Shown piece by piece: positions 1 to 64,000 of a stretch of DNA of 64,000 nt (position 1 is the first letter of the stretch; each line of letters opens with the position of its first letter). The notes beneath the pieces were generated by a model that saw only the letters and a list, made by a program, of their open reading frames with translations, was not told the origin of the DNA and searched no databases. Where the stretch lies: positions 825,536-889,535 of the forward strand of contig NZ_KI530762.1 in the NCBI RefSeq assembly GCF_000488275.1, read 5' to 3'. The position numbers and the translations under genes were made by a program. The DNA is from Acinetobacter brisouii CIP 110357. GTDB lineage: Bacteria; Pseudomonadota; Gammaproteobacteria; Pseudomonadales; Moraxellaceae.

Positions 1-198
1 ATTGAGTGTGGTGATTTGCGCTAATTGTCCTGCATAGCCACCCGAAAATGATGCTGATTTTGCTCGATGAGTAATGCTCGGTTCTATACGGATTTCAACT
101 AAACTATTCCATTCACCACATTCAGAACATTGTCCCGCCCATTTGGAGTGATCTGCTCCGCATTGTTCACAGCGATAGACCGTTTTAACTTTACTCAT
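1..198 (-). CDS. radA: DNA repair protein RadA/Sms, N-terminal part (gene runs off the left edge)
   Basis: The first 66 codons of a minus-strand gene are present; the rest lies outside the window. The N-terminus carries a four-cysteine zinc finger (C10, C13, C24, C27, with a conserved KWxGQC stretch between the pairs), the signature of RadA/Sms. RadA is a cytoplasmic RecA-like DnaB-type helicase that helps branch migration in recombinational repair and natural transformation. The Walker ATPase and Lon-like domains would follow downstream and are not visible. The ATG at 198 is the only sensible start because the zinc finger begins ten residues later. Identification is strong for the visible part. 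Confidence 0.88.
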   Translation of the reverse strand, partial: MSKVKTVYRCEQCGADHSKWAGQCSECGEWNSLVEIRIEPSITHRAKSASFSGGYAGQLAQITTLN

Positions 199-424
199 GA
201 TTTAGTGCTTTTTTGTATAAAAAAATAAAAAAAGGGGCTTAACATTAGCATGTTCATCTGATAAAAAACACTAGAGATCATGGAATCGATCTTGTATGGC
301 TCATGCTTTATGAACGGTGTCTTTGAGACGTCTGTGCCGTATGTCTTTTTTTTAAGCATCTAACTCTGAAATTGGAATGCTAATTGCTATTTGTTAGCAG
401 CAACTCTGTTATGGATAATCATCA

Positions 425-1837
425 ATGAGTTTTAACGAGCTAAATGATATTAACGCACCTGACGATTCGATTCATGAATTACAGCGTAATTTACACAATC
501 GTCATTTGCAGTTAATTGCTATTGGGGGTGCCATTGGCACTGGGTTGTTTATGGGGTCGGGTAAAACCATCTCATTGGCAGGCCCATCTATTTTATTAAT
601 TTATTTTATTATTGGAATTATGGTTTTTTTCCTAATGCGTGCATTAGGTGAACTTCTCCTGTCTAACCTGAACTATAAATCTTTTGTGGACATGTCTTAT
701 GACCTTATTGGTCCAAAAGCAGGTTTTTATGTGGGTTGGACGTACTGGGTTGGCTGGGTACTTACGGGTATGGCTGACTTAACTGCTGTAATTAACTACC
801 TCACTTTCTGGCTCCCACCAGATATGCAGTTTACACCTGCGGGGCAAGCGTTAATTAGTGCAGGCTGTGTGCTTTTCTTAATGTTATTGAACCTATTGAC
901 AGTTCGCTTATTTGGGGAAACTGAATTCTGGTTCGCAATTGTGAAGATCGTGGCAATTATTGCCTTAATCTGTGCGGGTGCATACATGGTGTTTACAGGT
1001 TATCACTCACCAAATGGTGACGTGGCATCTTTGAGCAACATTTGGGCACACGGTGGCATTTTCCCGAAAGGTGTTGAAGGTTTCTTGGCAGGTTTCCAGA
1101 TTGCGATTTTTGCATTTATTGGGGTAGAACTTGTCGGAACTTCGGCTGCTGAAGCGAAAGACCCTCACATCAACTTGCCAAAAGCAGTCAATGCAATTCC
1201 TGTACGTGTCATCTTGTTCTACGTATTGTCTTTAACTGTGGTGATGTCTGTGATTCCTTGGAATCATGTCATTCCAAACAAGAGTCCATTTGTTGAATTG
1301 TTCCTTATGGCAGGCATTCCGACTGCTGCGGTAATTATGAACTTGGTGGTCTTGTCATCTGTAATGTCATCGATGAACAGCGGGATCTTCTCAACCAGCC
1401 GTATGCTGTACGGTCTGGCAAAAGATGGTCAGGCACCTAAAACATTAGGGAAATTATCAAAAAGTGCAGTTCCTGCAAATGGTTTGATGTTCTCTTGTGC
1501 ATGTATTATGGGCGGTGCAATCCTTCAGTTCTTTGTACCAGACACTATTACTGCATTTACTCTTGCAACAACTTTGTCTGTAATTTTGTTTGTATCGGTA
1601 TGGATCCTGATTATGGTGAACTATATCCGTTATCGCAAATTACGTCCTGAGTTGCATGAAAAATCGACATTTAAAATGCCTGGTGGCGTGTTTATGTCGT
1701 ATGTTGTGATTGCATTCTTTATCTTTACAATCGGTATTTTGGTACTTGAACCAGATACTCGCCAGTCACTATTGATTAGTCCATTGTGGCTACTGATTTT
1801 AGCGATTGGTTATATGTTTAAGAAAAAGAAAGCATAA
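425..1837 (+). CDS. cycA: CycA-type D-serine/D-alanine/glycine permease, copy 1
   Basis: This is a 470-residue inner-membrane amino-acid/proton symporter of the APC superfamily. The signature GGAIGTGLFMGSGK starts near residue 34 and leads into the first of about 12 hydrophobic segments. The overall sequence follows E. coli CycA closely, including the stretches FAGFQIA-like (here FLAGFQIAIFAFIGVELVGT), SSxMNSGIFSTSRMLYGL and the C-terminal EPDTRQSLL. CycA imports glycine, D-alanine and D-serine. A second permease gene of the same family follows 323 bases downstream, and each has its own terminator, so they look like separate transcription units. The ATG at 425 is preceded by a weak GGAT ribosome-binding site. 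The exact substrate is inferred from family resemblance. Confidence 0.85.
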   Translation: MSFNELNDINAPDDSIHELQRNLHNRHLQLIAIGGAIGTGLFMGSGKTISLAGPSILLIYFIIGIMVFFLMRALGELLLSNLNYKSFVDMSYDLIGPKAGFYVGWTYWVGWVLTGMADLTAVINYLTFWLPPDMQFTPAGQALISAGCVLFLMLLNLLTVRLFGETEFWFAIVKIVAIIALICAGAYMVFTGYHSPNGDVASLSNIWAHGGIFPKGVEGFLAGFQIAIFAFIGVELVGTSAAEAKDPHINLPKAVNAIPVRVILFYVLSLTVVMSVIPWNHVIPNKSPFVELFLMAGIPTAAVIMNLVVLSSVMSSMNSGIFSTSRMLYGLAKDGQAPKTLGKLSKSAVPANGLMFSCACIMGGAILQFFVPDTITAFTLATTLSVILFVSVWILIMVNYIRYRKLRPELHEKSTFKMPGGVFMSYVVIAFFIFTIGILVLEPDTRQSLLISPLWLLILAIGYMFKKKKA

Positions 1838-1851
1838 TCAATAATTAAGTG

Positions 1852-1886
1852 AACTTAAACTCTCCATCTGGGGAGTTTAAGTTTTT
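1852..1886 (+). terminator. Intrinsic terminator after cycA copy 1
   Basis: An 11-bp perfect stem (AACTTAAACTC with GAGTTTAAGTT) extended by three further pairs, one of them G-T, closes a four-base loop and is followed by a short T run. It sits 15 bases after the stop codon. Confidence 0.8.
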
Positions 1887-1960
1887 ATAAGAAATGTAAA
1901 TTAAAAAAAATCTCATTCGCACTACTTTGGTTCAATACGATCAAAAATGGGTTTCTGCTT

Positions 1961-1969
1961 TGCTATAAT
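1961..1969 (+). promoter_or_regulatory. Candidate extended -10 promoter for cycA copy 2
   Basis: TGCTATAAT is a perfect extended -10 element; no good -35 hexamer lies 16-18 bases upstream, as is usual for this promoter type. Transcription would start near 1976 and leave a leader of about 185 bases before the start codon at 2161. The 323-base gap holds only this element and the preceding terminator. I looked for a glycine riboswitch and saw none. Confidence 0.42.
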
Positions 1970-2160
1970 ATGGTGCGATTTTAATTTGTAAGTCTCTTTA
2001 TTACATACATATTTATAAAGTTGCTCTAACTTGGTTCTATTTTAGAAAAATCAAAATCATCTCATGACAGATTCCTGCAATAGAGTCTCATAAGGGGCTG
2101 TTGTCTTTTTGGCTGTATTGCATCAAAGGGGGAGTGAACACAAATGAAAGGTAATACGAC

Positions 2161-3558
2161 ATGAAACAACAGTCAGTCGAACATCATGAGCTAAGTAAAA
2201 GCTTGTCCAATCGCCATTTACAGTTGATTGCAATTGGCGGTGCCATTGGAACAGGTTTATTTATGGGGTCAGGTAAAACCATCAGTCTGGCGGGGCCTTC
2301 CATCATATTTATTTATATGATTATTGGCTTGATGGTGTTTTTTGTCATGCGAGCCTTGGGTGAACTCTTGCTCTCCAATTTAAACTATAAGTCATTTATT
2401 GACTTTTCTACGGACTTAATTGGTCCTTGGGCGGGTTATTTTGTAGGGTGGACATACTGGTTGTGCTGGATCACCATCGGGATTGCTGACCTATCTGCGA
2501 TTATTAACTATTTGCAGTTTTTTAATGGCGGACATCCATTTAGCCCTGGGGAAAGTGCCCTGATTTGTGTCGCCTCGATTTTCTTTATTATGGGGCTGAA
2601 TCTGGTGACCGTGAAACTGTTTGGTGAGATGGAATTCTGGTTTGCACTGATCAAGATTATTGCGATTGTTGTGCTTATCGCTGTGGGTCTATGGATGATC
2701 TTTACAGGATTTACTTCGCCTACAGGTGAGCTGGCTTCATTTACTCATTTATGGGCAAATGGCGGTTTCTTCCCAACTGGTTCGACAGGCTTTTTAGCAG
2801 GCTTTCAGATCGCCATTTTTGCTTTTGTCGGTGTGGAGTTGGTTGGTACAACGGCAGCAGAAACCCGTGATCCAGAACGTAACTTGCCTAAAGCAGTGAA
2901 TTCTATTCCTGTGCGAATCATTATTTTCTATGTTTTTGCATTGGTCATTGTGATGTCAGTCACGCCGTGGGATAAGATTAATCCAAGTGTTAGCCCATTC
3001 GTAAATTTGTTTACTCACGCGGGTATTGCGGCGGCAGCTATTATTATGAATTTGGTGGTGCTGTCTTCTGTCATGTCTTCCATGAATAGTGGTGTGTTTT
3101 CGACCAGCCGTATGCTATTTGGTTTGTCACGCGAAGGGCAAGGTCCAAAACTGTTTGGTAAGTTAAGCCCACGTTTAGTCCCTGCCAACGCTTTATATTT
3201 CTCGGCATTTTGTTTGCTTGGTGGTGCTGCACTTCAGTATTTTGTACCCAATACGATTGAAGCCTTCACGTTAGCAACGACATTGTCAACGATACTGTTT
3301 ATTTGTGTATGGCTGATTATCATCTGGAGTTATATCAACTACTACAAAACGCGCCCAGAGTTACACCAGCAGTCCAAGTTTAAATTGCCTGGTGGTTTGG
3401 TGACCTGTTGGGTGGTGATTATTTTCTTCATTGGTATGATTTATGTCTTGTCTTTGGAGCCAGACACTTTAAAAGCTTTAAAGGTGAGTCCAATCTGGTT
3501 CTTGATTTTGCTGATCGGGTATTTCTTTTTTAAGCCCAAAAAAATCAGTAAAGATTAA
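2161..3558 (+). CDS. cycA: CycA-type D-serine/D-alanine/glycine permease, copy 2
   Basis: A 465-residue APC-family permease, closely related to the gene just upstream and also to E. coli CycA. The family signature IGGAIGTGLFMGSGK starts near residue 25, and the mid-protein LAGFQIAIFAFVGVELVGTT and SGVFSTSRMLFGL segments are intact. This copy looks slightly closer to E. coli CycA than copy 1 (for example DLIGPWAGYFVGWTYW and TTAAETRDPE). The two copies differ throughout rather than in a few positions, so the duplication is old and both genes seem maintained. A role in uptake of glycine and D-amino acids is likely; how the two divide substrates cannot be read from sequence. AAAGG lies just upstream of the ATG. 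Confidence 0.85.
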   Translation: MKQQSVEHHELSKSLSNRHLQLIAIGGAIGTGLFMGSGKTISLAGPSIIFIYMIIGLMVFFVMRALGELLLSNLNYKSFIDFSTDLIGPWAGYFVGWTYWLCWITIGIADLSAIINYLQFFNGGHPFSPGESALICVASIFFIMGLNLVTVKLFGEMEFWFALIKIIAIVVLIAVGLWMIFTGFTSPTGELASFTHLWANGGFFPTGSTGFLAGFQIAIFAFVGVELVGTTAAETRDPERNLPKAVNSIPVRIIIFYVFALVIVMSVTPWDKINPSVSPFVNLFTHAGIAAAAIIMNLVVLSSVMSSMNSGVFSTSRMLFGLSREGQGPKLFGKLSPRLVPANALYFSAFCLLGGAALQYFVPNTIEAFTLATTLSTILFICVWLIIIWSYINYYKTRPELHQQSKFKLPGGLVTCWVVIIFFIGMIYVLSLEPDTLKALKVSPIWFLILLIGYFFFKPKKISKD

Positions 3559-3561
3559 AGC

Positions 3562-3592
3562 AAAACGCCAGTTCTAAACTGGCGTTTTTTTT
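3562..3592 (+). terminator. Intrinsic terminator after cycA copy 2
   Basis: A 12-bp perfect stem (AAAACGCCAGTT with AACTGGCGTTTT) around a three-base loop runs into a T tract. Confidence 0.88.
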
Positions 3593-3659
3593 TAGAAATA
3601 CTTTGGTCAGAACAGGGTTCAAGGTATACTGCTTTTCAGTTTACATACAGGTGATGTCT

Positions 3660-3866
3660 ATGATGCGTCAAATGATTGCTGTGATTAGCTTGCTGGCGAC
3701 AGGTCTAAGCTTGGTGGGGTGTGGGCAGGCTGGAGATTTACAGTTACCAAACGATCCAAATTTGGATACTCGTCCAAAGTATCTGCTTTACCATCGTCAT
3801 GAACAGCCAAATGCTGCATCTGAAGTCAATACCTCAGCGTCTACACCATCTTCTAAAGTTCAGTAA
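3660..3866 (+). CDS. lptM: Small outer-membrane lipoprotein LptM (YifL-like)
   Basis: A 68-residue lipoprotein. The signal peptide ends in the lipobox LVGC (residues 18-21), followed at once by GQAGDLQLP, which matches the CGxxGxLxLP motif of LptM/YifL. LptM helps the LPS translocon LptD-LptE mature in the outer membrane. The gene sits directly upstream of lysA and dapF, the standard neighbourhood of this family. I chose the ATG at 3660 because AGGTG (3649-3653) is spaced six bases from it; the in-frame ATG at 3654 abuts that site, and the longer reading frame from 3603 has no ribosome-binding site. The C-terminal 30 residues are Ser/Thr/Pro-rich and likely disordered. Confidence 0.78.
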   Translation: MMRQMIAVISLLATGLSLVGCGQAGDLQLPNDPNLDTRPKYLLYHRHEQPNAASEVNTSASTPSSKVQ

Positions 3867-3881
3867 TTTTAAGGATTTATC

Positions 3882-5132
3882 ATGAGTTTTACCCGCATTC
3901 AAGGGGTTTTGCATGCTGAACAATGTTCTTTGGAACAGCTTGCACAGCAATTTTCTACACCGCTTTATGTGTATTCAAAAGCCAGCTTTGAAAAGCATTA
4001 TTTAGATATGGATCAGGCGTTTAGCTTTATTGATCATCAAATCTGCTTTGCGGTGAAGTCAAACTCAAATTTAGCTGTGTTAAATGTCTTGGCAAAATTG
4101 GGTGCGGGATTTGATATTGTCACAGGTGGCGAACTGGCTCGTGTGCTGGCAGCAGGTGGTGATCCAAGTAAAGTGGTCTTTTCAGGTTTGGGTAAATCTG
4201 AAGCGGATATTGAAAAAGCCCTGAATGTTGGGATTGCCTGTTTCAATGTTGAATCACACGCTGAGCTAGATCGTATTAACAAAGTGGCGGCGCGTTTAGG
4301 TAAAAAAGCGCCGATTTCTTTACGTGTAAATCCTGATGTTGATGCTAAAACTCATCCTTATATTTCGACAGGTTTGAAAGAAAATAAATTTGGTATTCCA
4401 AGTGATAGCGTGTTTGAAACTTATCAATATGCGCACAGTCTTGAACATTTGGATGTTGTGGGAATTGACTGTCATATTGGCTCACAGTTGACAGAAACTC
4501 AGCCATTTGTCGATGCACTGGATCGCGTTATGCTGATGATCGAACAGCTTAAAACGCTAGGGATCCAGTTAAAGCATGTCGATATCGGTGGTGGTCTGGG
4601 TGTCACTTATAAAGACGAAGTGCCGCCAACTGTTGCTGAATATGCTAATGCATTGCGTCCTGCTTTAGAAAAATTGGGCTTAAAAGTCTATATGGAACCA
4701 GGTCGAAGCATTAGTGCCAATGCGGGTGTGCTCCTGACCAAAGTTGATTTATTGAAACCGACCAATCACCGCAACTTTGCTATTGTCGATGCGGCTATGA
4801 ATGACCTGATTCGTCCATCGTTATATGAAGCGTGGATGGATATCCAGTCTGTAACGCCACATCAGGATACAGAAGCTAAAGTATGGGATGTTGTGGGTGC
4901 AATTTGTGAGACAGGTGACTTTTTAGGTAAAGACCGCGAGTTGGCTCTACAGGAAAATGATACCTTGGCTGTACTGGGTGCAGGGGCGTATGGTTTTGTC
5001 ATGAGCTCGAATTACAATAGTCGTGGTCGTGCTGCCGAAGTGATGGTTGATGGTGATCGGGCATATGTCATTCGTGAGCGTGAAAGCATAGAATCTTTAT
5101 GGGAAAAAGAGCGTTTATTGCCTCAGGAGTAA
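3882..5132 (+). CDS. lysA: Diaminopimelate decarboxylase
   Basis: A 416-residue PLP enzyme that makes L-lysine from meso-diaminopimelate, the last step of lysine synthesis. It has a fold-type III barrel: the PLP-binding lysine is K59 in CFAVKSNSN, the phosphate-binding glycine loop is DIGGGLGV near residue 235, EPGRS follows near 277, and the active-site cysteine lies in GAICETGDF near 345. Length and motif order are normal for LysA. It follows lptM by 15 bases and precedes dapF with almost no gap, so decarboxylase and epimerase are probably co-translated from one message. Confidence 0.96.
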   Translation: MSFTRIQGVLHAEQCSLEQLAQQFSTPLYVYSKASFEKHYLDMDQAFSFIDHQICFAVKSNSNLAVLNVLAKLGAGFDIVTGGELARVLAAGGDPSKVVFSGLGKSEADIEKALNVGIACFNVESHAELDRINKVAARLGKKAPISLRVNPDVDAKTHPYISTGLKENKFGIPSDSVFETYQYAHSLEHLDVVGIDCHIGSQLTETQPFVDALDRVMLMIEQLKTLGIQLKHVDIGGGLGVTYKDEVPPTVAEYANALRPALEKLGLKVYMEPGRSISANAGVLLTKVDLLKPTNHRNFAIVDAAMNDLIRPSLYEAWMDIQSVTPHQDTEAKVWDVVGAICETGDFLGKDRELALQENDTLAVLGAGAYGFVMSSNYNSRGRAAEVMVDGDRAYVIRERESIESLWEKERLLPQE

Positions 5133-5138
5133 TTGTTG

Positions 5139-5984
5139 ATGTTGTTAGAATTTACCAAAATGCATGGTTTGGGCAATGACTTTGTGGTGATTGATCTGAT
5201 TCGTCAGCGCGCCTACTTGGATGCCGTAACTATTCAGCGTATGGCGCATCGCCATTTTGGTATTGGGTTTGACCAACTTTTGATTGTTGAGCCACCTGAT
5301 TTTCCAAACGTCGACTTTAAGTACCGTATTTTCAATGCAGATGGTTCTGAGGTTGAGCAATGTGGTAATGGTGTGCGTTGTTTTGCACGCTTTGTACACG
5401 AACGTCAATTGACGCATAAAACTAAAATGAAAGTACAGACCAAGGCAGGTATTGTTGAGCCTGAATTGGGGCCAAACGGATGGGTGCGGGTGAATATGGG
5501 TTATCCAAAATTCTTACCGCAGGAAATTCCATTTGTTGCCGATGAGCAAGAAGAACTTTATCGCCTTGATCTGGCAAATGGTCAGAACCTGTTGATTGAT
5601 GTTGTGAATATGGGCAATCCACATGCAGTGACCATTGTGCCTGATGTTTTGACAGCAGATGTTGCAAACTTGGGACCACAAATTGAATCACATGCGCGTT
5701 TCCCTGAACGTGTTAATGCTGGTTTTATGCAGATTGTGGATGAAAAGCATGCGCGTTTACGTGTGTTTGAGCGTGGAGTCGGTGAAACATTGGCTTGTGG
5801 TACGGGAGCATGTGCGGCAGCAGTCAGCGCTATGCGCCGTGGCTTGTTGGCGAATGAAGTCGAAATTCAGCTTGCAGGTGGCTCATTACATATTGCGTGG
5901 CGTGATGGTGATGTAGTCTGGATGACTGGTCCAACAGCTAACGTCTATGAAGGACGTTTTGATTTACGCTATTTCCAAAGCTAA
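5139..5984 (+). CDS. dapF: Diaminopimelate epimerase
   Basis: A 281-residue cofactor-independent racemase that converts LL- to meso-diaminopimelate, feeding both lysine and peptidoglycan synthesis. Both active-site thiols are visible: C75 in [10 protein letters not shown] and the second in [12 protein letters not shown] near residue 222. The N-terminus [15 protein letters not shown] is the family start. A TTG at 5133 is in frame, but the ATG at 5139 is better: AGGAG at 5125-5129 inside the end of lysA is spaced nine bases from it. The close spacing to lysA suggests translational coupling. Confidence 0.96.
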
Positions 5985-5990
5985 ATTGTC

Positions 5991-6028
5991 ATCCCCCAAG
6001 CCCGGATCAAGGTCTGGTTTTGGGGGAT
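5991..6028. repeat. Inverted repeat after dapF
   Basis: ATCCCCCAA (5991-5999) and TTGGGGGAT (6020-6028) form a strong 9-bp G/C stem around a 20-base GC-rich loop seven bases after the dapF stop. No T run follows, so it is not a standard terminator. It could stabilise the dapF mRNA end, or be a copy of a dispersed short repeat. Confidence 0.6.
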
Positions 6029-6234
6029 TTAATGCTTCACTTTATTTTTATAAACATAATAGATCTCGTCGTTTCTTTTTCGTATTTAATCTTTATCAAC
6101 CATTTGATGTTGAAGTGTTTGCAACATCATTCGTGCTATCTAGTTAATTTTTTGACCTTGAAGCTGCTTGATTATGTAATGGAAGTTTTTCATACTGTAA
6201 GCATTAAAAAAATCATACTGCCTAGAGTAAAATT

Positions 6235-7056
6235 ATGCAAAATCAAATGCAGGAACAACAACTTGAGCAATTATTAGAAAAAGCAGCCAAAGAACCTGCA
6301 TACCGCCCAGAATTCTTACAACAATTATTGATCGGGCATATTTACTGCTTAGGGGTTACAGATCGAACGACTCAGCCGATGCAAACCGAGCAAATTCACC
6401 TGAAAAAAGGGGATGAATTGCATCTACAAAAATGGAAAAAAGCGGATGGAACGGAAGCATTACCATTTTTCTTGTCACTAAAAACCTTGCAGCAGTCGAT
6501 TGAAGAAGAACATTCGTATTTATATCTTCCAACGCAGCAGTTTTTTGAAATGACACTTGGCGATACATTGGTACTGAACCCGATGTCACCTTATGGCAAA
6601 GAATTTAGCCCAAGTGAGATTCGTCAGCTTTTACACATTGATGTAGGGCAAGTCGAAAGTTATGAAGTCCAGCAAGACACAGAGGTTTTACTTGGACAAC
6701 CAACAGAATATCCTTATAAGATGGTGTTACAGTTACAAAAATTCTTGCAAACCAAGCCGCAGGTACAAGCAGCGTATCTGGCACTGATGCATAACCCACA
6801 GCGTGATGCTGAACCGACTTTAATGATTGGCTTGCAACTGGATATGCAGCAACCCTTGCAACTGGATCAGTTGATTCAGCAGGTTGGCCAAGTTGCCTTT
6901 GAAAGTCTAGATCAACCAAGCCTTGTAGATTTGACGATTATTGATGATCAAAAAAGTGATGGTCTCAGTCGTTATATGCGTGAAGAAACCACACCATTTT
7001 ATCAGCGTGAACAACCTGAAAAACGCCGTGGTATGCTAACTCGATTTTTTTCTTAA
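6235..7056 (+). CDS. SseB-like protein
   Basis: A 273-residue soluble protein with no signal peptide. It reads as an SseB (enhanced serine sensitivity) family member: the N-terminal half alternates short helices and strands around LPFFLSLKTLQQSI and QFFEMTLGDTLVLNPMSPYGKEF (last part near residue 120), and the C-terminal domain contains YLALMHNPQ and PSLVDLTIID. E. coli SseB protects against serine sensitivity when overexpressed; its biochemical role is unknown. The gene lies between dapF and xerC and probably shares their transcript. It is rich in glutamine, especially in the first 20 residues. Family assignment is by eye and moderate. Confidence 0.6.
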   Translation: MQNQMQEQQLEQLLEKAAKEPAYRPEFLQQLLIGHIYCLGVTDRTTQPMQTEQIHLKKGDELHLQKWKKADGTEALPFFLSLKTLQQSIEEEHSYLYLPTQQFFEMTLGDTLVLNPMSPYGKEFSPSEIRQLLHIDVGQVESYEVQQDTEVLLGQPTEYPYKMVLQLQKFLQTKPQVQAAYLALMHNPQRDAEPTLMIGLQLDMQQPLQLDQLIQQVGQVAFESLDQPSLVDLTIIDDQKSDGLSRYMREETTPFYQREQPEKRRGMLTRFFS

Positions 7057-7072
7057 TAAATAGGTTGATCTC

Positions 7073-7984
7073 ATGGATATGTTCGAGTTGCTTCATATAT
7101 GGCTGAATTCTCGTAAAATTCAGCAGCAGTCCGAGCATACATTGTCAGCTTATGAACGTGATGTCCGGGATTTTCTCAATTTTTGCCAGCGCAAGAAATT
7201 AGACCTCAATAATATTGCCTCGGCAGATCTGCGTGAATACTTGGCAGAAAAAGTGGAACGGCAACAACTGGCAACCAGTAGTTTGCAGCGCGCTTTAAGT
7301 GCAATTCGCCAGTTTATGCAATGGGTTGAGCAGCAGCAGAAAATTGCCCAAAATCCAGCCAAAGATTTCCGTTTAAAGCGCCAGCCACGGGCGCTACCCG
7401 GTATGCTGGATATTGAAACCATTTTACAAATTTTGGAACAGCCTGCACCCGAAAAACCTTTAGAGCAACAGCTCTGGCTGCGGGATAAAGCTATGCTGGA
7501 ATTGCTTTATTCTAGTGGTTTGCGTTTGGCAGAATTACAAAGCCTGAATCTGCAAGATCTCGATTTTGAACGACAGCAGGTACGTGTAACGGGTAAAGGT
7601 GATAAAACCCGTATTGTGCCTTTTGGACAAAAAGCCAAGCAGAGCTTGCATCGCTGGTTGCAAATGGCAGCAATTTGGATGGGACAGGCTTTGCAACCAA
7701 ATAGTGCCGTGTTTATTTCTCAGCGTGGTACGCGTCTGACGCCGCGCCAGATTGAAAATCGTGTCAAAGCCCAAGCATTACGGGCAGGGGTAAATGTTGA
7801 TTTACACCCACATTTACTCAGGCATTGTTTTGCCAGTCATTTGCTTTCGGCAAGTGGTGACTTGCGTGGTATTCAGGAAATGCTCGGGCATAGCAACTTG
7901 AACACGACACAAATCTATACGCATATTGATTTTGATCATCTAGCGCAAATTTATGATCAGGCACATCCGCGCGCGCAAAAGTAA
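7073..7984 (+). CDS. xerC: Tyrosine recombinase XerC
   Basis: A 303-residue site-specific recombinase that acts with XerD at dif to resolve chromosome dimers at the septum. All catalytic residues are present: R151 (SSGLRLAEL), K175 (GKGDKTR), H247 and R250 (HPHLLRH), H273 (LGHSNL) and the nucleophile Y282 (TQIYTHI). The N-terminal SAM-like DNA-binding domain covers about residues 1-100. The position after dapF and an intervening gene is the normal gammaproteobacterial context for XerC rather than XerD. The gene starts 16 bases after the SseB-like gene. The Lrp-type gene converges on it with only three bases between the stops. Confidence 0.95.
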   Translation: MDMFELLHIWLNSRKIQQQSEHTLSAYERDVRDFLNFCQRKKLDLNNIASADLREYLAEKVERQQLATSSLQRALSAIRQFMQWVEQQQKIAQNPAKDFRLKRQPRALPGMLDIETILQILEQPAPEKPLEQQLWLRDKAMLELLYSSGLRLAELQSLNLQDLDFERQQVRVTGKGDKTRIVPFGQKAKQSLHRWLQMAAIWMGQALQPNSAVFISQRGTRLTPRQIENRVKAQALRAGVNVDLHPHLLRHCFASHLLSASGDLRGIQEMLGHSNLNTTQIYTHIDFDHLAQIYDQAHPRAQK

Positions 7985-7987
7985 AGC

Positions 7988-8482
7988 CTAGTATTCGTCC
8001 AAAGGTAACTGATAACTTTGCTTAATAATCTGGCTGGGTAAATCGGTTTTCACACTGGTAATACCATTTTTTTTGGTCAAATGACTGGACTGAAACTTGC
8101 GGTAACTTTCCAGATCAGGAACCACCACTTTGAGCATGGCATCACATTCACCCAAGATGATGTAACACTCCATGACTTGCGGCAACTCTTTCATGGCTTC
8201 AATAAAACAGTCAATAGTTTCTGCATCCTGACCAATCAGCCAAATCCGAGAAAATAAAATCAAAGAGAAACCGACCTTTTGTGGGTCAACCAAAGTGGTA
8301 TAACTCTGAATCACGCCTGCTTCTTCGAGAAGTTTTACACGCCGTAAACAAGATGAGGGAGATAGTCCCACTTGCTTGGCCAGATCGTTGTTTTGAATTC
8401 GTCCATTCTGTTGTAAATGAAGAATAATATTTTTGTCGATACGATCAAGTTTTATTGATATAGACTTGTTTATTTGTTTCAT
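7988..8482 (-). CDS. Lrp/AsnC-family transcriptional regulator
   Basis: A 164-residue DNA-binding protein with a winged helix-turn-helix (about residues 12-60: LDRIDKNIILHLQQNGR, then DLAKQVGLSPSSCLRRVKLLEEAGVI) and a C-terminal RAM ligand-binding domain (about 75-150, with GECDAMLKVVV). Regulators of this family sense amino acids and often control a divergent exporter or catabolic gene. Here the divergent neighbour, 114 bases away, is a LysE-family exporter, so control of that gene is the obvious inference. No canonical ribosome-binding site precedes the only plausible ATG. Confidence 0.88.
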   Translation of the reverse strand: MKQINKSISIKLDRIDKNIILHLQQNGRIQNNDLAKQVGLSPSSCLRRVKLLEEAGVIQSYTTLVDPQKVGFSLILFSRIWLIGQDAETIDCFIEAMKELPQVMECYIILGECDAMLKVVVPDLESYRKFQSSHLTKKNGITSVKTDLPSQIIKQSYQLPLDEY

Positions 8483-8596
8483 AAATTAGAATTAAATTCG
8501 AAAAAATATTTAAATTATAGAATATTTGCAATCCTATTTGATTGGTTTTTTTGGACAATATAGAGACTTTATTTTGTTGTTTTAAAGGCAAAAGCG

Positions 8597-9202
8597 ATGT
8601 CTGACTTTACATTATTTGCACTCACCATCATTCCGCTGGTCTTAACGCCAGGGCCCGATATGTTATTTGTACTTTCACAGGCGATGGGTAAAGATTTTAA
8701 GTCAGGCATGATGGCAACTTTTGGCGTGTGTTCTGGCTATCTGGTGCATTCGGTCCTGGTTGCCCTGGGAATTTCCGCGATTATCGTGTCCTATCCGATG
8801 CTATTTAATGCAATTCGATTTTTTGGGGTTGCGTATTTGGTGTACCTTTCAATTCAGTTATTTCGTTCAGCATTTCAAAGTAAAGGTATTCGGTTATCAG
8901 CGGCACAGACTCATAACCCCATTCGCAAAGGTTTTGTAACTTCATTGCTTAACCCCAAAGTCATGCTGATTTATTTTGCGATCTTGCCGCAATTTATGCA
9001 CAGCAAAGGCAACCCTGTAGTTGAAGGCTTGCTCTTGTCTTTAATTTTTATAAGCTCATGTATTATCGTATATTTAGTGTTGTCATTTATTGCGGTCAAA
9101 GTGACAGAGAAAGCAGGTTTTGATCAGCGTAAACAAAAATGGGTCGATGCCACCTCTGCGAGCATGATTATGCTGGCGGCTACATGGCTCATGGCTCACT
9201 AA
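8597..9202 (+). CDS. LysE/RhtB-family amino-acid exporter
   Basis: A 201-residue inner-membrane protein with about six hydrophobic segments. The family hallmark TPGPDMLFV sits near residues 17-25, and the conserved GFVTSLLNPKVMLIYFAILPQF around 110-135. LysE/RhtB proteins export amino acids such as lysine, threonine, homoserine or leucine using the proton gradient; the substrate here is unknown. The divergent Lrp-type regulator suggests amino-acid-dependent induction. AAAGG is spaced eight bases before the ATG. Confidence 0.88.
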   Translation: MSDFTLFALTIIPLVLTPGPDMLFVLSQAMGKDFKSGMMATFGVCSGYLVHSVLVALGISAIIVSYPMLFNAIRFFGVAYLVYLSIQLFRSAFQSKGIRLSAAQTHNPIRKGFVTSLLNPKVMLIYFAILPQFMHSKGNPVVEGLLLSLIFISSCIIVYLVLSFIAVKVTEKAGFDQRKQKWVDATSASMIMLAATWLMAH

Positions 9203-9219
9203 ATTAAAAACGTTTTTCT

Positions 9220-9242
9220 GCCAGCATATTGCTGGCTTTTTT
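9220..9242 (+). terminator. Intrinsic terminator after the LysE-family gene
   Basis: A seven-bp GC-rich stem (GCCAGCA with TGCTGGC) closes a three-base loop and is followed by six T residues. Confidence 0.85.
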
Positions 9243-9449
9243 ATATTTGTGAATATCGTATTTATGACAATATCGTCGAGATTATTTTTTGCTCAACTTA
9301 TCAGTAGATGTGGGTATTTCTGATGTTGATCATGAGGAAAATTGATGATTTTGATAAAAATGACCTATGAGTTTAATTTTTTAAATCATTGTTTTTTATC
9401 TTAAAAATTAATATAAACTCAGGTAGAATATGTCGCGTAAAGCTTTTCT

Positions 9450-9478
9450 TTGAACTGGCCAATTCACGTTTTTAACAT
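9450..9478 (+). promoter_or_regulatory. Candidate sigma-70 promoter for etfBA
   Basis: TTGAAC and TAACAT are separated by exactly 17 bases. The leader to the etfB start would be about 125 bases. Between the upstream terminator (9242) and this element the 200-base stretch is AT-rich and shows no gene. Confidence 0.42.
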
Positions 9479-9610
9479 AATTTCAGTCTCTGTTGAGAAA
9501 TTGTGACTTGACCGAAATGCCAAACGCATTGCAAGATAGGCAACGAAACGAATTTTTGAAAAGTATCGCACTTTTCTTCTAGATCATTGGATACTACAGC
9601 CGAGGAATAC

Positions 9611-10360
9611 ATGAAGGCTCTTGTTGCTGTCAAACGTGTGGTCGATGCCAACGTTAAAGTTCGCGTTAAGCCGGACAATAGTGGTGTTGATTTAACCAAC
9701 GTAAAAATGTCAATTAACCCATTTTGTGAAATCGCAGTTGAAGAAGCGGTTCGCTTAAAAGAAAAAGGCATTGTTTCTGAAATCGTAGTGGTTTCAGTGG
9801 GTGCAAAAGAAGCTCAGGAACAAATTCGTTCTTCTATGGCACTTGGTGCTGACCGTGGCATCTTGGTTGAAACAGCCGATGAGCTAGGTGCTTTAGAAGT
9901 TGCGAAAATCCTGAAAGGTGTTGTTGCACAAGAACAACCACAATTGATTCTTTTGGGTAAACAAGCCATTGATGATGACTCTAACCAAGTTGGTCAAATG
10001 TTGGCAGCACTTTTAGGTGTAGGTCAGGCTACATTTGCATCTGAAGTGAAAGTTGAAGGTGAAAAAGTTCAAGTTACCCGTGAAATTGACGGTGGTTTAC
10101 AAACAATCGAACTGAACTTGCCTGCAATCATTACCACTGACTTGCGTTTGAATGAACCGCGTTATGCGGCTTTGCCGAACATTATGAAAGCACGTAAAAA
10201 ACCGCTGGATACAAAATCTCCTGCGGACTATGGCGTAGCTACAGGTAGCAAACTGAAAACTTTAAAAGTTGAAGCACCAGCAGAACGTCAAGCGGGCGTA
10301 CAAGTGAAATCTGTAGATGAGCTTGTTGATAAACTTAAAAATGAAGCGAAAGTGATCTAA
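9611..10360 (+). CDS. etfB: Electron transfer flavoprotein beta subunit
   Basis: A 249-residue subunit that binds AMP and, with EtfA, passes electrons from acyl-CoA and related dehydrogenases to ETF-ubiquinone oxidoreductase. The N-terminus [12 protein letters not shown] and the motif [18 protein letters not shown] (around 37-54) are typical, as is the ETF-beta signature around residues 150-175. The ATG at 9611 is preceded by GAGGA at 9602-9606; an in-frame upstream start at 9587 adds eight unconserved residues. The stop is 17 bases from the etfA start, so the pair is an operon. Confidence 0.96.
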
Positions 10361-10377
10361 AAGGCAGGGATAACATC

Positions 10378-11310
10378 ATGAGTATTTTAGTCATCGCTGA
10401 GCACGACAACCAAACTTTAAATGGCGCAACTTTAAACGTTGTTGCAGCAGCGCAAAAAATTGGTGGCGACATCACTGTTCTTGTAGCAGGTTCAGGTGCA
10501 CAAGCTGTTGCTGATGCAGCAGCAAAAGTTGCAGGCGTTAGCAAAGTTCTACTTGCTGACAATGCAGTTTATGCCAACCAACTAGCAGAAAACGTTGCCG
10601 GATTAATTGCTGATTTGGGTAAAGGCTATAGCCACATTTTGGCAGCAGCAACCACAACGGGTAAAAACATTTTGCCACGCGCTGCAGCTTTGCTGGATGT
10701 GAGCATGGTGAGTGATGTCATTGCGGTTGAATCAGCAAATACCTTCAAACGCCCAATTTATGCAGGCAATGCAATTGCGACTGTACAATCAGAAGAAGCA
10801 ATCATTGTTGCGACTGTACGTACTACAGCTTTTGATGCGGTTGCAGCAGAAGGTGGTGCAGCAGCTGTTGAAGCAGTGAGCGAAGCTAAAGATGCAGGCG
10901 TATCAAAATTCGTTTCAGAAGAAATCGTAAAAACTGAACGTCCAGAGCTTTCAGCTGCACGTATCGTGGTATCTGGTGGTCGCGGTGTGGGTTCGGGTGA
11001 AAACTACCACAAAGTCCTTGATCCATTGGCAGACAAACTGGGTGCAGCGCAAGGTGCATCTCGTGCTGCTGTTGACGCAGGCTTCGTACCAAACGACATG
11101 CAAGTGGGTCAAACAGGTAAGATTGTTGCACCAGATTTGTATATCGCGGTTGGTATCTCTGGTGCGATTCAGCACTTGGCAGGTATGAAAGATTCTAAAG
11201 TGATCGTTGCGATCAACAAGGATGAAGAAGCACCAATCAATGCGGTTGCAGACTACTGGTTAGTGGGTGATTTGAATGAAGTTGTACCTGAACTGGTATC
11301 TAAGCTTTAA
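10378..11310 (+). CDS. etfA: Electron transfer flavoprotein alpha subunit
   Basis: A 310-residue FAD-binding subunit, partner of EtfB. The C-terminal FAD domain contains VVSGGRGVGSGENY near residue 200 and the ETF-alpha signature region VGISGAIQHLAGMKDSKVIV near 260, both intact. The N-terminal domain (about 1-190) pairs with EtfB. It is co-transcribed with etfB and followed by a strong terminator. The protein is alanine-rich with no unusual features. Confidence 0.96.
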   Translation: MSILVIAEHDNQTLNGATLNVVAAAQKIGGDITVLVAGSGAQAVADAAAKVAGVSKVLLADNAVYANQLAENVAGLIADLGKGYSHILAAATTTGKNILPRAAALLDVSMVSDVIAVESANTFKRPIYAGNAIATVQSEEAIIVATVRTTAFDAVAAEGGAAAVEAVSEAKDAGVSKFVSEEIVKTERPELSAARIVVSGGRGVGSGENYHKVLDPLADKLGAAQGASRAAVDAGFVPNDMQVGQTGKIVAPDLYIAVGISGAIQHLAGMKDSKVIVAINKDEEAPINAVADYWLVGDLNEVVPELVSKL

Positions 11311-11327
11311 TTGAGTCATTTAAAAAA

Positions 11328-11354
11328 AAACTCTGCTTCGTGCAGAGTTTTTTT
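11328..11354 (+). terminator. Intrinsic terminator after etfA
   Basis: A nine-bp stem (AAACTCTGC with GCAGAGTTT) with loop TTCGT, followed by a T run. Confidence 0.88.
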
Positions 11355-11588
11355 ATACTTAAAATTTGTGTTTGAGCAATTTTCCTTGAAGTTAAAAATT
11401 ACAAATATATTCAGAGAAAAATCTCAATTTGGGCTCGAAGAATCCTTCCAAATTGGGCGAATTGGATAAAAAAAACATTATCAAAAAAATACTCAAAAGT
11501 ATGTGTAAAAAATCAGCAAAAATCAGAGGAATTTTATAAGAGAAATGTGATTCTATGGGCTTGGAGCACCACAAAACACAGGCGAATA

Positions 11589-11640
11589 TGCTAAAATATC
11601 GCGTTATGTTTTTCAGTTTTAGTGATAATTTTTTCACTAA
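11589..11640 (+). promoter_or_regulatory. Candidate gyrA promoter with a leader hairpin
   Basis: TGCTAAAAT (11589-11597) is an extended -10 element without a clear -35. Just downstream a seven-bp inverted repeat, TTAGTGA (11619-11625) with TCACTAA (11634-11640), is followed by a T-rich stretch and would lie in the gyrA leader. The rest of the 400-base gap is AT-rich. A minus-strand reading frame across it starts at GTG without a ribosome-binding site and overlaps this promoter, so I do not call it. Confidence 0.35.
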
Positions 11641-11710
11641 TTTTTCTGAATTTTTTCAAGTTTTTTGGCTGCTTATCGATGATAAATGGTCAATATAATA
11701 AGGAGTATGC

Positions 11711-14410
11711 ATGAGCGTATCGGAAATCCGACCGATTGCCATTGAGGATGAACTCAAGCACTCGTATCTTGATTATGCCATGAGTGTGATTGTCTCTCGT
11801 GCATTGCCAGATGTGAGAGATGGTCTCAAACCTGTTCATCGTCGTGTGCTATATGCGATGCATGAGTTGGGCAATGATTATAACAAGGCCTATAAAAAAT
11901 CTGCCCGTGTAGTTGGTGATGTGATCGGTAAATATCACCCGCATGGCGACTCTGCGGTGTATGAAACCATCGTACGTATGGCACAAGATTTTAGCTTGCG
12001 TTATCAGTTGGTCGATGGTCAAGGTAACTTTGGTTCAATCGATGGCGATAGCGCTGCTGCAATGCGTTATACCGAAGTGCGTATGACCAAGCTTGCTCAT
12101 GAGCTTCTGGCCGATCTTGAAAAAGACACGGTCGATTGGGAAGATAACTACGACGGCTCTGAGCGTATTCCTCAAGTTTTACCTACACGTGTTCCAAATT
12201 TACTGATCAATGGTGCTGCGGGTATTGCAGTCGGTATGGCGACCAACATGGCGCCGCATAATATGACCGAAGTGATTCACGCCTGCCTTGCTTATGCAGA
12301 TAATCCAAATATCTCTATTGAGGGTTTGATGGATCATATCAGTGGTCCAGATTTCCCAACAGGCGGCATTATTTACGGTAAATCAGGCATCGTCGATGCT
12401 TACCGTACAGGTAAAGGTCGTTTGCACATTCGTGGTAAGTATCATTTTGAAGAAGATGAGAAAACAAACCGTACCACGATCGTCTTTACTGAGATTCCAT
12501 ATCAGGTCAACAAAGCGAGAGTCATTGAGCGTATTGCTGAGCTGGTCAAAGAAAAGAAACTTGAAGGAATTTCAGAGCTGCGCGATGAGTCTGATAAAGA
12601 CGGTATGCGTATTGCGATTGACTTAAAGCGTGGTGAAAATGCTGAAGTCGTGGTCAATAACCTGTTCCTGAATACACAGCTTGAAAATTCGTTCAGCATT
12701 AACATGGTTTGTCTCGACAATGGTCAACCAAAGTTAATGAATCTGAAAGATATCATTGCTGCGTTTATTCGTCACCGTCAGGAAGTCGTAACACGTCGTA
12801 CTATGTTCGAATTGCGTAAAGCACGTGAACGTGGGCACATTTTGGAAGGCTTGACGGTTGCATTGGCGAATATCGATGCCATCATTGAAGCGATTAAAAC
12901 TTCAGCGAACCCAGCAGAAGCACGTGAACGCCTACAAGCAGGCGAGTGGGCTGCGGGTGGTGTAGTGAGCTTGCTGGAAAAAGCAGGCGCGATTTCAGTT
13001 CGTCCAGATGAAATTGAGGGTGAAGATCCAAACCGTCCATTTGGTTTGATTGATCAGCGTTACCGTTTGTCGCCAACTCAAGTTAGCGCAATTTTAGAGT
13101 TGCGCTTACATCGTTTAACAGGTCTAGAACAAGATAAACTTCATGCAGAGTATAGTGAGATTTTATCTCAGATTGCTGAATTTACAGCTATTTTGAATGA
13201 TTTTAACTTGTTGATGAATGTTATTCGTGAAGAATTAGCACTGATTTTGCAACAATATGGCGATGCTCGTCGTACAGAAATTGTGGAATCTCGCGTTGAT
13301 TTCTGCCGTGAAGATCTTATTCCAGAAGAGCAAGTCGTACTCACCGTTTCTAAAACGGGTTATGCAAAAACGCAGCCACTCTCTGACTATGCGGCTCAAC
13401 GCCGTGGTGGTCGTGGTAAATCTGCAACCAGCATGAAAGAAGATGACTATATTCAACATCTGATTGTAGCGTCTAACCATGCAACAGTACTGTGCTTTAC
13501 CAATGTGGGTAAAGTTTATCGTCTGAGAGTATTTGAAGTTCCACAAGCTTCACGTGGGGCGAAAGGTCGTCCGATGGTTAACTTGCTACCACTTGATGCC
13601 AATGAGACGATTACCGCAATTCTTCCGTTGACCGAGTTCCCAGAAGACCACTATGTATTCATGGCAACAGCATCGGGTACAGTAAAACGTGTGGAATTGG
13701 CGCAATTTGCAAACATTCGTGCTAATGGTTTGCGTGCAATTGAGCTTAATGAAGAAGATACCTTGATTGGCGTTGCGATTACTGATGGTAATCAGCAAAT
13801 TATGCTGTTCTCAAATGAAGGTAAAGCCATTCGTTTTGCTGAAACTGATGTGCGGGCAATGGGGCGTACTGCAAAAGGTGTACGTGGTATGCGAGTTGCT
13901 CTTGCTGCAACTGCACTTGAGGTGGATGACACTGAAACCGAAAATGATGATACGGATGATACTGAAGACAGCGCAGATTTGAATGTGATCAGCCGCATTG
14001 TATCGTTAGTCGTTGTCCCTGAAACAGGTGAAGTGCTGTGTGCGAGTGCAAACGGTTATGGTAAACGTACACCAGTCGATGACTTCCCGACCAAAAAACG
14101 TGGTGGTAAAGGCGTTATTGCGATTAAAACTTCTGAGCGTAATGGTGAGTTGGTCGGTGCAGTTGCGATTGATGAAACCAAAGAGCTCATGTTGATCTCC
14201 GATGGTGGTACTTTAGTGCGTACTCGTGCGTCTGAAGTGGCAACTACAGGGCGAAATGCACAAGGTGTTCGTCTGATTCGTTTGGGTGAAAATGAAACAC
14301 TGGTTGGTGTTGAAGCTATTGATGCCGTTGAGGAAGATGAAATTGAACTCGACATCAGTGAAGTGAATGAATCTGTTGAAACTGAAGAAGTAGACAATAC
14401 AGAAGAATAA
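11711..14410 (+). CDS. gyrA: DNA gyrase subunit A
   Basis: An 899-residue type IIA topoisomerase subunit that cuts and rejoins DNA; with GyrB it introduces negative supercoils. The catalytic tyrosine is Y120 in [10 protein letters not shown]. The quinolone-determining region reads [10 protein letters not shown] with serine at 81 (codon TCT at 11951-11953), the state expected of a quinolone-susceptible enzyme. The C-terminal beta-pinwheel (from about 535) begins near the GyrA-box QRRGGRGK. An acidic stretch rich in Asp, Glu and Thr interrupts the pinwheel near residues 737-756, and the protein ends in another acidic tail. AAGGAG precedes the ATG. Confidence 0.97.
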
Positions 14411-14421
14411 ATCCAGATCTG

Positions 14422-14461
14422 CCTCATTCTGAAATAGGTGGTACTTATTTTCAGAATGAGG
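14422..14461. repeat. Inverted repeat after gyrA
   Basis: CCTCATTCTGAAA (14422-14434) and TTTCAGAATGAGG (14449-14461) form a 13-bp stem with a 14-base loop, 11 bases after the gyrA stop. No T run follows. It precedes a true bidirectional terminator, so it may serve as a stabilising 3-prime structure. Confidence 0.65.
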
Positions 14462-14476
14462 TCTACAGGTCAAAAT

Positions 14477-14506
14477 AAAAGAGGAAGCCTAGGCTTCCTC
14501 TTTTTT
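14477..14506. terminator. Bidirectional terminator between gyrA and the GT83 gene
   Basis: A perfect 28-base palindrome centred at 14490/14491 (half AAAAGAGGAAGCCT) is flanked by A and T runs, so it can stop transcription from both sides. Confidence 0.9.
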
Positions 14507-14507
14507 G

Positions 14508-16145
14508 TTATTGATTAAATATAAACACGTCATAATTACGTTGATGCAATACTTTAACCTGAGGGTCAGGAGATTTAAACTCACCTGGGCGACTAATCAC
14601 AATCAAAGGCTGTTTGTTTTTCAAAGCCTGCTCAAAGGTCGCATCGTTCCATAAATTGCGTTTTAACTCGGGTTCAAATAATAAGCCATCTTTGATTTCT
14701 ACAGCCGAATTATCTCCCCCAACAGCATCCCAGTTATTTACCAAATATATAGGTGATTTCCAATCCAGTAAAAATGGCACATCATAAAAGTAGTAGCGAT
14801 AGAACACTAGCTGCGTATTACCATGTAGATATTGCTGAAATTGTAACTGGTCAGAATTGGTTTTCGTATCGAACAATCGAACTGCAAAAGGAACACTTGA
14901 ACATAGCACCAGCAGACTAAGTACTGTCGCTTGTAAAAAAGAGATCTTTTTAGCTTTATAACAGGCCAGAAACACCCATGGGCTAGCTGTTAAAATTGCG
15001 CCGAGCAGAGAAATAAGACCAATACGCTGAAAATAAAAATCATGATTAGTTTTCATGACATGTGGTGTAATCAATATAGCGAGTCCCATTAAGGATACAA
15101 AAATTGAAACACCAAAAATCTGTAATTTATTTTTAGGTAAGGTTAGTGTCTGCTGCACCCATGCTGTGATGAGAATCGTCAGTGGGGCAACGACAGGTAA
15201 AATATAACCTGCTAATTTTGATGGCGGAATTGAAAAAAAGATCGTGACAGAAACGAACCACCAGAGCAGTAAAGCAAGAATTGGCGATGGAACGACAGTA
15301 CGAATATGTTGTTTCGCGCCTTTAAAGCCTGTCACGAGTAACCAAGGTAAGAAACTGATCAATAAGATGACCAAATAAAAAAACCAAGGTTGTTTATTAT
15401 TGAATCCTGACGAGCTAAAGCGGCTAAATTGTTGGTCAATAAAGAAATAGTTTAAAAAATTTGAATAATGGTGTTGCGCAAAATACAGCCATGGACCGAC
15501 TAGACAAATAAAGAGCAAAATGCCCAGTGGATTCAGTAAAGATGGGATTTTTCTCCATTCTTTACAATAAATCACCCATGGCAAAATCACCATTCCTGGA
15601 ACCAATACACCAATTAGTCCTTTACTCAAAAAGCCGCCAGCACAGGCAACATAGCCTAGGAATAAAATCGATTTTTTCCCAGACAAAGTAAAATCTGCAA
15701 AACAGAAAACGGTCAGTGTCATCCATGTTGCAACCAGTAAATCGTGGTTCACATACTGACTGCTGCCAAAAAACAGTAAGCTGGTTGCTAGAATTAGTGC
15801 ACTGAGCTGGGCAACACGCTCATTGATATATTTGCGAACAAAGAAAAATAGACTGACTAACATTAAAGTGCCAGCAAGTACAGGCACTAAGCGTAATACC
15901 CATAAATGCACACCAAAAATTTCCATCAAACCTGAACTGATCCAGTGCAAGAGAGGAGGTTTATGCATAAATGGAAAGCCATTGATACGTGGTGTGAGCC
16001 AGTCGCCAGTTTCAAACATGGCCCGGCTGATATCTCCATAACGTCCTTCATCAGGTACTGACATTGGTCTGATGACGGAAGTGATGAATAGCCAGATCGG
16101 TAGCAAAATCAGTAATAATTTAGATGATCTAAGTAAAGGTTGCAT
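14508..16145 (-). CDS. ArnT-like (GT83) membrane glycosyltransferase
   Basis: A 545-residue inner-membrane protein with about 11-12 hydrophobic segments in the first 400 residues and a soluble C-terminal part facing the periplasm. The N-terminal loop VPDEGRYGDISRAMFETGDW followed by HKPPLLHW is the catalytic signature of the ArnT/GT83 family (polyprenyl-phosphate-sugar to lipid A transferases). It is the last gene of a four-gene operon with a deacetylase, a polyprenyl-phosphate glycosyltransferase and a GtrA flippase. Known relatives add L-Ara4N (ArnT) or galactosamine (Francisella FlmK) to lipid A. From the context a hexosamine donor is more likely than L-Ara4N, since no arnA or arnB is nearby. 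Confidence 0.82.
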   Translation of the reverse strand: MQPLLRSSKLLLILLPIWLFITSVIRPMSVPDEGRYGDISRAMFETGDWLTPRINGFPFMHKPPLLHWISSGLMEIFGVHLWVLRLVPVLAGTLMLVSLFFFVRKYINERVAQLSALILATSLLFFGSSQYVNHDLLVATWMTLTVFCFADFTLSGKKSILFLGYVACAGGFLSKGLIGVLVPGMVILPWVIYCKEWRKIPSLLNPLGILLFICLVGPWLYFAQHHYSNFLNYFFIDQQFSRFSSSGFNNKQPWFFYLVILLISFLPWLLVTGFKGAKQHIRTVVPSPILALLLWWFVSVTIFFSIPPSKLAGYILPVVAPLTILITAWVQQTLTLPKNKLQIFGVSIFVSLMGLAILITPHVMKTNHDFYFQRIGLISLLGAILTASPWVFLACYKAKKISFLQATVLSLLVLCSSVPFAVRLFDTKTNSDQLQFQQYLHGNTQLVFYRYYFYDVPFLLDWKSPIYLVNNWDAVGGDNSAVEIKDGLLFEPELKRNLWNDATFEQALKNKQPLIVISRPGEFKSPDPQVKVLHQRNYDVFIFNQ

Positions 16146-16154
16146 AACATAGCC

Positions 16155-16538
16155 TCAATGCTGGAATGCAAAAAATCGGTTCAATAAAAAGGTAAAAATT
16201 GCAGTAAGAAAAATCGCAATAATGACCAAAATGGATAGTGAAATATTTAGATAGTGATGTGAAATAAGCAATAAACTTTCATTGAATCCAAAACCTAAAG
16301 TTGCAACGACAAAAAATTTAGGTAAGGTTTGCCGATGTGAAAGCTGCTGAGCTTGAAATGTAAAATGTCGATGCCCAAAGTAACTTACCCAAAAAGCAAG
16401 ACAAAAAGCAATGAGATTGGCATACGCTAAAGCGATATGCATTTGCTCAAACAGTAGAATCACAATAGCGTAATGCGTCAATGCCGCAAGCACACCAATG
16501 ATCCCAAAGCGAGCAAATGTAAGAACATGAGCAAGCAT
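16155..16538 (-). CDS. GtrA-like polyprenyl-linked sugar flippase
   Basis: A 127-residue protein with four predicted membrane helices, of the GtrA/DPMS family. It shows the family pattern FARFGIIGVLAALTHYAIV at residues 7-25 and FWVSYFGHRHFTF near 50-60. Such proteins are thought to flip undecaprenyl-phosphate sugars across the inner membrane. The start codon overlaps the stop of the upstream GT2 gene by one base (TAATG), so the two are translationally coupled. In this operon it would deliver the sugar made by the GT2 enzyme to the ArnT-like transferase. Confidence 0.82.
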   Translation of the reverse strand: MLAHVLTFARFGIIGVLAALTHYAIVILLFEQMHIALAYANLIAFCLAFWVSYFGHRHFTFQAQQLSHRQTLPKFFVVATLGFGFNESLLLISHHYLNISLSILVIIAIFLTAIFTFLLNRFFAFQH

Positions 16539-17509
16539 TAGGAGGTCTTATTATCAGATGTTGATGATGAATTTTTAGCTTTAGAGTATTCTGCAGCAAC
16601 AATATATTTAGGACGATTTTTAACTTCAGTATAAATACGTCCGATATATTCTCCAAGAATACCAATAAATAGTAACTGAATTCCACCAAGCAATGTCATG
16701 CCAGCAACAAGCGTTGCCCAACCTGGAACACTACTACCTTCGATGAGTGTTTTAAGAATTATCCAGAAACCATATGCCATCGCCATAAATGCGAGCAATG
16801 CGCCCAGATAAGTACTGACTCTTAACGGTAAATCTGAAAAGCCCGTTAATCCAGAAATGGCAAGGTTAAACAGGGATTTGAAATTGAAACTTGATGTCCC
16901 GTGCTGACGTTCTTGTTCAGAAAATTGTAGTCCAATACTTTTAAAACCCACCCACGCGTACAAACCTTTCATATAGCGGTTTTTTTCAGGTAAGTTTTGA
17001 ATGGCTTTAACTACTTTTTCATCAATTAAACGGAAATCTCCTGCATTTTCAGGGATTTCAACGGAAGTACTAAAACTCATTAATTTATAATAAGCATGGG
17101 TGAAAACGCGTTTGAGCCAAGATTCGGTATTACGGCTGCGAATACCATAGACCATGTCATAGCCATTACGCCATAAATTGAGCATGGTTGGGATTTCATC
17201 AATCGGGTGCTGAAAATCGGCATCAATCAATAATGCAATATCTCCTGTAACATGATCTAAACCTGCACTGAGTGCAGCTTCTTTACCAAAATTACGAGAG
17301 AGTTCCAATACACGCAGAGGGTAATTCTCAACTAAACTGTATAAAACATCTAAGGTGTTATCTTTACTACCATCATCAATCACAATGATTTCATAACCAG
17401 CAAGATCTAACTGGTCTAATTTGGCAGCCAAAGCTGGAATAAACTGGGGTAAATTTCCTGCTTCGTTATAAGCAGGAATCACACAAGATAGAAATGGATT
17501 GGTTCTCAT
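16538..17509 (-). CDS. Polyprenyl-phosphate glycosyltransferase (GT2, GtrB/ArnC/FlmF-like)
   Basis: A 323-residue GT2 enzyme with two C-terminal membrane helices (about 233-255 and 265-290). The catalytic domain starts LSCVIPAYNEAGNLP, carries the nucleotide-binding DDGSKDNT, the metal-binding DAD in LLIDADFQHP near residue 95, and the family region ELSRNFGKEAALSAGLDH. It should move a sugar from a nucleotide donor to undecaprenyl phosphate on the inner face of the membrane. The start overlaps the deacetylase stop by four bases (ATGA), and its stop overlaps the GtrA start, showing tight coupling. Which sugar it uses is not visible in the sequence; by analogy with Francisella FlmF2 it could be N-acetylgalactosamine. 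Confidence 0.85.
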   Translation of the reverse strand: MRTNPFLSCVIPAYNEAGNLPQFIPALAAKLDQLDLAGYEIIVIDDGSKDNTLDVLYSLVENYPLRVLELSRNFGKEAALSAGLDHVTGDIALLIDADFQHPIDEIPTMLNLWRNGYDMVYGIRSRNTESWLKRVFTHAYYKLMSFSTSVEIPENAGDFRLIDEKVVKAIQNLPEKNRYMKGLYAWVGFKSIGLQFSEQERQHGTSSFNFKSLFNLAISGLTGFSDLPLRVSTYLGALLAFMAMAYGFWIILKTLIEGSSVPGWATLVAGMTLLGGIQLLFIGILGEYIGRIYTEVKNRPKYIVAAEYSKAKNSSSTSDNKTS

Positions 17510-18300
17510 GCGTTTACTCCGATACGTGAAAGAGTAATTTGATAATTCTGACAGTCAATTGCAAATTGTTCAGATGCTAAATACCGATATTCTTGTAGCC
17601 GTGCTATTGTAATTGGATCAGTATTTTTTATTAAATCCTGCGCAGGATGACACATAATCAAAAGATTGTCTTGCGCTTGGCTTAACCATTTTTGGTTCAG
17701 ATGAGCATAATCAATTTGCTGAAAATCATAAATTCCAGCAAAAAATTGATTTTGTTTAAAGTTATTTTGCATACATAAGTGATTAAGGGTTGCTGAACCT
17801 AATTGCATGAGCATATATGTTTTAAACTGATAGGGTGAAACTACAAGAGTATGCCGGAGATTTCTTACCCAGCCTTTAAAATTCTGTTCTTTTAAAAACT
17901 CTATCAGTACTTCACGAATCACTGGAAACTGATGAACATGTTGATGCCCATCAATAAAGTCAGGTGCTTGCCCCAACGCTTCGATAAAAGCATTCCATTG
18001 CTCGGTGATGCTATCGCGAATCTGTTGACGGTCAAGTAATCGAAGCCATGCTTTAACCATGAGTGTATTTAAGGGAAAAGCGACAGTCTTGTCATCAAAA
18101 GCATGGGTAAAATTGAGGTGTAACCCTAAATCCGCCTGAGCAGCATAAGGTTTTAATTGCTGTGCCGCTTGTGACCAGTCAGGTGATTGGGTCATGCAAG
18201 ATGTCGCGTGCAGCCGCTGTTGTGCAATCAGCTCAATGATTGCCGTAGAAATACTTGGATGTAAAGCAAAATCATCGGCGCAGTAGCAGACATGTGTCAT
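17506..18300 (-). CDS. naxD: YdjC/ChbG-family deacetylase, NaxD-like
   Basis: A 264-residue member of the YdjC carbohydrate deacetylase superfamily. The metal site is visible as YCADDFALHP at the N-terminus (D9, D10), GLHLNFTH near residue 58, and DGHQHVHQFP near 115-125. Relatives remove an acetyl group from N-acetylhexosamines; NaxD of Francisella and Acinetobacter baumannii deacetylates the polyprenyl-linked sugar before transfer to lipid A. The first gene of the operon, it overlaps the GT2 gene by ATGA. A GTG at 18309 is in frame, but GAG eight bases before the ATG at 18300 favours the shorter form. The symbol rests on family plus context, not on a direct alignment. Confidence 0.72.
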   Translation of the reverse strand: MTHVCYCADDFALHPSISTAIIELIAQQRLHATSCMTQSPDWSQAAQQLKPYAAQADLGLHLNFTHAFDDKTVAFPLNTLMVKAWLRLLDRQQIRDSITEQWNAFIEALGQAPDFIDGHQHVHQFPVIREVLIEFLKEQNFKGWVRNLRHTLVVSPYQFKTYMLMQLGSATLNHLCMQNNFKQNQFFAGIYDFQQIDYAHLNQKWLSQAQDNLLIMCHPAQDLIKNTDPITIARLQEYRYLASEQFAIDCQNYQITLSRIGVNA

Positions 18301-18490
18301 TTTAGACACTCGCTTGCATTATTATAAATCATATCAAATATCTACAAAATAAAAGATGCGTCTAATATGCTCAGTATCCCTTAAGAACAACTTAAGTGTA
18401 AACTGGAGAAAATGTTGTTACAGAGTAAAAAGTGATTTAATCAATGAGCTTAGACGATCTAAATACATTGCAAATCCGAGCTGTTTTAGT

Positions 18491-18522
18491 CCCATTCTAA
18501 AGTCATGTAACCTTAGAATGGG
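18491..18522. repeat. Inverted repeat after oxyR
   Basis: CCCATTCTAA (18491-18500) and TTAGAATGGG (18513-18522) form a 10-bp stem ten bases past the oxyR stop. Neither side has a good T run, so it may be a weak terminator or an mRNA end structure. Confidence 0.55.
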
Positions 18523-18531
18523 GAAGATGAA

Positions 18532-19434
18532 TTATTGAGACAGTACAATTTTCTTTAAAACGTCAACCAAAACATTAAATTCATTGTGTAATGGTGTGCT
18601 TTTACGGGTAACTAACGCGATAGTGCGTACAGGTGCCGCCTCAATATGTTTGACTTGCAAATCCGCATGGTATTGTAACATCGGGCGTTGTAAGGCAATT
18701 TCAGGCAATAAGGTATAGCCTAAGTTTGACGATACCATTTCAACTAAAGTTGGAAGAGAGCTGGCTTTTAATCGGTGATCATTTTTACGCTCGCCAATTG
18801 GGCAGGCACTTAAGACGTGATCGCGTAGACAATGACCTTCCTCAAGTAACATCAAGCGAGAGAGATCAAGATCATCAAGGTTACTCGCGCGGATACATTG
18901 CTGATCTGCTTTATGATGTACCAAGACCAGATTTTCTTTGGCAATCTCGGCAACTTTGAGTCCACGTGTGTCAAATGGCAGGGCCAAGACAATCATGTCC
19001 AGATTACCATGTTCCAGTTTTTCAACAATCTTTTCACTTTGAGCTTCATGCAGATGTAACTGGATTTTAGGTAAATAATGATGCACTTCATCAAGCAACT
19101 GCGTCAAAATGAAAGGAGCAATGGTTGGAATAATCCCTAAATGTAAATCGCCAGTGAGTGGTTCACTCATTTCCCGGCTGAGCCGCATGAGATCTTGAGC
19201 ATCTGCAAGTAAAACCCGAGCCCGCGCAACCACTTGTTCCCCTAAAGGTGTTAAACGTACATTTTGGCGATCGCGTTCAACCAAAACACCACCAAGTAAA
19301 CGTTCTAACTCCATAATGCCGCCAGATAAAGTCGACTGGGTTACAAAAGAGCGACGTGCTGCCTCGGTAAAATGCAATGTTTCAGACAGTGTTACTAAAT
19401 AAGAAAGCTGTCTTAAAGAGGGTAATGCAGCCAT
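18532..19434 (-). CDS. oxyR: Hydrogen peroxide sensor and regulator OxyR
   Basis: A 300-residue LysR-type activator. The N-terminal helix-turn-helix covers about 5-65 (SLRQLSYLVTLSETLHFTEAA). The redox pair is C202 in LEEGHCLRDHV and C211 in SACPIG, matching C199 and C208 of E. coli OxyR, so peroxide sensing by disulfide formation should be intact. It activates catalase and alkyl hydroperoxide reductase genes; an ahpF gene lies at 49 kb in this window. oxyR is the last gene of the rubA-rubB-estB-oxyR group, an order described in Acinetobacter sp. ADP1. Its start is 15 bases from the estB stop, so it can be read from the rubredoxin transcript. Confidence 0.92.
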   Translation of the reverse strand: MAALPSLRQLSYLVTLSETLHFTEAARRSFVTQSTLSGGIMELERLLGGVLVERDRQNVRLTPLGEQVVARARVLLADAQDLMRLSREMSEPLTGDLHLGIIPTIAPFILTQLLDEVHHYLPKIQLHLHEAQSEKIVEKLEHGNLDMIVLALPFDTRGLKVAEIAKENLVLVHHKADQQCIRASNLDDLDLSRLMLLEEGHCLRDHVLSACPIGERKNDHRLKASSLPTLVEMVSSNLGYTLLPEIALQRPMLQYHADLQVKHIEAAPVRTIALVTRKSTPLHNEFNVLVDVLKKIVLSQ

Positions 19435-19449
19435 AGTGTCCTGATACTT

Positions 19450-20397
19450 TTAAGGTTTAAAGTGATGTGCGAATAAACCACTCAATTGAGGGATAAAATG
19501 TGGTGGAATATCATGCCCCATTCCGGCAATTAATTCAAATTTTGCTGCTTTAATTGCTTTTGCAACAACCCGACCATGTTTAGGTGGTAATAATCGGTCA
19601 CTTGCACCATGAATGACTAACGTAGGTTGTTGAATTTGTTGATCCCACTTGAGTAATGATCCTGTACATAAGATCGCCAGTAATTGATGCAATACACCAT
19701 TTGGGTAGTAACTGCGAAAATAAGCTTTACGTGCAAATAGTCGGATTTCTTCGACATTAATATAATTGGGTGACCCAATAATCTTGTAAAGCTGTACATT
19801 CTGCCGAATGATTTCATCTTCTTGTGTTGGGCGTTTGCTGATCATCAGTTTAAGCTGCTTGATACCAGGTGCGGGTAGCAGTGGCTGATTGTTACTGGTG
19901 AACAGTAACCCTAGCTTACTAATTTTTTCTGGATATTTTGCTGCCACAATCTGGGCAATCATGCCACCCATTGAAGCTCCAATCAGGTTACATTGACTAA
20001 TGTCCAGTTTATCGAGCAGTAAGCCAACATCATCGGCCATATCTTCCAGAGTATATGGCGCACCATGATTTTTAAGTCCAACACTAAAACGTGCCATCAT
20101 GCTGAGTAAATGATGGGAGTTTTGCGGCTCTGTGGTAATTTTGCTAGATAAACCAATATCTCGGTTATCAAAGCGAATGACACAGAAACCTTGATCAATC
20201 AGTGATTTGCAAAAAAAATCTGGCCAAAGAATCAGTTGCCCACCTAAACCCATAATCAGCAAAATACATGGATGCTCGGGGTTGCCACCCATTTCAATAT
20301 GCAATTGTATGCCATTGCCGAGATCAACTTGTGCCTCACGCATATACTTACTATATGGTGATGGGCTAAACACAATATTTTGATTCATTGTGAGCAT
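19450..20397 (-). CDS. estB: Alpha/beta hydrolase, EstB-type esterase
   Basis: A 315-residue alpha/beta-fold hydrolase with a complete triad: nucleophile serine in GASMGGMIAQ, acid in HGASDRLLPP, and histidine in GMGHDIPPHF. The oxyanion region LLIMGLGGQLILW lies near residues 45-60. There is no signal peptide, so it should be cytoplasmic. The position between rubB and oxyR matches estB of Acinetobacter sp. ADP1, which codes for an esterase. Two starts are possible: ATG at 20397, and ATG at 20388 with a weak GGA eight bases upstream. The natural substrate is unknown. Confidence 0.82.
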   Translation of the reverse strand: MLTMNQNIVFSPSPYSKYMREAQVDLGNGIQLHIEMGGNPEHPCILLIMGLGGQLILWPDFFCKSLIDQGFCVIRFDNRDIGLSSKITTEPQNSHHLLSMMARFSVGLKNHGAPYTLEDMADDVGLLLDKLDISQCNLIGASMGGMIAQIVAAKYPEKISKLGLLFTSNNQPLLPAPGIKQLKLMISKRPTQEDEIIRQNVQLYKIIGSPNYINVEEIRLFARKAYFRSYYPNGVLHQLLAILCTGSLLKWDQQIQQPTLVIHGASDRLLPPKHGRVVAKAIKAAKFELIAGMGHDIPPHFIPQLSGLFAHHFKP

Positions 20398-20410
20398 CCA
20401 TGAAGTGTGA

Positions 20411-21586
20411 TTATGCTTGTGGTGGAATTAAATCAGGCACCAGTTTGGTCAACGCTAAACGCTGTTTGGCTGCTGTTGCGCCAAGCAGTACAAAGCCACG
20501 AATGGTTCCTTCACTATCGACAGCTTTAGATAACATGCCATCTTCAAAATGTTCAGTTTCCCAATTCACATCGACATTATGTGGTACTGGCAATACAGTG
20601 AGTGGAGCAGCAGGTGTTTTAACCGCAACTGGCATAGCAGGGTAGTGAACATGAGTGTGTTGACCTACCAAAGTTTTTGCCAACGCACGTGCTTGTTGCA
20701 TAATTGGCATCACGTATGGCAATAAAAGTCCATTCACTTCGGCACAGTCACCGACAGCATAAATATCGGGCTGATTGGTTTCCATTAGACTATTGGTCAG
20801 AATTCCGCGACTGGTTTCAATCTTGGCATGCTTGGCAATATCAATATTCGGCTGTAAGCCCACCGCACATAACACGAGATCTGCTGCAAGGCTATGACCA
20901 TTTTCGAGTGTCACGACGTAATGTCGCTTAACTTTACTAATTTTCTCAACGGTTGTGCCAAGAATAAACTTAATACCACTCTCGTGCAGTTTCTTTTGAA
21001 ATTCTTCAGCAACATATTGTGGCAATAGACGACCAAGCGGTTGTGGTGCTAAATCAATAACAGTTGTTTGATAGCCTGTGTGCTGTAAATCATTGGCAAA
21101 TTCACAGCCAATTAGCCCAGCGCCTAAAATGGCAATCCGTTTATCTTGTTTTTGATCTAGCTGCTCGCGAAATGCGCGGTAATCGGTGAGTGAATTCACA
21201 ACATGAATATCATCACTACCATCGCCAGAAATCGCTAAACGAATTGGATTTGCTCCCACAGCTAAAATGAGTTTGCTGTAACCCAGTTCGACAGTTTGTT
21301 GATTCTGCACATAGCTTAACTGGTGCTTTTCAGCATCAATATGATTGACCCAAGCATGTGTTTCAATGCGCATGTTGAGTTGCTCAGCCATTTTGGTTGC
21401 ATCTGCAAGTGCGATCTGAGCAGGCTGTTTATTGCCTGCCAAGGCATTTGATAATGTTGGCTTGGCATAACTTGCTGCATCATCAGCACAGATCATGATC
21501 AGTTCTTGTTCTTTGTTTAATTTTCGGTATTCACGTGCCAGGGTATAACCCGCCATACCCGAACCCACAATCACAATAGGCTGCAT
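20411..21586 (-). CDS. rubB: Rubredoxin-NAD(+) reductase
   Basis: A 391-residue FAD-dependent oxidoreductase that passes electrons from NADH to rubredoxin. The N-terminal FAD motif is PIVIVGSGMAGYTLA (residues 3-17), the NAD(H)-binding motif IAILGAGLIGCEFANDL is near 148-164, and the second FAD contact is DIYAVGDCAEV near 280. In Acinetobacter this protein supplies electrons to the membrane alkane hydroxylase AlkM through RubA. I use the ATG at 21586 because GGAG stands seven bases before it; the upstream in-frame extension has no ribosome-binding site and runs into the intercistronic hairpin. Confidence 0.92.
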   Translation of the reverse strand: MQPIVIVGSGMAGYTLAREYRKLNKEQELIMICADDAASYAKPTLSNALAGNKQPAQIALADATKMAEQLNMRIETHAWVNHIDAEKHQLSYVQNQQTVELGYSKLILAVGANPIRLAISGDGSDDIHVVNSLTDYRAFREQLDQKQDKRIAILGAGLIGCEFANDLQHTGYQTTVIDLAPQPLGRLLPQYVAEEFQKKLHESGIKFILGTTVEKISKVKRHYVVTLENGHSLAADLVLCAVGLQPNIDIAKHAKIETSRGILTNSLMETNQPDIYAVGDCAEVNGLLLPYVMPIMQQARALAKTLVGQHTHVHYPAMPVAVKTPAAPLTVLPVPHNVDVNWETEHFEDGMLSKAVDSEGTIRGFVLLGATAAKQRLALTKLVPDLIPPQA

Positions 21587-21612
21587 AATATTCTCCAAAA
21601 TGTTTTTCTTAA

Positions 21613-21641
21613 GTAAAAAGACCATGTTCAAACATGGTCTT
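21613..21641 (-). terminator. Terminator-like hairpin between rubA and rubB
   Basis: Read on the minus strand, AAGACCATGTT and AACATGGTCTT form an 11-bp stem followed at once by TTTTT. It lies between the rubA stop (21650) and the rubB start (21586), inside the operon. It should stop part of the transcripts after rubA, giving more rubredoxin than reductase. Confidence 0.75.
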
Positions 21642-21649
21642 GAGCGGTT

Positions 21650-21814
21650 TTATACTTCAATCATTTCAAAATCTGCTTTGGATACTCCACAGTCTGGGCA
21701 GGTCCAGTCATTGGGTACATCTTCCCATTTTGTCCCAGGAGCAATGCCATCTTCTGGCCAGCCCGTTGCTTCGTCGTAAATCCATCCACAAACGATGCAT
21801 TGATATTTTTTCAT
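21650..21814 (-). CDS. rubA: Rubredoxin
   Basis: A 54-residue iron protein. The single iron is held by the two pairs CxxC in QCIVCGW (C6, C9) and CPDCG (C39, C42), with the conserved [18 protein letters not shown] between them. Length and spacing are exactly those of AlkG2-type rubredoxins that serve alkane hydroxylases. It is the first gene of the rubA-rubB-estB-oxyR group. GGAG is seven bases before the ATG at 21814; the longer in-frame extension is not conserved-looking. The alkane hydroxylase itself is not in this window. Confidence 0.95.
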
Positions 21815-22214
21815 GAGTATCTCCAAAATGCTGATGGGTAACCAAAAAATGCCTGTCAGCAGTACTGTTATAAGGGGAAGCCTGATCATTGTAGTTTACA
21901 GGTTCTTATCTTGAAATTTTTACCTTGTTGTACTGTAAAGTAAAGAAATTCTTGGAAGATTACGTCTTAAAAAAGAAGTAATAATAAGATGAAGCTCATA
22001 TTTTTTATGTCTTAGACTAAGGTGGTAATGCAAAAAAAATAAAAATGCATAGAATATTATCGGGATTTTATTCATGTAAAAATAAATTTAATTATAAATC
22101 AATAACTTATATTTGTTTTTAGGCTAAAAAACGTTAATTGAATAAAAAATAATAGTTTTTTTTAGTTTAATTGGTTAAAATTAGCTCAAATCGATAGCTT
22201 AATATTCTCCTGCC
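21815..22214. other. Divergent AT-rich intergenic region, rubA/apt
   Basis: These 400 bases separate two divergent genes and must contain both promoters. On the minus strand TACAAT near 21890 is a possible -10 for rubA, with a poor -35 17 bases upstream. The centre (about 22020-22170) is extremely AT-rich. I see no gene or repeat here. Confidence 0.5.
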
Positions 22215-22763
22215 ATGAACTTTGCTCAAACTTTTTGGTCTCATATTCGTACCATTCCAGATTTCCCAAAAACCGGGATTTGTTTTTATGATTTGACACC
22301 GTTGTTGGTGAATCAAATTGAAGCATTGTCCGATGCTTTGGTTGCAAGTATCCCAGCAGACAAAATAGAAGCTGTAGACAGCTTTGTTGCTGTAGAAGCG
22401 CGTGGGTTTGTGTTGGCAAGTTTCTTGGCACAACGTTTAAACAAAGGTTTAATTTTAGTGCGTAAAGCAGGAAAATTACCGCCGCCAGTTGTGGGTGTGG
22501 GTTACAGCTTGGAATATGGTTTAGACAAACTTGAAATGTCAGCTGATGTTCAGCCAAACCAAAACGTGATTTTGGTTGATGATATTTTGGCAACAGGTGG
22601 TACATTAAAGGCAGTTCAAACATTAGCAAACAAATGCCAGCTCAATGTTTTGGGTGCAACAATTCTGTTGGACTTAGACACTGCACATAAAGATATTGGT
22701 TTGGATGTTTGGTCGGTTGTTCGTGAAAGCGAAAAACCACAGCAAGAAGAAGCTGTTGCGTAA
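22215..22763 (+). CDS. apt: Adenine phosphoribosyltransferase
   Basis: A 182-residue purine salvage enzyme that makes AMP from adenine and PRPP. The PRPP-binding motif VILVDDILATGGT is at 118-130, and the family segments PDFPKTGICFYDLTPLL (15-31) and EARGFVLASFLA (61-72) are intact. The length is normal. It stands alone, followed by a terminator shared with the convergent gene. Confidence 0.95.
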   Translation: MNFAQTFWSHIRTIPDFPKTGICFYDLTPLLVNQIEALSDALVASIPADKIEAVDSFVAVEARGFVLASFLAQRLNKGLILVRKAGKLPPPVVGVGYSLEYGLDKLEMSADVQPNQNVILVDDILATGGTLKAVQTLANKCQLNVLGATILLDLDTAHKDIGLDVWSVVRESEKPQQEEAVA

Positions 22764-22780
22764 GCACTAAAACAGAATTC

Positions 22781-22812
22781 AAAAAATGCCGATCTTAGAT
22801 CGGCATTTTTTA
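22781..22812. terminator. Bidirectional terminator after apt
   Basis: A stem AAAAAATGCCGATC with GATCGGCATTTTTT around loop TTA, with A and T runs on both sides, lies between the convergent apt and YqiA-like genes and overlaps the last codons of the latter. Confidence 0.88.
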
Positions 22813-23322
22813 TTTTGGTGATGGCTGAAAATTTTGCTCAAATTGCTGAACGAGCAAATTAATGTTTTCTGGGTGTTCAAGTCGATGATAGCCACCTGTA
22901 TAGGTGTGTACAATCATGAAACGCTCTAAAATTTGTTGTGTTTGATACATGTTGAGCATTTCATCCCCCAATTCTAAATAGGCAAACTGCGGGATGTCAT
23001 GATCTAAGTCTTTTTCTTCAATAGCAGGGTAATCATCACGAAATTTGGGTGCAAGACTTGGATTGGCCACAATTGCAGGCAAATGAAACTGATAAGACAT
23101 TCTCAGTGTCCAATACCCTCCAACGCCATGTCCCACCAATAAATCTGGTTTAATTTTTTCAATAATGTTTTGGTAGAGCATTTCAACCGTTTGAAAACTT
23201 AAATTACGATAATCGACGTCTATACAAAATTTTTGTTTTGCTTGAATTGCATGGAATTTATTGGATTCCTTAGATGAATCCAATCCGTGCAGGAATAGAA
23301 TTTTGGCATTATTCATCTTCAT
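22810..23322 (-). CDS. YqiA/YcfP-family alpha/beta-fold protein without the nucleophile serine
   Basis: About 170 residues with the compact alpha/beta hydrolase plan of the YqiA/YcfP family: start KILFLHGLDSS, elbow LLVGHGVGGYWTLRM, acidic loop ELGDEML and histidine loop TYTGGYHRLEH. The elbow normally reads GxSxGG, but here GHGVGG puts glycine where the nucleophile should be (codon GGC, read from the minus strand near 23130). The other triad positions remain. The protein is therefore either inactive as an esterase or uses another residue. The start is uncertain: ATGs at 23370, 23322 and 23316 are in frame and none has a clear ribosome-binding site; conservation begins just after 23316. Confidence 0.65.
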   Translation of the reverse strand: MKMNNAKILFLHGLDSSKESNKFHAIQAKQKFCIDVDYRNLSFQTVEMLYQNIIEKIKPDLLVGHGVGGYWTLRMSYQFHLPAIVANPSLAPKFRDDYPAIEEKDLDHDIPQFAYLELGDEMLNMYQTQQILERFMIVHTYTGGYHRLEHPENINLLVQQFEQNFQPSPK

Positions 23323-23584
23323 CGAGTTGGTTTCATCACAGGATAATGTAGAAAAGTCAGCTAGAAACATGCATTTGGTCTTAAAATGTTTGCGGTTTCT
23401 GCCATATTTTACGTTGCTTGAGTAGTTATGTGAGCTAGCGAAAGGTCTAAAAAGATTTTGTTTTAGACTAAAGTTGCATAACTGGGATGATTTTTTGAAC
23501 CGATTTTCAAGAATTCTTTCGAAAAAAGCGCGAATTCTGCTATGCTATGGGACTTCATTTTTCAACTACTTTTTCGAGGCAGAG

Positions 23585-25114
23585 ATGACGCAACACAACG
23601 CTCAATCGACTTCTGAACCCATTATTTCCGAAAACGATTTAATTGCACAGCGTCATGCCAAGTTAAAGCAAATCAAGGAAAGTGCTAAAGAGACAGGTAC
23701 AAGCCCTTGGCCAAATACCTTTAAGCGTGAGCATTATGCTGGCGACTTACAAGAGCAGTTTAAAGATTTAGATAAAGCTGCGATTGAAGCGGGTGAACAC
23801 GTTTATGTGAAAGTTGCAGGTCGTGTGATGTTGAACCGTGGTTCGTTCATCGTATTGCAAGACATGACAGGTCGTATTCAACTTTATGTAGACCGCAAAG
23901 GTTTGCCAGCAGACACTTTAAGTACCATTAAATCTTTGGATTTGGGTGATATTGTTGCGGCAAGTGGTTACATTGGCCGTTCAGGTAAAGGTGATTTGTA
24001 TGTTCACTTGGAAGAATTTGAACTATTAACCAAATCTTTACGTCCGCTTCCAGACAAATTTCATGGTCTAAGTGATACTGAAGCGAAATATCGTAAGCGT
24101 TATCTTGATTTGATCGTCAATGAAGAAACACGCAAAACTTTCGAAATCCGTGCGCAAGTGGTTGCAGGTATTCGTAATTTCTTGGCAGCTCAGCGTTTTA
24201 TGGAAGTTGAAACCCCAATGATGCATGTCATTCCTGGTGGTGCTTCAGCACGTCCATTTGTGACACATCACAATGCTCTGGACATGGATTTATATTTGCG
24301 TGTTGCGCCTGAGCTTTATTTGAAGCGCCTTGTAGTAGGTGGTTTTGAGCGCGTATTTGAGATTAACCGTAACTTCCGTAATGAAGGGGTTTCGACTCGT
24401 CATAACCCAGAATTCACGATGATTGAATTCTACCAAGCCTATGCTGACTATAAAGATTTGATGCAGTTGACTGAAAATATGCTAGAAAAACTAGCAATCG
24501 ATATTTTAGGTTCAACTGACGTGCCATATGGTGATGAAGTTTATAGCTTCAAAGGCCCATTCAAAAAAATCTCAATGTTTGATGCGATTCTTGAGCACAA
24601 CCCAACATTTACACCAGATCATGTCAATGATCGCGAATTCTTGGCAAACTTTGTGCGTGAAGAGTTGAAAGAACAAGTGAAACCAGGTTTCGGTTTGGGT
24701 AAATTGCAAACCATCGTATTTGAAGAGACTGTTGAAACTCAATTGCGTCAACCGACTTTCATCACTGAATATCCAGCAGAAACTTCTCCACTAGCGCGCC
24801 GTAATGATCATAATCCGCATATTACAGATCGTTTCGAGTTCTTTATTGGTGGTCGTGAGTTGGCAAATGGCTTTAGTGAGTTAAATGACCCGATTGACCA
24901 AGCTGAGCGTTTCCAGGCACAGGTTGCTGAAAAAGATGCAGGTGATGATGAAGCAATGCATTACGATGCGGACTTCATTGAAGCATTAGAATATGGTTTA
25001 CCTCCAACAGCAGGTGAAGGGATTGGTATTGACCGTTTAGTGATGTTATTTGCGAATGCATCAAGTATTCGTGATGTGTTGTTATTCCCGCACATGCGCC
25101 GTAAAGATGCTTAA
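23585..25114 (+). CDS. lysS: Lysyl-tRNA synthetase (class II)
   Basis: A 509-residue class II synthetase that charges tRNA-Lys. The N-terminal OB-fold (about 60-165) binds the anticodon ([28 protein letters not shown]). Motif 2 reads [16 protein letters not shown] near residue 270, and motif 3 [13 protein letters not shown] near 480. The ATG at 23585 is preceded by GAGGCAGAG; an upstream in-frame start at 23474 would add 37 unconserved residues. Everything needed for activity is present. Confidence 0.96.
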
Positions 25115-25136
25115 TTTCAACTAATTTATTAGTTAT

Positions 25137-25168
25137 AAAAATCCTCCTGCATATCAGGGGGATTTTTT
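25137..25168 (+). terminator. Intrinsic terminator after lysS
   Basis: The stem AAAATCCTCCTG with CAGGGGGATTTT (one wobble pair) has loop CATAT and is followed by a T run. Confidence 0.82.
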
Positions 25169-25423
25169 ATGCATGCTCATCAGGTTTTTTTGAAGATAGA
25201 TCTGAAAAAGATTTTGCTTATTTATTTAGGAGGTAAAATAATTTTTATTTAATTTCATGATAGCTGTCTTAATAAAATCGGATTATTTTTTGATTGCAGG
25301 TTAATGGATTATTTACAGGTACGCACTTATTTATAGTAGAAAAGGGGCGAGAATTTAAAAATAGCTAATGCTTGTCAGCCCGATGCGACGTATAATTTAC
25401 GGCTTATTTTTTGGAAAGATAAA
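25169..25423. other. AT-rich region upstream of an unknown gene
   Basis: No gene is visible here. TATAAT at 25391-25396 is a good -10 element, with only a badly spaced TTGTCA (13 bases) upstream. GGAAAG precedes the ATG of the next gene. Confidence 0.4.
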
Positions 25424-25900
25424 ATGAGCCTTCAGCAACAACTAATCTCCTTGAAACAGGTCGAGTTGGCAAAATCAGCCAATCAAGTCTTACAGCGTAG
25501 CAATAAAGCACAACGTCAGGAAAGTTACAAACAGGCTCTGCTTGAATTAAATCAGGCATTTGAAGATCACCTATTACAAGCGGTGATGTTGGCATTTGGT
25601 TTAAATGCAGGGCAAGCAAAAAAAGTACGCTATAAAAAAGACCGCGTGCGTGTATTCAAACAGCATGATATTGATTATACAGCGATAGATGGAGCTGAAA
25701 CGGCACAAATTTTGTCTTGGATTGCACAAAGTATTGTGTATGAAGATGCGATTGTAACGCATGATCTGGACAATATTTTTCCATTCTGGAAAGAAGGTTT
25801 TCCAATGGTACAGTTTGATAATGCTTACACAATCTTGCTAGAAGATATTCAGATACATTATGAGATGGTTTTGGATGCTTTAATTGAGCTCCATGCCTGA
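25424..25900 (+). CDS. Protein of unknown function
   Basis: A 158-residue soluble protein with no signal peptide or membrane segment. I do not recognise the family. The first 75 residues look helical and rich in Gln, Lys and Leu (two amphipathic stretches, residues 1-35 and 36-65). The middle is basic (VRYKKDRVRVFKQHD, about 68-82), and the C-terminal half is acidic with aromatic residues (DNIFPFWKEGFPMVQFDNAYT). The clean ribosome-binding site, own -10 element, and shared downstream terminator support a real gene. It stands between lysS and a CorC-type gene, which gives no functional clue. Confidence 0.7.
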   Translation: MSLQQQLISLKQVELAKSANQVLQRSNKAQRQESYKQALLELNQAFEDHLLQAVMLAFGLNAGQAKKVRYKKDRVRVFKQHDIDYTAIDGAETAQILSWIAQSIVYEDAIVTHDLDNIFPFWKEGFPMVQFDNAYTILLEDIQIHYEMVLDALIELHA

Positions 25901-25934
25901 AAAAAACCGCCTGCAATGAGGCGGTTTTTCTTTT
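25901..25934. terminator. Bidirectional terminator
   Basis: AAAACCGCCT and AGGCGGTTTT form a stem around GCAATG, with A and T runs on both sides, between convergent genes. Confidence 0.88.
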
Positions 25935-27258
25935 AAGATTCTTCAGATTGAATCAGTGATTCGGGTTTTTCAATAATTCGAGTCACTAAAAGCTGATCAA
26001 TCTTGAAGTGGTCAACATCGACAACTTCAAACTTATAGCCTCCAAATTCCACACTATCAGCAGGTCGAGGGATTTTTCGGAGTTGGTACATCATAAAACC
26101 TGCAAGTGTTTCATAATGCTCTTCATCAGGCATGTCATCGATACCCAGCGCATGTTTTATATCCTCAATAGGAGTGCCGCCATCGATTAACCATGAATGA
26201 TTGTCGCGTTTGATAATCTGCTGCTCTTCCTCAATGGGGGTCACCCAGTCACCCATGACTGTAATCATGATATCTGAAAGGGTAATTACGCCAACCACAA
26301 GCGCATACTCATTAATCACCGCAGCAAATTTTTCTTTGCTGGCACGAAAACGGTCTAATACTTCCGAGAGACTTAAGCTATCAGGAATGGTCAAAACAGT
26401 ACGAATGGTGGATTCATTGAGCTGGTTGATGGATTGATTATTGAGAATTCGAACCAGAATATCTTTAGCATCAACATAACCAATGACTTGATCAATCGTA
26501 TCATTACAGACCAAAAATTTTGAAAAAGGGTATTCTGCCAGTTTTTGACGAATACTGTTTTCAGGTTCATTTAAAGTAAAAAAGATGACATTCTCGCGAG
26601 TGGTCATGCTTGAATGTACATTACGCTCTTCAAGTTCAAAAACATTTTCAATAAAGTGATGTTCCTGCTTTTGCAAGACACCCGCTTGAGCGCCTGCATC
26701 CATGACAGCAGAAATATCATCAAAAGTAATGTTATCTTCACGGGTCGTGTTGACCTTAAAGAGGCGAAACAGCAAATTGGCAATTGCATTAATCACCCAT
26801 GCTAATGGTTTACAGACCTTAATAAACACCTGAATTGGATTAATGACAGCAATCGAGATTTTTTCGGGTGCAATCATTGCCAGACGTTTTGGCATAAGAT
26901 CAGCAAATAAAATAAAGAGTGAGGTGACTAAGGTAAAGGATAGAGCAAAACTAATCGTTTCTGCCCATTCTCCTGTATAAAAACGGGTGACCAGATTAAG
27001 GAAATAGGGACGAAAAGCGCCTTCACCTAAAATACCGCCTAAAATTGCAACAGCATTTAAACCGATTTGAGAAGCGGCAAAGAAATCAGCGGAATTTTCT
27101 TGTAAATCCAAAACTTGTTGTGCGCGTTCATCACCAGCTTCAGCCAAAATTTTCAGTTTAACTTTGCGTGCGGCTGCGAGAGCAATTTCGGTTAAAGCAA
27201 GGAAACCTGCACCAGCAATTAGGATGATGATGATGATGATGTTCTGAAACAGACTCAC
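25933..27258 (-). CDS. CorC/HlyC-type CNNM domain membrane protein
   Basis: A 441-residue inner-membrane protein with three parts: a CNNM transmembrane domain (about 1-180), a pair of CBS domains (about 200-330, nucleotide-binding), and a C-terminal CorC_HlyC domain (about 345-425, starting near DNHSWLIDGGTPIEDI). Proteins of this type are linked to magnesium/cobalt export or resistance and are often misnamed hemolysins. The N-terminal run of isoleucines is encoded by a perfect six-unit ATC repeat at the gene start. It forms its own unit with no partner nearby. Transport activity is inferred from the family. Confidence 0.85.
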   Translation of the reverse strand: MSLFQNIIIIIILIAGAGFLALTEIALAAARKVKLKILAEAGDERAQQVLDLQENSADFFAASQIGLNAVAILGGILGEGAFRPYFLNLVTRFYTGEWAETISFALSFTLVTSLFILFADLMPKRLAMIAPEKISIAVINPIQVFIKVCKPLAWVINAIANLLFRLFKVNTTREDNITFDDISAVMDAGAQAGVLQKQEHHFIENVFELEERNVHSSMTTRENVIFFTLNEPENSIRQKLAEYPFSKFLVCNDTIDQVIGYVDAKDILVRILNNQSINQLNESTIRTVLTIPDSLSLSEVLDRFRASKEKFAAVINEYALVVGVITLSDIMITVMGDWVTPIEEEQQIIKRDNHSWLIDGGTPIEDIKHALGIDDMPDEEHYETLAGFMMYQLRKIPRPADSVEFGGYKFEVVDVDHFKIDQLLVTRIIEKPESLIQSEES

Positions 27259-27377
27259 ATTGCACCTGTCATTATAGATTATTCATTATCAAATATTTTT
27301 TAACACAAAAATAGAAGAGGTGATACTGGAATATCACCTAATCATAATAAATCGTTGAATAAGGGAATAAACAGCGA

Positions 27378-28367
27378 TTAATACTGTGAAAATTGTGAAT
27401 TGTTCATCAGGAATTCACGATTTTCTTCTTCGATCATTTGGCGAGCAACATAAAGAATCAGTTGGCGTAACCAGCGATGAGCAGGGTGATGATGCAATAA
27501 AGGACACCATGCCATTTTTAATTCGATTTCTGGAATATAAAATGGAGGGTCTTTAATCACCAGCTCCTGACTTTTTGCTTGTAAGCGCGCAATGCGGCTT
27601 GGCAGCGTTGCAATCAGGTCAACATTTCTAGCGAGCAAGGCTGGCATTTGATAATGGCGTGTAAAGACGGAAATTTTACGCTTTTGACCAATACGTTCTA
27701 AAGCTTGATCAATCCAGCCTAAACCTGCCTGTTTGTCAGGGTTGACACCAAAACCAATGCCCATACCTGTCTTGGAAACCCAGATGTGATGTGCATCAAG
27801 ATAGTTTTTCAAGTTAAGGTTGTTGGCATTTGGGTGTTTTGGATTGACTAAACAAGAAAAGCTATCGCGCCAAACCAAGACCTGATGGAAACTTTGAGGG
27901 ATTTCGTTGAAGCGATTAATTGCCAGATCGACCTTGCCTTGTTCCATATCGCGGTAAGACACATCACTTGGCGTCAGGAAATCAAGGACGACATTTGGCG
28001 CTTCAGAACGCAGTGCTTTGACTAGACGAGGGACTAAAGTCGCTTCAGCGTAGTCAGACGTCATAATACGAAAGACACGATTACTCGTATATGGTCGAAA
28101 TTCAGTACGTGGCTCTAAAATCATGGAAAGATCAGAAAGCACATCTCGAATACGAGGTTGTAGCTCCAAAGCGCGCTCTGTGGGGGTCATACCTTCAGAT
28201 GAGCGAATGAGCAACGGATCATTAAAAAGAGTTCTTAATCTGCGTAAAATATTACTCATAGCGGGCTGGGTAACGCCAAGTTGCTCAGCAGCACGAGTTA
28301 CATTTTTCTCACGTAAAAGTACGTCGAGATAGATTAATAGATTAAGGTCAACCCGCTCCAAATTCAT
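27378..28367 (-). CDS. LysR-family regulator divergent from aceA
   Basis: A 329-residue LysR-type regulator of the NodD/NahR-like branch. The helix-turn-helix lies in about residues 7-65 (VDLNLLIYLDVLLREKNVTRAAEQLGVTQPAMSN), followed by the PLLIRSSEGMTPT wing typical of that branch, and an effector-binding domain from about 90. It faces aceA across a 523-base gap, so control of isocitrate lyase or of the glyoxylate shunt is a reasonable guess. Such genes usually also repress themselves. The ligand cannot be read from the sequence. Confidence 0.85.
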   Translation of the reverse strand: MNLERVDLNLLIYLDVLLREKNVTRAAEQLGVTQPAMSNILRRLRTLFNDPLLIRSSEGMTPTERALELQPRIRDVLSDLSMILEPRTEFRPYTSNRVFRIMTSDYAEATLVPRLVKALRSEAPNVVLDFLTPSDVSYRDMEQGKVDLAINRFNEIPQSFHQVLVWRDSFSCLVNPKHPNANNLNLKNYLDAHHIWVSKTGMGIGFGVNPDKQAGLGWIDQALERIGQKRKISVFTRHYQMPALLARNVDLIATLPSRIARLQAKSQELVIKDPPFYIPEIELKMAWCPLLHHHPAHRWLRQLILYVARQMIEEENREFLMNNSQFSQY

Positions 28368-28702
28368 AGAACAAATACCGAATATAACAGTATGAAATTA
28401 GTTGCAAATTATGCCATAAGCAAAAGCTTTTGTGTGAAAATATCCAAAAAAACGCTGAATCTTTATAATTGCCAAAAGATTTAGTTTTGTTTGATTTTTA
28501 ATCTTTCTCATAATGTGCATAAAAAAGAGTTTTTACTTAAAAAAACAGCAACAAAAAGCCTTAAGACACAGGTTGAATCTATTCGTCAAAGCCACCATAC
28601 TTTAGTCGAATGATTAAAAAGATTAAAAAATCGTCATTTTTTATAAAAAGTAGTCTAAATAAACTCTTTTTATTTCAATAACTTGATAATAATCATCACG
28701 AT

Positions 28703-28708
28703 TATAAT
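28703..28708 (+). promoter_or_regulatory. Candidate -10 element for aceA in a 523-base divergent region
   Basis: TATAAT is preceded by TTGATA at only 14 bases, too close for a normal promoter, so an activator may be required. Transcription from here would leave a leader of about 175 bases. The rest of 28368-28890 is AT-rich, with no gene seen. Confidence 0.4.
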
Positions 28709-28808
28709 ACGACTTTGATCTATGTATTTTTTTAATAAATAGTGGGGATTAGTCAAGGATATTGGATTTAATTTTTTTTACGTTCTAATCTGTGTTCATC
28801 AGGCGGAA

Positions 28809-28851
28809 ATGATCAAAAACCAAACAATCCAGTAAAGCGGGGTTTGATCAT
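28809..28851. repeat. Inverted repeat 40 bases before aceA
   Basis: ATGATCAAA (28809-28817) and TTTGATCAT (28843-28851) are a perfect 9-bp inverted pair, 25 bases apart and centred about 60 bases before the start codon. It may be an operator (arms about 3.3 helical turns apart) or a leader hairpin. Confidence 0.55.
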
Positions 28852-28890
28852 GATGCGTTATGAAAATCCTAAAATTAAAAGGAACCAATC

Positions 28891-30495
28891 ATGACTACAT
28901 ACCAAACAGCGATTGATGCAATTCGTGAATTGAAGGCAAAATTCGGTAACACTTGGGCAGATATCAGCCCAGAAGATGCAGCACGTATGCAACTGCAAAA
29001 CCGTTTCAAAACAGGTTTGGATATTGCTAAATATACAGCTGCAATTATGCGTCGTGATATGGCTGAATACGATGCCGATTCTAGCAAATACACTCAATCA
29101 TTAGGTTGCTGGCATGGTTTTATTGCACAACAAAAAATGATTGCTAACAAAAAATACTTCGGTACAACTAGCAAACGTTATATCTACCTTTCTGGTTGGA
29201 TGGTTGCTGCACTTCGCTCAGAGTTTGGTCCACTTCCTGACCAATCTATGCACGAAAAAACTTCAGTTCCAGCACTTATCGAAGAAATCTACACTTTCTT
29301 ACGTCAAGCTGACGCGAAAGAATTAAATGATTTGTTCCGTGCTTTGAACAAAGCAAAAGAAGCTGGTGATGCTGCTAAAGTTGCAGAAATTACTGCTCAA
29401 ATCGACGGTTTCCAAACTCACGTTGTGCCAATTATTGCTGACATCGATGCTGGTTTCGGTAACGAAGAAGCAACTTACTTGCTTGCTAAGAAAATGATCG
29501 AAGCTGGTGCTTGTGCGCTTCAAATTGAAAACCAAGTATCTGATGCGAAACAATGTGGTCACCAAGCTGGTAAAGTAACTGTTCCACACGAAGACTTTAT
29601 CTCTAAGATCCATGCACTTCGTTATGCATTCTTGGAAATGGGTGTTGATGAAGGTGTTATCGTTGCGCGTACTGACTCTGAAGGCGCTGACTTGACTCAA
29701 AAAATCCCAGTGGTTAAAGAGCCAGGCGACATCGCTTCTCAATACATCGCTTACTTAGACACTCAAGAAATTGATATCTCTGAAGCAACTGACGACGAAA
29801 TCCTAATTAAACGTGATGGTAAGTTACACCGTCCTAAACGTTTGGCTTCTGGTTTGTACCAATTCCGTGAAGGCACTCAAATTGACCGTGTAGTACTTGA
29901 CTGTATTACTAGCTTGCAAAACGGTGCTGATCTTCTTTGGATCGAAACTGCGACTCCAAACGTAGAAGAAATTGCACACATGGTTAACCGTGTTAAAGAA
30001 GTTGTTCCAAATGCGAAACTTGTTTATAACAACTCTCCATCGTTCAACTGGACTTTAAACTTCCGTCAACAAGCTTACGACCGTTTTGTAGCTGAAGGTA
30101 AAGACGTATCTGCATACGACCGTGCTAAATTAATGAGCGCTGACTATGACAATACTGAATTGGCTGCTGCTGCTGACGAGAAAATCCGTACATTCCAAGC
30201 AGATGCTTCTCGTGAAGCAGGTGTGTTCCATCACTTGATCACACTTCCGACTTACCACACTGCTGCTCTTTCTACTCATGAGCTTGCACAAGGTTACTTC
30301 GGTTCTGAAGGTATGTTGGCTTATGTTGCTGGCGTACAACGTAAAGAAATCCGCGGTACTATCGCATGTGTTAAACACCAAGCAATGGCTGGTTCAGACA
30401 TCGGTGATGACCACAAAGAAATCTTCTCTGGCGACAACGCGCTTAAAGCAGGCGATGACGCTAAGAACACAATGAACCAATTCTCAGCTCACTAA
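28891..30495 (+). CDS. aceA: Isocitrate lyase
   Basis: A 534-residue enzyme that splits isocitrate into succinate and glyoxylate, the first step of the glyoxylate shunt needed for growth on acetate and fatty acids. The active-site cysteine is C222 in DAKQCGHQAGK, a variant (KQCGH) of the usual KKCGH. DIDAGFGNEEATY near 186-198 and SPSFNW near 380 hold metal and substrate residues. The length matches the longer form found in Pseudomonas and Acinetobacter rather than the 434-residue E. coli enzyme. It stands alone, opposite a LysR regulator, and codon use looks like that of a highly expressed gene. Confidence 0.95.
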   Translation: MTTYQTAIDAIRELKAKFGNTWADISPEDAARMQLQNRFKTGLDIAKYTAAIMRRDMAEYDADSSKYTQSLGCWHGFIAQQKMIANKKYFGTTSKRYIYLSGWMVAALRSEFGPLPDQSMHEKTSVPALIEEIYTFLRQADAKELNDLFRALNKAKEAGDAAKVAEITAQIDGFQTHVVPIIADIDAGFGNEEATYLLAKKMIEAGACALQIENQVSDAKQCGHQAGKVTVPHEDFISKIHALRYAFLEMGVDEGVIVARTDSEGADLTQKIPVVKEPGDIASQYIAYLDTQEIDISEATDDEILIKRDGKLHRPKRLASGLYQFREGTQIDRVVLDCITSLQNGADLLWIETATPNVEEIAHMVNRVKEVVPNAKLVYNNSPSFNWTLNFRQQAYDRFVAEGKDVSAYDRAKLMSADYDNTELAAAADEKIRTFQADASREAGVFHHLITLPTYHTAALSTHELAQGYFGSEGMLAYVAGVQRKEIRGTIACVKHQAMAGSDIGDDHKEIFSGDNALKAGDDAKNTMNQFSAH

Positions 30496-30506
30496 GCGCT
30501 GAAAAT

Positions 30507-30538
30507 AAAAAAACCCTGCATTAGCAGGGTTTTTTTAT
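30507..30538 (+). terminator. Intrinsic terminator after aceA
   Basis: The stem AAAAAACCCTGC with GCAGGGTTTTTT has loop ATTA and runs into more T residues. Confidence 0.9.
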
Positions 30539-30690
30539 TTTGGTTTAAATGATTTGAGCAGTTTGATTTTATATTGTGCTATTCATAAGGTCGTTTGATT
30601 TATCTCTATGTTGTAAAGGAGCATGAAGAGAGTGTTAATCAAAGCAATTTTGTTCCTATAAAACCGAATTAAGTCCAGTTTATTTATTTT

Positions 30691-30999
30691 TTATAAAACT
30701 CCACCGATAGATTGGCATGCTTCTTTATATAATTTGTATTGCTGGCTAATGACGTCATCTAAAGGGATATTGAATATTTTGTCACCGTTTTTATAATGCT
30801 GAATATAATCGGTTGCTTTTTGTTTGGTTGAGTTTAACGTTTGCTCATGAAAGCTATTAATTGGGCTCATGCTATTATCTGCATAATTGTGACAACTAAA
30901 ATGAGAAAGCAGGAGCTCAGAGCGCTTGACTTCATTGGAACTAGTAAATAAACATCCAGATAAGTACAAAGAAATTAGCGGTATTAATAAAAGTTTCAT
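30691..30999 (-). CDS. Small lipoprotein of unknown function
   Basis: A 102-residue protein with a lipoprotein signal peptide: hydrophobic LLLIPLISLYL and lipobox LSGC (residues 13-16). The mature part is hydrophilic with two further cysteines (one in HFSCHNYAD, one in EACQSIGG), which may form a disulfide in the periplasm. I recognise no family. It is flanked by AT-rich spacers and has no operon partner. Confidence 0.6.
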   Translation of the reverse strand: MKLLLIPLISLYLSGCLFTSSNEVKRSELLLSHFSCHNYADNSMSPINSFHEQTLNSTKQKATDYIQHYKNGDKIFNIPLDDVISQQYKLYKEACQSIGGVL

Positions 31000-31259
31000 G
31001 GTGAAGAGGTGATTTTAGGGCTGCAATATTCTAAGCATAATTAGATAACCGAATTATATGACATATTTCTTAAATCCCATTTTTTTTGTTTAAATAAAGT
31101 AACAAAAAGTAATTTAAAATATAATATTGTTAATAAATAATTAATTTATTTTAAAAATGAGAACTTGTTCCTGTTTTTATAAAATTTGAGATTATGAGCG
31201 TTTATTGAAATAAAAGGCACAAGAGAATTAAGATCTTTTGTGCCCATTTAAAATTATGC

Positions 31260-32084
31260 TTAATTAAAACGTGATAAATCTTCTTCAGGGCGAGCAGTTA
31301 AAATTTCTGCACCTGTTGGTGTGACCAAAATGGTATGTTCATATTGAGCAGATAATTTATGGTCTTTGGTGACGACTGTCCATTTGTCGCCTAAAGTTTT
31401 GGTTTGCCAAACACCCGCATTGACCATAGGTTCAATGGTAAACGTCATACCAGCTTCCAAGCGCATGCCTGTGTTTTTTGTGCCGTAGTGCAATACTTGT
31501 GGTTCATCATGAAACACTGTGCCAATGCCATGTCCACAATATTCACGTACAACACTAAAACGCTCAGATTCAACATATTTTTGAATGACAGCACCCACAT
31601 CACCAATATAGGCACCAGGTTTTACTGCTTCAATACCACGATACATTGCTTCTTGTGCAACATGACATAAACGATTCGCTAAAATAGATGTTTCACCACC
31701 CACGATGTACATCATATTGGTATCGCCATGATAACCATCTTTAATGACAGTCACGTCAATATTTAGAATATCGCCTTTCTTGAGAATTTTATCTGCTGAC
31801 GGAATACCGTGACACACCACGTGATTCACAGAGGTACAGATAGTATGTTGAAAAGCAGGGCGACCAGGTGCCGCGCCGTATCCTAAACATGCTGGAATTG
31901 CATTTTGAACATTTACAATATAATCATGACAAATGGTATCTAATTCTAGAGTGCTTACCCCAGGTTGGATATGCGGTTTGATCATATCCAAAACTTCAGC
32001 CGCCAGTCGTCCCGCCACACGCATTTTTTCAATTTCATCAGGTGTTTTAATCAGGCGGCTTGGAGCTTCGTAAGTACTGTTCAT
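31260..32084 (-). CDS. map: Methionine aminopeptidase, type I
   Basis: A 274-residue dimetal enzyme that removes the N-terminal methionine from new proteins. Metal ligands are in place: the aspartates in NIDVTVIKDGYHGDTN (about 108-123), the histidine in YCGHGIGTVFHDEP (about 180), and glutamates in FTIEPMVN and in YEHTILVT. The conserved HTICTSVNHVVCHGIP also matches. It faces rpsB, the arrangement found in many gammaproteobacteria, which ties nascent-protein processing to ribosome synthesis. Confidence 0.95.
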   Translation of the reverse strand: MNSTYEAPSRLIKTPDEIEKMRVAGRLAAEVLDMIKPHIQPGVSTLELDTICHDYIVNVQNAIPACLGYGAAPGRPAFQHTICTSVNHVVCHGIPSADKILKKGDILNIDVTVIKDGYHGDTNMMYIVGGETSILANRLCHVAQEAMYRGIEAVKPGAYIGDVGAVIQKYVESERFSVVREYCGHGIGTVFHDEPQVLHYGTKNTGMRLEAGMTFTIEPMVNAGVWQTKTLGDKWTVVTKDHKLSAQYEHTILVTPTGAEILTARPEEDLSRFN

Positions 32085-32177
32085 GATCTCTAAAAACTTT
32101 TGGAAATTTATGTGTGACTATGGTATAAATAGCCGCCCATTTTATCAAATGCTTTTTCGTGAATAAATTTCACGGGC

Positions 32178-32291
32178 TTTGTTGGATGGGGCAACAAAAT
32201 CCGCACATATATCGACACATTTCTCTGGGTGCCTTTCGAGGTGGAGAATGCGGATATATGGAGGCCTAACCCAAACTTTAAGGTAAAGAAA
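32178..32291 (+). promoter_or_regulatory. Structured rpsB leader (probable S2 autoregulation site)
   Basis: The leader holds a perfect hairpin TTTGTTG (32178-32184) with CAACAAA (32192-32198), and a second long-range pairing ATCCGCA (32199-32205) with TGCGGAT (32249-32255). Gammaproteobacterial rpsB leaders are known to bind S2 and repress rpsB-tsf. The presence of two stems in a short leader fits that, but I have not matched the published consensus base by base. Confidence 0.5.
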
Positions 32292-33044
32292 ATGGCAGAT
32301 TACAACGTAAGCATGCGCGACCTTCTTCAAGCTGGCGCGCACTTTGGTCACCAAACTCGTTTCTGGAACCCAAAGATGCGTCAATACATCTTTGGTGCGC
32401 GTAACAAAATTCACATCATCAACCTTGAACATACAGTTCCTGCGTTAAATGATGCTTTGAACTTTGTTAACAATCTTGCTAGCAAAAAGAACAAAGTATT
32501 GTTCGTTGGTACTAAACGTGCTGCATCTAACATCATCCGTGAACAAGCACAACGTGCTGGTCAACCATACGTTGATCACCGTTGGTTAGGTGGTATGTTG
32601 ACGAACTGGAAAACTCTTCGTCAATCAATTAACCGTTTGAAAGACCTTCAAACTCAATCTCAAGACGGTACTTTTGCAAAGCTTACTAAACGTGAAGCTT
32701 TAGAGCGTACTCGTGAGATGGAAAAACTTGAACGTGCTTTAGGCGGCGTTAAAAACATGGGTGGTTTACCTGACGCATTATTCGTAATCGACGTTGATCA
32801 CGAATCAATCGCGATTAAAGAAGCTAAAAACCTTGGTATTCCTGTAATTGGTATCGTTGATACAAACTCTAACCCAGACAACGTAGATTACGTTATTCCT
32901 GGTAATGACGATGCAATCCGTGCGGTTACACTTTATGCTGCTTCTATGGCTGATGCGATCATTGCTGGTAAAGAGTACGCTCAATCACAAGCAAACGCTC
33001 AAGCTAAAGTTGAAGAAGCTGCTAAAGAAGCTCCAGAGGCTTAA
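32292..33044 (+). CDS. rpsB: Small-subunit ribosomal protein S2
   Basis: A 250-residue ribosomal protein. The N-terminus is the standard [20 protein letters not shown], followed by [12 protein letters not shown], and the central coiled-coil insertion and [14 protein letters not shown] are present. The ATG at 32292 gives the normal length; the longer frame from 32229 runs through the structured leader. The C-terminal 20 residues are Ala/Glu-rich. It is first in the rpsB-tsf operon. Confidence 0.97.
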
Positions 33045-33112
33045 TGCGTTTTGACGCAGGCTTGTCATTTTTGCGACATGTAATCGTGGCAAATTAAGCG
33101 TCAAGAAAGCAG

Positions 33113-33146
33113 AACGGTCCAGAGAACACTTTGGGCCGTTTTTGTT
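33113..33146 (+). terminator. Attenuator between rpsB and tsf
   Basis: AACGGTCC (33113-33120) pairs with GGGCCGTT (33133-33140) with one wobble, and T residues follow. It sits inside the operon, so it should only partly stop transcription and raise S2 relative to EF-Ts. E. coli has a similar intercistronic signal. Confidence 0.68.
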
Positions 33147-33188
33147 AAAAAAAGATTGATTATTTTCTACCTTATTTAGGAGATTAAC

Positions 33189-34064
33189 ATGACTGCAATT
33201 ACTGCAAGCATGGTTAAAGAATTACGTGACCGTACTGGTCTTGCGATGATGGAATGTAAAAAAGCTTTGACTGAAGCGAATGGTGATATCGAGTTAGCGA
33301 TTGATAACCTACGTAAATCAGGTCAAGCAAAAGCTGCTAAAAAAGCAGGTAACATTGCAGCTGACGGTGCGATCACAATTGCTCAAGAAGGCAATAAAGC
33401 AATTCTTTTAGAAGTAAACTGTCAAACTGACTTTGTTGCTAAAGACGAAAACTTTGCAAACTTCTCTAAAAATGTTGCTGTTGCTGCTCTTGCTGCTGGC
33501 GAAACTGATGCTGCGAAAATTGCAGAACTTAAACTTGAAGATGGTGCAACTGTTGAAGAAGCACGTATTGCGCTTGTTCAAAAAATTGGCGAAAACATTC
33601 AGGTTCGTCGTGCTGCAATCGTTGAAGGTGAAAACCTTGCAGTTTACAAACACGGTTTAAAAATCGGTGTTGTTGTATCTTACACAGGTGATGCTGACAC
33701 TGGTAAAGGTGTTGCAATGCACGTTGCTGCGTTCAACCCAGTTGCAGTAACTGCGGAAGCTGTTCCTGCTGAGCTTGTTGCTAAAGAGAAAGAAATCGCT
33801 GAAGCAAAAGCAATCGAATCTGGTAAACCAGCTAACATCGTTGAGAAAATGGTGACTGGTTCAGTTGAAAAATACTTGAATGAAGTTGTACTTGAGCGTC
33901 AAATGTACGTTATCGACAACGACAAAAAAGTTGCTGAAGTTTTGAAAGCGACTGGTACTGTTATTGCTCAATTTACTCGCTTTGAAGTGGGTGAAGGTAT
34001 TGAGAAAAAAGCTGAACTTTCTTTCGCTGAAGAAGTTGCTGCTGCTCAAGCTGCTGCTAAATAA
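33189..34064 (+). CDS. tsf: Elongation factor Ts
   Basis: A 291-residue nucleotide exchange factor for EF-Tu. The N-terminal UBA-like domain reads TASMVKELRDRTGLAMMECK (residues 5-24), and the core has the conserved EVNCQTDFVAKDE near 78-90. AGGAG precedes the ATG. It is the second gene of the rpsB operon, 144 bases after rpsB, with a strong terminator after it. Confidence 0.97.
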   Translation: MTAITASMVKELRDRTGLAMMECKKALTEANGDIELAIDNLRKSGQAKAAKKAGNIAADGAITIAQEGNKAILLEVNCQTDFVAKDENFANFSKNVAVAALAAGETDAAKIAELKLEDGATVEEARIALVQKIGENIQVRRAAIVEGENLAVYKHGLKIGVVVSYTGDADTGKGVAMHVAAFNPVAVTAEAVPAELVAKEKEIAEAKAIESGKPANIVEKMVTGSVEKYLNEVVLERQMYVIDNDKKVAEVLKATGTVIAQFTRFEVGEGIEKKAELSFAEEVAAAQAAAK

Positions 34065-34076
34065 TTTTAGCGCTGC

Positions 34077-34105
34077 AAAAAAGCTCCTTCGGGAGCTTTT
34101 TTTAT
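34077..34105 (+). terminator. Intrinsic terminator after tsf
   Basis: The stem AAAAAGCTCC with GGAGCTTTTT closes a TTCG tetraloop and runs into T residues. Confidence 0.92.
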
Positions 34106-34408
34106 GCCTGTATTAAGCCGTAAAAAATGTATGTTAAAGCATAATTTCTAGATGAAGTGGCATAAATTTCAGCAATTCAGATATGGAAAAAACAATTAAA
34201 AAAATGCAATTAAAAGGCATAAAAAATCAATGCTATTTATTTGTGCTTAAAATCGCATATTTCGATGATTTAAAAAATTGAGCTAGGGTTGTAGGTCGGA
34301 AGGGTTTTTAGGTGTAAAAAACGCAAAGGAGAGCGAAATAACAGATATGCAAATGAGGGATTGGACATAAATCGCCTGATAGCTGCAAAAAAACTCGATT
34401 TTGCCCAT
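34106..34408. other. Gene-free spacer between tsf and rlpA terminators
   Basis: About 300 AT-rich bases between two convergent terminators. I see no reading frame with a ribosome-binding site and no repeat. Confidence 0.5.
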
Positions 34409-34434
34409 AAAAAAAGCCACATAATTGTGGCTTT
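34409..34434 (-). terminator. Intrinsic terminator after rlpA
   Basis: Read on the minus strand, AAAGCCACA and TGTGGCTTT form a 9-bp stem followed by a run of T residues. Confidence 0.85.
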
Positions 34435-34464
34435 GGAATGTCAAAAACAGTGAGGAGATATTTT

Positions 34465-35073
34465 TTAAGAATTTGGGCCGTCTACACGCTCAATGCTCAC
34501 TCGTGCTGTACCAGAATTCGTTACACCAATCTGTTTTGCAGCAGCATAAGATAAATCAAGAACTCGGTTGCCGTGGAACGGGCCACGATCATTCACTTTA
34601 ACCACGACACTACGGCCGTTATCTTTGTTGGTTACACGGATATAGCAGTTGAGTGGCAGGCTGCGGTGAGCAGCAGTCATTGCATTCATATCGAAAGTAT
34701 CGCCATTGGCAGTTTTACGACCATGAAATTGGCGACCATACCAAGACGCAATACCTGTTTGGCTGAATTTGCGTACGGTGTTTGAAGCAACATTGTTTAA
34801 ACGATCAATCACAGAAGGCTCATCTTCTGGCACTTCAACTTTTGCAGCTAAAGTTTGGCGGCGGATTTTATCTCCAGAACGCTCAGTAATTGAAAGACCA
34901 TTTAGGTTTGAGTGATAAATTGCTTTTGTAGAATCTTTATTGATTACGCGGGCTGCAAGGCTAGAGCTGTCATTGTCATTGTTTAACGACGATGACTGCA
35001 CCATGTCAGCATGCGTTTGCGTCAGCGATACGCAAAATGTAATAGCGAGCAGTGATTTCACTGGAAAGCGCAT
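34465..35073 (-). CDS. rlpA: RlpA-like septal ring lytic transglycosylase
   Basis: A 202-residue exported protein with a double-psi beta-barrel domain (about 108-195). The domain has TGIASWYGRQFHGRKTANGD, MTAAHRSLPLNCYIRVTN, VNDRGPFHGNRVLDLSYAAA, including the aspartate of NDRGPF thought to be catalytic. RlpA cuts naked glycan strands at the division site. The signal peptide (about 1-22, ending HADM) lacks a lipobox cysteine, so it looks soluble and periplasmic rather than lipid-anchored, and the C-terminal SPOR domain of longer RlpA proteins is absent. It lies downstream of mltB and rodA on the same strand. Confidence 0.85.
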   Translation of the reverse strand: MRFPVKSLLAITFCVSLTQTHADMVQSSSLNNDNDSSSLAARVINKDSTKAIYHSNLNGLSITERSGDKIRRQTLAAKVEVPEDEPSVIDRLNNVASNTVRKFSQTGIASWYGRQFHGRKTANGDTFDMNAMTAAHRSLPLNCYIRVTNKDNGRSVVVKVNDRGPFHGNRVLDLSYAAAKQIGVTNSGTARVSIERVDGPNS

Positions 35074-35362
35074 AAATATTATCTCCTTAAGTTAAGGCAT
35101 CGTTATCTTCAAGTAATTACTTGAAAATCAACACAACCTGCCTAAAACTTGATGTGTTCAACTGTATTTGACGCTAGGGATAATATTCATGTGACCAGTA
35201 GAGTGTCTAGTGTTGGGTGGCGAAAAATTACAAAAACAGTGAAAATACTACATCATGCGGTTAAAAAATAACCAAAATTGTAACATTTAATTAAAATTAA
35301 TCAAATTTGAGGCATTTCTAACAAGAAAACACTTGACAATTTTAATTTGTATTATTTTTTTG

Positions 35363-36364
35363 TTATCTATTCATGATTTCTGTACCCAATTGCCATACCG
35401 CTGTTGCATACATTCGGCTTTTGTTATAGGTCGTAATAACCTGAAAATTTGGATAGGTAATGTAATAGATTTCAGCATTATAATCTTGCAATTGGATGAC
35501 ATTAACGAGTTCCAGATCATCGATTTTTATGACCGGATTGAGTGGTGCAATATTTTGTTGTTTTAATGCACCGTAAGGGGTGGGATGATTTAAATCTTTG
35601 GCAATCACGGTATCTGGTGTGCTGCCTGTATAACGTGCTTGAAAGCCGATAGGCTGGTCACGTTGCCAACCTTGCTGAGCAAGATAATTGGCGATTGAGC
35701 CAATGGCGTCAGCAGGTGAGTTGCGCAGGTCAATATGCCCGTTACCATCGTAATCTACGCCATACTTGCCAATGTTACTTGGCATAAACTGTGGATAGCC
35801 AATCGCACCAGCGTAAGAGCCTGTAATGCTGGTAATTGGATAGCCTTCTTTATATGTCCATGCGATCAGGGAACCAAGTTCGTTGGCAAAGTAATCGGCA
35901 CGACGTGGGTAGCCAAAAGCAAGGGTAGCTAAAGCATCACGTGTGATGATCGTACCTTTGTTATTGCCAAAACCTGTTTCCACACCCAAAATTCCCAAAA
36001 TAACAGCTTTAGGTACACCAAACTGTTGTTCGGCACGGTTGAGAACATCTGCGTATTGATCACGAAAGCGTACTCCACGTTGAATCGTGCTTTCGGTCAT
36101 GAACATTTCCCGATAGGCATACCATGGTTTGCTTTCGCCAGGATTTTCCATGATTTTCAAGATATTCGGGCGATTTTGTGCGCCTAACATGGCGCGATCG
36201 ATTTGCTCGGCACTTAAGCCATATTGCTGCATGGTTTTAAGCTTGAAATTTTCATAATTTGGATTGTTAATAAAATCATTTGCCTGACAAAATGAAGTAG
36301 AAAATGCTGCTGTAGTTACAATTGCAAGAAACTGACAAATTTTATGTAATTTTTGTTGCCACAT
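35363..36364 (-). CDS. mltB: Membrane-bound lytic murein transglycosylase B
   Basis: A 333-residue exported transglycosylase that cleaves peptidoglycan between MurNAc and GlcNAc with formation of 1,6-anhydroMurNAc. The catalytic acid is E129 in ILGVETGFG, and SYAGAIGYPQFMPSNI near residue 210 is the MltB-family signature. The signal peptide ends near FCQAND (about 29), and the cysteine there does not sit in a good lipobox. The ATG at 36364 is 15 bases after the rodA stop codon, so the pair is one unit; a longer reading frame that continues into rodA is an artefact. Confidence 0.92.
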   Translation of the reverse strand: MWQQKLHKICQFLAIVTTAAFSTSFCQANDFINNPNYENFKLKTMQQYGLSAEQIDRAMLGAQNRPNILKIMENPGESKPWYAYREMFMTESTIQRGVRFRDQYADVLNRAEQQFGVPKAVILGILGVETGFGNNKGTIITRDALATLAFGYPRRADYFANELGSLIAWTYKEGYPITSITGSYAGAIGYPQFMPSNIGKYGVDYDGNGHIDLRNSPADAIGSIANYLAQQGWQRDQPIGFQARYTGSTPDTVIAKDLNHPTPYGALKQQNIAPLNPVIKIDDLELVNVIQLQDYNAEIYYITYPNFQVITTYNKSRMYATAVWQLGTEIMNR

Positions 36365-36378
36365 AATGTGAATCCGAG

Positions 36379-37521
36379 TTAACGATGAGTATGAATCGAC
36401 ATGACAATGCCAAAAGCTGTCATTAAAGTAATAATTGCGGTGCCGCCATAACTCATAAACGGTAAAGGCACGCCCACTACAGGTAAAATACCACTGACCA
36501 TGCCTGCATTTACAAAGACATATATAAAAAACGACAATCCATAAGCACCTGCAAGTAAACGACCATAATTGTGGAAGCATTGCATACCAATTTGGAATGT
36601 GCGGCAGATAATGGCAAAGTACAAGAAAACCAAAATGATCACGCCAATTAAGCCAAATTCTTCTGAATATGCGGCAATAATAAAATCGGTGTGACCTTCA
36701 GGTAAAAAGTGCAAATGTGATTGGGTGCCTTGCAGGAAACCTTTACCAGAAAAACCACCAGAACCAATCGCGGTTTTGGACTGAATAATGTTCCAGCCTG
36801 TGCCGAGCGCATCAGCCTCTGGGTTGAGCAAGGTCAGCACGCGTTGACGTTGATAGTCATGCAATAAAAATTCCCATGCAACAGGAATAAATACCCCAGC
36901 CCCTGCGAATGCAGCAGCAATAATTTTCCAAGATAAGCCACTAAGGAATAAAACAAAAACGCCACTACCCAAAACCAAGAGTGAGGTACCTAAGTCGGGC
37001 TGTTCAGCAATCAGTACAAAAGGAATGACAATCAATACCAAGGTCCCAATGACTGTTTTTAGCTTGGGAGGTAATGCTTGACGGGTCAGAAACCATGCTG
37101 CCATCATCGGCATGCCCAGCTTCATGAATTCACTGGGTTGCACACTGCCAATGCCAGGAATATTAATCCAGCGCTGCGCACCCATACGGACTTCACCGAC
37201 GACTTTAACTGCAGCCAGACAAAGCACACCAAATAAGTAAAAATAGGGCGAAAAAGACTGAAACACCTTTGGCGGAATCTGTGCAATGCTGAGCATCACT
37301 AGAAAACCTAAACCAAAACTCAAGGCTTGCTTGCTGACCATACTAACATCTTGTGCAGAAGCACTATATAAAACAGTGAGTCCAAGCAGGGCATTTAGAA
37401 TGAGAAATGAGCATAACCAAGGGTCGATATGTAACCTTTGCCAGCGTGAAGGCTGCATAGCTGTACTTAAGCCATCACGGGGTGCTTGACGTAAAAATTT
37501 GTACTGTGGACTTGGTGCCAT
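36379..37521 (-). CDS. rodA: Rod-shape peptidoglycan glycosyltransferase RodA (SEDS family)
   Basis: A 380-residue inner-membrane protein with about ten hydrophobic segments. SEDS signatures are visible: WINIPGIGSVQPSEFMKLGM near 120-145, the EQPDLGTSLL stretch near 175, QSKTAIGSGGFSGKGF near 245, and the C-terminal LPVVGVPLPFMSYGGTAI near 345. With a class B PBP it polymerises lateral-wall glycan. I use the ATG at 37521; an in-frame TTG at 37551 is also open but no start has a strong ribosome-binding site. The pbpA/mrdA partner normally next to rodA is not in this window. Confidence 0.92.
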   Translation of the reverse strand: MAPSPQYKFLRQAPRDGLSTAMQPSRWQRLHIDPWLCSFLILNALLGLTVLYSASAQDVSMVSKQALSFGLGFLVMLSIAQIPPKVFQSFSPYFYLFGVLCLAAVKVVGEVRMGAQRWINIPGIGSVQPSEFMKLGMPMMAAWFLTRQALPPKLKTVIGTLVLIVIPFVLIAEQPDLGTSLLVLGSGVFVLFLSGLSWKIIAAAFAGAGVFIPVAWEFLLHDYQRQRVLTLLNPEADALGTGWNIIQSKTAIGSGGFSGKGFLQGTQSHLHFLPEGHTDFIIAAYSEEFGLIGVIILVFLYFAIICRTFQIGMQCFHNYGRLLAGAYGLSFFIYVFVNAGMVSGILPVVGVPLPFMSYGGTAIITLMTAFGIVMSIHTHR

Positions 37522-37603
37522 AATTGATTGAAAACGAGTAATAAGCAGCAAGTGCGAATGCTAACATATTGGACTTTTTAGGCAATCTCTTTGCACATTT
37601 AGC

Positions 37604-37633
37604 AATAAAAAAACCTAGCCTAAGCTAGGTTTT
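37604..37633 (-). terminator. Intrinsic terminator after an unknown gene
   Basis: On the minus strand, AAAACCTAGC and GCTAGGTTTT form a 10-bp stem with loop TTAG and a following T run. Confidence 0.85.
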
Positions 37634-37652
37634 CGATAGCTGAAAGTTGGGC

Positions 37653-38306
37653 TTAGTGGAAAAATAAGCCATTATGATATTCAGCGAGTGCTTTTAGCTC
37701 ATGTCTGTTTAAATGCGGGATAATTTTATCAATCGCAATATGCACAGCTTTAATCACCGCAGCACAGCCCAAGTCTGAGGCTTTGCGTTTAATCATGCCT
37801 AAATCGAGGGTGTGATTAAAGTCATGCATATAATGACGTACTGTTGCTTCGGCAAACATTTTGTAGCTTTCTGCCAGAGCATGCAGGTTCACTTTCTCTC
37901 CAGCTTGGATTTGTGCAAACTGATGTTTGAGTGTGGTTACTAAACTATCATCAAGCGACTGACCTAAACGCCATTGACCTTCAGGGTCTTTAAACATGCT
38001 TTTTTCAGAGAAAGTAATGGACTGACGAACAACCTCATTCGGTGCTTTACTGAGTAGCTGTTTAGACAATAAAAAGTGCACACTGGATTTGACAAAACTT
38101 GCCAGTTTTTCAGTTGCCTCACGTTTATCTGTTTCAGGGAAATGGTGAATCAGATTTGTGACAATTGCATCAATAATTTCGTCATTGACCTGTAATGCAA
38201 TTTCATCACGCAATGGATACAGTGGCTCTTTCGAGTTTTTTTGCGCGATAGCGGTTTGAATCTTGTTCAATAAACTTTCAGATGGAATAAAACCAAAAAA
38301 AGCCAT
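37653..38306 (-). CDS. Protein of unknown function (217 residues)
   Basis: A soluble, mostly helical protein with no signal peptide or membrane segment. I do not recognise its family. Features seen: a Phe/Pro-rich start (AFFGFIPSESLL), a helical stretch of charged residues (about 15-75), and a C-terminal half with several histidines (VRHYMHDFNHTLDLGM, IPHLNRHELKALAEYHNGLFFH). It has its own terminator and starts 28 bases downstream of the queF stop, so it may be read from the queF transcript. No function can be given. Confidence 0.7.
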   Translation of the reverse strand: MAFFGFIPSESLLNKIQTAIAQKNSKEPLYPLRDEIALQVNDEIIDAIVTNLIHHFPETDKREATEKLASFVKSSVHFLLSKQLLSKAPNEVVRQSITFSEKSMFKDPEGQWRLGQSLDDSLVTTLKHQFAQIQAGEKVNLHALAESYKMFAEATVRHYMHDFNHTLDLGMIKRKASDLGCAAVIKAVHIAIDKIIPHLNRHELKALAEYHNGLFFH

Positions 38307-38334
38307 GGTTACACCTCAAAATTCAAATGGTTGT

Positions 38335-39150
38335 TTATTGTCTGGCAAGGCGGACAGGTGTTTGTGGTAACCATGCTTCAGTGGAAACACGGCATGGGTT
38401 GATATCTAGCCCACCGCGACGGGTATATGCAGCATAGACCATAAGTTGCCCAGGCTTTAGGGTTTTCCAGATATCTGCATAAATTTGCTCGACACATTGT
38501 TCATGAAAACCATTGTGCTGGCGATAAGAAATAATATAAGCCAATAAACTTGCTGGACAAACTTTTTCACCGCGATAACGAATGAAAATCGTACCCCAGT
38601 CAGGTTGACCTGTTACAGGGCAGTTACTGCGCAACAAATTGGAATAATATTGTTCTTCAACCATGCGCCCTGAGCCTGCATGCTGTAACAAACTGGCATC
38701 GGGTTGTTCAGATAAACGCTGAGGTGAAAGCTGATCCAGACATTGACCTTCAGGTTGTGATACTGCCAGATTATTTGCATCGATCAGTGTCAGTTGCACA
38801 GGTGCTTCGGCGGCTTTTGACAAATCCTGCTCGACAGTTGCAATCAGTTGTTGTGTAGAATCAAAACGCATGAAGTTCAAACTATTAAAGTAGAGTTTGA
38901 GCGACTTTGATTCAATCAGGTTGGGCGATGTTGCAGGCAGGCGTAATCGTCCAATCGCAACTTGAGGAATTCCTTGTGCATTTAGCCAAGACAGTTCAAA
39001 CACATGCCACCAGTCACAGCCTTGCTGAATTCCTGCGACATCGGCATAACTCTCGCGAGAGAGACTTCGAGAAATTGGAAATAAAATCTCAGGTTGATAA
39101 GTTGTCGGGTAATTGGTGTCTTTACCCAATAAAGATTTTTCTACACTCAT
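38335..39150 (-). CDS. queF: NADPH-dependent 7-cyano-7-deazaguanine reductase
   Basis: A 271-residue two-domain QueF that reduces preQ0 to preQ1 in queuosine synthesis. The covalent cysteine is C177 in RSNCPVTGQPDWG with the proton donor D184, and the QueF motif ESKSLKLYFNSLN (80-92) is intact. Length matches the long (YqcD/QueF type II) form. Its ATG overlaps the stop of an ABC permease gene by four bases, an unexpected partner for a tRNA-modification enzyme. Confidence 0.95.
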   Translation of the reverse strand: MSVEKSLLGKDTNYPTTYQPEILFPISRSLSRESYADVAGIQQGCDWWHVFELSWLNAQGIPQVAIGRLRLPATSPNLIESKSLKLYFNSLNFMRFDSTQQLIATVEQDLSKAAEAPVQLTLIDANNLAVSQPEGQCLDQLSPQRLSEQPDASLLQHAGSGRMVEEQYYSNLLRSNCPVTGQPDWGTIFIRYRGEKVCPASLLAYIISYRQHNGFHEQCVEQIYADIWKTLKPGQLMVYAAYTRRGGLDINPCRVSTEAWLPQTPVRLARQ

Positions 39151-39920
39151 TCACGAATTCCTGAACCGCGTGCTAATAAATAGTAGGCAACAGCATAAAA
39201 AGCCAGACAGAACCCGCTGATTGCAGCAAGTGAGATACTGACATTGACATCACTATGCCCCAAAATGCCATAACGGAAAGCATTGACCATATAGACAATC
39301 GGGTTGATTAATGAAAGCGTTTGCCAAAATGGACTTAATGCGCTAATTGCATAGAATACACCACCTAAATACGTCAGTGGAGTCAGTACAAAGGTTGGAA
39401 CAATCGAAATATCATCAAATGAACGGGCGTAAATTGCATTAATGAAGCCTGCGATCGAAAACAGCAAGCTGGTCACTACAACGGTATAAATTGTAATAAA
39501 TAAGTTGTGAATGTGCAGGTCAGTGAAAAACAGGCTGACGACAGTGACAATCAAACCGACTAAAACGCCACGACACACACCACCAATCACATAACCCCAC
39601 AGAACTAAATAAAGTGGCACAGGGCTCATGATGAGTTCTTCAATACTTTTTTGGAATTTGGCACTAAAGAAACTTGAGCAGACATTGGCATAACTGTTGG
39701 TAATCACGGCCATCATGATCAGACCTGGGACAATGAACTGCATATAGGTGAAACCACCCATATGTCCAATTCGTGAGCCGACCAGATTACCAAAAATCAC
39801 AAAATACAGACTCATAGTGATGGCAGGTGGCAGTAGGGTCTGTGCCCAAATGCGCATAAAGCGGCGAATCTCTTTACGAACCAGTGTCCATAAGGCAACT
39901 TGTAACTGTGTAAAGTTCAT
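39147..39920 (-). CDS. ABC-2 type transporter permease (YadH-like)
   Basis: A 257-residue inner-membrane protein with six hydrophobic segments. The ABC-2 family loop is visible as FTYMQFIVPGLIMM (near 55-68) and the segment SSFFSAKFQKSIEELIMSPV (about 82-101). It pairs with the ATPase upstream (ATGA overlap) and overlaps queF downstream. E. coli YadGH is the closest well-known type; its substrate is unknown. Confidence 0.85.
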   Translation of the reverse strand: MNFTQLQVALWTLVRKEIRRFMRIWAQTLLPPAITMSLYFVIFGNLVGSRIGHMGGFTYMQFIVPGLIMMAVITNSYANVCSSFFSAKFQKSIEELIMSPVPLYLVLWGYVIGGVCRGVLVGLIVTVVSLFFTDLHIHNLFITIYTVVVTSLLFSIAGFINAIYARSFDDISIVPTFVLTPLTYLGGVFYAISALSPFWQTLSLINPIVYMVNAFRYGILGHSDVNVSISLAAISGFCLAFYAVAYYLLARGSGIRE

Positions 39921-40852
39921 GCAGAAGCCTCCTGTAAATTTTTCTCGACCATTTTGACAAATAACTCTTCAAGACGGTTGGTTTTGTTACGCATGCTGCG
40001 TACCTGAATGCCTAAATTTTCAAATAATTGAAAAATTTCATTTAGAGCATGCGATTTATCCATTGTGACTTCTAGGGTCAGGCTATCAACCAAATGAAAA
40101 CGAATCCCAATAAAGTTCAGCTCGATAGGCTCAATTGGTGCTGCCAAATCAAAAATGAAAGTTTCTTCGTTGAGCTGGCTCAAGAATGCTTTCATGCTAG
40201 TATCTTCTTTAATCACACCATGATCGATGATCGCAATGCGGCGACACAGCATTTCGGCTTCTTCCAGATAATGTGTGGTCAAAATAATCGATGTGCCTTT
40301 TTCATTCATTTCAGTGAGAAAATCCCACATTGAGCGACGTAGTTCGATATCAACCCCAGCGGTTGGTTCATCGAGAATAAGTAGCTTTGGTTCATGCATC
40401 ATGGCACGGGCAATCATTAAGCGACGTTTCATCCCACCTGACAGCATGCGGCCTTGCAAATTTCGTTTTTCCCAAAGTCCGAGCTTTTCTAAATAATGTT
40501 CGGCACGTTGTTCGGCGATTTTTTTAGGAATACCGTAATAACCTGCTTGAGTGACTAAAATATCAAAGGTTTTCTCAAACTGACCAAAGTTAAATTCCTG
40601 TGGAACGACACCTAAGCACTGTTTGGCTTTTGATGCTTCAGTGTCGAGGTTATGTCCAAAAATTTCGACTTGTCCCGAGGTTTTACGGGTTAGCGAGCTA
40701 ATAATGCTAATAGTTGTCGACTTTCCAGCACCATTTGGCCCAAGAAGTGCGTAAAACTCACCTTCAGGTACAGTTAAATTGATGCCTTTTAAGGCTTGGA
40801 AGCCATTTTTATAGGTTTTCGATAACTCTTTCAGCATTAATGCATCAGTCAT
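39917..40852 (-). CDS. ABC transporter ATP-binding protein (YadG-like)
   Basis: A 311-residue ATPase. Walker A is GPNGAGKSTT (38-47), the signature is LSGGMKRRL near 137, and Walker B is LLILDEPTAGVD near 155, followed by the H-loop in ILTTHYLEEAEML. A C-terminal extension of about 90 residues is typical of DrrA/NodI-like exporters. It drives the permease that overlaps its stop by ATGA. It is the first gene of the three-gene unit ending in queF. Confidence 0.9.
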   Translation of the reverse strand: MTDALMLKELSKTYKNGFQALKGINLTVPEGEFYALLGPNGAGKSTTISIISSLTRKTSGQVEIFGHNLDTEASKAKQCLGVVPQEFNFGQFEKTFDILVTQAGYYGIPKKIAEQRAEHYLEKLGLWEKRNLQGRMLSGGMKRRLMIARAMMHEPKLLILDEPTAGVDIELRRSMWDFLTEMNEKGTSIILTTHYLEEAEMLCRRIAIIDHGVIKEDTSMKAFLSQLNEETFIFDLAAPIEPIELNFIGIRFHLVDSLTLEVTMDKSHALNEIFQLFENLGIQVRSMRNKTNRLEELFVKMVEKNLQEASA

Positions 40853-40992
40853 GAATTTCTCGCGTATTAATAGACGTGTATATTGTGAGCGATCTAGTCG
40901 GATAAACCAAGTAATCTAAATGGAATTCTTCGTTGCATAGATAAAACTGTTTAAAGGATAGACAGTAAGTCAAGTAGAAAATCATTCTTTGC

Positions 40993-41020
40993 TTTACCTT
41001 ATGATTTTTTTTGTTATGAT
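40993..41020 (+). promoter_or_regulatory. Promoter of tRNA-Arg
   Basis: TTTACC, a 16-base spacer and TATGAT with an upstream TG (extended -10) are followed by GGGCG, a GC-rich discriminator typical of stringently controlled stable-RNA promoters. Transcription would begin about seven bases before the tRNA. Confidence 0.6.
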
Positions 41021-41033
41021 GGGCGACTTAAAA

Positions 41034-41109
41034 GCGCTCATAGCTCAACTGGATAGAGTACAGGTCTCCGAAGCCTGTGGCGTGGGTTCGAGTCCCGCTG
41101 AGCGCACCA
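41034..41109 (+). tRNA. tRNA-Arg (anticodon CCG)
   Basis: The acceptor stem GCGCTCA pairs perfectly with TGAGCGC (41099-41105), followed by A and an encoded CCA. The anticodon stem caggt/gcctg holds the loop with CCG at 41068-41070. The T loop GTTCGAGTC is standard. It reads CGG codons. No terminator is obvious just downstream. Confidence 0.95.
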
Positions 41110-41624
41110 TCTTCTTGTTTATACCTTCCTTGTTTTGTTCAACTTTCTTATTTTTTCGCGAATAATTTTCTATCTGAATACAGGATTTGCATTTATTTTT
41201 CACAAAAACCATTTTTTGATAATAAATTTTTCATAAATTGTGTAATAAATTAGTAAATTTTGATAAAAATTTTTCCCATGACTCGTGTATAAATATCAAT
41301 ATCATCCAAATTGCCCATAAATTGGGAATTCTAAGGATCTGTTGAGTTTTTTAGTTTTAGCCATCATTCCGCGCAAGCCTCAATGACAGGGCATTTTTGC
41401 CGTAACTTGGTGATATTCTATTCATTTAGAAAAACTGAGCTCTGCAAAACATACTTTGTATCAGCTTAAAACACCACAGTTGCAAGTATCTGTGCAATAT
41501 CAACAGACCCTAGTATGATATATCGGTAGCTTTACTGATCAAGTACTCTATAGGTGAGTATTCTTTCGCCAGAATGAATCCCGAGATGATTCATTTCAAG
41601 CACAATTTCATTGGAAACAATAAC
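41110..41624. other. Long AT-rich region upstream of ilvD
   Basis: These 515 bases hold no recognisable gene or RNA. The first 200 are very AT-rich. I searched for a leader peptide with a run of branched-chain codons followed by a terminator, as in ilv attenuation, and did not find one. A frame open from 41574 upstream of ilvD has no separate support. Confidence 0.45.
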
Positions 41625-43454
41625 ATGCCTGACTATCGTTCAAAAACATCGACACATGGAAGAAATATGGCTGGCGCACGCGGTTTATGGCGTGCAACAG
41701 GAATGAAAGATGAAGATTTTGGAAAACCGATTATTGCCGTGGTCAACTCTTTCACCCAATTTGTGCCAGGTCATGTGCATCTGAAAGACCTTGGTCAACT
41801 GGTTGCTGAGCAAATTCAGGCAGCAGGTGGCGTGGCTAAAGAGTTCAACACCATTGCGGTTGATGACGGTATTGCGATGGGTCATGATGGAATGCTGTAT
41901 TCATTGCCATCACGCGACCTGATTGCTGATTCAGTAGAATATATGGTCAATGCTCATTGTGCCGATGCGATGGTTTGTATTTCAAACTGCGACAAAATTA
42001 CCCCAGGAATGTTGATGGCATCAATGCGTTTGAACATTCCAGTTGTATTTGTGTCTGGTGGGCCAATGGAAGCGGGTAAAGTCAAATTCCGTGGCAACGA
42101 AAAAGCCATTGACCTTGTCGATGCCATGATTGTTGCCGCTGACGATAGCTATACCGACGAAGAAGTACAAGCATTTGAACGTTCTGCATGTCCAACATGT
42201 GGTTCATGCTCAGGTATGTTTACCGCCAACTCAATGAACTGTTTGACTGAAGCTTTAGGTTTGTCTTTACCTGGTAATGGTTCAATTGTTGCAACACATG
42301 CAAACCGTAAAAAACTGTTTGAACGTGCAGGAAAATTGATTGTTGAATTGGCAAAACGCCACTATGAACAAGATGACTACAGCATTTTACCTCGCTCAAT
42401 TGCAACCAAGGCAGCATTTGAAAATGCCATGACTTTGGATATTGCCATGGGTGGTTCAACCAATACAGTATTGCACTTATTGGCTGCTGCAAATGAAGCA
42501 GAAGTTGATTTCACCATGGATGATATTGACCGTTTGTCTCGTAAAGTGCCTGTACTTTGTAAAGTTGCACCAGCGAAACAAGATGTTCATATGGAAGACG
42601 TACACCGTGCAGGTGGCATCATGTCGATTTTAGGTGAGCTTGATCGTGCTGGGTTGTTGACAACATCGGTAAGTACCGTACATGAACCAACTCTAAAAGA
42701 TGCATTGGACAAGTGGGACATTATCCGCACTGAAAACCCAGAAGTTTACGAATTCTATCGTTCATCACCAGGTGGCGTGCCAACTCAGGTGGCATTCTCA
42801 CAAAACCGTTATTATGCAACTTTAGATGGCAACCGTGAAACAGGTGTGATTCGTAATCTGGAACATGCGTTCTCTAAAGATGGCGGTTTGGCAGTTCTTT
42901 ATGGCAACATTGCACAGGACGGCTGTATTGTAAAAACAGCGGGTGTAGATGAATCCATCTTGAAATTTACAGGTACAGCACGCGTATTTGAAAGTCAGGA
43001 TTCTGCTGTAGAAGCGATTTTGGGTGGCAATATTAAAGCGGGTGATGTGGTTGTTATTCGCTATGAAGGTCCACGCGGTGGTCCAGGTATGCAAGAAATG
43101 TTGTATCCAACCAGCTACTTGAAATCGAAAGGCTTGGGTAAAGACTGTGCCTTGATTACCGATGGTCGTTTCTCTGGCGGTTCTTCAGGTCTATCGATTG
43201 GTCATGTTTCACCAGAAGCTGCTGAAGGTGGTGCAATTGGTTTGGTTGAAGATGGTGATACCATTCAGATCGATATTCCAAATCGTACTATTCATCTTGA
43301 TGTTGATGATGCAACTTTGGCACATCGTCATACTGCACAAGAAGCAAAAGGCTGGCATCCAAAAGAAGAGCGTAAACGTAAAGTGTCTAAAGCACTTAAA
43401 GTTTATGCTCAGCATACAACCAGTGCTGCAAAAGGCGCCGTTCGCGTTCTATAA
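41625..43454 (+). CDS. ilvD: Dihydroxy-acid dehydratase
   Basis: A 609-residue Fe-S enzyme of isoleucine and valine synthesis, converting dihydroxy acids to keto acids. The cluster cysteines are visible in [12 protein letters not shown] (near 120) and [20 protein letters not shown] (near 190-209). The N-terminus [20 protein letters not shown] is the family start, so the ATG at 41625 is right and the 17 extra residues of the longer frame are not. It is a single-gene unit ended by a strong terminator. Confidence 0.96.
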
Positions 43455-43488
43455 TTTGTAAGTAAAGCAAAAACTTCTTAATGAAGTC

Positions 43489-43525
43489 ATGCCAGTTAGT
43501 CTATCGATTAACTGGCATTTTTTTA
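43489..43525 (+). terminator. Intrinsic terminator after ilvD
   Basis: ATGCCAGTTA and TAACTGGCAT form a 10-bp stem with a 10-base loop, followed by seven T residues. Confidence 0.88.
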
Positions 43526-43705
43526 TTCAAGATGAACGTAATCGTGACGTTAAACGTCATTGGTTGAGGAAAAATACTGTGAAAAAGCACAGTTTTTATC
43601 ATTTAAATTAAGTGTGGTGAAGGTTTTTACTCAGGATTTTGAAAATAAATGATAATAGTGTTTTTGGGTTTTGATTTATATCTAAAGTGCTTTTGGTAAT
43701 CAGTA

Positions 43706-44806
43706 TTATTTCATGAAAGATTTTTTAATGGTCTGTTGCTCATTTTGAGGTTTTTGATACAAGAAAATACCATTTCTTCCTGAATTTTTGACTTTATATA
43801 AAGCCTGATCTGCTTTACGTAACCAGTCAGCGGTTGAGTAAGCATCTTTCACTGAAGCAATCCCGATGCTGATGCTGACACGACATAAGTCATGATTGGT
43901 GAGTCGCAAAGCTGTGATTTTTTCTAAAATTTGTTGAGCCAATTCGAGCACATCATCTTCTCTATAATTGATCGAAATGATTGCAAGTTCATCTCCTCCA
44001 AAACGGGCAGGGGTGTCCGATGTTTGTAAGGTTTGCCGTAATATATTGGAAATTTCAAGTAAAATATAATCGCCAATTTCATGCCCGTAGTTGTCATTAA
44101 TTTGTTTAAAATGATCAACATCCAGTAGCATTAAATAGGCGGAAGATTGTTCACGCTGGGTTTGAACAAAAGTACTGGCAAGACGTTGTTCAAACAGTCG
44201 TCGATTGGGGATATGCAAGCGAGGGTCCATCATTGCGATGCGTTCAAATTCACGATTGCGCTTGCTCAAACGCACAGATAAATGTCTGGAGACGACACTT
44301 AGACTCACCATATAAATAGTTGCCAACGGTAGGCTGAGCCATACTGTTCGTTGGCTAAACTCAAGATGTATATGATAACCGAGTAAACTCCACGTCACAA
44401 AAAAAGCAAGAAAGAGGACGATTAAAGCCCATCTTAAAAGTTTCCAACCACCAGCAGCATAACGGTCAGCAACCAGTACCGAAAAAATTAGCAAGGAGGG
44501 AACTGGGCTAATACCCATAATCGCAATCCAGACACCTCCAAGAGCGCTATCGATAATTAAACAATTGTTTTCTGCTTTGACAGGATCATAGGCCTGCATG
44601 CTAAACAGGCAAGCAACAGTTGGCCAGACAAAAGCATTGACTGCCAGCAAAGCGAAATAAAAGAGATGGTAATGCATGTCCCACATCACAGAAGCAATGG
44701 CCACAAAGCACAGACTTGTACCGAGTTGGCGCATTATAAAAATACGCCAGACAAATCTTTGACTGCGAGCTTTTAATGCGGCTTCATCAGGAATGATATA
44801 AGACAT
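43706..44806 (-). CDS. MASE2-GGDEF diguanylate cyclase
   Basis: A 366-residue inner-membrane enzyme. The first 170 residues hold about six hydrophobic segments resembling a MASE2 sensor, the domain of E. coli DgcC/AdrA. The C-terminal GGDEF domain (about 195-355) has its active loop as RFGGDELAI. It should make cyclic-di-GMP from GTP. The inhibitory I-site, normally RxxD five residues before GGDEF, reads QTSD here, so product inhibition is probably lost. The ATG at 44806 is preferred to an in-frame TTG two codons earlier. Cyclic-di-GMP often drives poly-GlcNAc production; pgaA is at the right end of this window. Confidence 0.88.
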   Translation of the reverse strand: MSYIIPDEAALKARSQRFVWRIFIMRQLGTSLCFVAIASVMWDMHYHLFYFALLAVNAFVWPTVACLFSMQAYDPVKAENNCLIIDSALGGVWIAIMGISPVPSLLIFSVLVADRYAAGGWKLLRWALIVLFLAFFVTWSLLGYHIHLEFSQRTVWLSLPLATIYMVSLSVVSRHLSVRLSKRNREFERIAMMDPRLHIPNRRLFEQRLASTFVQTQREQSSAYLMLLDVDHFKQINDNYGHEIGDYILLEISNILRQTLQTSDTPARFGGDELAIISINYREDDVLELAQQILEKITALRLTNHDLCRVSISIGIASVKDAYSTADWLRKADQALYKVKNSGRNGIFLYQKPQNEQQTIKKSFMK

Positions 44807-44966
44807 AATCAATGCCTAAGAATGATTATTATTGGATTAATCTAGCAAATTTTAATCGGTTATAGCGAAAGAAAAGTAAATTTATAAACAGAAAATCCTA
44901 TAATTGTTTGATTTTCTATACGTTTGTAAAGCTTATTAATTTTACCAGTCAGTGTATGATGAGTAT

Positions 44967-45950
44967 ATGCGAGATCAGAGTATTGATATATATAAAGGAT
45001 TACTGATTTTTTTGGTGGTCTTTGGGCATTTTTTAGAACGGTTTTTAGGCTGGCAAGATGCTCTGGCCAAAATTTTTTTACAAAACATTTATCTACTACA
45101 CATGCCAGCCTTTGTGTTTATTTCGGGCTATTTGTTTAAAGATCAGAAAATTTCCCAAAAACTGCAATATTTCTTGTCGTTGATGATTCCGTTTCAACTG
45201 TTTTATGTCCTGCTTGATGCTTATTATACGGGGCAGTTCAGTAGTAAATGGCTGTGGCAGCCATATTGGTTGTTGTGGTATCTGTGGGCAATGCTGGCTT
45301 GGGTTATTTTGACGCATTGGCTGAAACAAACAGCATATCCTGTTGTGTTGAGTCTGCTGTTGGCATTGCTGATCGGTTTATCTCCAATCAATAACTATTT
45401 ATTCTCGATCGGGCGGATCTTTAACTTCTTGCCATTTTTTATGTTGGGGCATATTTATGGTAAGGCGTGGCTGGATATTTTACGCCGTTTGCCATTTACT
45501 TACCTTATTGCGATAATCATCATCGTGGGATTACTAGGGTTAACGCAGTTGTATCCGCTTAAATCTTACTGGTTATATGGCAGTCTAAGTTATACGCAAA
45601 TGCATATTGCGCCGTTACAGGGCATGCTGATACGCAGTCAATATTTAATCATGTCATGCTGTGCAGTGTTTGCTTGGGCGATGCTCGCAGGAAAACTCCC
45701 CAAATTTTTATCTCAGCTTGGGCAGGCATCATTACCTATTTATTTGTGGCATGGGTTAATTGTGCTGTGGTTGAGTCATTTATGGCATTTTGCCGTGACA
45801 CCACCTATTCAGCTACTCATTGCATTTTGCGCTAGTATTTTGACTTGCTGGGTTTGTATGCTGCCCATTTTTCAGCGCAGCATACAAATGTTATCCAACG
45901 GTTTTTTATGGTTATTTACCAAGATTACCCCGAAAAAAACAGAAATTTAA
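44967..45950 (+). CDS. Acyltransferase 3 family membrane protein
   Basis: A 327-residue inner-membrane protein with about ten hydrophobic segments. The acyltransferase 3 pattern is visible: DIYKGLLIFLVVFGHFLE at the start (with the catalytic-type histidine), MPAFVFISGYLF near 47-58, and PIYLWHGLIVL near 265. Such proteins O-acetylate surface sugars (OafA, NodX, WecH). It is not next to a polysaccharide locus, so the acceptor is unknown. The start is uncertain: GTG at 44952 and ATG at 44967 are in frame. Its stop overlaps that of the convergent nuclease gene. Confidence 0.78.
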   Translation: MRDQSIDIYKGLLIFLVVFGHFLERFLGWQDALAKIFLQNIYLLHMPAFVFISGYLFKDQKISQKLQYFLSLMIPFQLFYVLLDAYYTGQFSSKWLWQPYWLLWYLWAMLAWVILTHWLKQTAYPVVLSLLLALLIGLSPINNYLFSIGRIFNFLPFFMLGHIYGKAWLDILRRLPFTYLIAIIIIVGLLGLTQLYPLKSYWLYGSLSYTQMHIAPLQGMLIRSQYLIMSCCAVFAWAMLAGKLPKFLSQLGQASLPIYLWHGLIVLWLSHLWHFAVTPPIQLLIAFCASILTCWVCMLPIFQRSIQMLSNGFLWLFTKITPKKTEI

Positions 45951-46636
45951 AAACCTGATTTTTCAAGTGCAGTTCGCAAATAAGGGTCAAGTTCATCTTG
46001 TTTGAGTAGCCAGTTGGCATAGTCTGATGGTAAGTCTTTGATCGTCGTACCTTTGTGTTTGCCAAAAGTAATCATTTTAGGAATACGGGCATCTTCAGAA
46101 GCAACATAAAGTTCCTCAACTGTTTGGATGCCAAGACTGGCAATAATATGCATCAAAATATTGGCAGTTAAAATAATATCGGCATCGGCACGGTGCGCGC
46201 CTTTAAGCAGTTCACGGGCTTTTTCACTACCACGACTGATTTGGTAAATGAGCGCAGAAATGTTGTGTGCTTCTGCATCTGCCCAGACTTGGCGTGCCAG
46301 TGCTAGCGTGCAAATCGGTTTTAAATGCGATACATCGATGCCACAACGGGCAATGGCTTGTATGTCATAATCGATATTGTGCCCAATAATATAGGTCGTT
46401 TCCTGAGGGAGCTGAAAAGTCGTGTAGCTTGGCTGATCGGCAATATCTGATTCTAAAATATGATGTACCGCCATAGCCGCATAAGAAATGGGCTCGCCAA
46501 CCGAATACAATTGATCGAAAATCTTGCTTTTATCTAAGCTGAGTTTACCTTGCTGGATTTCAATCGGTGCATAAGCAATTTCAATCGGTAAGCCGTTGAG
46601 CGTATGGGTTTCAGTATCAAGAATAATAGTATGCAT
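45947..46636 (-). CDS. ExoX-like DnaQ-family 3-prime-5-prime exonuclease
   Basis: A 229-residue protein. The DEDDh exonuclease core is visible: IILDTETHTLNG (Exo I, near 4-15), IIGHNIDYDIQAI (Exo II, near 85-97) and HRADADIIL (Exo III, near 151-159). The C-terminal 45 residues (MITFGKHKGTTIKDLPSDY) form the short module often attached to ExoX-type nucleases. E. coli ExoX is a distributive single-strand exonuclease in mismatch repair. ATG at 46636 is preferred over GTG at 46645; neither has a strong ribosome-binding site. Confidence 0.8.
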   Translation of the reverse strand: MHTIILDTETHTLNGLPIEIAYAPIEIQQGKLSLDKSKIFDQLYSVGEPISYAAMAVHHILESDIADQPSYTTFQLPQETTYIIGHNIDYDIQAIARCGIDVSHLKPICTLALARQVWADAEAHNISALIYQISRGSEKARELLKGAHRADADIILTANILMHIIASLGIQTVEELYVASEDARIPKMITFGKHKGTTIKDLPSDYANWLLKQDELDPYLRTALEKSGF

Positions 46637-46690
46637 AGCCGTCACAGGAGTTTTTTGTGCAATGTAACATTGCTTGAGAGTAACTACAAA

Positions 46691-47137
46691 TTAGTGTGAT
46701 GGTCGTTGCTGTAACAGCATTTCTAGGTCTTGCTGTAAAGCTTCACTTGAGATCAGCGCTTTATAGGTATACACGGGAATACCATCTTCATAATCCATGG
46801 CTTTAAAGCTTTGTGTACCATCCCGATATTCAAAAATGGCAAGTGGCATTTTGTCCTGATCCAGAATAAAAAAGCGCTGCTGTTTAATTGAAACTTCATA
46901 ATTGAAAAAAGTCTGTTTCAATAAACGTAAAAAAGCTGCCTGATGTGTTGAGAGCTGATTGAGATCACGAATGCGGTCACTGTCAGAGCGATGCTGACTT
47001 TTAGAATATAGGCGCTGTACGTGACTGCGCTGAGGAGGTTGGTTTTGAATGGCTGGTTGTTGTGGTGCAGATTGTTTTTGTCCACGAATATAATAGCCTA
47101 AGCAAAAACCTATAATAAAACAAATCAATATCAACAT
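46691..47137 (-). CDS. Membrane-anchored protein of unknown function
   Basis: A 148-residue protein with one N-terminal membrane helix (residues 2-16, LILICFIIGFCLGYY), a Gln/Pro-rich linker (about 20-42), and a soluble domain (about 60-145) that reads RFFILDQDKMPLAIFEYRDG. That strand-rich pattern faintly recalls the DUF2726 nuclease-like fold, but I cannot see the catalytic residues, so I leave the family open. It lies 54 bases upstream of the exonuclease gene on the same strand and may be co-transcribed with it. Confidence 0.6.
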   Translation of the reverse strand: MLILICFIIGFCLGYYIRGQKQSAPQQPAIQNQPPQRSHVQRLYSKSQHRSDSDRIRDLNQLSTHQAAFLRLLKQTFFNYEVSIKQQRFFILDQDKMPLAIFEYRDGTQSFKAMDYEDGIPVYTYKALISSEALQQDLEMLLQQRPSH

Positions 47138-47278
47138 TTTAAAATTATTTTAAAAATCTAAAGTTTGTTATGTTCTAAAATTCTGCAACCGAATTCAAGC
47201 GATTTAAAATCAAGGCTTAAATTGAGCGATTTTTATTGCAAGCTGAGTAAACTTCATGCCGAAAAACCTGAAACTTCG

Positions 47279-47287
47279 TGTTAGAAT
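47279..47287 (+). promoter_or_regulatory. Candidate extended -10 promoter for glyA
   Basis: TGTTAGAAT is a close match to the extended -10 consensus; no good -35 is seen. The leader would be about 45 bases and carries AGGA before the ATG. Confidence 0.35.
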
Positions 47288-47339
47288 AGGCTTCGATTTT
47301 AGCACGGCTTAAAAGCCCTAATTGATAGGACCCTCGCTA

Positions 47340-48593
47340 ATGTTTGCCAACATCTCTATTTCTGAATTTGATCCAGATTTAGCAAAAGCAATTGCTTCTG
47401 AAGGTGAGCGCCAAGAAGCTCACATTGAGTTGATTGCCTCTGAAAACTACTGTTCTCCAGCGGTTATGGAAGCTCAAGGAAGTAAGTTAACCAATAAATA
47501 TGCAGAAGGCTATCCAGGCAAACGCTACTACGGCGGTTGTGAATATGTTGATGTCATTGAGCAAATGGCGATTGACCGTGCTAAAGAATTATTTGGTGCT
47601 GACTACGCAAACGTACAGCCACATGCTGGTTCTCAAGCAAACTCTGCAGTTTATTTAGCATTACTTAACCCAGGCGATACAGTTTTGGGTATGAGCTTGG
47701 CTCACGGTGGTCACTTGACTCACGGTGCAAAAGTTAGCTTCTCTGGTAAAACTTATAACGCAGTTCAGTATGGTTTAAATACTGAAACTGGCGAAATTGA
47801 TTATGAAGAAGTTGAACGCCTAGCTGTAGAACATAAACCACGTATGATCGTTGCAGGTTTCTCTGCATACAGCCGTATCGTAGATTGGCAGCGTTTCCGT
47901 GACATCGCAGACAAAGTAGGTGCTTACCTATTTGTTGACATGGCACACGTTGCAGGTCTGGTTGCTGCTGGTGTTTATCCAAGCCCAGTACAAATCGCGG
48001 ATGTAACCACTACAACGACTCACAAAACACTTCGTGGTCCACGTTCTGGTTTGATTCTTGCGAAAGCAAACGAAGAAATCGAGAAAAAACTACAATCAGC
48101 TGTATTCCCTGGTAACCAAGGTGGTCCATTGATGCATGCTGTTGCAGCAAAAGCAATCTGCTTCAAAGAAGCAATGTCTGACGAGTTTAAAGCTTATCAG
48201 CAACAGGTTGTGAAAAATGCACAAGCAATGGCTGAAGTGTTGATTTCTCGTGGTTATGACATTGTTTCTGGTGGCACAAACAACCACTTGTTCTTGTTGT
48301 CATTGATCAAACAAGACGTGACTGGTAAAGAAGCTGATGCATGGTTAGGTGCAGCGCACATTACTGTGAACAAAAACTCTGTACCAAACGATCCACGTTC
48401 TCCATTTGTGACTTCAGGTATCCGTATTGGTACACCTGCTGTAACGACTCGTGGTTTCGGTGAAGCAGAAGTACGTGATCTTGCAAACTGGATCGCGGAC
48501 ATCTTGGACAGCAAAGGTGACGAAAGTGTGATCGCTGCTGTTAAAGACAAAGTTGCAGAAGTTTGTGCAAAATTCCCAGTTTATGCAAAATAA
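47340..48593 (+). CDS. glyA: Serine hydroxymethyltransferase
   Basis: A 417-residue PLP enzyme that interconverts serine and glycine and charges tetrahydrofolate with one-carbon units. The PLP lysine is K229 in [14 protein letters not shown]. The conserved [19 protein letters not shown] lies near 28-46 and YYGGCEYVD near 61-69. The ATG at 47340 gives the standard length; six extra codons upstream are not conserved. It forms a single-gene unit with a strong terminator. Confidence 0.97.
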
Positions 48594-48610
48594 TCGTTTT
48601 GCCTAACTGA

Positions 48611-48642
48611 AAAAAGCCTCCTGAATTTGGAGGCTTTTTTAT
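48611..48642 (+). terminator. Intrinsic terminator after glyA
   Basis: AAAAAGCCTCC and GGAGGCTTTTT form an 11-bp stem around a seven-base loop, then T residues. Confidence 0.9.
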
Positions 48643-48657
48643 TTTAAGAAAGCTTAA

Positions 48658-49014
48658 AACGATAAACATTGGATTGAACACAATATTTATTATTTACAGA
48701 TAAGCGTTCTTCTCTTGATTGCTGTGGTGTTGCTGCATCATTTTAATATTCCCTATCAATTGCAGCGGATACCTGATGAGGCTTTCAGATCTTTGGTAAA
48801 ATTTTTAGCACCTTACTCGCCCGCAATCGCAATTATGGTGTGACTCTTTATTACTATTTTCGGTGGCAAGGCTAGTGAGTTTGAGTTTTTATGTAAATCT
48901 GTCGATTGTTCAATATGGCTATATGAGCTACGGCTATCGTTACTTTATCTGATTGCGAGTTGTAGGTTGGAAAAGTTGATTGAGACTTATGATTCAAAGC
49001 AATTGAGTGATTGA
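48658..49014 (+). pseudogene. Remnant of a CPBP-type membrane protein gene
   Basis: The forward frame is open for 61 codons, stops at TGA (48841-48843), and is open again for 56 codons to a second TGA at 49012. The first part has a membrane segment (QISVLLLIAVVLLHHF) and then RSLVKFLAPYSPAIAIMV; the second starts LFITIFGGKASEFEFL. Joined, they read like the N-terminus of CPBP intramembrane metalloproteases (SPAIAxxVT...GGKA). There is no start codon or ribosome-binding site, and the catalytic EExxxR segment is gone. I therefore read it as a decayed gene truncated at both ends. It lies between glyA and ahpF. Confidence 0.55.
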
Positions 49015-49146
49015 GTACAGAACAAGTTTTTAGTTATTTAATTTATAAAACCGATTATATGGATAAAAATATACTGTTTTAACAATGAAAAGACTTGCGT
49101 TACTATAAACCCAAGTTAAGAAATTCGCCCTATTTGGAGAAATACG

Positions 49147-50712
49147 ATGTTAGATCAAAATATTAAAGCACAATTGAAAGCATACTTAGAACGTTTAGAA
49201 AGCCCAATTGAGTTAGTTGCAGCTCTTGATGATTCAGACAAGGCTCAGCAAGTCAAAGAACTGGTGACTGAAATTGCAGAATTATCAGATCAAGTCACTG
49301 CACGTTTTGATGGTGAAAATGCGCGCCGTCCAAGTTTTGGTATTGCCAAAGCAGGTGAACAACCTCGCGTATTTTTTGCGGGGTTGCCAATGGGGCATGA
49401 GTTTACCTCATTGATCTTGGCATTGTTACAAGTTTCAGGTTATGCACCAAAAATCTCAGATGAGTTATTGGCACAAATTAAAGGATTAAATTTAAAAGCA
49501 AATTTTGATGTGTTTGTTTCTTTAAGCTGCCATAACTGCCCTGACGTTGTTCAAGCCTTGAACTTGATTGCGATTTATAATCCAAATGCCACAACCACCA
49601 TGATTGATGGCGGTTTTTTCCAAGATGAAGTGGAACAACGCAAAATCATGGCTGTCCCAATGGTGTTCCAAGATGAACAGCATATTGGTCAAGGTCGTAT
49701 GACTCTTGAGGAGTTAGTTGCGAAATTAGATCAAAATTCAGCAGAAAAAGATGCTGCAGCGATCAATGCCAAAGATGCTTTTGATGTGTTAGTCATTGGT
49801 GGTGGACCTGCAGGGGCAACCTCAGCGATTTATGCTGCGCGTAAAGGGATCAAAACAGGGATTGTGGCAGAGCGTTTTGGTGGTCAGGTGATGGACACCA
49901 TGGACATTGAAAACTTTACCTCAGTTCAAAAAACACAAGGACCAAAATTCGCAGCCGATATGGAAGCACATGTGCGTGAGTACAATGTCGACATCATGAA
50001 TTTGCAGCGTGTGAAACATATTACAGGTGCAGACCAAACGAGCAATGGTTTAGTCGCAGTTGAACTGGAAAATGGTGCCAAACTTGAGTCTAAAACTGTA
50101 ATTCTATCGACAGGTGCGCGCTGGAGAGAAATGAATGTTCCAGGTGAAGCTGAATACCGTACCCGCGGCGTTGCGTACTGTCCACACTGTGATGGTCCTT
50201 TGTTTAAAAGTAAACGTGTTGCGGTGATTGGTGGTGGTAACTCAGGTGTCGAAGCTGCAATTGACTTGGCAGGAATTGTTGAGCATGTGACTTTGATTGA
50301 GTTTGGTGACACCTTACGTGCAGACCAAGTCTTGCAAGATAAATTGAACAGCTTGAATAATACTGTGGTGATTAAAAGTGCACAAACTACAGAAGTGTTG
50401 GGTGATGGCTCTCAAGTCACTGGTTTGAAATATCAAGATCGCGCGACAGGTGAAGAGCATGTAGTGGAACTTGCAGGCATCTTTGTACAAATTGGTTTGT
50501 TACCAAATACTGACTTCTTAAAAGGAAGTGCAGTTGAATTGTCAAACCGTGGTGAAATCGTGGTCAATGATCGCAATGAAACCAATGTGAAAGGGGTATT
50601 TGCAGCAGGTGACTGTACTACAGTGCCATATAAACAAATCATCATTGCCACAGGTGAAGGGGCGAAGGCATCACTCTCTGCATTCGATTACATTATCCGT
50701 TCAGGTCAGTAA
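49147..50712 (+). CDS. ahpF: Alkyl hydroperoxide reductase subunit F
   Basis: A 521-residue flavoprotein disulfide reductase that recharges the peroxidase AhpC with NADH. The N-terminal double thioredoxin-fold domain has its redox pair C128 and C131 in SLSCHNCPD. The C-terminal part has the FAD motif [14 protein letters not shown] near 216 and the reductase pair C345 and C348 in YCPHCDG, plus [14 protein letters not shown]. ahpC is not adjacent on either side, so this is a stand-alone ahpF. OxyR, whose gene is at 18.5 kb, would be the expected activator, but I saw no clear OxyR site upstream. GGAGA precedes the ATG. Confidence 0.95.
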
Positions 50713-50758
50713 GCTTGAATTGAGTATTGAAACCGATCAAATTTGATTTTGATCAGTC

Positions 50759-50791
50759 AAAAAATAGCGACAAGATTGTCGCTATTTTTTT
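50759..50791. terminator. Bidirectional terminator after ahpF
   Basis: AAAAAATAGCGACA and TGTCGCTATTTTTT form a 14-bp stem with loop AGAT between convergent ahpF and the ferredoxin gene. Confidence 0.92.
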
Positions 50792-50797
50792 GTGTTT

Positions 50798-51046
50798 TTA
50801 CACAATATTCAGTGCTTTAAACTTCTGCATCAACTCTGTTTGATCTTCAATATGGGCAGGGTCAGGCTCAATACAGTTGATTGGACAAACTGCCATACAA
50901 GTCGGAGCTTCATAAAAACCGACACATTCCGTACAACGCTCAGGGTCGATTTCATAGACTTTTTTGCCTTCAGAAATGGCAGTATTTGGGCATTCTGGTA
51001 GGCACATATCACAGTTAATACATTCGTTGGTAATCAACAATGCCAT
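50798..51046 (-). CDS. YfhL-type 2[4Fe-4S] ferredoxin
   Basis: An 82-residue electron carrier with two [4Fe-4S] sites: C9, C12, C15, C19 and C38, C41, C50, C54, C58. The eight-residue spacing between C41 and C50 is the mark of the YfhL/Allochromatium type, which has very low reduction potentials. The gene follows the U32-family gene trhP by three bases on the same strand. In E. coli, YfhL is needed for rRNA hydroxylation by another U32 protein, RlhA, so a partner role here is plausible. Confidence 0.92.
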   Translation of the reverse strand: MALLITNECINCDMCLPECPNTAISEGKKVYEIDPERCTECVGFYEAPTCMAVCPINCIEPDPAHIEDQTELMQKFKALNIV

Positions 51047-51049
51047 TGT

Positions 51050-52417
51050 TTAACCTGCTGAATAAGCTAAAGATGCTGCCTGAATGTTGTCAGTTGCATC
51101 GGGCAAGTTGCGAACCAGCAAGGCAAACTCAACATCAATGCTGGCATCCAGTGGAATTTCAACAATATGTCCTGAGCCTTTGGCATTGTCAATCTGATTG
51201 CCTTTCAGGTCACGCATTTCGGTTAAAGTAAAGGTAATGTTGCCTTTTGGTGTCATAAGCTCAAGTGAATCGCCGACAAGGAAGCGGTTTTTCACTTCAA
51301 TGCGAATATAGTCACCATTGCGTTCAAGCACTTCACCACAGAACTGTTGATAATCAAAATGTGATGAACCATCTTCATAGTTTTGATATTCGCTATGTAC
51401 ATGGCGACGCAAGAAACCTTCGGTATAACCACGGTTTGCCAACCCTTCGAGTTGAGTCATCAGGCTTGGGTCAAATGGGCGACCTGCCAAAGCATCATCA
51501 ATGGCTTTACGGTAAATCTGCGCGGTACGTGCACAGTAAAAATATGACTTGGTACGACCTTCAATTTTTAAAGACGCAATGCCCATGTGTGTCAAACGAT
51601 CAACATGCTGCACGGCGCGTAAATCTTTGGAGTTCATGAAGTAAGTGCCATGTTCATCTTCTTCAGCAGCAAACATATCTTCATCATTACGCTGAATCAG
51701 CACAGGTTCAGCAAATTGATGCTGATCATTTTCACTCGAACAGCAGGTTTTTTTATCTTCAACTTGAGTGACAGGAATCACGTCGCCAGTGGCATCTTCT
51801 TGTGTTTCGTGGATTTTATATTCCCAGCGGCAAGCATTGGTGCATGCGCCTTGGTTGGCATCGCGTTTATTCATATAACCAGACAGCAAACAACGTCCTG
51901 AATACGCCATGCACAACGCACCGTGTACAAAAACTTCAAGCTCGATGTCTGGAACATGCTGTTGAATTTCTTCAATTTCATCGATTGATAATTCACGCGA
52001 TAAAATCACTCGAGTCAAACCATAGTCTTTCCAGAATTTAACGGTCGCCCAGTTAATGGCATTGGCTTGTACAGACAAATGAATCGGCATATGTGGAAAA
52101 TGCTCACGTACCATCATGATTAGACCTGGGTCAGACATGATTAGGGCATCGGGTTGCATCGCTACTACAGGCTCAAGATCGCGAATAAAGTTTTTCAGTT
52201 TGCTGTTGTGTGGCTGAATATTCACGACCACATAGAATTTTTTACCCAATGCATGTGCTTCATTAATGCCGATTTGTAAGTTGTCATGATCAAAGGCATT
52301 GTTACGTACACGTAAGCTATAACGGGGTTGACCGGCATAAACTGCATCTGCACCATAGGCAAATGCATAGCGCATGTTTTTGAGCGAACCAGCAGGTGAG
52401 AGAAGTTCTGTTTTCAT
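51050..52417 (-). CDS. trhP: U32-family tRNA hydroxylation protein TrhP (YegQ)
   Basis: A 455-residue U32 peptidase-like protein. The N-terminus reads ELLSPAGSLKNMRYAFAYGADAVYAG, and the central iron-sulfur cysteines are seen in VHGALCMAYSGRCLLSGY and GACTNACRWEY near 170-200. YegQ/TrhP makes the 5-hydroxyuridine at position 34 of certain tRNAs, using prephenate-dependent chemistry, despite the old peptidase label. A region with the motif KKTCCSSENDQ near 232 carries two more cysteines and looks like an insert. ATG at 52417 is taken rather than GTG at 52426. It is directly followed by a ferredoxin gene. Confidence 0.85.
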   Translation of the reverse strand: MKTELLSPAGSLKNMRYAFAYGADAVYAGQPRYSLRVRNNAFDHDNLQIGINEAHALGKKFYVVVNIQPHNSKLKNFIRDLEPVVAMQPDALIMSDPGLIMMVREHFPHMPIHLSVQANAINWATVKFWKDYGLTRVILSRELSIDEIEEIQQHVPDIELEVFVHGALCMAYSGRCLLSGYMNKRDANQGACTNACRWEYKIHETQEDATGDVIPVTQVEDKKTCCSSENDQHQFAEPVLIQRNDEDMFAAEEDEHGTYFMNSKDLRAVQHVDRLTHMGIASLKIEGRTKSYFYCARTAQIYRKAIDDALAGRPFDPSLMTQLEGLANRGYTEGFLRRHVHSEYQNYEDGSSHFDYQQFCGEVLERNGDYIRIEVKNRFLVGDSLELMTPKGNITFTLTEMRDLKGNQIDNAKGSGHIVEIPLDASIDVEFALLVRNLPDATDNIQAASLAYSAG

Positions 52418-52521
52418 GGTAAACACAGTAAAAGCTTAGAAAAAATAGGGGAATATTTTAGTGATTCTCTGTGTGGCGCTCAACCCAGTATTTTAGTCGG
52501 AATTATGAAGCAATCAGGCAT

Positions 52522-52552
52522 AAAAAAACCACACCGAAGGGTGTGGTTTTAC
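52522..52552 (-). terminator. Intrinsic terminator after the undecamer-repeat gene
   Basis: On the minus strand, AAAACCACACC and GTGTGGTTTT pair around a TTC-containing loop and run into seven T residues. Confidence 0.85.
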
Positions 52553-52566
52553 TGGGAGTAGATGAA

Positions 52567-52926
52567 TTAATCGTGTTTTGGAGCAGGTTTTTTGCTGTCG
52601 TGGTGAGTGACTTTGTGTACAACGTGTTTTGTGCCTTGACCTACTTTATGTACAACATGTTTGGTCTCATGTCCTACTTTACGTGCAACGTTTTTAGTTC
52701 CATGCCCAACTTCACGGGCAACATGTTTGGTTTCATGCCCAACGTTGTGAGCTACTTTTTTAGTATCATGTCCAACTGTATGTGCTGCATGTTCAGTTTT
52801 TTGTACAACTTTATGTGTTGTTGATTCAGTCTTTTCAGGATGCTGTTGCACAGGCTCAGCCATTGCAGTACCTGTAAATGCAGTTGCAGCAAAACCAAAG
52901 ATTAAAGCAGCGGTAAGTTTTTTCAT
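52567..52926 (-). CDS. Exported protein built of seven 11-residue repeats
   Basis: A 119-residue protein. Residues 1-23 are a signal peptide ending AMA. Residues 36-112 are seven back-to-back 11-mers with consensus VAHKVGHETKH: positions 1 and 5 are mostly Val or Ala, 6 Gly, 9 Thr, 10 Lys. The repeat is rich in His and Lys with few acidic residues. Undecamer repeats of this kind occur in group 3 LEA and apolipoprotein-like proteins and fold as amphipathic helices on surfaces or when dried. The tail is KKPAPKHD. It has its own terminator. A role in envelope stress or metal binding is only a guess. Confidence 0.75.
   Translation of the reverse strand: MKKLTAALIFGFAATAFTGTAMAEPVQQHPEKTESTTHKVVQKTEHAAHTVGHDTKKVAHNVGHETKHVAREVGHGTKNVARKVGHETKHVVHKVGQGTKHVVHKVTHHDSKKPAPKHD
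52591..52821 (-). repeat. Seven tandem 33-base coding repeats
   Basis: Codons 36-112 of the exported protein consist of seven imperfect 33-base units. Units 3-6 are the most alike; the first and last have drifted. Unit number could vary between strains by slippage or recombination without shifting the frame. Confidence 0.7.
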
Positions 52927-53255
52927 TTCGGGATCAACCTTGTTTTTTCGTTAGGTGGTGGATTTCACACTGACATTATCTCTAAGAGTTGTGTAAATTG
53001 TATGGAGCTAAGTTACTATGATGTATGGGGAAATATAATTTATGACATGAGAATGGTTAATTCTTTTATCATTAAAGCTTATTTTAAGAAATGCTGTCAC
53101 ATTTTCTTCATCAAGCCGCAATATTGCAACGATAAAAATATAAATTGTACAGCGTTGCATGAATTAATAAGAGTGTCCTATTTTCTTTGTTGTTTGTGCC
53201 CTAGGCAAATCGTAAAGTAACTCTATATTGTGTTATTCGAATTTAGGTGATTTAC
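52927..53255. other. AT-rich divergent intergenic region
   Basis: This 329-base gap separates the repeat-protein gene from a dioxygenase gene and must hold both promoters. I see no convincing gene: a 72-codon forward frame (53002-53220) lacks a ribosome-binding site and has atypical composition. No repeats are seen. Confidence 0.45.
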
Positions 53256-54086
53256 ATGTCTACAATAATTCCAACTCGGCAGCCTGTATTTTTTGTTTCG
53301 CATGGTGGTGGGCCTTGGCCGTGGATGCCAGACCATCTGGAAACCATTTATGCCAATCTTGCACAGTCATTAGCCACATTATTGCCAAGTCTGCCGCAAA
53401 AACCCAAAGCCATTTTAATGGTTTCAGCGCACTGGGAAGAACGTGAATTTACCGTACAGGCGACTCCTGAGCCAGGTATGATCTATGACTACGGTGGTTT
53501 TCCTGAGCATACCTATCATATTCACTATCGTTCGGCAGGTTGTCCTGAACTGGCACAACGCGTTAGCGAATTGCTCACACAAGCAGACATTCCTGTACAG
53601 CAAACCACAACTCGCGGTTATGATCATGGCATGTTTTCACCAATGCAGGTAATTAACCCTGCCGCAGATATTCCTGTGGTGCAGTTGTCCTTGAAAAAGG
53701 GGCTGGACCCTGCAGCGCATATTCAAATGGGGCAGGCTTTAGCACCGCTACGTGATGAAAATGTACTGATTATTGGCAGTGGTTTGAGCTACCACAACTT
53801 ACGCATGTTTAATGCATATGCTGCCGAGCCTTCGAAAGCCTTTGATCAATGGCTGTATTCAACAGTCGTTGAACATCAAGGCACAGCACGCAATCAGCTA
53901 TTGACGCAATGGGAGCAAGCTCCTGCAGCACGTATTGCACATCCACGTGAAGAACACCTCTTGCCTTTAATGGTCAGTGTGGGTGCAGCGCAACAGGAAA
54001 CTGGAGTGCGAACCTATCATGAAACTGGGTTTGTGGGTGGTTTATGGGTGTCCAATTTTGCTTTTGGTGAGTTGAAACAGGCGTAA
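53256..54086 (+). CDS. DODA-type extradiol dioxygenase family protein, copy 1
   Basis: A 276-residue class III (LigB-like) extradiol dioxygenase homologue. Likely metal and active-site motifs are VFFVSHGGGPWPW (residues 13-25), VSAHWEEREF near 58-67, TRGYDHGMFSP near 116 and a histidine in GSGLSYHNLR near 175. The family includes plant DOPA dioxygenase and E. coli YgiD. The reaction here is unknown. The ATG at 53256 is set by AGGTG six bases upstream; a GTG three codons earlier overlaps that site. A second family member lies downstream on the other strand. Confidence 0.82.
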   Translation: MSTIIPTRQPVFFVSHGGGPWPWMPDHLETIYANLAQSLATLLPSLPQKPKAILMVSAHWEEREFTVQATPEPGMIYDYGGFPEHTYHIHYRSAGCPELAQRVSELLTQADIPVQQTTTRGYDHGMFSPMQVINPAADIPVVQLSLKKGLDPAAHIQMGQALAPLRDENVLIIGSGLSYHNLRMFNAYAAEPSKAFDQWLYSTVVEHQGTARNQLLTQWEQAPAARIAHPREEHLLPLMVSVGAAQQETGVRTYHETGFVGGLWVSNFAFGELKQA

Positions 54087-54148
54087 CCGAATTATGCTCT
54101 TTCTTTTATCAACCCAGTAGATATGAGACAGAAGTTTACTTAAGCAAT

Positions 54149-54185
54149 AAAAAACCGAGGTCTATTTGTACCTCGGTTTTTTATT
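54149..54185. terminator. Bidirectional terminator between the two dioxygenase genes
   Basis: AAAAAACCGAGGT and ACCTCGGTTTTTT form a 13-bp stem with an eight-base loop between convergent genes. Confidence 0.92.
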
Positions 54186-54201
54186 TTAGAAAATCTGTCA
54201 A

Positions 54202-54978
54202 TTAATCGAAACGATAAATGTCCATGCCTAATGTACCCATTGAAAAACTGCTATGCACAATGGTAAAGCGATGCCCCAAACCCATGGCAAAAAATAGCGG
54301 TGCAAGATGTTCAAGACTTGGGTGATTTTGCTGAATATGGGGAATAGTCTGCCAATTTAAAACAGCTTCGTAGTTCTGATGGTTGAGCTTTTGTACGACA
54401 TAATTGCGAAATTCCGATGCCCAAACAGGCACTGTTGCCTGTGCATTATGCCAAGACAATTCTGCCAGATTATGGGTAATACTGCCTGAGCCAATCAGCA
54501 GGATTTGTTGTTGGCGCAGCTCCTTTAAGGTCTGCCCAATCTTAAAAATCTCTTCGGCGCTATAGCTCATCGGTAAAGAAATTTCGACCACAGGAATATC
54601 CGCTTCAGGATATAAATGTAATAGAGGCATCCAAACCCCATGATCACGCGGACGAGTACTATTGGCATGTGCATGTAAGCCTGCTTCTGCCAGTAAATGT
54701 AAAATCTGCTCGGCAAGCTCTGGTTGTCCGGGTGCAGGGTAGCGAAGCTGGTATAAGGCTGGCGGGAAGCCACGAAAGTCATGCCAGGTTTCAGGGCGTA
54801 CTGCACTGCTGACTTCGAGAGCCTGACTTTCCCAGTGGGCAGACATGACCACAATGGCTTGGGGGCGAGGCAGGTTTAGGCCTAAACGCTGCAATGCTGG
54901 ACCAACCTGCTCAGGGTCGAGTGCCAGCAGGGGAGAACCATGAGAAATAAATAACCCAGGTAAAGTTTGAAGATGCAT
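54202..54978 (-). CDS. ygiD: 4,5-DOPA extradiol dioxygenase family protein (YgiD-like), copy 2
   Basis: A 258-residue member of the DODA family and closer to E. coli YgiD than copy 1. Motifs are LFISHGSPLLALD (near 9-21), VMSAHWESQALEV near 45, STRPRDHGVWMPL near 107 and GSGSITHNL near 165, giving the histidines for the metal site. E. coli YgiD cleaves L-DOPA between carbons 2-3 or 4-5 of the ring. ATG at 54978 is chosen because AGGTG sits six bases upstream. rlmH lies upstream on the same strand with a 35-base gap. Confidence 0.85.
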   Translation of the reverse strand: MHLQTLPGLFISHGSPLLALDPEQVGPALQRLGLNLPRPQAIVVMSAHWESQALEVSSAVRPETWHDFRGFPPALYQLRYPAPGQPELAEQILHLLAEAGLHAHANSTRPRDHGVWMPLLHLYPEADIPVVEISLPMSYSAEEIFKIGQTLKELRQQQILLIGSGSITHNLAELSWHNAQATVPVWASEFRNYVVQKLNHQNYEAVLNWQTIPHIQQNHPSLEHLAPLFFAMGLGHRFTIVHSSFSMGTLGMDIYRFD

Positions 54979-55013
54979 AAGGTTCACCTGAATTTAAACT
55001 GTTGCATCATGCT

Positions 55014-55493
55014 TTAAGCACGATGATACGGATGATTATGATTAATGCTCATAGCACGGTAAAGCTGTTCGATCAGCATCACCCGAACCAGAGGATGTGG
55101 TAGTGTCAGTTTAGACAAAGACCAGTGCCATTTGGCTGCCTGACGCACAGCATCACTCAAGCCATCGGGGCCACCAATCGCCAGAGCAATATCCTGACCT
55201 TCTAGCATCCATTGCTGCATCGTCTCTGCCAGTTTTTCAGTGCTCAGTTCCCGACCACCGACTTCAAGTGCAATCAGGGTTTCATTGGGTTTGAGCGCAG
55301 CTAAAATACTTTCACCTTCGGTTTGGCAGTATTTCAAGATATCGGCATCGGAGTCATTTTTGCCACGTTTTGCCATCGGCAATTCAACAAATTGGGTTTG
55401 GACAAACGGCTGAATCCGTTTTAAATAGTCATCTACACCAGTCAATACCCAAGCAGGCATTTTCTGTCCAATGGTTAAAATGCGAATCTTCAT
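55014..55493 (-). CDS. rlmH: 23S rRNA (pseudouridine1915-N3)-methyltransferase
   Basis: A 159-residue SPOUT methyltransferase that methylates pseudouridine 1915 in helix 69 of 23S rRNA. Typical features are the start MKIRILTIGQKMPAWV, the SAM-binding knot residues in ALAIGGPDGLS near 105, and the C-terminal LTLPHPLVRVMLIEQLYRA. The ATG at 55493 gives the family length; the longer frame to 55544 adds an unrelated hydrophobic stretch. It usually lies next to rsfS, which is not seen here. Confidence 0.95.
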   Translation of the reverse strand: MKIRILTIGQKMPAWVLTGVDDYLKRIQPFVQTQFVELPMAKRGKNDSDADILKYCQTEGESILAALKPNETLIALEVGGRELSTEKLAETMQQWMLEGQDIALAIGGPDGLSDAVRQAAKWHWSLSKLTLPHPLVRVMLIEQLYRAMSINHNHPYHRA

Positions 55494-55707
55494 CGTGACA
55501 ATCTTTGTGAAAAAACCAATTATAACCTGAGCGAAGATAAACAAAGCAAGGTTTGTCTTGAGAAGCGGCTAAAGCTTCGCAAGAAGGCGAAAACTACATT
55601 TAATGGAAAGAAGATGTGCTATATCTTGCCTTGCAAGAAACCTTGCAAGAGTTGAAATATTCTAAAATCAATCTTCAGGCTATTTGTACTTTTATACGGA
55701 AGTAAAA

Positions 55708-55830
55708 ATGCGATTCAATCGCTTATGGAGTGAATTTGGATTTAGCAAAATCATCATGAATCTATTTAAAATTATCTTAAAAATTACAGAAGCCACACAA
55801 AAAAGAGAATCTTTTAAAAAAAGAGATTAA
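55708..55830 (+). CDS. Possible 40-residue protein
   Basis: An ATG with GGAAG five bases upstream opens a 40-codon frame ending in TAA. The product starts MRFNRLWSEFGFSKIIMN, has a central amphipathic or membrane-seeking stretch (NLFKIILKIT), and ends strongly basic (KRESFKKRD). The composition suits a small membrane-associated peptide. No family is recognised and no terminator follows directly, so this could be chance. It fills the 525-base gap between rlmH and the first RcnB-like gene. Confidence 0.35.
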   Translation: MRFNRLWSEFGFSKIIMNLFKIILKITEATQKRESFKKRD

Positions 55831-55878
55831 TCTGAAATAGATTATGTAAAACTTATTACATAAAAAATGACTTCCTAC

Positions 55879-55944
55879 ATCATCAAACTATATTTACGGA
55901 CTAACTTATTTCTTAAGCAGGATGCATCTTCAAAGTTTGATGAT
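55879..55944. repeat. Inverted repeat upstream of the RcnB-like gene
   Basis: ATCATCAAACT (55879-55889) and AGTTTGATGAT (55934-55944) are a perfect 11-bp inverted pair, 44 bases apart. A related direct copy, GCTTGATGATGAAAA, follows near 55990. They lie just upstream of an exported RcnB-like gene and could be regulator sites or a leader structure. Confidence 0.5.
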
Positions 55945-56018
55945 AAAACCAAGTCGGTGTAAATCCTTAGTATCTTCAGTCAAGTTTCGGCTTGATGATG
56001 AAAAAGAGGTAAATAGCG

Positions 56019-56390
56019 ATGTTGAAGAAAATTATAACCACTATGTTAGTGGTTTCGACAGTAGCCACCAGTAGTCTAGCAATGGCAGAACCTTGGCATG
56101 ATCGTGATGGAGATCGTCACGGTTACGATCACCGAGGCGATTATAGAGATCATCGAGATTACCGTGACGGACGTGGTTGGGAACATCGTCATGAAGACTG
56201 GGATGATCATCGCGGTCACTGGTCACGTGGTGACCGATTACCCCCTCGTTATCGCGGCGATTATGTAGACTGGCGCGAACATCACTTGCCATACCCGCCA
56301 CGTGGGCATCGTTGGGTACGTGTGAATGGCGATTACTTATTGATTGCGATTGCCACAGGTATCATTACCGGAACGATTTTATCGCGCTAG
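56019..56390 (+). CDS. RcnB-family periplasmic protein, copy 1
   Basis: A 123-residue exported protein. Signal peptide 1-23 ends AMA. The middle (about 25-75) is a run of Asp, His, Arg and Gly (DRDGDRHGYDHRGDYRDHRD). The C-terminal RcnB domain reads YVDWREHHLPYPPRGHRWV, then VNGDYLLIAIATGIITG, ending in a hydrophobic stretch. E. coli RcnB is a periplasmic protein needed for nickel/cobalt balance, though family members in many bacteria have unknown roles. GAGG lies eight bases before the ATG. A related gene follows 300 bases downstream. Confidence 0.8.
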   Translation: MLKKIITTMLVVSTVATSSLAMAEPWHDRDGDRHGYDHRGDYRDHRDYRDGRGWEHRHEDWDDHRGHWSRGDRLPPRYRGDYVDWREHHLPYPPRGHRWVRVNGDYLLIAIATGIITGTILSR

Positions 56391-56408
56391 AAAACCGCTG
56401 TATTTGAC

Positions 56409-56440
56409 AAAAAAACTGCTTCCTTTGAAGCAGTTTTTTT
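56409..56440 (+). terminator. Intrinsic terminator after RcnB-like copy 1
   Basis: AAAACTGCTTC and GAAGCAGTTTT form an 11-bp stem followed by T residues, so the two RcnB-like genes are separate units. The remaining 250 bases before the next gene are AT-rich with no clear feature. Confidence 0.88.
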
Positions 56441-56690
56441 ATGCAGATTTATAGCAATTATTCATAAAATCAAAAAATTAAGATTTGCTTAAACCGTTAA
56501 AAATCGCAGTAATTAAGCACGAAAAATGAGACAAAGCATTGCACAAAGCTGCATGGATCTACATGGTTTCTCTTAAATATTGCCGTACAGTAGCCAAAAG
56601 CGTAACGCCGTACATGAGATTAAATGTTGGCGTGAAAGTATCAATATTTTGCTCTAGTGGTATCTGGATGCAAAATGATAGGAGAAAGAA

Positions 56691-57110
56691 ATGCGTAAGT
56701 CAAAATGGATGGCTGTCGCCTTGGCACTCAGCACCAGTCTTGCATCGGGGTTAACTTTGGCAGATCCGTGGGATCATGATGATCGAGCCTCGGAATATTA
56801 TGGGCATGATCATTATCGTCATTGGGATGATCGACCATCAGAATATTACGAACATCATCATTATCGCCATTGGGATGAGCCACAACCACGTTACTGGCGA
56901 GATCGAGATCATCCTGTACGTTATTGGCATGAAGGGCAATATATTCCACGTGATTACATGGATGATCGCTATTATATAGACTGGCATGAACGACGTTTAC
57001 CACCACCTCCATATGGTCATCGCTGGATGCAGATTGATGGAGACTTTGTACTGGTTGCAGTAGCATCAAGTGTGATTACTCAAATTTTACTTGGACCCCA
57101 TTTTCATTAA
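56691..57110 (+). CDS. RcnB-family periplasmic protein, copy 2
   Basis: A 139-residue exported protein, paralogous to the gene upstream. Signal peptide 1-24 ends TLA. Residues 31-62 are two tandem 16-residue units (consensus DRxSEYYxHxHYRHWD), giving a His/Tyr/Asp-rich surface suited to metal binding. The RcnB domain follows: YIDWHERRLPPPPYGHRWM, then IDGDFVLVAVASSVIT. Compared with copy 1 the linker is longer and richer in aromatic residues. AGGAG is spaced a few bases from the ATG. Metal binding is inferred. Confidence 0.8.
   Translation: MRKSKWMAVALALSTSLASGLTLADPWDHDDRASEYYGHDHYRHWDDRPSEYYEHHHYRHWDEPQPRYWRDRDHPVRYWHEGQYIPRDYMDDRYYIDWHERRLPPPPYGHRWMQIDGDFVLVAVASSVITQILLGPHFH
56781..56876 (+). 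repeat. Tandem 48-base coding repeat
   Basis: Two adjacent 48-base units (56781-56828 and 56829-56876) encode the repeated 16-residue segment of RcnB-like copy 2. They differ at a minority of positions, mostly silent, so the duplication is not brand new. Confidence 0.75.
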
Positions 57111-57152
57111 ATTATTCAATGGATTGATGAAAAATTGAATATTCTAGACAAT

Positions 57153-57182
57153 AAAAAACCACTTCCGAAGAAGTGGTTTTTT
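57153..57182. terminator. Bidirectional terminator between RcnB-like copy 2 and lon
   Basis: AAAACCACTTC and GAAGTGGTTTT form an 11-bp stem with A and T runs on both sides. Confidence 0.9.
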
Positions 57183-57194
57183 ATGGTTTTTGGA

Positions 57195-59624
57195 TTAGTG
57201 ACGAGCCGTTTGGTTTTCAGTCACTGTTGTAACCAGTGGTGTTTTCGGTAAAGGTGTTGGTTGTTGAGTCAATGCCAATGGCAAGATCTCATCAATGCTT
57301 TTGACGGCTTTGATTTCTAAACCTTCCTTAACGTTATCAGGAATTTCCGCCAAATCACGCACGTTGTCCTGTGGAATGAAGACCAGTTTGACCCCACCAC
57401 GATGGGCTGCCAACAACTTCTCTTTCAAGCCACCAATTCGTAGCGCACGACCAGCAAGTGTAGTTTCACCTGTCATCGCGATATCTGCACGGATTGGAAT
57501 ACCTGTAAAGGCAGATACCAATGCAGTAGTCAGCGCCAAACCTGCCGATGGACCATCTTTCGGTGTTGCACCTTCAGGTAAATGCACGTGAATATCGGTT
57601 TCATCAAAACGTGATGCTTCGATACCGAGTTCATCCGCGCGGGTACGAACGACAGTCATCGCTGTGGTAATTGATTCTTTCATCACATCGCCAAGCGAAC
57701 CTGTGGTAATGAATTTACCTTTGCCTTTTACCGCAGCCACTTCAATTGTGAGTAATTCACCACCGACAGATGTCCACGCCAGACCATTCACACGACCAAC
57801 TTGCGCTTCAGATTCAGCCATGCCGTAATCGAATTTATGCACACCTAAGTAATCTGGCAAGTTCTGCTCAGTCACATCAATATGCAAGCCTTTCGCTTTC
57901 TTGCTCACTGCTTCTTTCACGACTTTACGAGCAATTTTAGAAATTTCTCGTTCAAGGCTACGTACACCTGCTTCGCGGGTATAGCGGCGGACAATATCAC
58001 GAATCGCTTCTTCATGAACGGTGAGTTCTTTGTTGCGTAAGCCATTATCTTTAATTGCTTTTGGTACTAAATAACGCGAAGCAATATTGACTTTTTCATC
58101 TTCGGTATAACCTGGCAGACGAATGACTTCCATACGGTCAAGCAATGCTTCAGGAATATTCATACTGTTGGCTGTACAGATGAACATGACTTCAGACAGG
58201 TCAAGATCCAAATCTAAATAGTGGTCGTTAAACTTACTATTTTGTGATGGGTCAAGAACTTCAAGCAATGCTGATGCAGGGTCGCCACGGTAGTCCTGTG
58301 CCATTTTATCGATTTCATCGAGTAAAAATAGCGGGTTCTTCACGCCGACTTTAGTCAATGATTGCACGATTTTACCTGGCATCGCACCGATATAGGTACG
58401 ACGGTGACCACGAATTTCAGCTTCATCACGTACACCGCCCAAAGCCATGCGTACAAACTCACGACCAGTCGCTTTGGCAATGGATTCACCAAGAGAAGTT
58501 TTACCTACCCCTGGAGGACCAACTAAGCACAGAATCGGGCCACGCAGTTTTTTCACACGAGATTGAACCGCCAAATACTCAACAATACGAGCTTTAACTT
58601 CGTCCAAACCATAGTGGTCTGCATCCAGAATTTCCTGTGCTTTTGGCAAGTTAATACTTACCTTGCTGGCTTTATTCCATGGCGTATCTAAAATGACATC
58701 TAGATAGTTCCGTACCACAGCCGCTTCGCTTGACGCAGGTTGCATAGCTTTGAGTTTACGAAACTCTGCTTCTGCTTTTTTGCGCACATGCTCAGGCAAA
58801 TCTGCTTCGGCTAGGCGTTTTTCAAGCTCAGCAACATCATCTTCAGCACCGCCATTCATGTCAGAAAGTTCACGCTGAATGACTTTCATCTTTTCATTGA
58901 GGAAGTATTCGCGTTGATTTTTTTCCATCTGGCGTTTGACACTGTCATGTAGTGTCTGCTCAATTTGCTGTTCTTCAGACTGTTGCAACAAATAAGTCAT
59001 TAACTCTTTTAAGTGAGCTTCGAATTCATCATGTTCCAAGAAATTCTGTTTAACTTCAATATTTAGGGGAACACGTGTTGCGACGAAGAATAACAATTGT
59101 TGCAAATCATCAATCTTATTTGCAGCGGTAATTAACTCGCGTGCATTGCGCAATTTTGCTTCAGCATACTGAGCAAATAATGCTTTCAATTCTTGTAAGC
59201 GCTCATCCTGAGTGTCTTGGTCTAATGCTACACTCATTGGGCTTAGTGTATGTTCAGCTGTGAAATACTCAGTTTGATCAATGATCTGTTCTAGTTTTGC
59301 ACGATGTAAACCTTCAATCAGTACTTTGATGCAGTTTTCATCGTTTTCGTGGTTCACAACTTGTACGATTTTCGCCACAGTTCCGTATTGGTACAGGTTG
59401 TCCTGATCAATATCTTCAGTGAGAGAATCTTTTTGTGCAACCACAAAGACTAAATTGTCACTGCTACGCGCCACATCAACAGCTTTTATTGATTTTTCAC
59501 GACCAACAAAAAGCGCGATTTGCATGTGCGGATAAACCACTACATCACGTAACGCTAATAATGGTAATATGTTTGGAATTGTCAGTTCTTGCGAACTTTC
59601 AAGATTCAAAATTTGTTCAGTCAT
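57195..59624 (-). CDS. lon: ATP-dependent protease Lon
   Basis: An 809-residue cytoplasmic protease that degrades misfolded and regulatory proteins. The N-terminal substrate domain covers about 15-210, and Walker A is GPPGVGKTSL near 365. The catalytic dyad is S693 in PKDGPSAGLA and K736 in GGLKEKLLAAH. The C-terminal tail of about 25 residues after the protease domain is Thr/Pro-rich. AGGAG five bases before the ATG at 59624 sets the start; a GTG two codons earlier overlaps that site. No clear heat-shock promoter was found upstream. Confidence 0.97.
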   Translation of the reverse strand: MTEQILNLESSQELTIPNILPLLALRDVVVYPHMQIALFVGREKSIKAVDVARSSDNLVFVVAQKDSLTEDIDQDNLYQYGTVAKIVQVVNHENDENCIKVLIEGLHRAKLEQIIDQTEYFTAEHTLSPMSVALDQDTQDERLQELKALFAQYAEAKLRNARELITAANKIDDLQQLLFFVATRVPLNIEVKQNFLEHDEFEAHLKELMTYLLQQSEEQQIEQTLHDSVKRQMEKNQREYFLNEKMKVIQRELSDMNGGAEDDVAELEKRLAEADLPEHVRKKAEAEFRKLKAMQPASSEAAVVRNYLDVILDTPWNKASKVSINLPKAQEILDADHYGLDEVKARIVEYLAVQSRVKKLRGPILCLVGPPGVGKTSLGESIAKATGREFVRMALGGVRDEAEIRGHRRTYIGAMPGKIVQSLTKVGVKNPLFLLDEIDKMAQDYRGDPASALLEVLDPSQNSKFNDHYLDLDLDLSEVMFICTANSMNIPEALLDRMEVIRLPGYTEDEKVNIASRYLVPKAIKDNGLRNKELTVHEEAIRDIVRRYTREAGVRSLEREISKIARKVVKEAVSKKAKGLHIDVTEQNLPDYLGVHKFDYGMAESEAQVGRVNGLAWTSVGGELLTIEVAAVKGKGKFITTGSLGDVMKESITTAMTVVRTRADELGIEASRFDETDIHVHLPEGATPKDGPSAGLALTTALVSAFTGIPIRADIAMTGETTLAGRALRIGGLKEKLLAAHRGGVKLVFIPQDNVRDLAEIPDNVKEGLEIKAVKSIDEILPLALTQQPTPLPKTPLVTTVTENQTARH

Positions 59625-59750
59625 GGGCACTCCTTGAGTGACAACAGTGTTGCCATGATTTTTATAGTGATGTGTTTTTTTTAAATTACAAGGGCAAGTC
59701 TTGTGAAAAAATTAAAAAACCATGATTTTGATTAAATTTACAACAGCATG

Positions 59751-60341
59751 TTATTGGTTAAAATATTGATAAGATTGTGGTGTACAAAGTGCATGTAATG
59801 GCTGATCCCAAGGCTGATGGGGAAGCACAATATTCAGGCGTTGAAAGTCATGTGCTAACCCTAAGCGAAAGGGAAGATGTTGAGCATGAGACAATGTACG
59901 ATCATAAAAACCACCGCCCATACCCAAACGCATACCTTTTATATCACAAGCCAGTAAAGGCATACACAATACATCTAAATGCTTCACGGCAATTCCGCGT
60001 TGTTGCGGTTCCAACATACCTAAACAGTGTGGTGCAAAACGCCGTGTATAAAATTGTTGTCTAGAAATTTTGACCCAGAGTAAATGCTGATTCATATTGC
60101 ATATTTTGGGTAAGTAAACGTCTTTATTGAGTTTGAAGCAATGTTCAATGAGCCCTTGGGTTGCAATTTCACCAAAGGCATCTAAATATAATCCGATTTT
60201 TTTTGCCTTTTGAATCTCAGGAATGCGTCGGAAACGACTTAATACGGCCTGAGCAGCCTGACGTTGCTGAAAACAGGTGAGTCGGCGACGCTTACGGCGC
60301 AGTTCACGACGTAACTGTTGGAGGTTTAAGGCATGATTCAT
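59751..60341 (-). CDS. fau: 5-formyltetrahydrofolate cyclo-ligase
   Basis: A 196-residue enzyme that turns 5-formyl-THF into 5,10-methenyl-THF using ATP. The signature GMRLGMGGGFYDRTL is near 135-149 with the ATP-binding loop. The N-terminus is unusually basic (RRELRRKRRRL, 11-21), as in family members where it helps nucleotide binding. glyA, another folate gene, is 11 kb away. The gene lies upstream of lon on the same strand, 126 bases apart. The E. coli equivalent is ygfA/fau. Confidence 0.9.
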   Translation of the reverse strand: MNHALNLQQLRRELRRKRRRLTCFQQRQAAQAVLSRFRRIPEIQKAKKIGLYLDAFGEIATQGLIEHCFKLNKDVYLPKICNMNQHLLWVKISRQQFYTRRFAPHCLGMLEPQQRGIAVKHLDVLCMPLLACDIKGMRLGMGGGFYDRTLSHAQHLPFRLGLAHDFQRLNIVLPHQPWDQPLHALCTPQSYQYFNQ

Positions 60342-60409
60342 GATCTGGTCATTTGGGTTCGGCTTACGATTGAAGTATTACCATAAAAAGTAAACGAGTA
60401 AAGTAGCAC

Positions 60410-60913
60410 CTATGATGCACTGGTTATTTTACTGATTTTTGCTTGCGCGAGATGGGTTAGTTGAATAATTTTTTGCTGATTCTGTTCAAGTTTTTTTTGC
60501 AATTGTAGGATTTTGACTGTATCTGGGCGTTGAGCTGCACCCTGTTGTGCAAGTTCAAGGCTAAGCTGATTGTTCTGCATCATTTTTTGACGAATGATAT
60601 CAACCTCTGCGCTACTCAATAATAAGTCCTGTAATTCCTGATTAAATTTGGTGACACGCTGCTGCATGCTTTGAATAATTTGTTCAATCTGGGCAGCATG
60701 ACCAGAACGAATGGTTGGTAAGGCCTCTTGCTGAAAAACGGAACTTTCCTGATTTTGGCGTTGCGCTAAATTTTGTAGTATCCCAAGATCTACTTTAATA
60801 TCAGTGGCTTGATTGTGGCTAAAATGAATATGTTGTGCGTTGATATGATTGGGTTTGCAGGCAAACAGTGTCCATGAAGAAAGGCATAAACAGACAATCA
60901 ACAATGGTTTCAT
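60410..60913 (-). CDS. Coiled-coil lipoprotein of unknown function
   Basis: A 167-residue lipoprotein. The signal peptide ends in LFAC (about 16-19). The mature part is long, helical and glutamine-rich, with two probable coiled-coil stretches (about 75-110 and 135-160: QKKLEQNQQKIIQLTHLAQ). I do not recognise a family; it resembles generic periplasmic coiled-coil lipoproteins. ATG at 60913 is supported by GAGG about six bases upstream, whereas the longer frame up to 61024 has no such site. It lies 68 bases upstream of fau on the same strand. Confidence 0.7.
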   Translation of the reverse strand: MKPLLIVCLCLSSWTLFACKPNHINAQHIHFSHNQATDIKVDLGILQNLAQRQNQESSVFQQEALPTIRSGHAAQIEQIIQSMQQRVTKFNQELQDLLLSSAEVDIIRQKMMQNNQLSLELAQQGAAQRPDTVKILQLQKKLEQNQQKIIQLTHLAQAKISKITSAS

Positions 60914-61089
60914 ACTATGCCTCGACTTTGCTGTGAGTAAAAGAAATAGAATGCATTCATAGAAAAAACTTAATCGTGCAGGGGAAAGTATAAAGTCTAA
61001 GTATGAGCCATGCTGTAAAAACACATGAAAATTGAAAATTTTGTTAAAGCTTTGTAATTACATGGAAAGTGCAGAAAACTTGCAGGCAT

Positions 61090-61113
61090 AAAAAAACCAG
61101 CTTTCGCTGGATC
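61090..61113 (-). terminator. Terminator after tRNA-Leu
   Basis: On the minus strand CCAGC, GAAA loop, GCTGG, then seven T residues. It lies about 30 bases beyond the tRNA 3-prime end. Confidence 0.82.
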
Positions 61114-61119
61114 TTATTT

Positions 61120-61148
61120 GCACCATTTTAACAGTTTTAAAATGGTGC
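61120..61148. repeat. 12-bp inverted repeat that includes the tRNA-Leu CCA end
   Basis: GCACCATTTTAA (61120-61131) and TTAAAATGGTGC (61137-61148) pair perfectly around a five-base loop. The right arm includes the last acceptor base, discriminator and CCA of the tRNA (61143-61148). The precursor could thus fold with its 3-prime end in a hairpin competing with the mature acceptor stem. Confidence 0.75.
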
Positions 61149-61228
61149 CCGGGGCCGGACTCGAACCGGCACGCTTTGTGGGCGGGGGATTTTAAATCCC
61201 CTGTGTCTACCTATTTCACCACCCGGGC
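61143..61228 (-). tRNA. tRNA-Leu (anticodon UAA)
   Basis: The acceptor stem GCCCGGG (5-prime at 61228) pairs with CCCGGGC, then A and an encoded CCA. The anticodon stem GGGGA/TCCCC holds the loop TTTAAAA with anticodon TAA (61192-61194). The long variable arm and the T arm loop TTCGAGT are those of a class II leucine tRNA. It reads UUA and, by wobble, UUG. Confidence 0.95.
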
Positions 61229-61616
61229 ATGGGCGCAATCATAAAACAAGTTATTTTTGTTGGCAACACTATCTTGTGGTATTTGCTTTAAAATTACTCA
61301 AATAACTGTTTTTTTGCATAAAAATAAGAAAATATAAAAATATGGACGTTGAAGGTTTGGAAGAAGCATGGTTTCCATCCATAAAATTCGTTTTATGAGG
61401 CTAGAATATTTTTGGGCTGTAACACAATATGACGAGTAAAAATAAAATTATGCAAATTTAATTAATTATATATATGATTTATATTGTAAAAAATAAAAAA
61501 TATACTTTTAGTGAAGAATAAAAACTGATTGCTTGTTTAAAATATAAACAATATACTTTTCTTATAAAAATGTGATGTGATTATCAAAAAACTAATATCA
61601 AAAACTTAAAAAAAGG
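61229..61616. other. AT-rich region upstream of pgaA
   Basis: This 388-base gap holds the divergent tRNA-Leu and pgaA promoters. From about 61430 it is extremely AT-rich. I see no gene, repeat or clear promoter. Confidence 0.45.
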
Positions 61617-64000
61617 ATGCCAAAATTGTCTATATTTAATTATCGTAGTGCAATAAGTTGCATTACTTCTCTACTGATCATACCGATATCGGTCGCCCAT
61701 GCCACTGAGGAATCGGTAGAGTTAAAATCGTCTCGTGAGAAAGCAGTTGTTCTTGTCAGACAGGGGCAGATTGAACAAGGCATGTCTTTATTTCATTCAT
61801 TAATATCTCAATACCCTGATGACCAAATTGTACTCGCGGATTATTTAACTTTGCGTTTTCAAACACAAAAATTTAATCAGGATGATGTTGCTTTACTGCA
61901 GCGTATCCAGCCGAATAAATTCCCAGAATATGCCCAGATTCCTGTTATTCAGGGGGTAAGAGACCTACAACAATTTAACCTTGCTCTAGCATGGTTAAAA
62001 AAATTTGAGCCATATAATAAAAATGTCCAATTACAGGTAATGAAAGCGGTACTGTATGCCGAATTAAATCAACCACAGGATGCAGTTGCCACTTTAAAAG
62101 GCATTTCTTTAAGTGCTTTAAATGCCGATCAGTTGACCCAAGTCTCTTACGCCTATCGCATCTCTGGCAAACCGATTGAAAGTTTGAATGCAGCGGGCCT
62201 TGCTTATCAAAAAGCACCAGAGTCTGTGAGTGTGCAAGAAGAGTATTTTTATGCTTTGATTGACTCGAGAGCGCTTTTGGAAGCAGAGCAGTTTTTAAAG
62301 GCTCACCCTAGTTTAAATGACAAAAAGTCAAACTTATCTTTAAATCTGGAGTTGTTGCAGTTTAGTCAAGATATTAAACATGCCATAGCGCATTATAAGT
62401 ATTTATCGAATCATGGCGAAGGCGATAAAGTCAGCTATGCAGATTTGGATAAATGCTTAGCCAAAGCAACAGATTTGCAGAAACAGGTATCAAGAGAAAA
62501 ACCAGGATATTTTAATTTTTATTACAATTATATTTATGCTCTCAGTTTTCGCGGTAGATCTACCGAAGCAATTGAGTATGCACAGCAATTAAATCGCCCT
62601 TATGCAGATATGCCTGCATATGTCAGACATGCACTGGCAAATGCTTACCTCCGAATCAAACAGCCTCAACAAGCTGAAACTTTGTATCTCAGTTTATTGA
62701 AAGAGAAGAACTATCCAGATATGGAAGTTTATTCGGGTCTTTACTATTCTTATCTTGAGCAGGAAAAATTTCAGCAAGCAGATCAGTTAATCAAGGATGT
62801 CGATCACCTCATTCCAACGTATCATTATGGAAATGCTAAGGGTGAGGATAAAACGACCGCTGATGATCGCTATGAATATATTAGCTTAAAAGGTCTAAAT
62901 TTCGCGCATCGCAATGAATTAAACACATCTGAAAAATACTATCAGGATATTGTAGCTAAAACACCGAATAACTCACTTTATCTGAATAATTTGGCAATGA
63001 TACAGCGCTGGAGAGAACAGCCTCTTCATTCCCAAAAAACTTTAGCAAGATTAACAGGTAGAGAGCCAGATAAAACCACGTTAATTAATCAGATGAAGAA
63101 TGAACAAGACTTGGGTAACATTCAAGCTTGGAAAAAGGATCTGTCTCATCTACTCGAATTGTATCCAGATGATAGTGGTGTGATGGAAAGCCGTAAGGAA
63201 ATGGCTGATCGGGATCACTTTAGTATTACTCATGAAACCACTTGGGGACATAGCAATTCGGATCAGGTGAATCAAAGCTTAAGAGGAACGCGAGATCTGG
63301 ATAGTTATACACGGTTGAATTCACCATGGATGCATGACAATTATCGTGTTTTTGCCTTTTCTCAAAATCGTAGTGGTCATTTTGATATCGGTAACATTCA
63401 GGATAACCGTTATGGTCTAGGCTTGGAGTGGGCATCTAATCGTAAAGACTTAACTTTGGCGTTATCGCAAAACTCACATCAAGACAAAACTGGTGTCGAT
63501 ATCAACTGGTCACAATGGCTGAATGATAATTGGCAGTACCGTCTGCAATATAACAGTCAGGCACCAATTCCGTTACAAGCACTACGTAATAAGCAAGATG
63601 GGAAATTATATTCAACAAGTATTCTCTGGCGTCAAAATGAATCACGTTCAGCTGGATTGACTTATGCTTATACAGATATTTCTGATGGCAATAAACAACA
63701 AGACTGGACTTTTGATTTTACCCAGCGCCTACAGGCTTCTCCTCATCATATAACCGATATGCTTGTAAGCGCAGGCTATGGTACGAATAGTAAACAAGAG
63801 CCGCTTTATTTTAGCCCTGAGCAGTATTATGCAATGAATGTTACTCTCCAACATGATTGGGTAACATGGAGAAAATATAACCAAAACTTTACGCAACATT
63901 TTGAACTAGGAACAGGGTTCTACAATCAAAAAAATTATGGAACCAAAGTCACTTGGAATGCGCAATATTTGCATCGCTGGTCATTGTCTCGCACATGGCA
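61617..64000 (+). CDS. pgaA: Poly-beta-1,6-GlcNAc export porin PgaA (right end outside the window)
   Basis: At least 794 codons are open and no stop is reached. A signal peptide (about 1-29, ending VAHA) is followed by a helical TPR-rich periplasmic domain (about 40-480: repeated pairs such as REKAVVLVRQGQIEQGMSLF and QPQQAETLYLSLLKEKNYPD). From about 540 the sequence alternates in beta-barrel fashion (WASNRKDLTLALSQNS, WQYRLQYNSQ). This plan is that of PgaA, the outer-membrane exporter of the biofilm polysaccharide PNAG; pgaBCD should follow to the right. Start is uncertain: AAGG abuts the ATG at 61617, while an in-frame TTG at 61626 is better spaced. Confidence 0.8.
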   Translation, partial: MPKLSIFNYRSAISCITSLLIIPISVAHATEESVELKSSREKAVVLVRQGQIEQGMSLFHSLISQYPDDQIVLADYLTLRFQTQKFNQDDVALLQRIQPNKFPEYAQIPVIQGVRDLQQFNLALAWLKKFEPYNKNVQLQVMKAVLYAELNQPQDAVATLKGISLSALNADQLTQVSYAYRISGKPIESLNAAGLAYQKAPESVSVQEEYFYALIDSRALLEAEQFLKAHPSLNDKKSNLSLNLELLQFSQDIKHAIAHYKYLSNHGEGDKVSYADLDKCLAKATDLQKQVSREKPGYFNFYYNYIYALSFRGRSTEAIEYAQQLNRPYADMPAYVRHALANAYLRIKQPQQAETLYLSLLKEKNYPDMEVYSGLYYSYLEQEKFQQADQLIKDVDHLIPTYHYGNAKGEDKTTADDRYEYISLKGLNFAHRNELNTSEKYYQDIVAKTPNNSLYLNNLAMIQRWREQPLHSQKTLARLTGREPDKTTLINQMKNEQDLGNIQAWKKDLSHLLELYPDDSGVMESRKEMADRDHFSITHETTWGHSNSDQVNQSLRGTRDLDSYTRLNSPWMHDNYRVFAFSQNRSGHFDIGNIQDNRYGLGLEWASNRKDLTLALSQNSHQDKTGVDINWSQWLNDNWQYRLQYNSQAPIPLQALRNKQDGKLYSTSILWRQNESRSAGLTYAYTDISDGNKQQDWTFDFTQRLQASPHHITDMLVSAGYGTNSKQEPLYFSPEQYYAMNVTLQHDWVTWRKYNQNFTQHFELGTGFYNQKNYGTKVTWNAQYLHRWSLSRTW

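Follow-up and report, generated by a model that had tools for sequence, protein, structure and literature searches.

What could be the function of a small exported protein that consists, behind its signal peptide, almost entirely of 11-residue repeats rich in histidine and lysine? The question is raised by a short gene in the window, that is, the whole stretch of 64,000 nucleotides of the Acinetobacter brisouii CIP 110357 genome analysed here. The original prediction, made from the sequence alone, placed the open reading frame at 52567-52926 on the minus strand, which agrees with the ORF call, and offered roles in desiccation, at membrane surfaces or in metal buffering. The features of the gene and its flanks are listed in Table 1.

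Table 1. Features of the undecad-repeat gene and its flanking regions
Feature	Position	Strand	Basis or remark
Coding sequence, 119-aa exported His/Lys-rich undecad-repeat protein	52567..52926 (stop included)	-	ORF call; dN/dS
Putative signal peptide, aa 1-23, MKKLTAALIFGFAATAFTGTAMA	52858..52926	-	Sequence; cleavage AMA|EP read by eye
Linker, aa 24-35 (12 residues), EPVQQHPEKTES	52822..52857	-	Sequence
Seven 11-residue repeats, aa 36-112	52591..52821	-	Tandem Repeats Finder; lag-11 count; AlphaFold helix
Repeat units 1-4 of 7: TTHKVVQKTEH, AAHTVGHDTKK, VAHNVGHETKH, VAREVGHGTKN			Sequence
Repeat units 5-7 of 7: VARKVGHETKH, VVHKVGQGTKH, VVHKVTHHDSK			Sequence
Basic tail, aa 113-119, KPAPKHD	52570..52590	-	Sequence; 5 of 7 positions invariant in five orthologues
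Putative intrinsic terminator, stem-loop CCACACC-CTTC-GGTGTGG plus T-run	52522..52546	-	Read by eye
Conserved upstream block, candidate promoter and 5' leader	52927..53012	-	86 bp before the start codon; orthologue comparison
Possible -10 element, GATAAT	52975..52980	-	By eye; conserved, one change in A. brisouii TUM15274
Conserved element TCCATACAATTTACACA, possible regulator site	52990..53006	-	Orthologue comparison; putative function

The repeat protein and its orthologues

That seven tandem 11-mers follow the signal peptide was borne out by counting: at a lag of 11, 40 of 85 mature residues are identical, against a mean of 9.2 (sd 2.8) and a maximum of 21 in 20,000 shuffles, and Tandem Repeats Finder detects a 33-bp period in the DNA of the gene. 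The consensus VAHKVGHETKH given originally is a fair one. The export signal is also supported, by a signal peptide read by eye from the sequence, and 22 of its 23 residues are invariant in five orthologues. The mature chain of 96 residues contains 17 His (18%), 15 Lys, 2 Arg, 7 Glu and 3 Asp, in line with the predicted richness in His and Lys and scarcity of acidic residues, and is devoid of any aromatic, Leu, Ile or Met residue. Among repeat units 2-6, third codon positions account for 64 of the 98 base differences summed over the ten unit pairs, a distribution suggestive of old units maintained at the protein level.

The dN/dS values of all ten pairs of the five orthologues range from 0.059 to 0.141, a mark of purifying selection, and we therefore concluded that the gene is real. 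By protein search, 25 of 149 Acinetobacter genomes match at E <= 0.01, five of them strongly (E <= 7.3e-45, own genome included). A profile search with the five orthologues gave 14 matches at E <= 0.001 in 175 Acinetobacter genomes, with strong orthologues in five, the window's included (E <= 8.7e-56), a next best match of 8.3e-6, and no strong match in the other 170. Fifteen of 299 genomes of the family match, three of which belong to another genus and carry short Lys-rich exported proteins. At the level of the phylum the count is 9 of 398, the window's own included; the eight further matches were rejected as orthologues: they are either different 11-mer proteins, exported or lipoproteins, or apparent chance frames.

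The orthologues besides the window's are those of Acinetobacter sp. ANC 3789, MB5 and ANC 4633 and of A. brisouii TUM15274. The carriers are also the genomes whose TrhP is nearest to that of the window, at 98-100% identity; 89% is the value for the genome that comes next. Their proteins are 119, 119, 119, 108 and 108 aa in length, corresponding to seven or, in two of them, six repeats; the comparison of repeat number between strains thus revealed variation by one whole unit.

The locus and its upstream region

The TrhP gene, 51050-52426 (-), lies downstream of the repeat gene beyond the stem-loop and T-run, and a divergent LigB-type dioxygenase gene, 53259-54086 (+), lies upstream. Because of this terminator-like stem-loop on one side and the divergent gene on the other, the repeat gene appears to stand alone. 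In three orthologues one pair of the terminator stem is changed from C-G to T-A. Neither the terminator nor the -10 element, both read by eye, was listed by the automatic scans, and Rfam gave no match at E <= 1 within 52300-53400.

Several other features were observed nearby. A second LigB-type gene, 54202-54987 (-), is convergent with the first; both match a DOPA-dioxygenase model below the cut-off, and both stay together with TrhP and RlmH in genome G129 (labels of this kind are our own). The stretch AGTGTCCTATTTT at 53172-53184, upstream of the divergent LigB gene, is identical in all five orthologous loci and is perhaps part of the LigB promoter. Two adjacent genes, 56019-56390 and 56691-57110 (+), encode exported His/Asp/Arg-rich proteins of the RcnB family, and the latter harbours a 48-bp tandem repeat at 56778-56878. 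The presence of these two RcnB-family proteins 3-4 kb away would suit a metal-buffering function of the repeat protein, but with several genes in between they probably do not form a unit with it.

Of the last 86 bases before the start codon, 85, 83, 82 and 74 are shared with ANC 3789, ANC 4633, MB5 and A. brisouii TUM15274, respectively. The corresponding numbers, in the same order, are 89, 85, 76 and 72 of the 94 bases from -180 to -87, and 107, 98, 68 and 66 of the 120 bases from -300 to -181. Since conservation falls with distance from the start codon, this gradient points to a constrained promoter, most clearly in the comparison with MB5 and more weakly in that with A. brisouii TUM15274. 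Two TCCA half-sites 11 bp apart are found in the four other orthologues and in G129, the window having the first half-site only. As the mark of a regulon, the upstream pattern was rejected: with up to two mismatches, eight genomes contain 19 sites for it and 15 for the reversed control, and it was written from the same upstream sequences and thus matches there by construction. The genome of the window has one such site, and the short-protein gene of genome G050 is without the pattern. BfmR governs the drying tolerance of A. baumannii, and BfmR/RstA sites were searched for on that ground. The P. aeruginosa BfmR motif TACAA-N3-GATACA, as given in the available part of PMC8025907, was not found in register upstream of the repeat gene.

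The gene was not found by tblastn (E <= 1e-3) in 39 TrhP loci, which were drawn from the 112 non-carrier genomes with a TrhP match; in 3 of these 39 loci TrhP adjoins LigB1, with about 0.2 kb between them. Synteny was thereby rejected as a route to a genus-wide orthologue. From this comparison of loci, the gene is one that has been gained, moved or lost around the TrhP-LigB locus, and it yielded no source for the gene.

Family searches and look-alike proteins

With the repeat protein, every match to a Pfam or NCBIfam model stays below the cut-off of that model; the protein was not placed in an unrelated characterised family, the outcome which the original prediction had named as speaking against it. 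The best matches below cut-off, PepSY_2 (0.0032) and XAC1346 (0.0034), were taken as composition matches, as was the PDB sequence match, a zinc-finger chain at 0.011; the literature search found no paper on XAC1346. Neither a LEA model nor an Asr model (NF033636, PF06392) matched at E <= 1 in Pfam or NCBIfam, the E. coli Asr control giving 102 and 47.8 bits with the two Asr models, respectively. In Pfam, the Synuclein model gave no match, the RcnB domain is absent from the protein and present in the two neighbours mentioned above, and the Apolipoprotein model matched with E 0.0093 and 16.1 bits, far below its cut-off of 90. Judged by these profiles, the protein is not a recognised LEA or Asr member. 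In the open-licence literature, no paper on it was found among the titles and abstract beginnings of the matches listed.

Two groups of Acinetobacter proteins are nearest to it: longer exported 11-mer proteins, and short exported proteins, rich in His and Lys, whose signal peptides resemble its own. Those of the long group have about 180-310 aa and 11-, 29- or 33-residue repeats, and His makes up 1-3% of L024 and L009. Repeat numbers differ among the members (L024, L016, L022, L134, L010, L013, L014, L009 and L007), which are spread over many Acinetobacter genomes; L024 passes the Pfam cut-offs for DUF1283 and Senescence, and L016 that for DUF1283. The genome of the window itself encodes a second exported LEA-like protein of 135 aa (L129:1429-1836 (-), G000:C1 near 257187-257504), by eye a relative of L017. 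A lipoprotein made of near-perfect KETAERVADKT 11-mers (L188:1498-1818 (-)) was also seen in a 1.8 Mb genome of the same class, with weak Synuclein and Apolipoprotein matches below cut-off.

In 5 of the 23 loci scanned, and in G129, a gene of the short group adjoins one that was called OsmC-like by eye; the His/Lys scan used fixed thresholds, and loci without a match may still hold such a gene. In these six Acinetobacter genomes the small exported His/Lys-rich genes beside the OsmC-like gene (L160, L173, L176, L177, L181 and L077) diverge fast. The NCBIfam model of Asr is the best or second-best match in five of six short proteins, always below the NF033636 cut-off of 50 bits: G129 scores 29.5 bits (1.1e-6), G026 28.3 (2.5e-6), G102 21.9 (2.4e-4), G050 19.3 (0.0015) and G098 15.4 (0.025; second best there), and the short protein of G020 gave no match to it. 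For the short proteins of the other genus the E values are 0.39, 0.07 and none. These (L183, L184 and L185) are Lys/Gln-rich and exported, have a similar signal peptide and belong to the same family of bacteria; L183 has an 11-residue period of 0.35, reached by 1 of 1000 shuffles. Some short look-alikes match ZIP, ZnuA or ZrgA weakly, which might have hinted at metal, but the repeat protein has none of these matches and ZIP also matches E. coli Asr weakly (0.24).

Kinship was compared by BLAST against 13 subject sequences, with the mature start set by a simple rule that cuts G102 and G129 a few residues late. Plain BLAST gave 2.8e-11 for L009, 2.5e-10 for G129, 1.3e-9 for G102, 5.9e-9 for L024 and 4.2e-4 for E. 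coli Asr. After correction for composition, L024 (2.3e-8) and G050 (3.0e-8) came first, then L009 (1.2e-6) and the short proteins of the other genus (1.8e-6 to 2.9e-5), and the matches to G129, G102 and E. coli Asr vanished. The link to the short group runs mainly via the signal peptide, and that to the long group via the repeats. When the G129 protein was searched against the genome of the window, the repeat gene was the only match at E <= 0.01 (9.6e-5). The similarity of its upstream region to that of G129 was equalled by 1-13 of 442 null upstreams and that to G102 by 6-43 of 442, which is only suggestive, and the upstream region of G050 showed no similarity. Common descent with the short or the long group is plausible from these comparisons.

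Helix pattern, charge and candidate functions

AlphaFold, given a five-row alignment, predicts one helix at residues 37-112, nearly the exact span of the repeats. The best model has a mean pLDDT of 62.7, reaching 77 in blocks of ten residues, and a pTM of 0.29; scores of the other four lie between 38.8 and 53.3. The 11/3 helix pattern gains some support from sequence geometry and from this model of modest confidence. The moment of hydrophobicity peaks at 98.5 degrees and that of His at 97.5 degrees, and of five harmonics the third is the strongest for both properties. On an 11/3 wheel, an arc of 98 degrees takes in positions 1, 5, 9 and 2 (Val, Val, Thr and Ala/Val); positions 3, 7 and 11, where His occurs in 5, 5 and 4 of the 7 units, lie at 196-262 degrees. 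Permuted columns reach the observed moments in 1635 of 50,000 cases for hydrophobicity and in 1145 of 50,000 for His, so the stripes are suggestive, not overwhelming.

The mean helix propensity of the repeats is 0.53 kcal/mol, compared with 0.55 for TrhP, 0.51 for L024, 0.42 for L009 and 0.31 for E. coli Asr without prolines. Since this value is about that of TrhP, an enzyme, and poorer than that of L009, a helix in water is not assured, and we infer that the repeat region is a conditional helix. Foldseek returned no matching chain for the predicted helix, which weighs little because a single helix holds little fold information.

The calculated charge of the mature protein rises from +7.8 at pH 7.5 to +18.5 at pH 6 and +24.4 at pH 5; the values for E. 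coli Asr are +14.2, +19.4 and +22.1. Hydrophilins are defined by Gly > 6% and a hydrophilicity index > 1, according to the available text of PMC7448490. The mature protein lies above both limits (Gly 7.3%, hydrophilicity 1.23), and the precursor falls short in hydrophilicity (0.78).

Taken together, we tentatively read the protein as an Asr-like, pH-charged periplasmic hydrophilin that would protect the envelope under acid or related stress, with a probability of about 45%. The accessible part of PMC10746267 describes Asr as a disordered chaperone of the periplasm, which supports the integrity of the outer membrane and whose level rises about 1000-fold at pH 4.4. Like Asr, the repeat protein is small, exported and rich in Lys and His, lacks aromatic, Leu, Ile and Met residues in its mature part and gains charge with acid; unlike it, it has no profile match, is rich in His/Val/Lys/Thr rather than in Ala/Lys/Thr/Gln, and is built of regular 11-mers where Asr has a weak 21-residue period. 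The signal peptide would export the protein, presumably to the periplasm or the surface, where near neutral pH it would be a mildly basic chain, either loose or a surface-lying helix. With falling periplasmic pH, the 17 His would be protonated and the charge, by calculation, roughly tripled; the resulting polycation could bind acid-damaged envelope proteins and LPS phosphates, reducing aggregation and leakage, and could also take up protons. The conserved upstream block may place the gene under its own, stress-responsive control. Bulk composition and amphipathic pattern would matter more than fold, in which case variation by one whole unit between orthologues is to be expected. In the part of PMC12871917 available, the designed LEA peptide LEA-K improved the viability of E. 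coli at pH 4; an acid-protective 11-mer is therefore not far-fetched.

In favour of this acid-stress reading we count the signal peptide, the repeats, purifying selection, the charge rise, the hydrophilin composition, the helix prediction and the sub-threshold Asr matches of the short look-alikes. Against it stand the missing Asr match of the protein itself, the failure of any look-alike to reach 50 bits, and the long proteins L024 and L009, which BLAST places no farther away than the short ones. A role in acid or envelope stress, which the original prediction did not name, suits the short exported look-alikes somewhat better than the roles it did name, although the repeat protein itself is without an Asr match. 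Roles in desiccation, lipid binding and metal buffering overlap, and one hydrophilin may serve several.

The desiccation role suggested originally would make it a LEA-3-like periplasmic protectant, disordered in water and an 11/3 amphipathic helix on drying, which shields membranes and enzymes. Its undecad period, helix prediction and hydrophilin composition fit, as does a helix propensity that leaves the helix in water unassured. With group 3 LEA proteins it shares the tandem 11-residue repeat and the 11/3 pattern, but it differs from them in being exported and His-rich with few acidic residues (10 of 96). The long exported 11-mer proteins of other Acinetobacter, one LEA-like example of which is encoded in the genome of the window, also have a signal peptide and VG..TK.. 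undecads (L024, L009, L010) and match as closely by BLAST as the short ones; they differ in length, signal peptide, C-terminus and His content (1-3% in L024 and L009 vs 18%). In A. baumannii, tolerance of desiccation is supported by the hydrophilins that dtpA and dtpB encode, as far as the excerpts of PMC13232832 and PMC10808703 describe them, and the mature protein resembles DtpA and DtpB in its hydrophilin values, a purely compositional likeness. Zmo0994 of Zymomonas, described in the available text of PMC7448490 as a bacterial LEA-like protein with a periplasmic signal sequence, is alike by description only. No LEA model matched and just 5 of the 175 Acinetobacter genomes have a strong match; the link to desiccation gained no direct support, and we regard it as unlikely.

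Another reading is that of an amphipathic helix binding surfaces in the manner of apolipoproteins or synuclein: its Val/Thr face would rest on either membrane, outer or inner, while Lys and His touch phosphates and His tunes the affinity with pH. The moment peak, the strongest third harmonic and the weak Apolipoprotein match agree with it, but the number of permutations that reach the hydrophobic moment makes the amphipathicity only moderate and the mature chain offers no aromatic, Leu, Ile or Met residue, and we hold it to be improbable. A bolder proposal, on which we would place equally little weight, is that the His-striped undecad helix is a pH switch: at about pH 7.5 it would be neutral and lie on the membrane, and below pH 6 it would be a polycation that detaches or bridges LPS. 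It would have arisen in one Acinetobacter group, either from an Asr-like His/Lys tail that turned into a LEA-like 11-mer array or from a LEA-like array that was enriched in His. A periplasmic metal buffer, with Zn, Ni, Co or Cu bound by pairs of His along the helix, is very doubtful: the richness in His (17 of 96) speaks for it, but the HxxxH pairs were rejected as a metal signature, their number (5 seen against 2.8 expected) being reached by 225 of 2000 shuffles and thus not beyond composition.

The protein seems to be a new, local form of a known protein style, made by a few close relatives within Acinetobacter. Repeat proteins of this sort, small, exported and cationic, are easily missed because they have no family match, and even if the acid-stress reading is wrong, this one is still one more hydrophilin. 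Its six- and seven-repeat orthologues provide a ready test of whether dose and pattern or sequence carry the function. The pH-switch origin, if true, would show two known protectant designs interconverting. If the protein does protect against acid, it would give some Acinetobacter an envelope protectant of the Asr kind and would connect the acid-shock design with that of LEA proteins and hydrophilins, with 11-mers serving in acid stress once His replaces the acidic residues.
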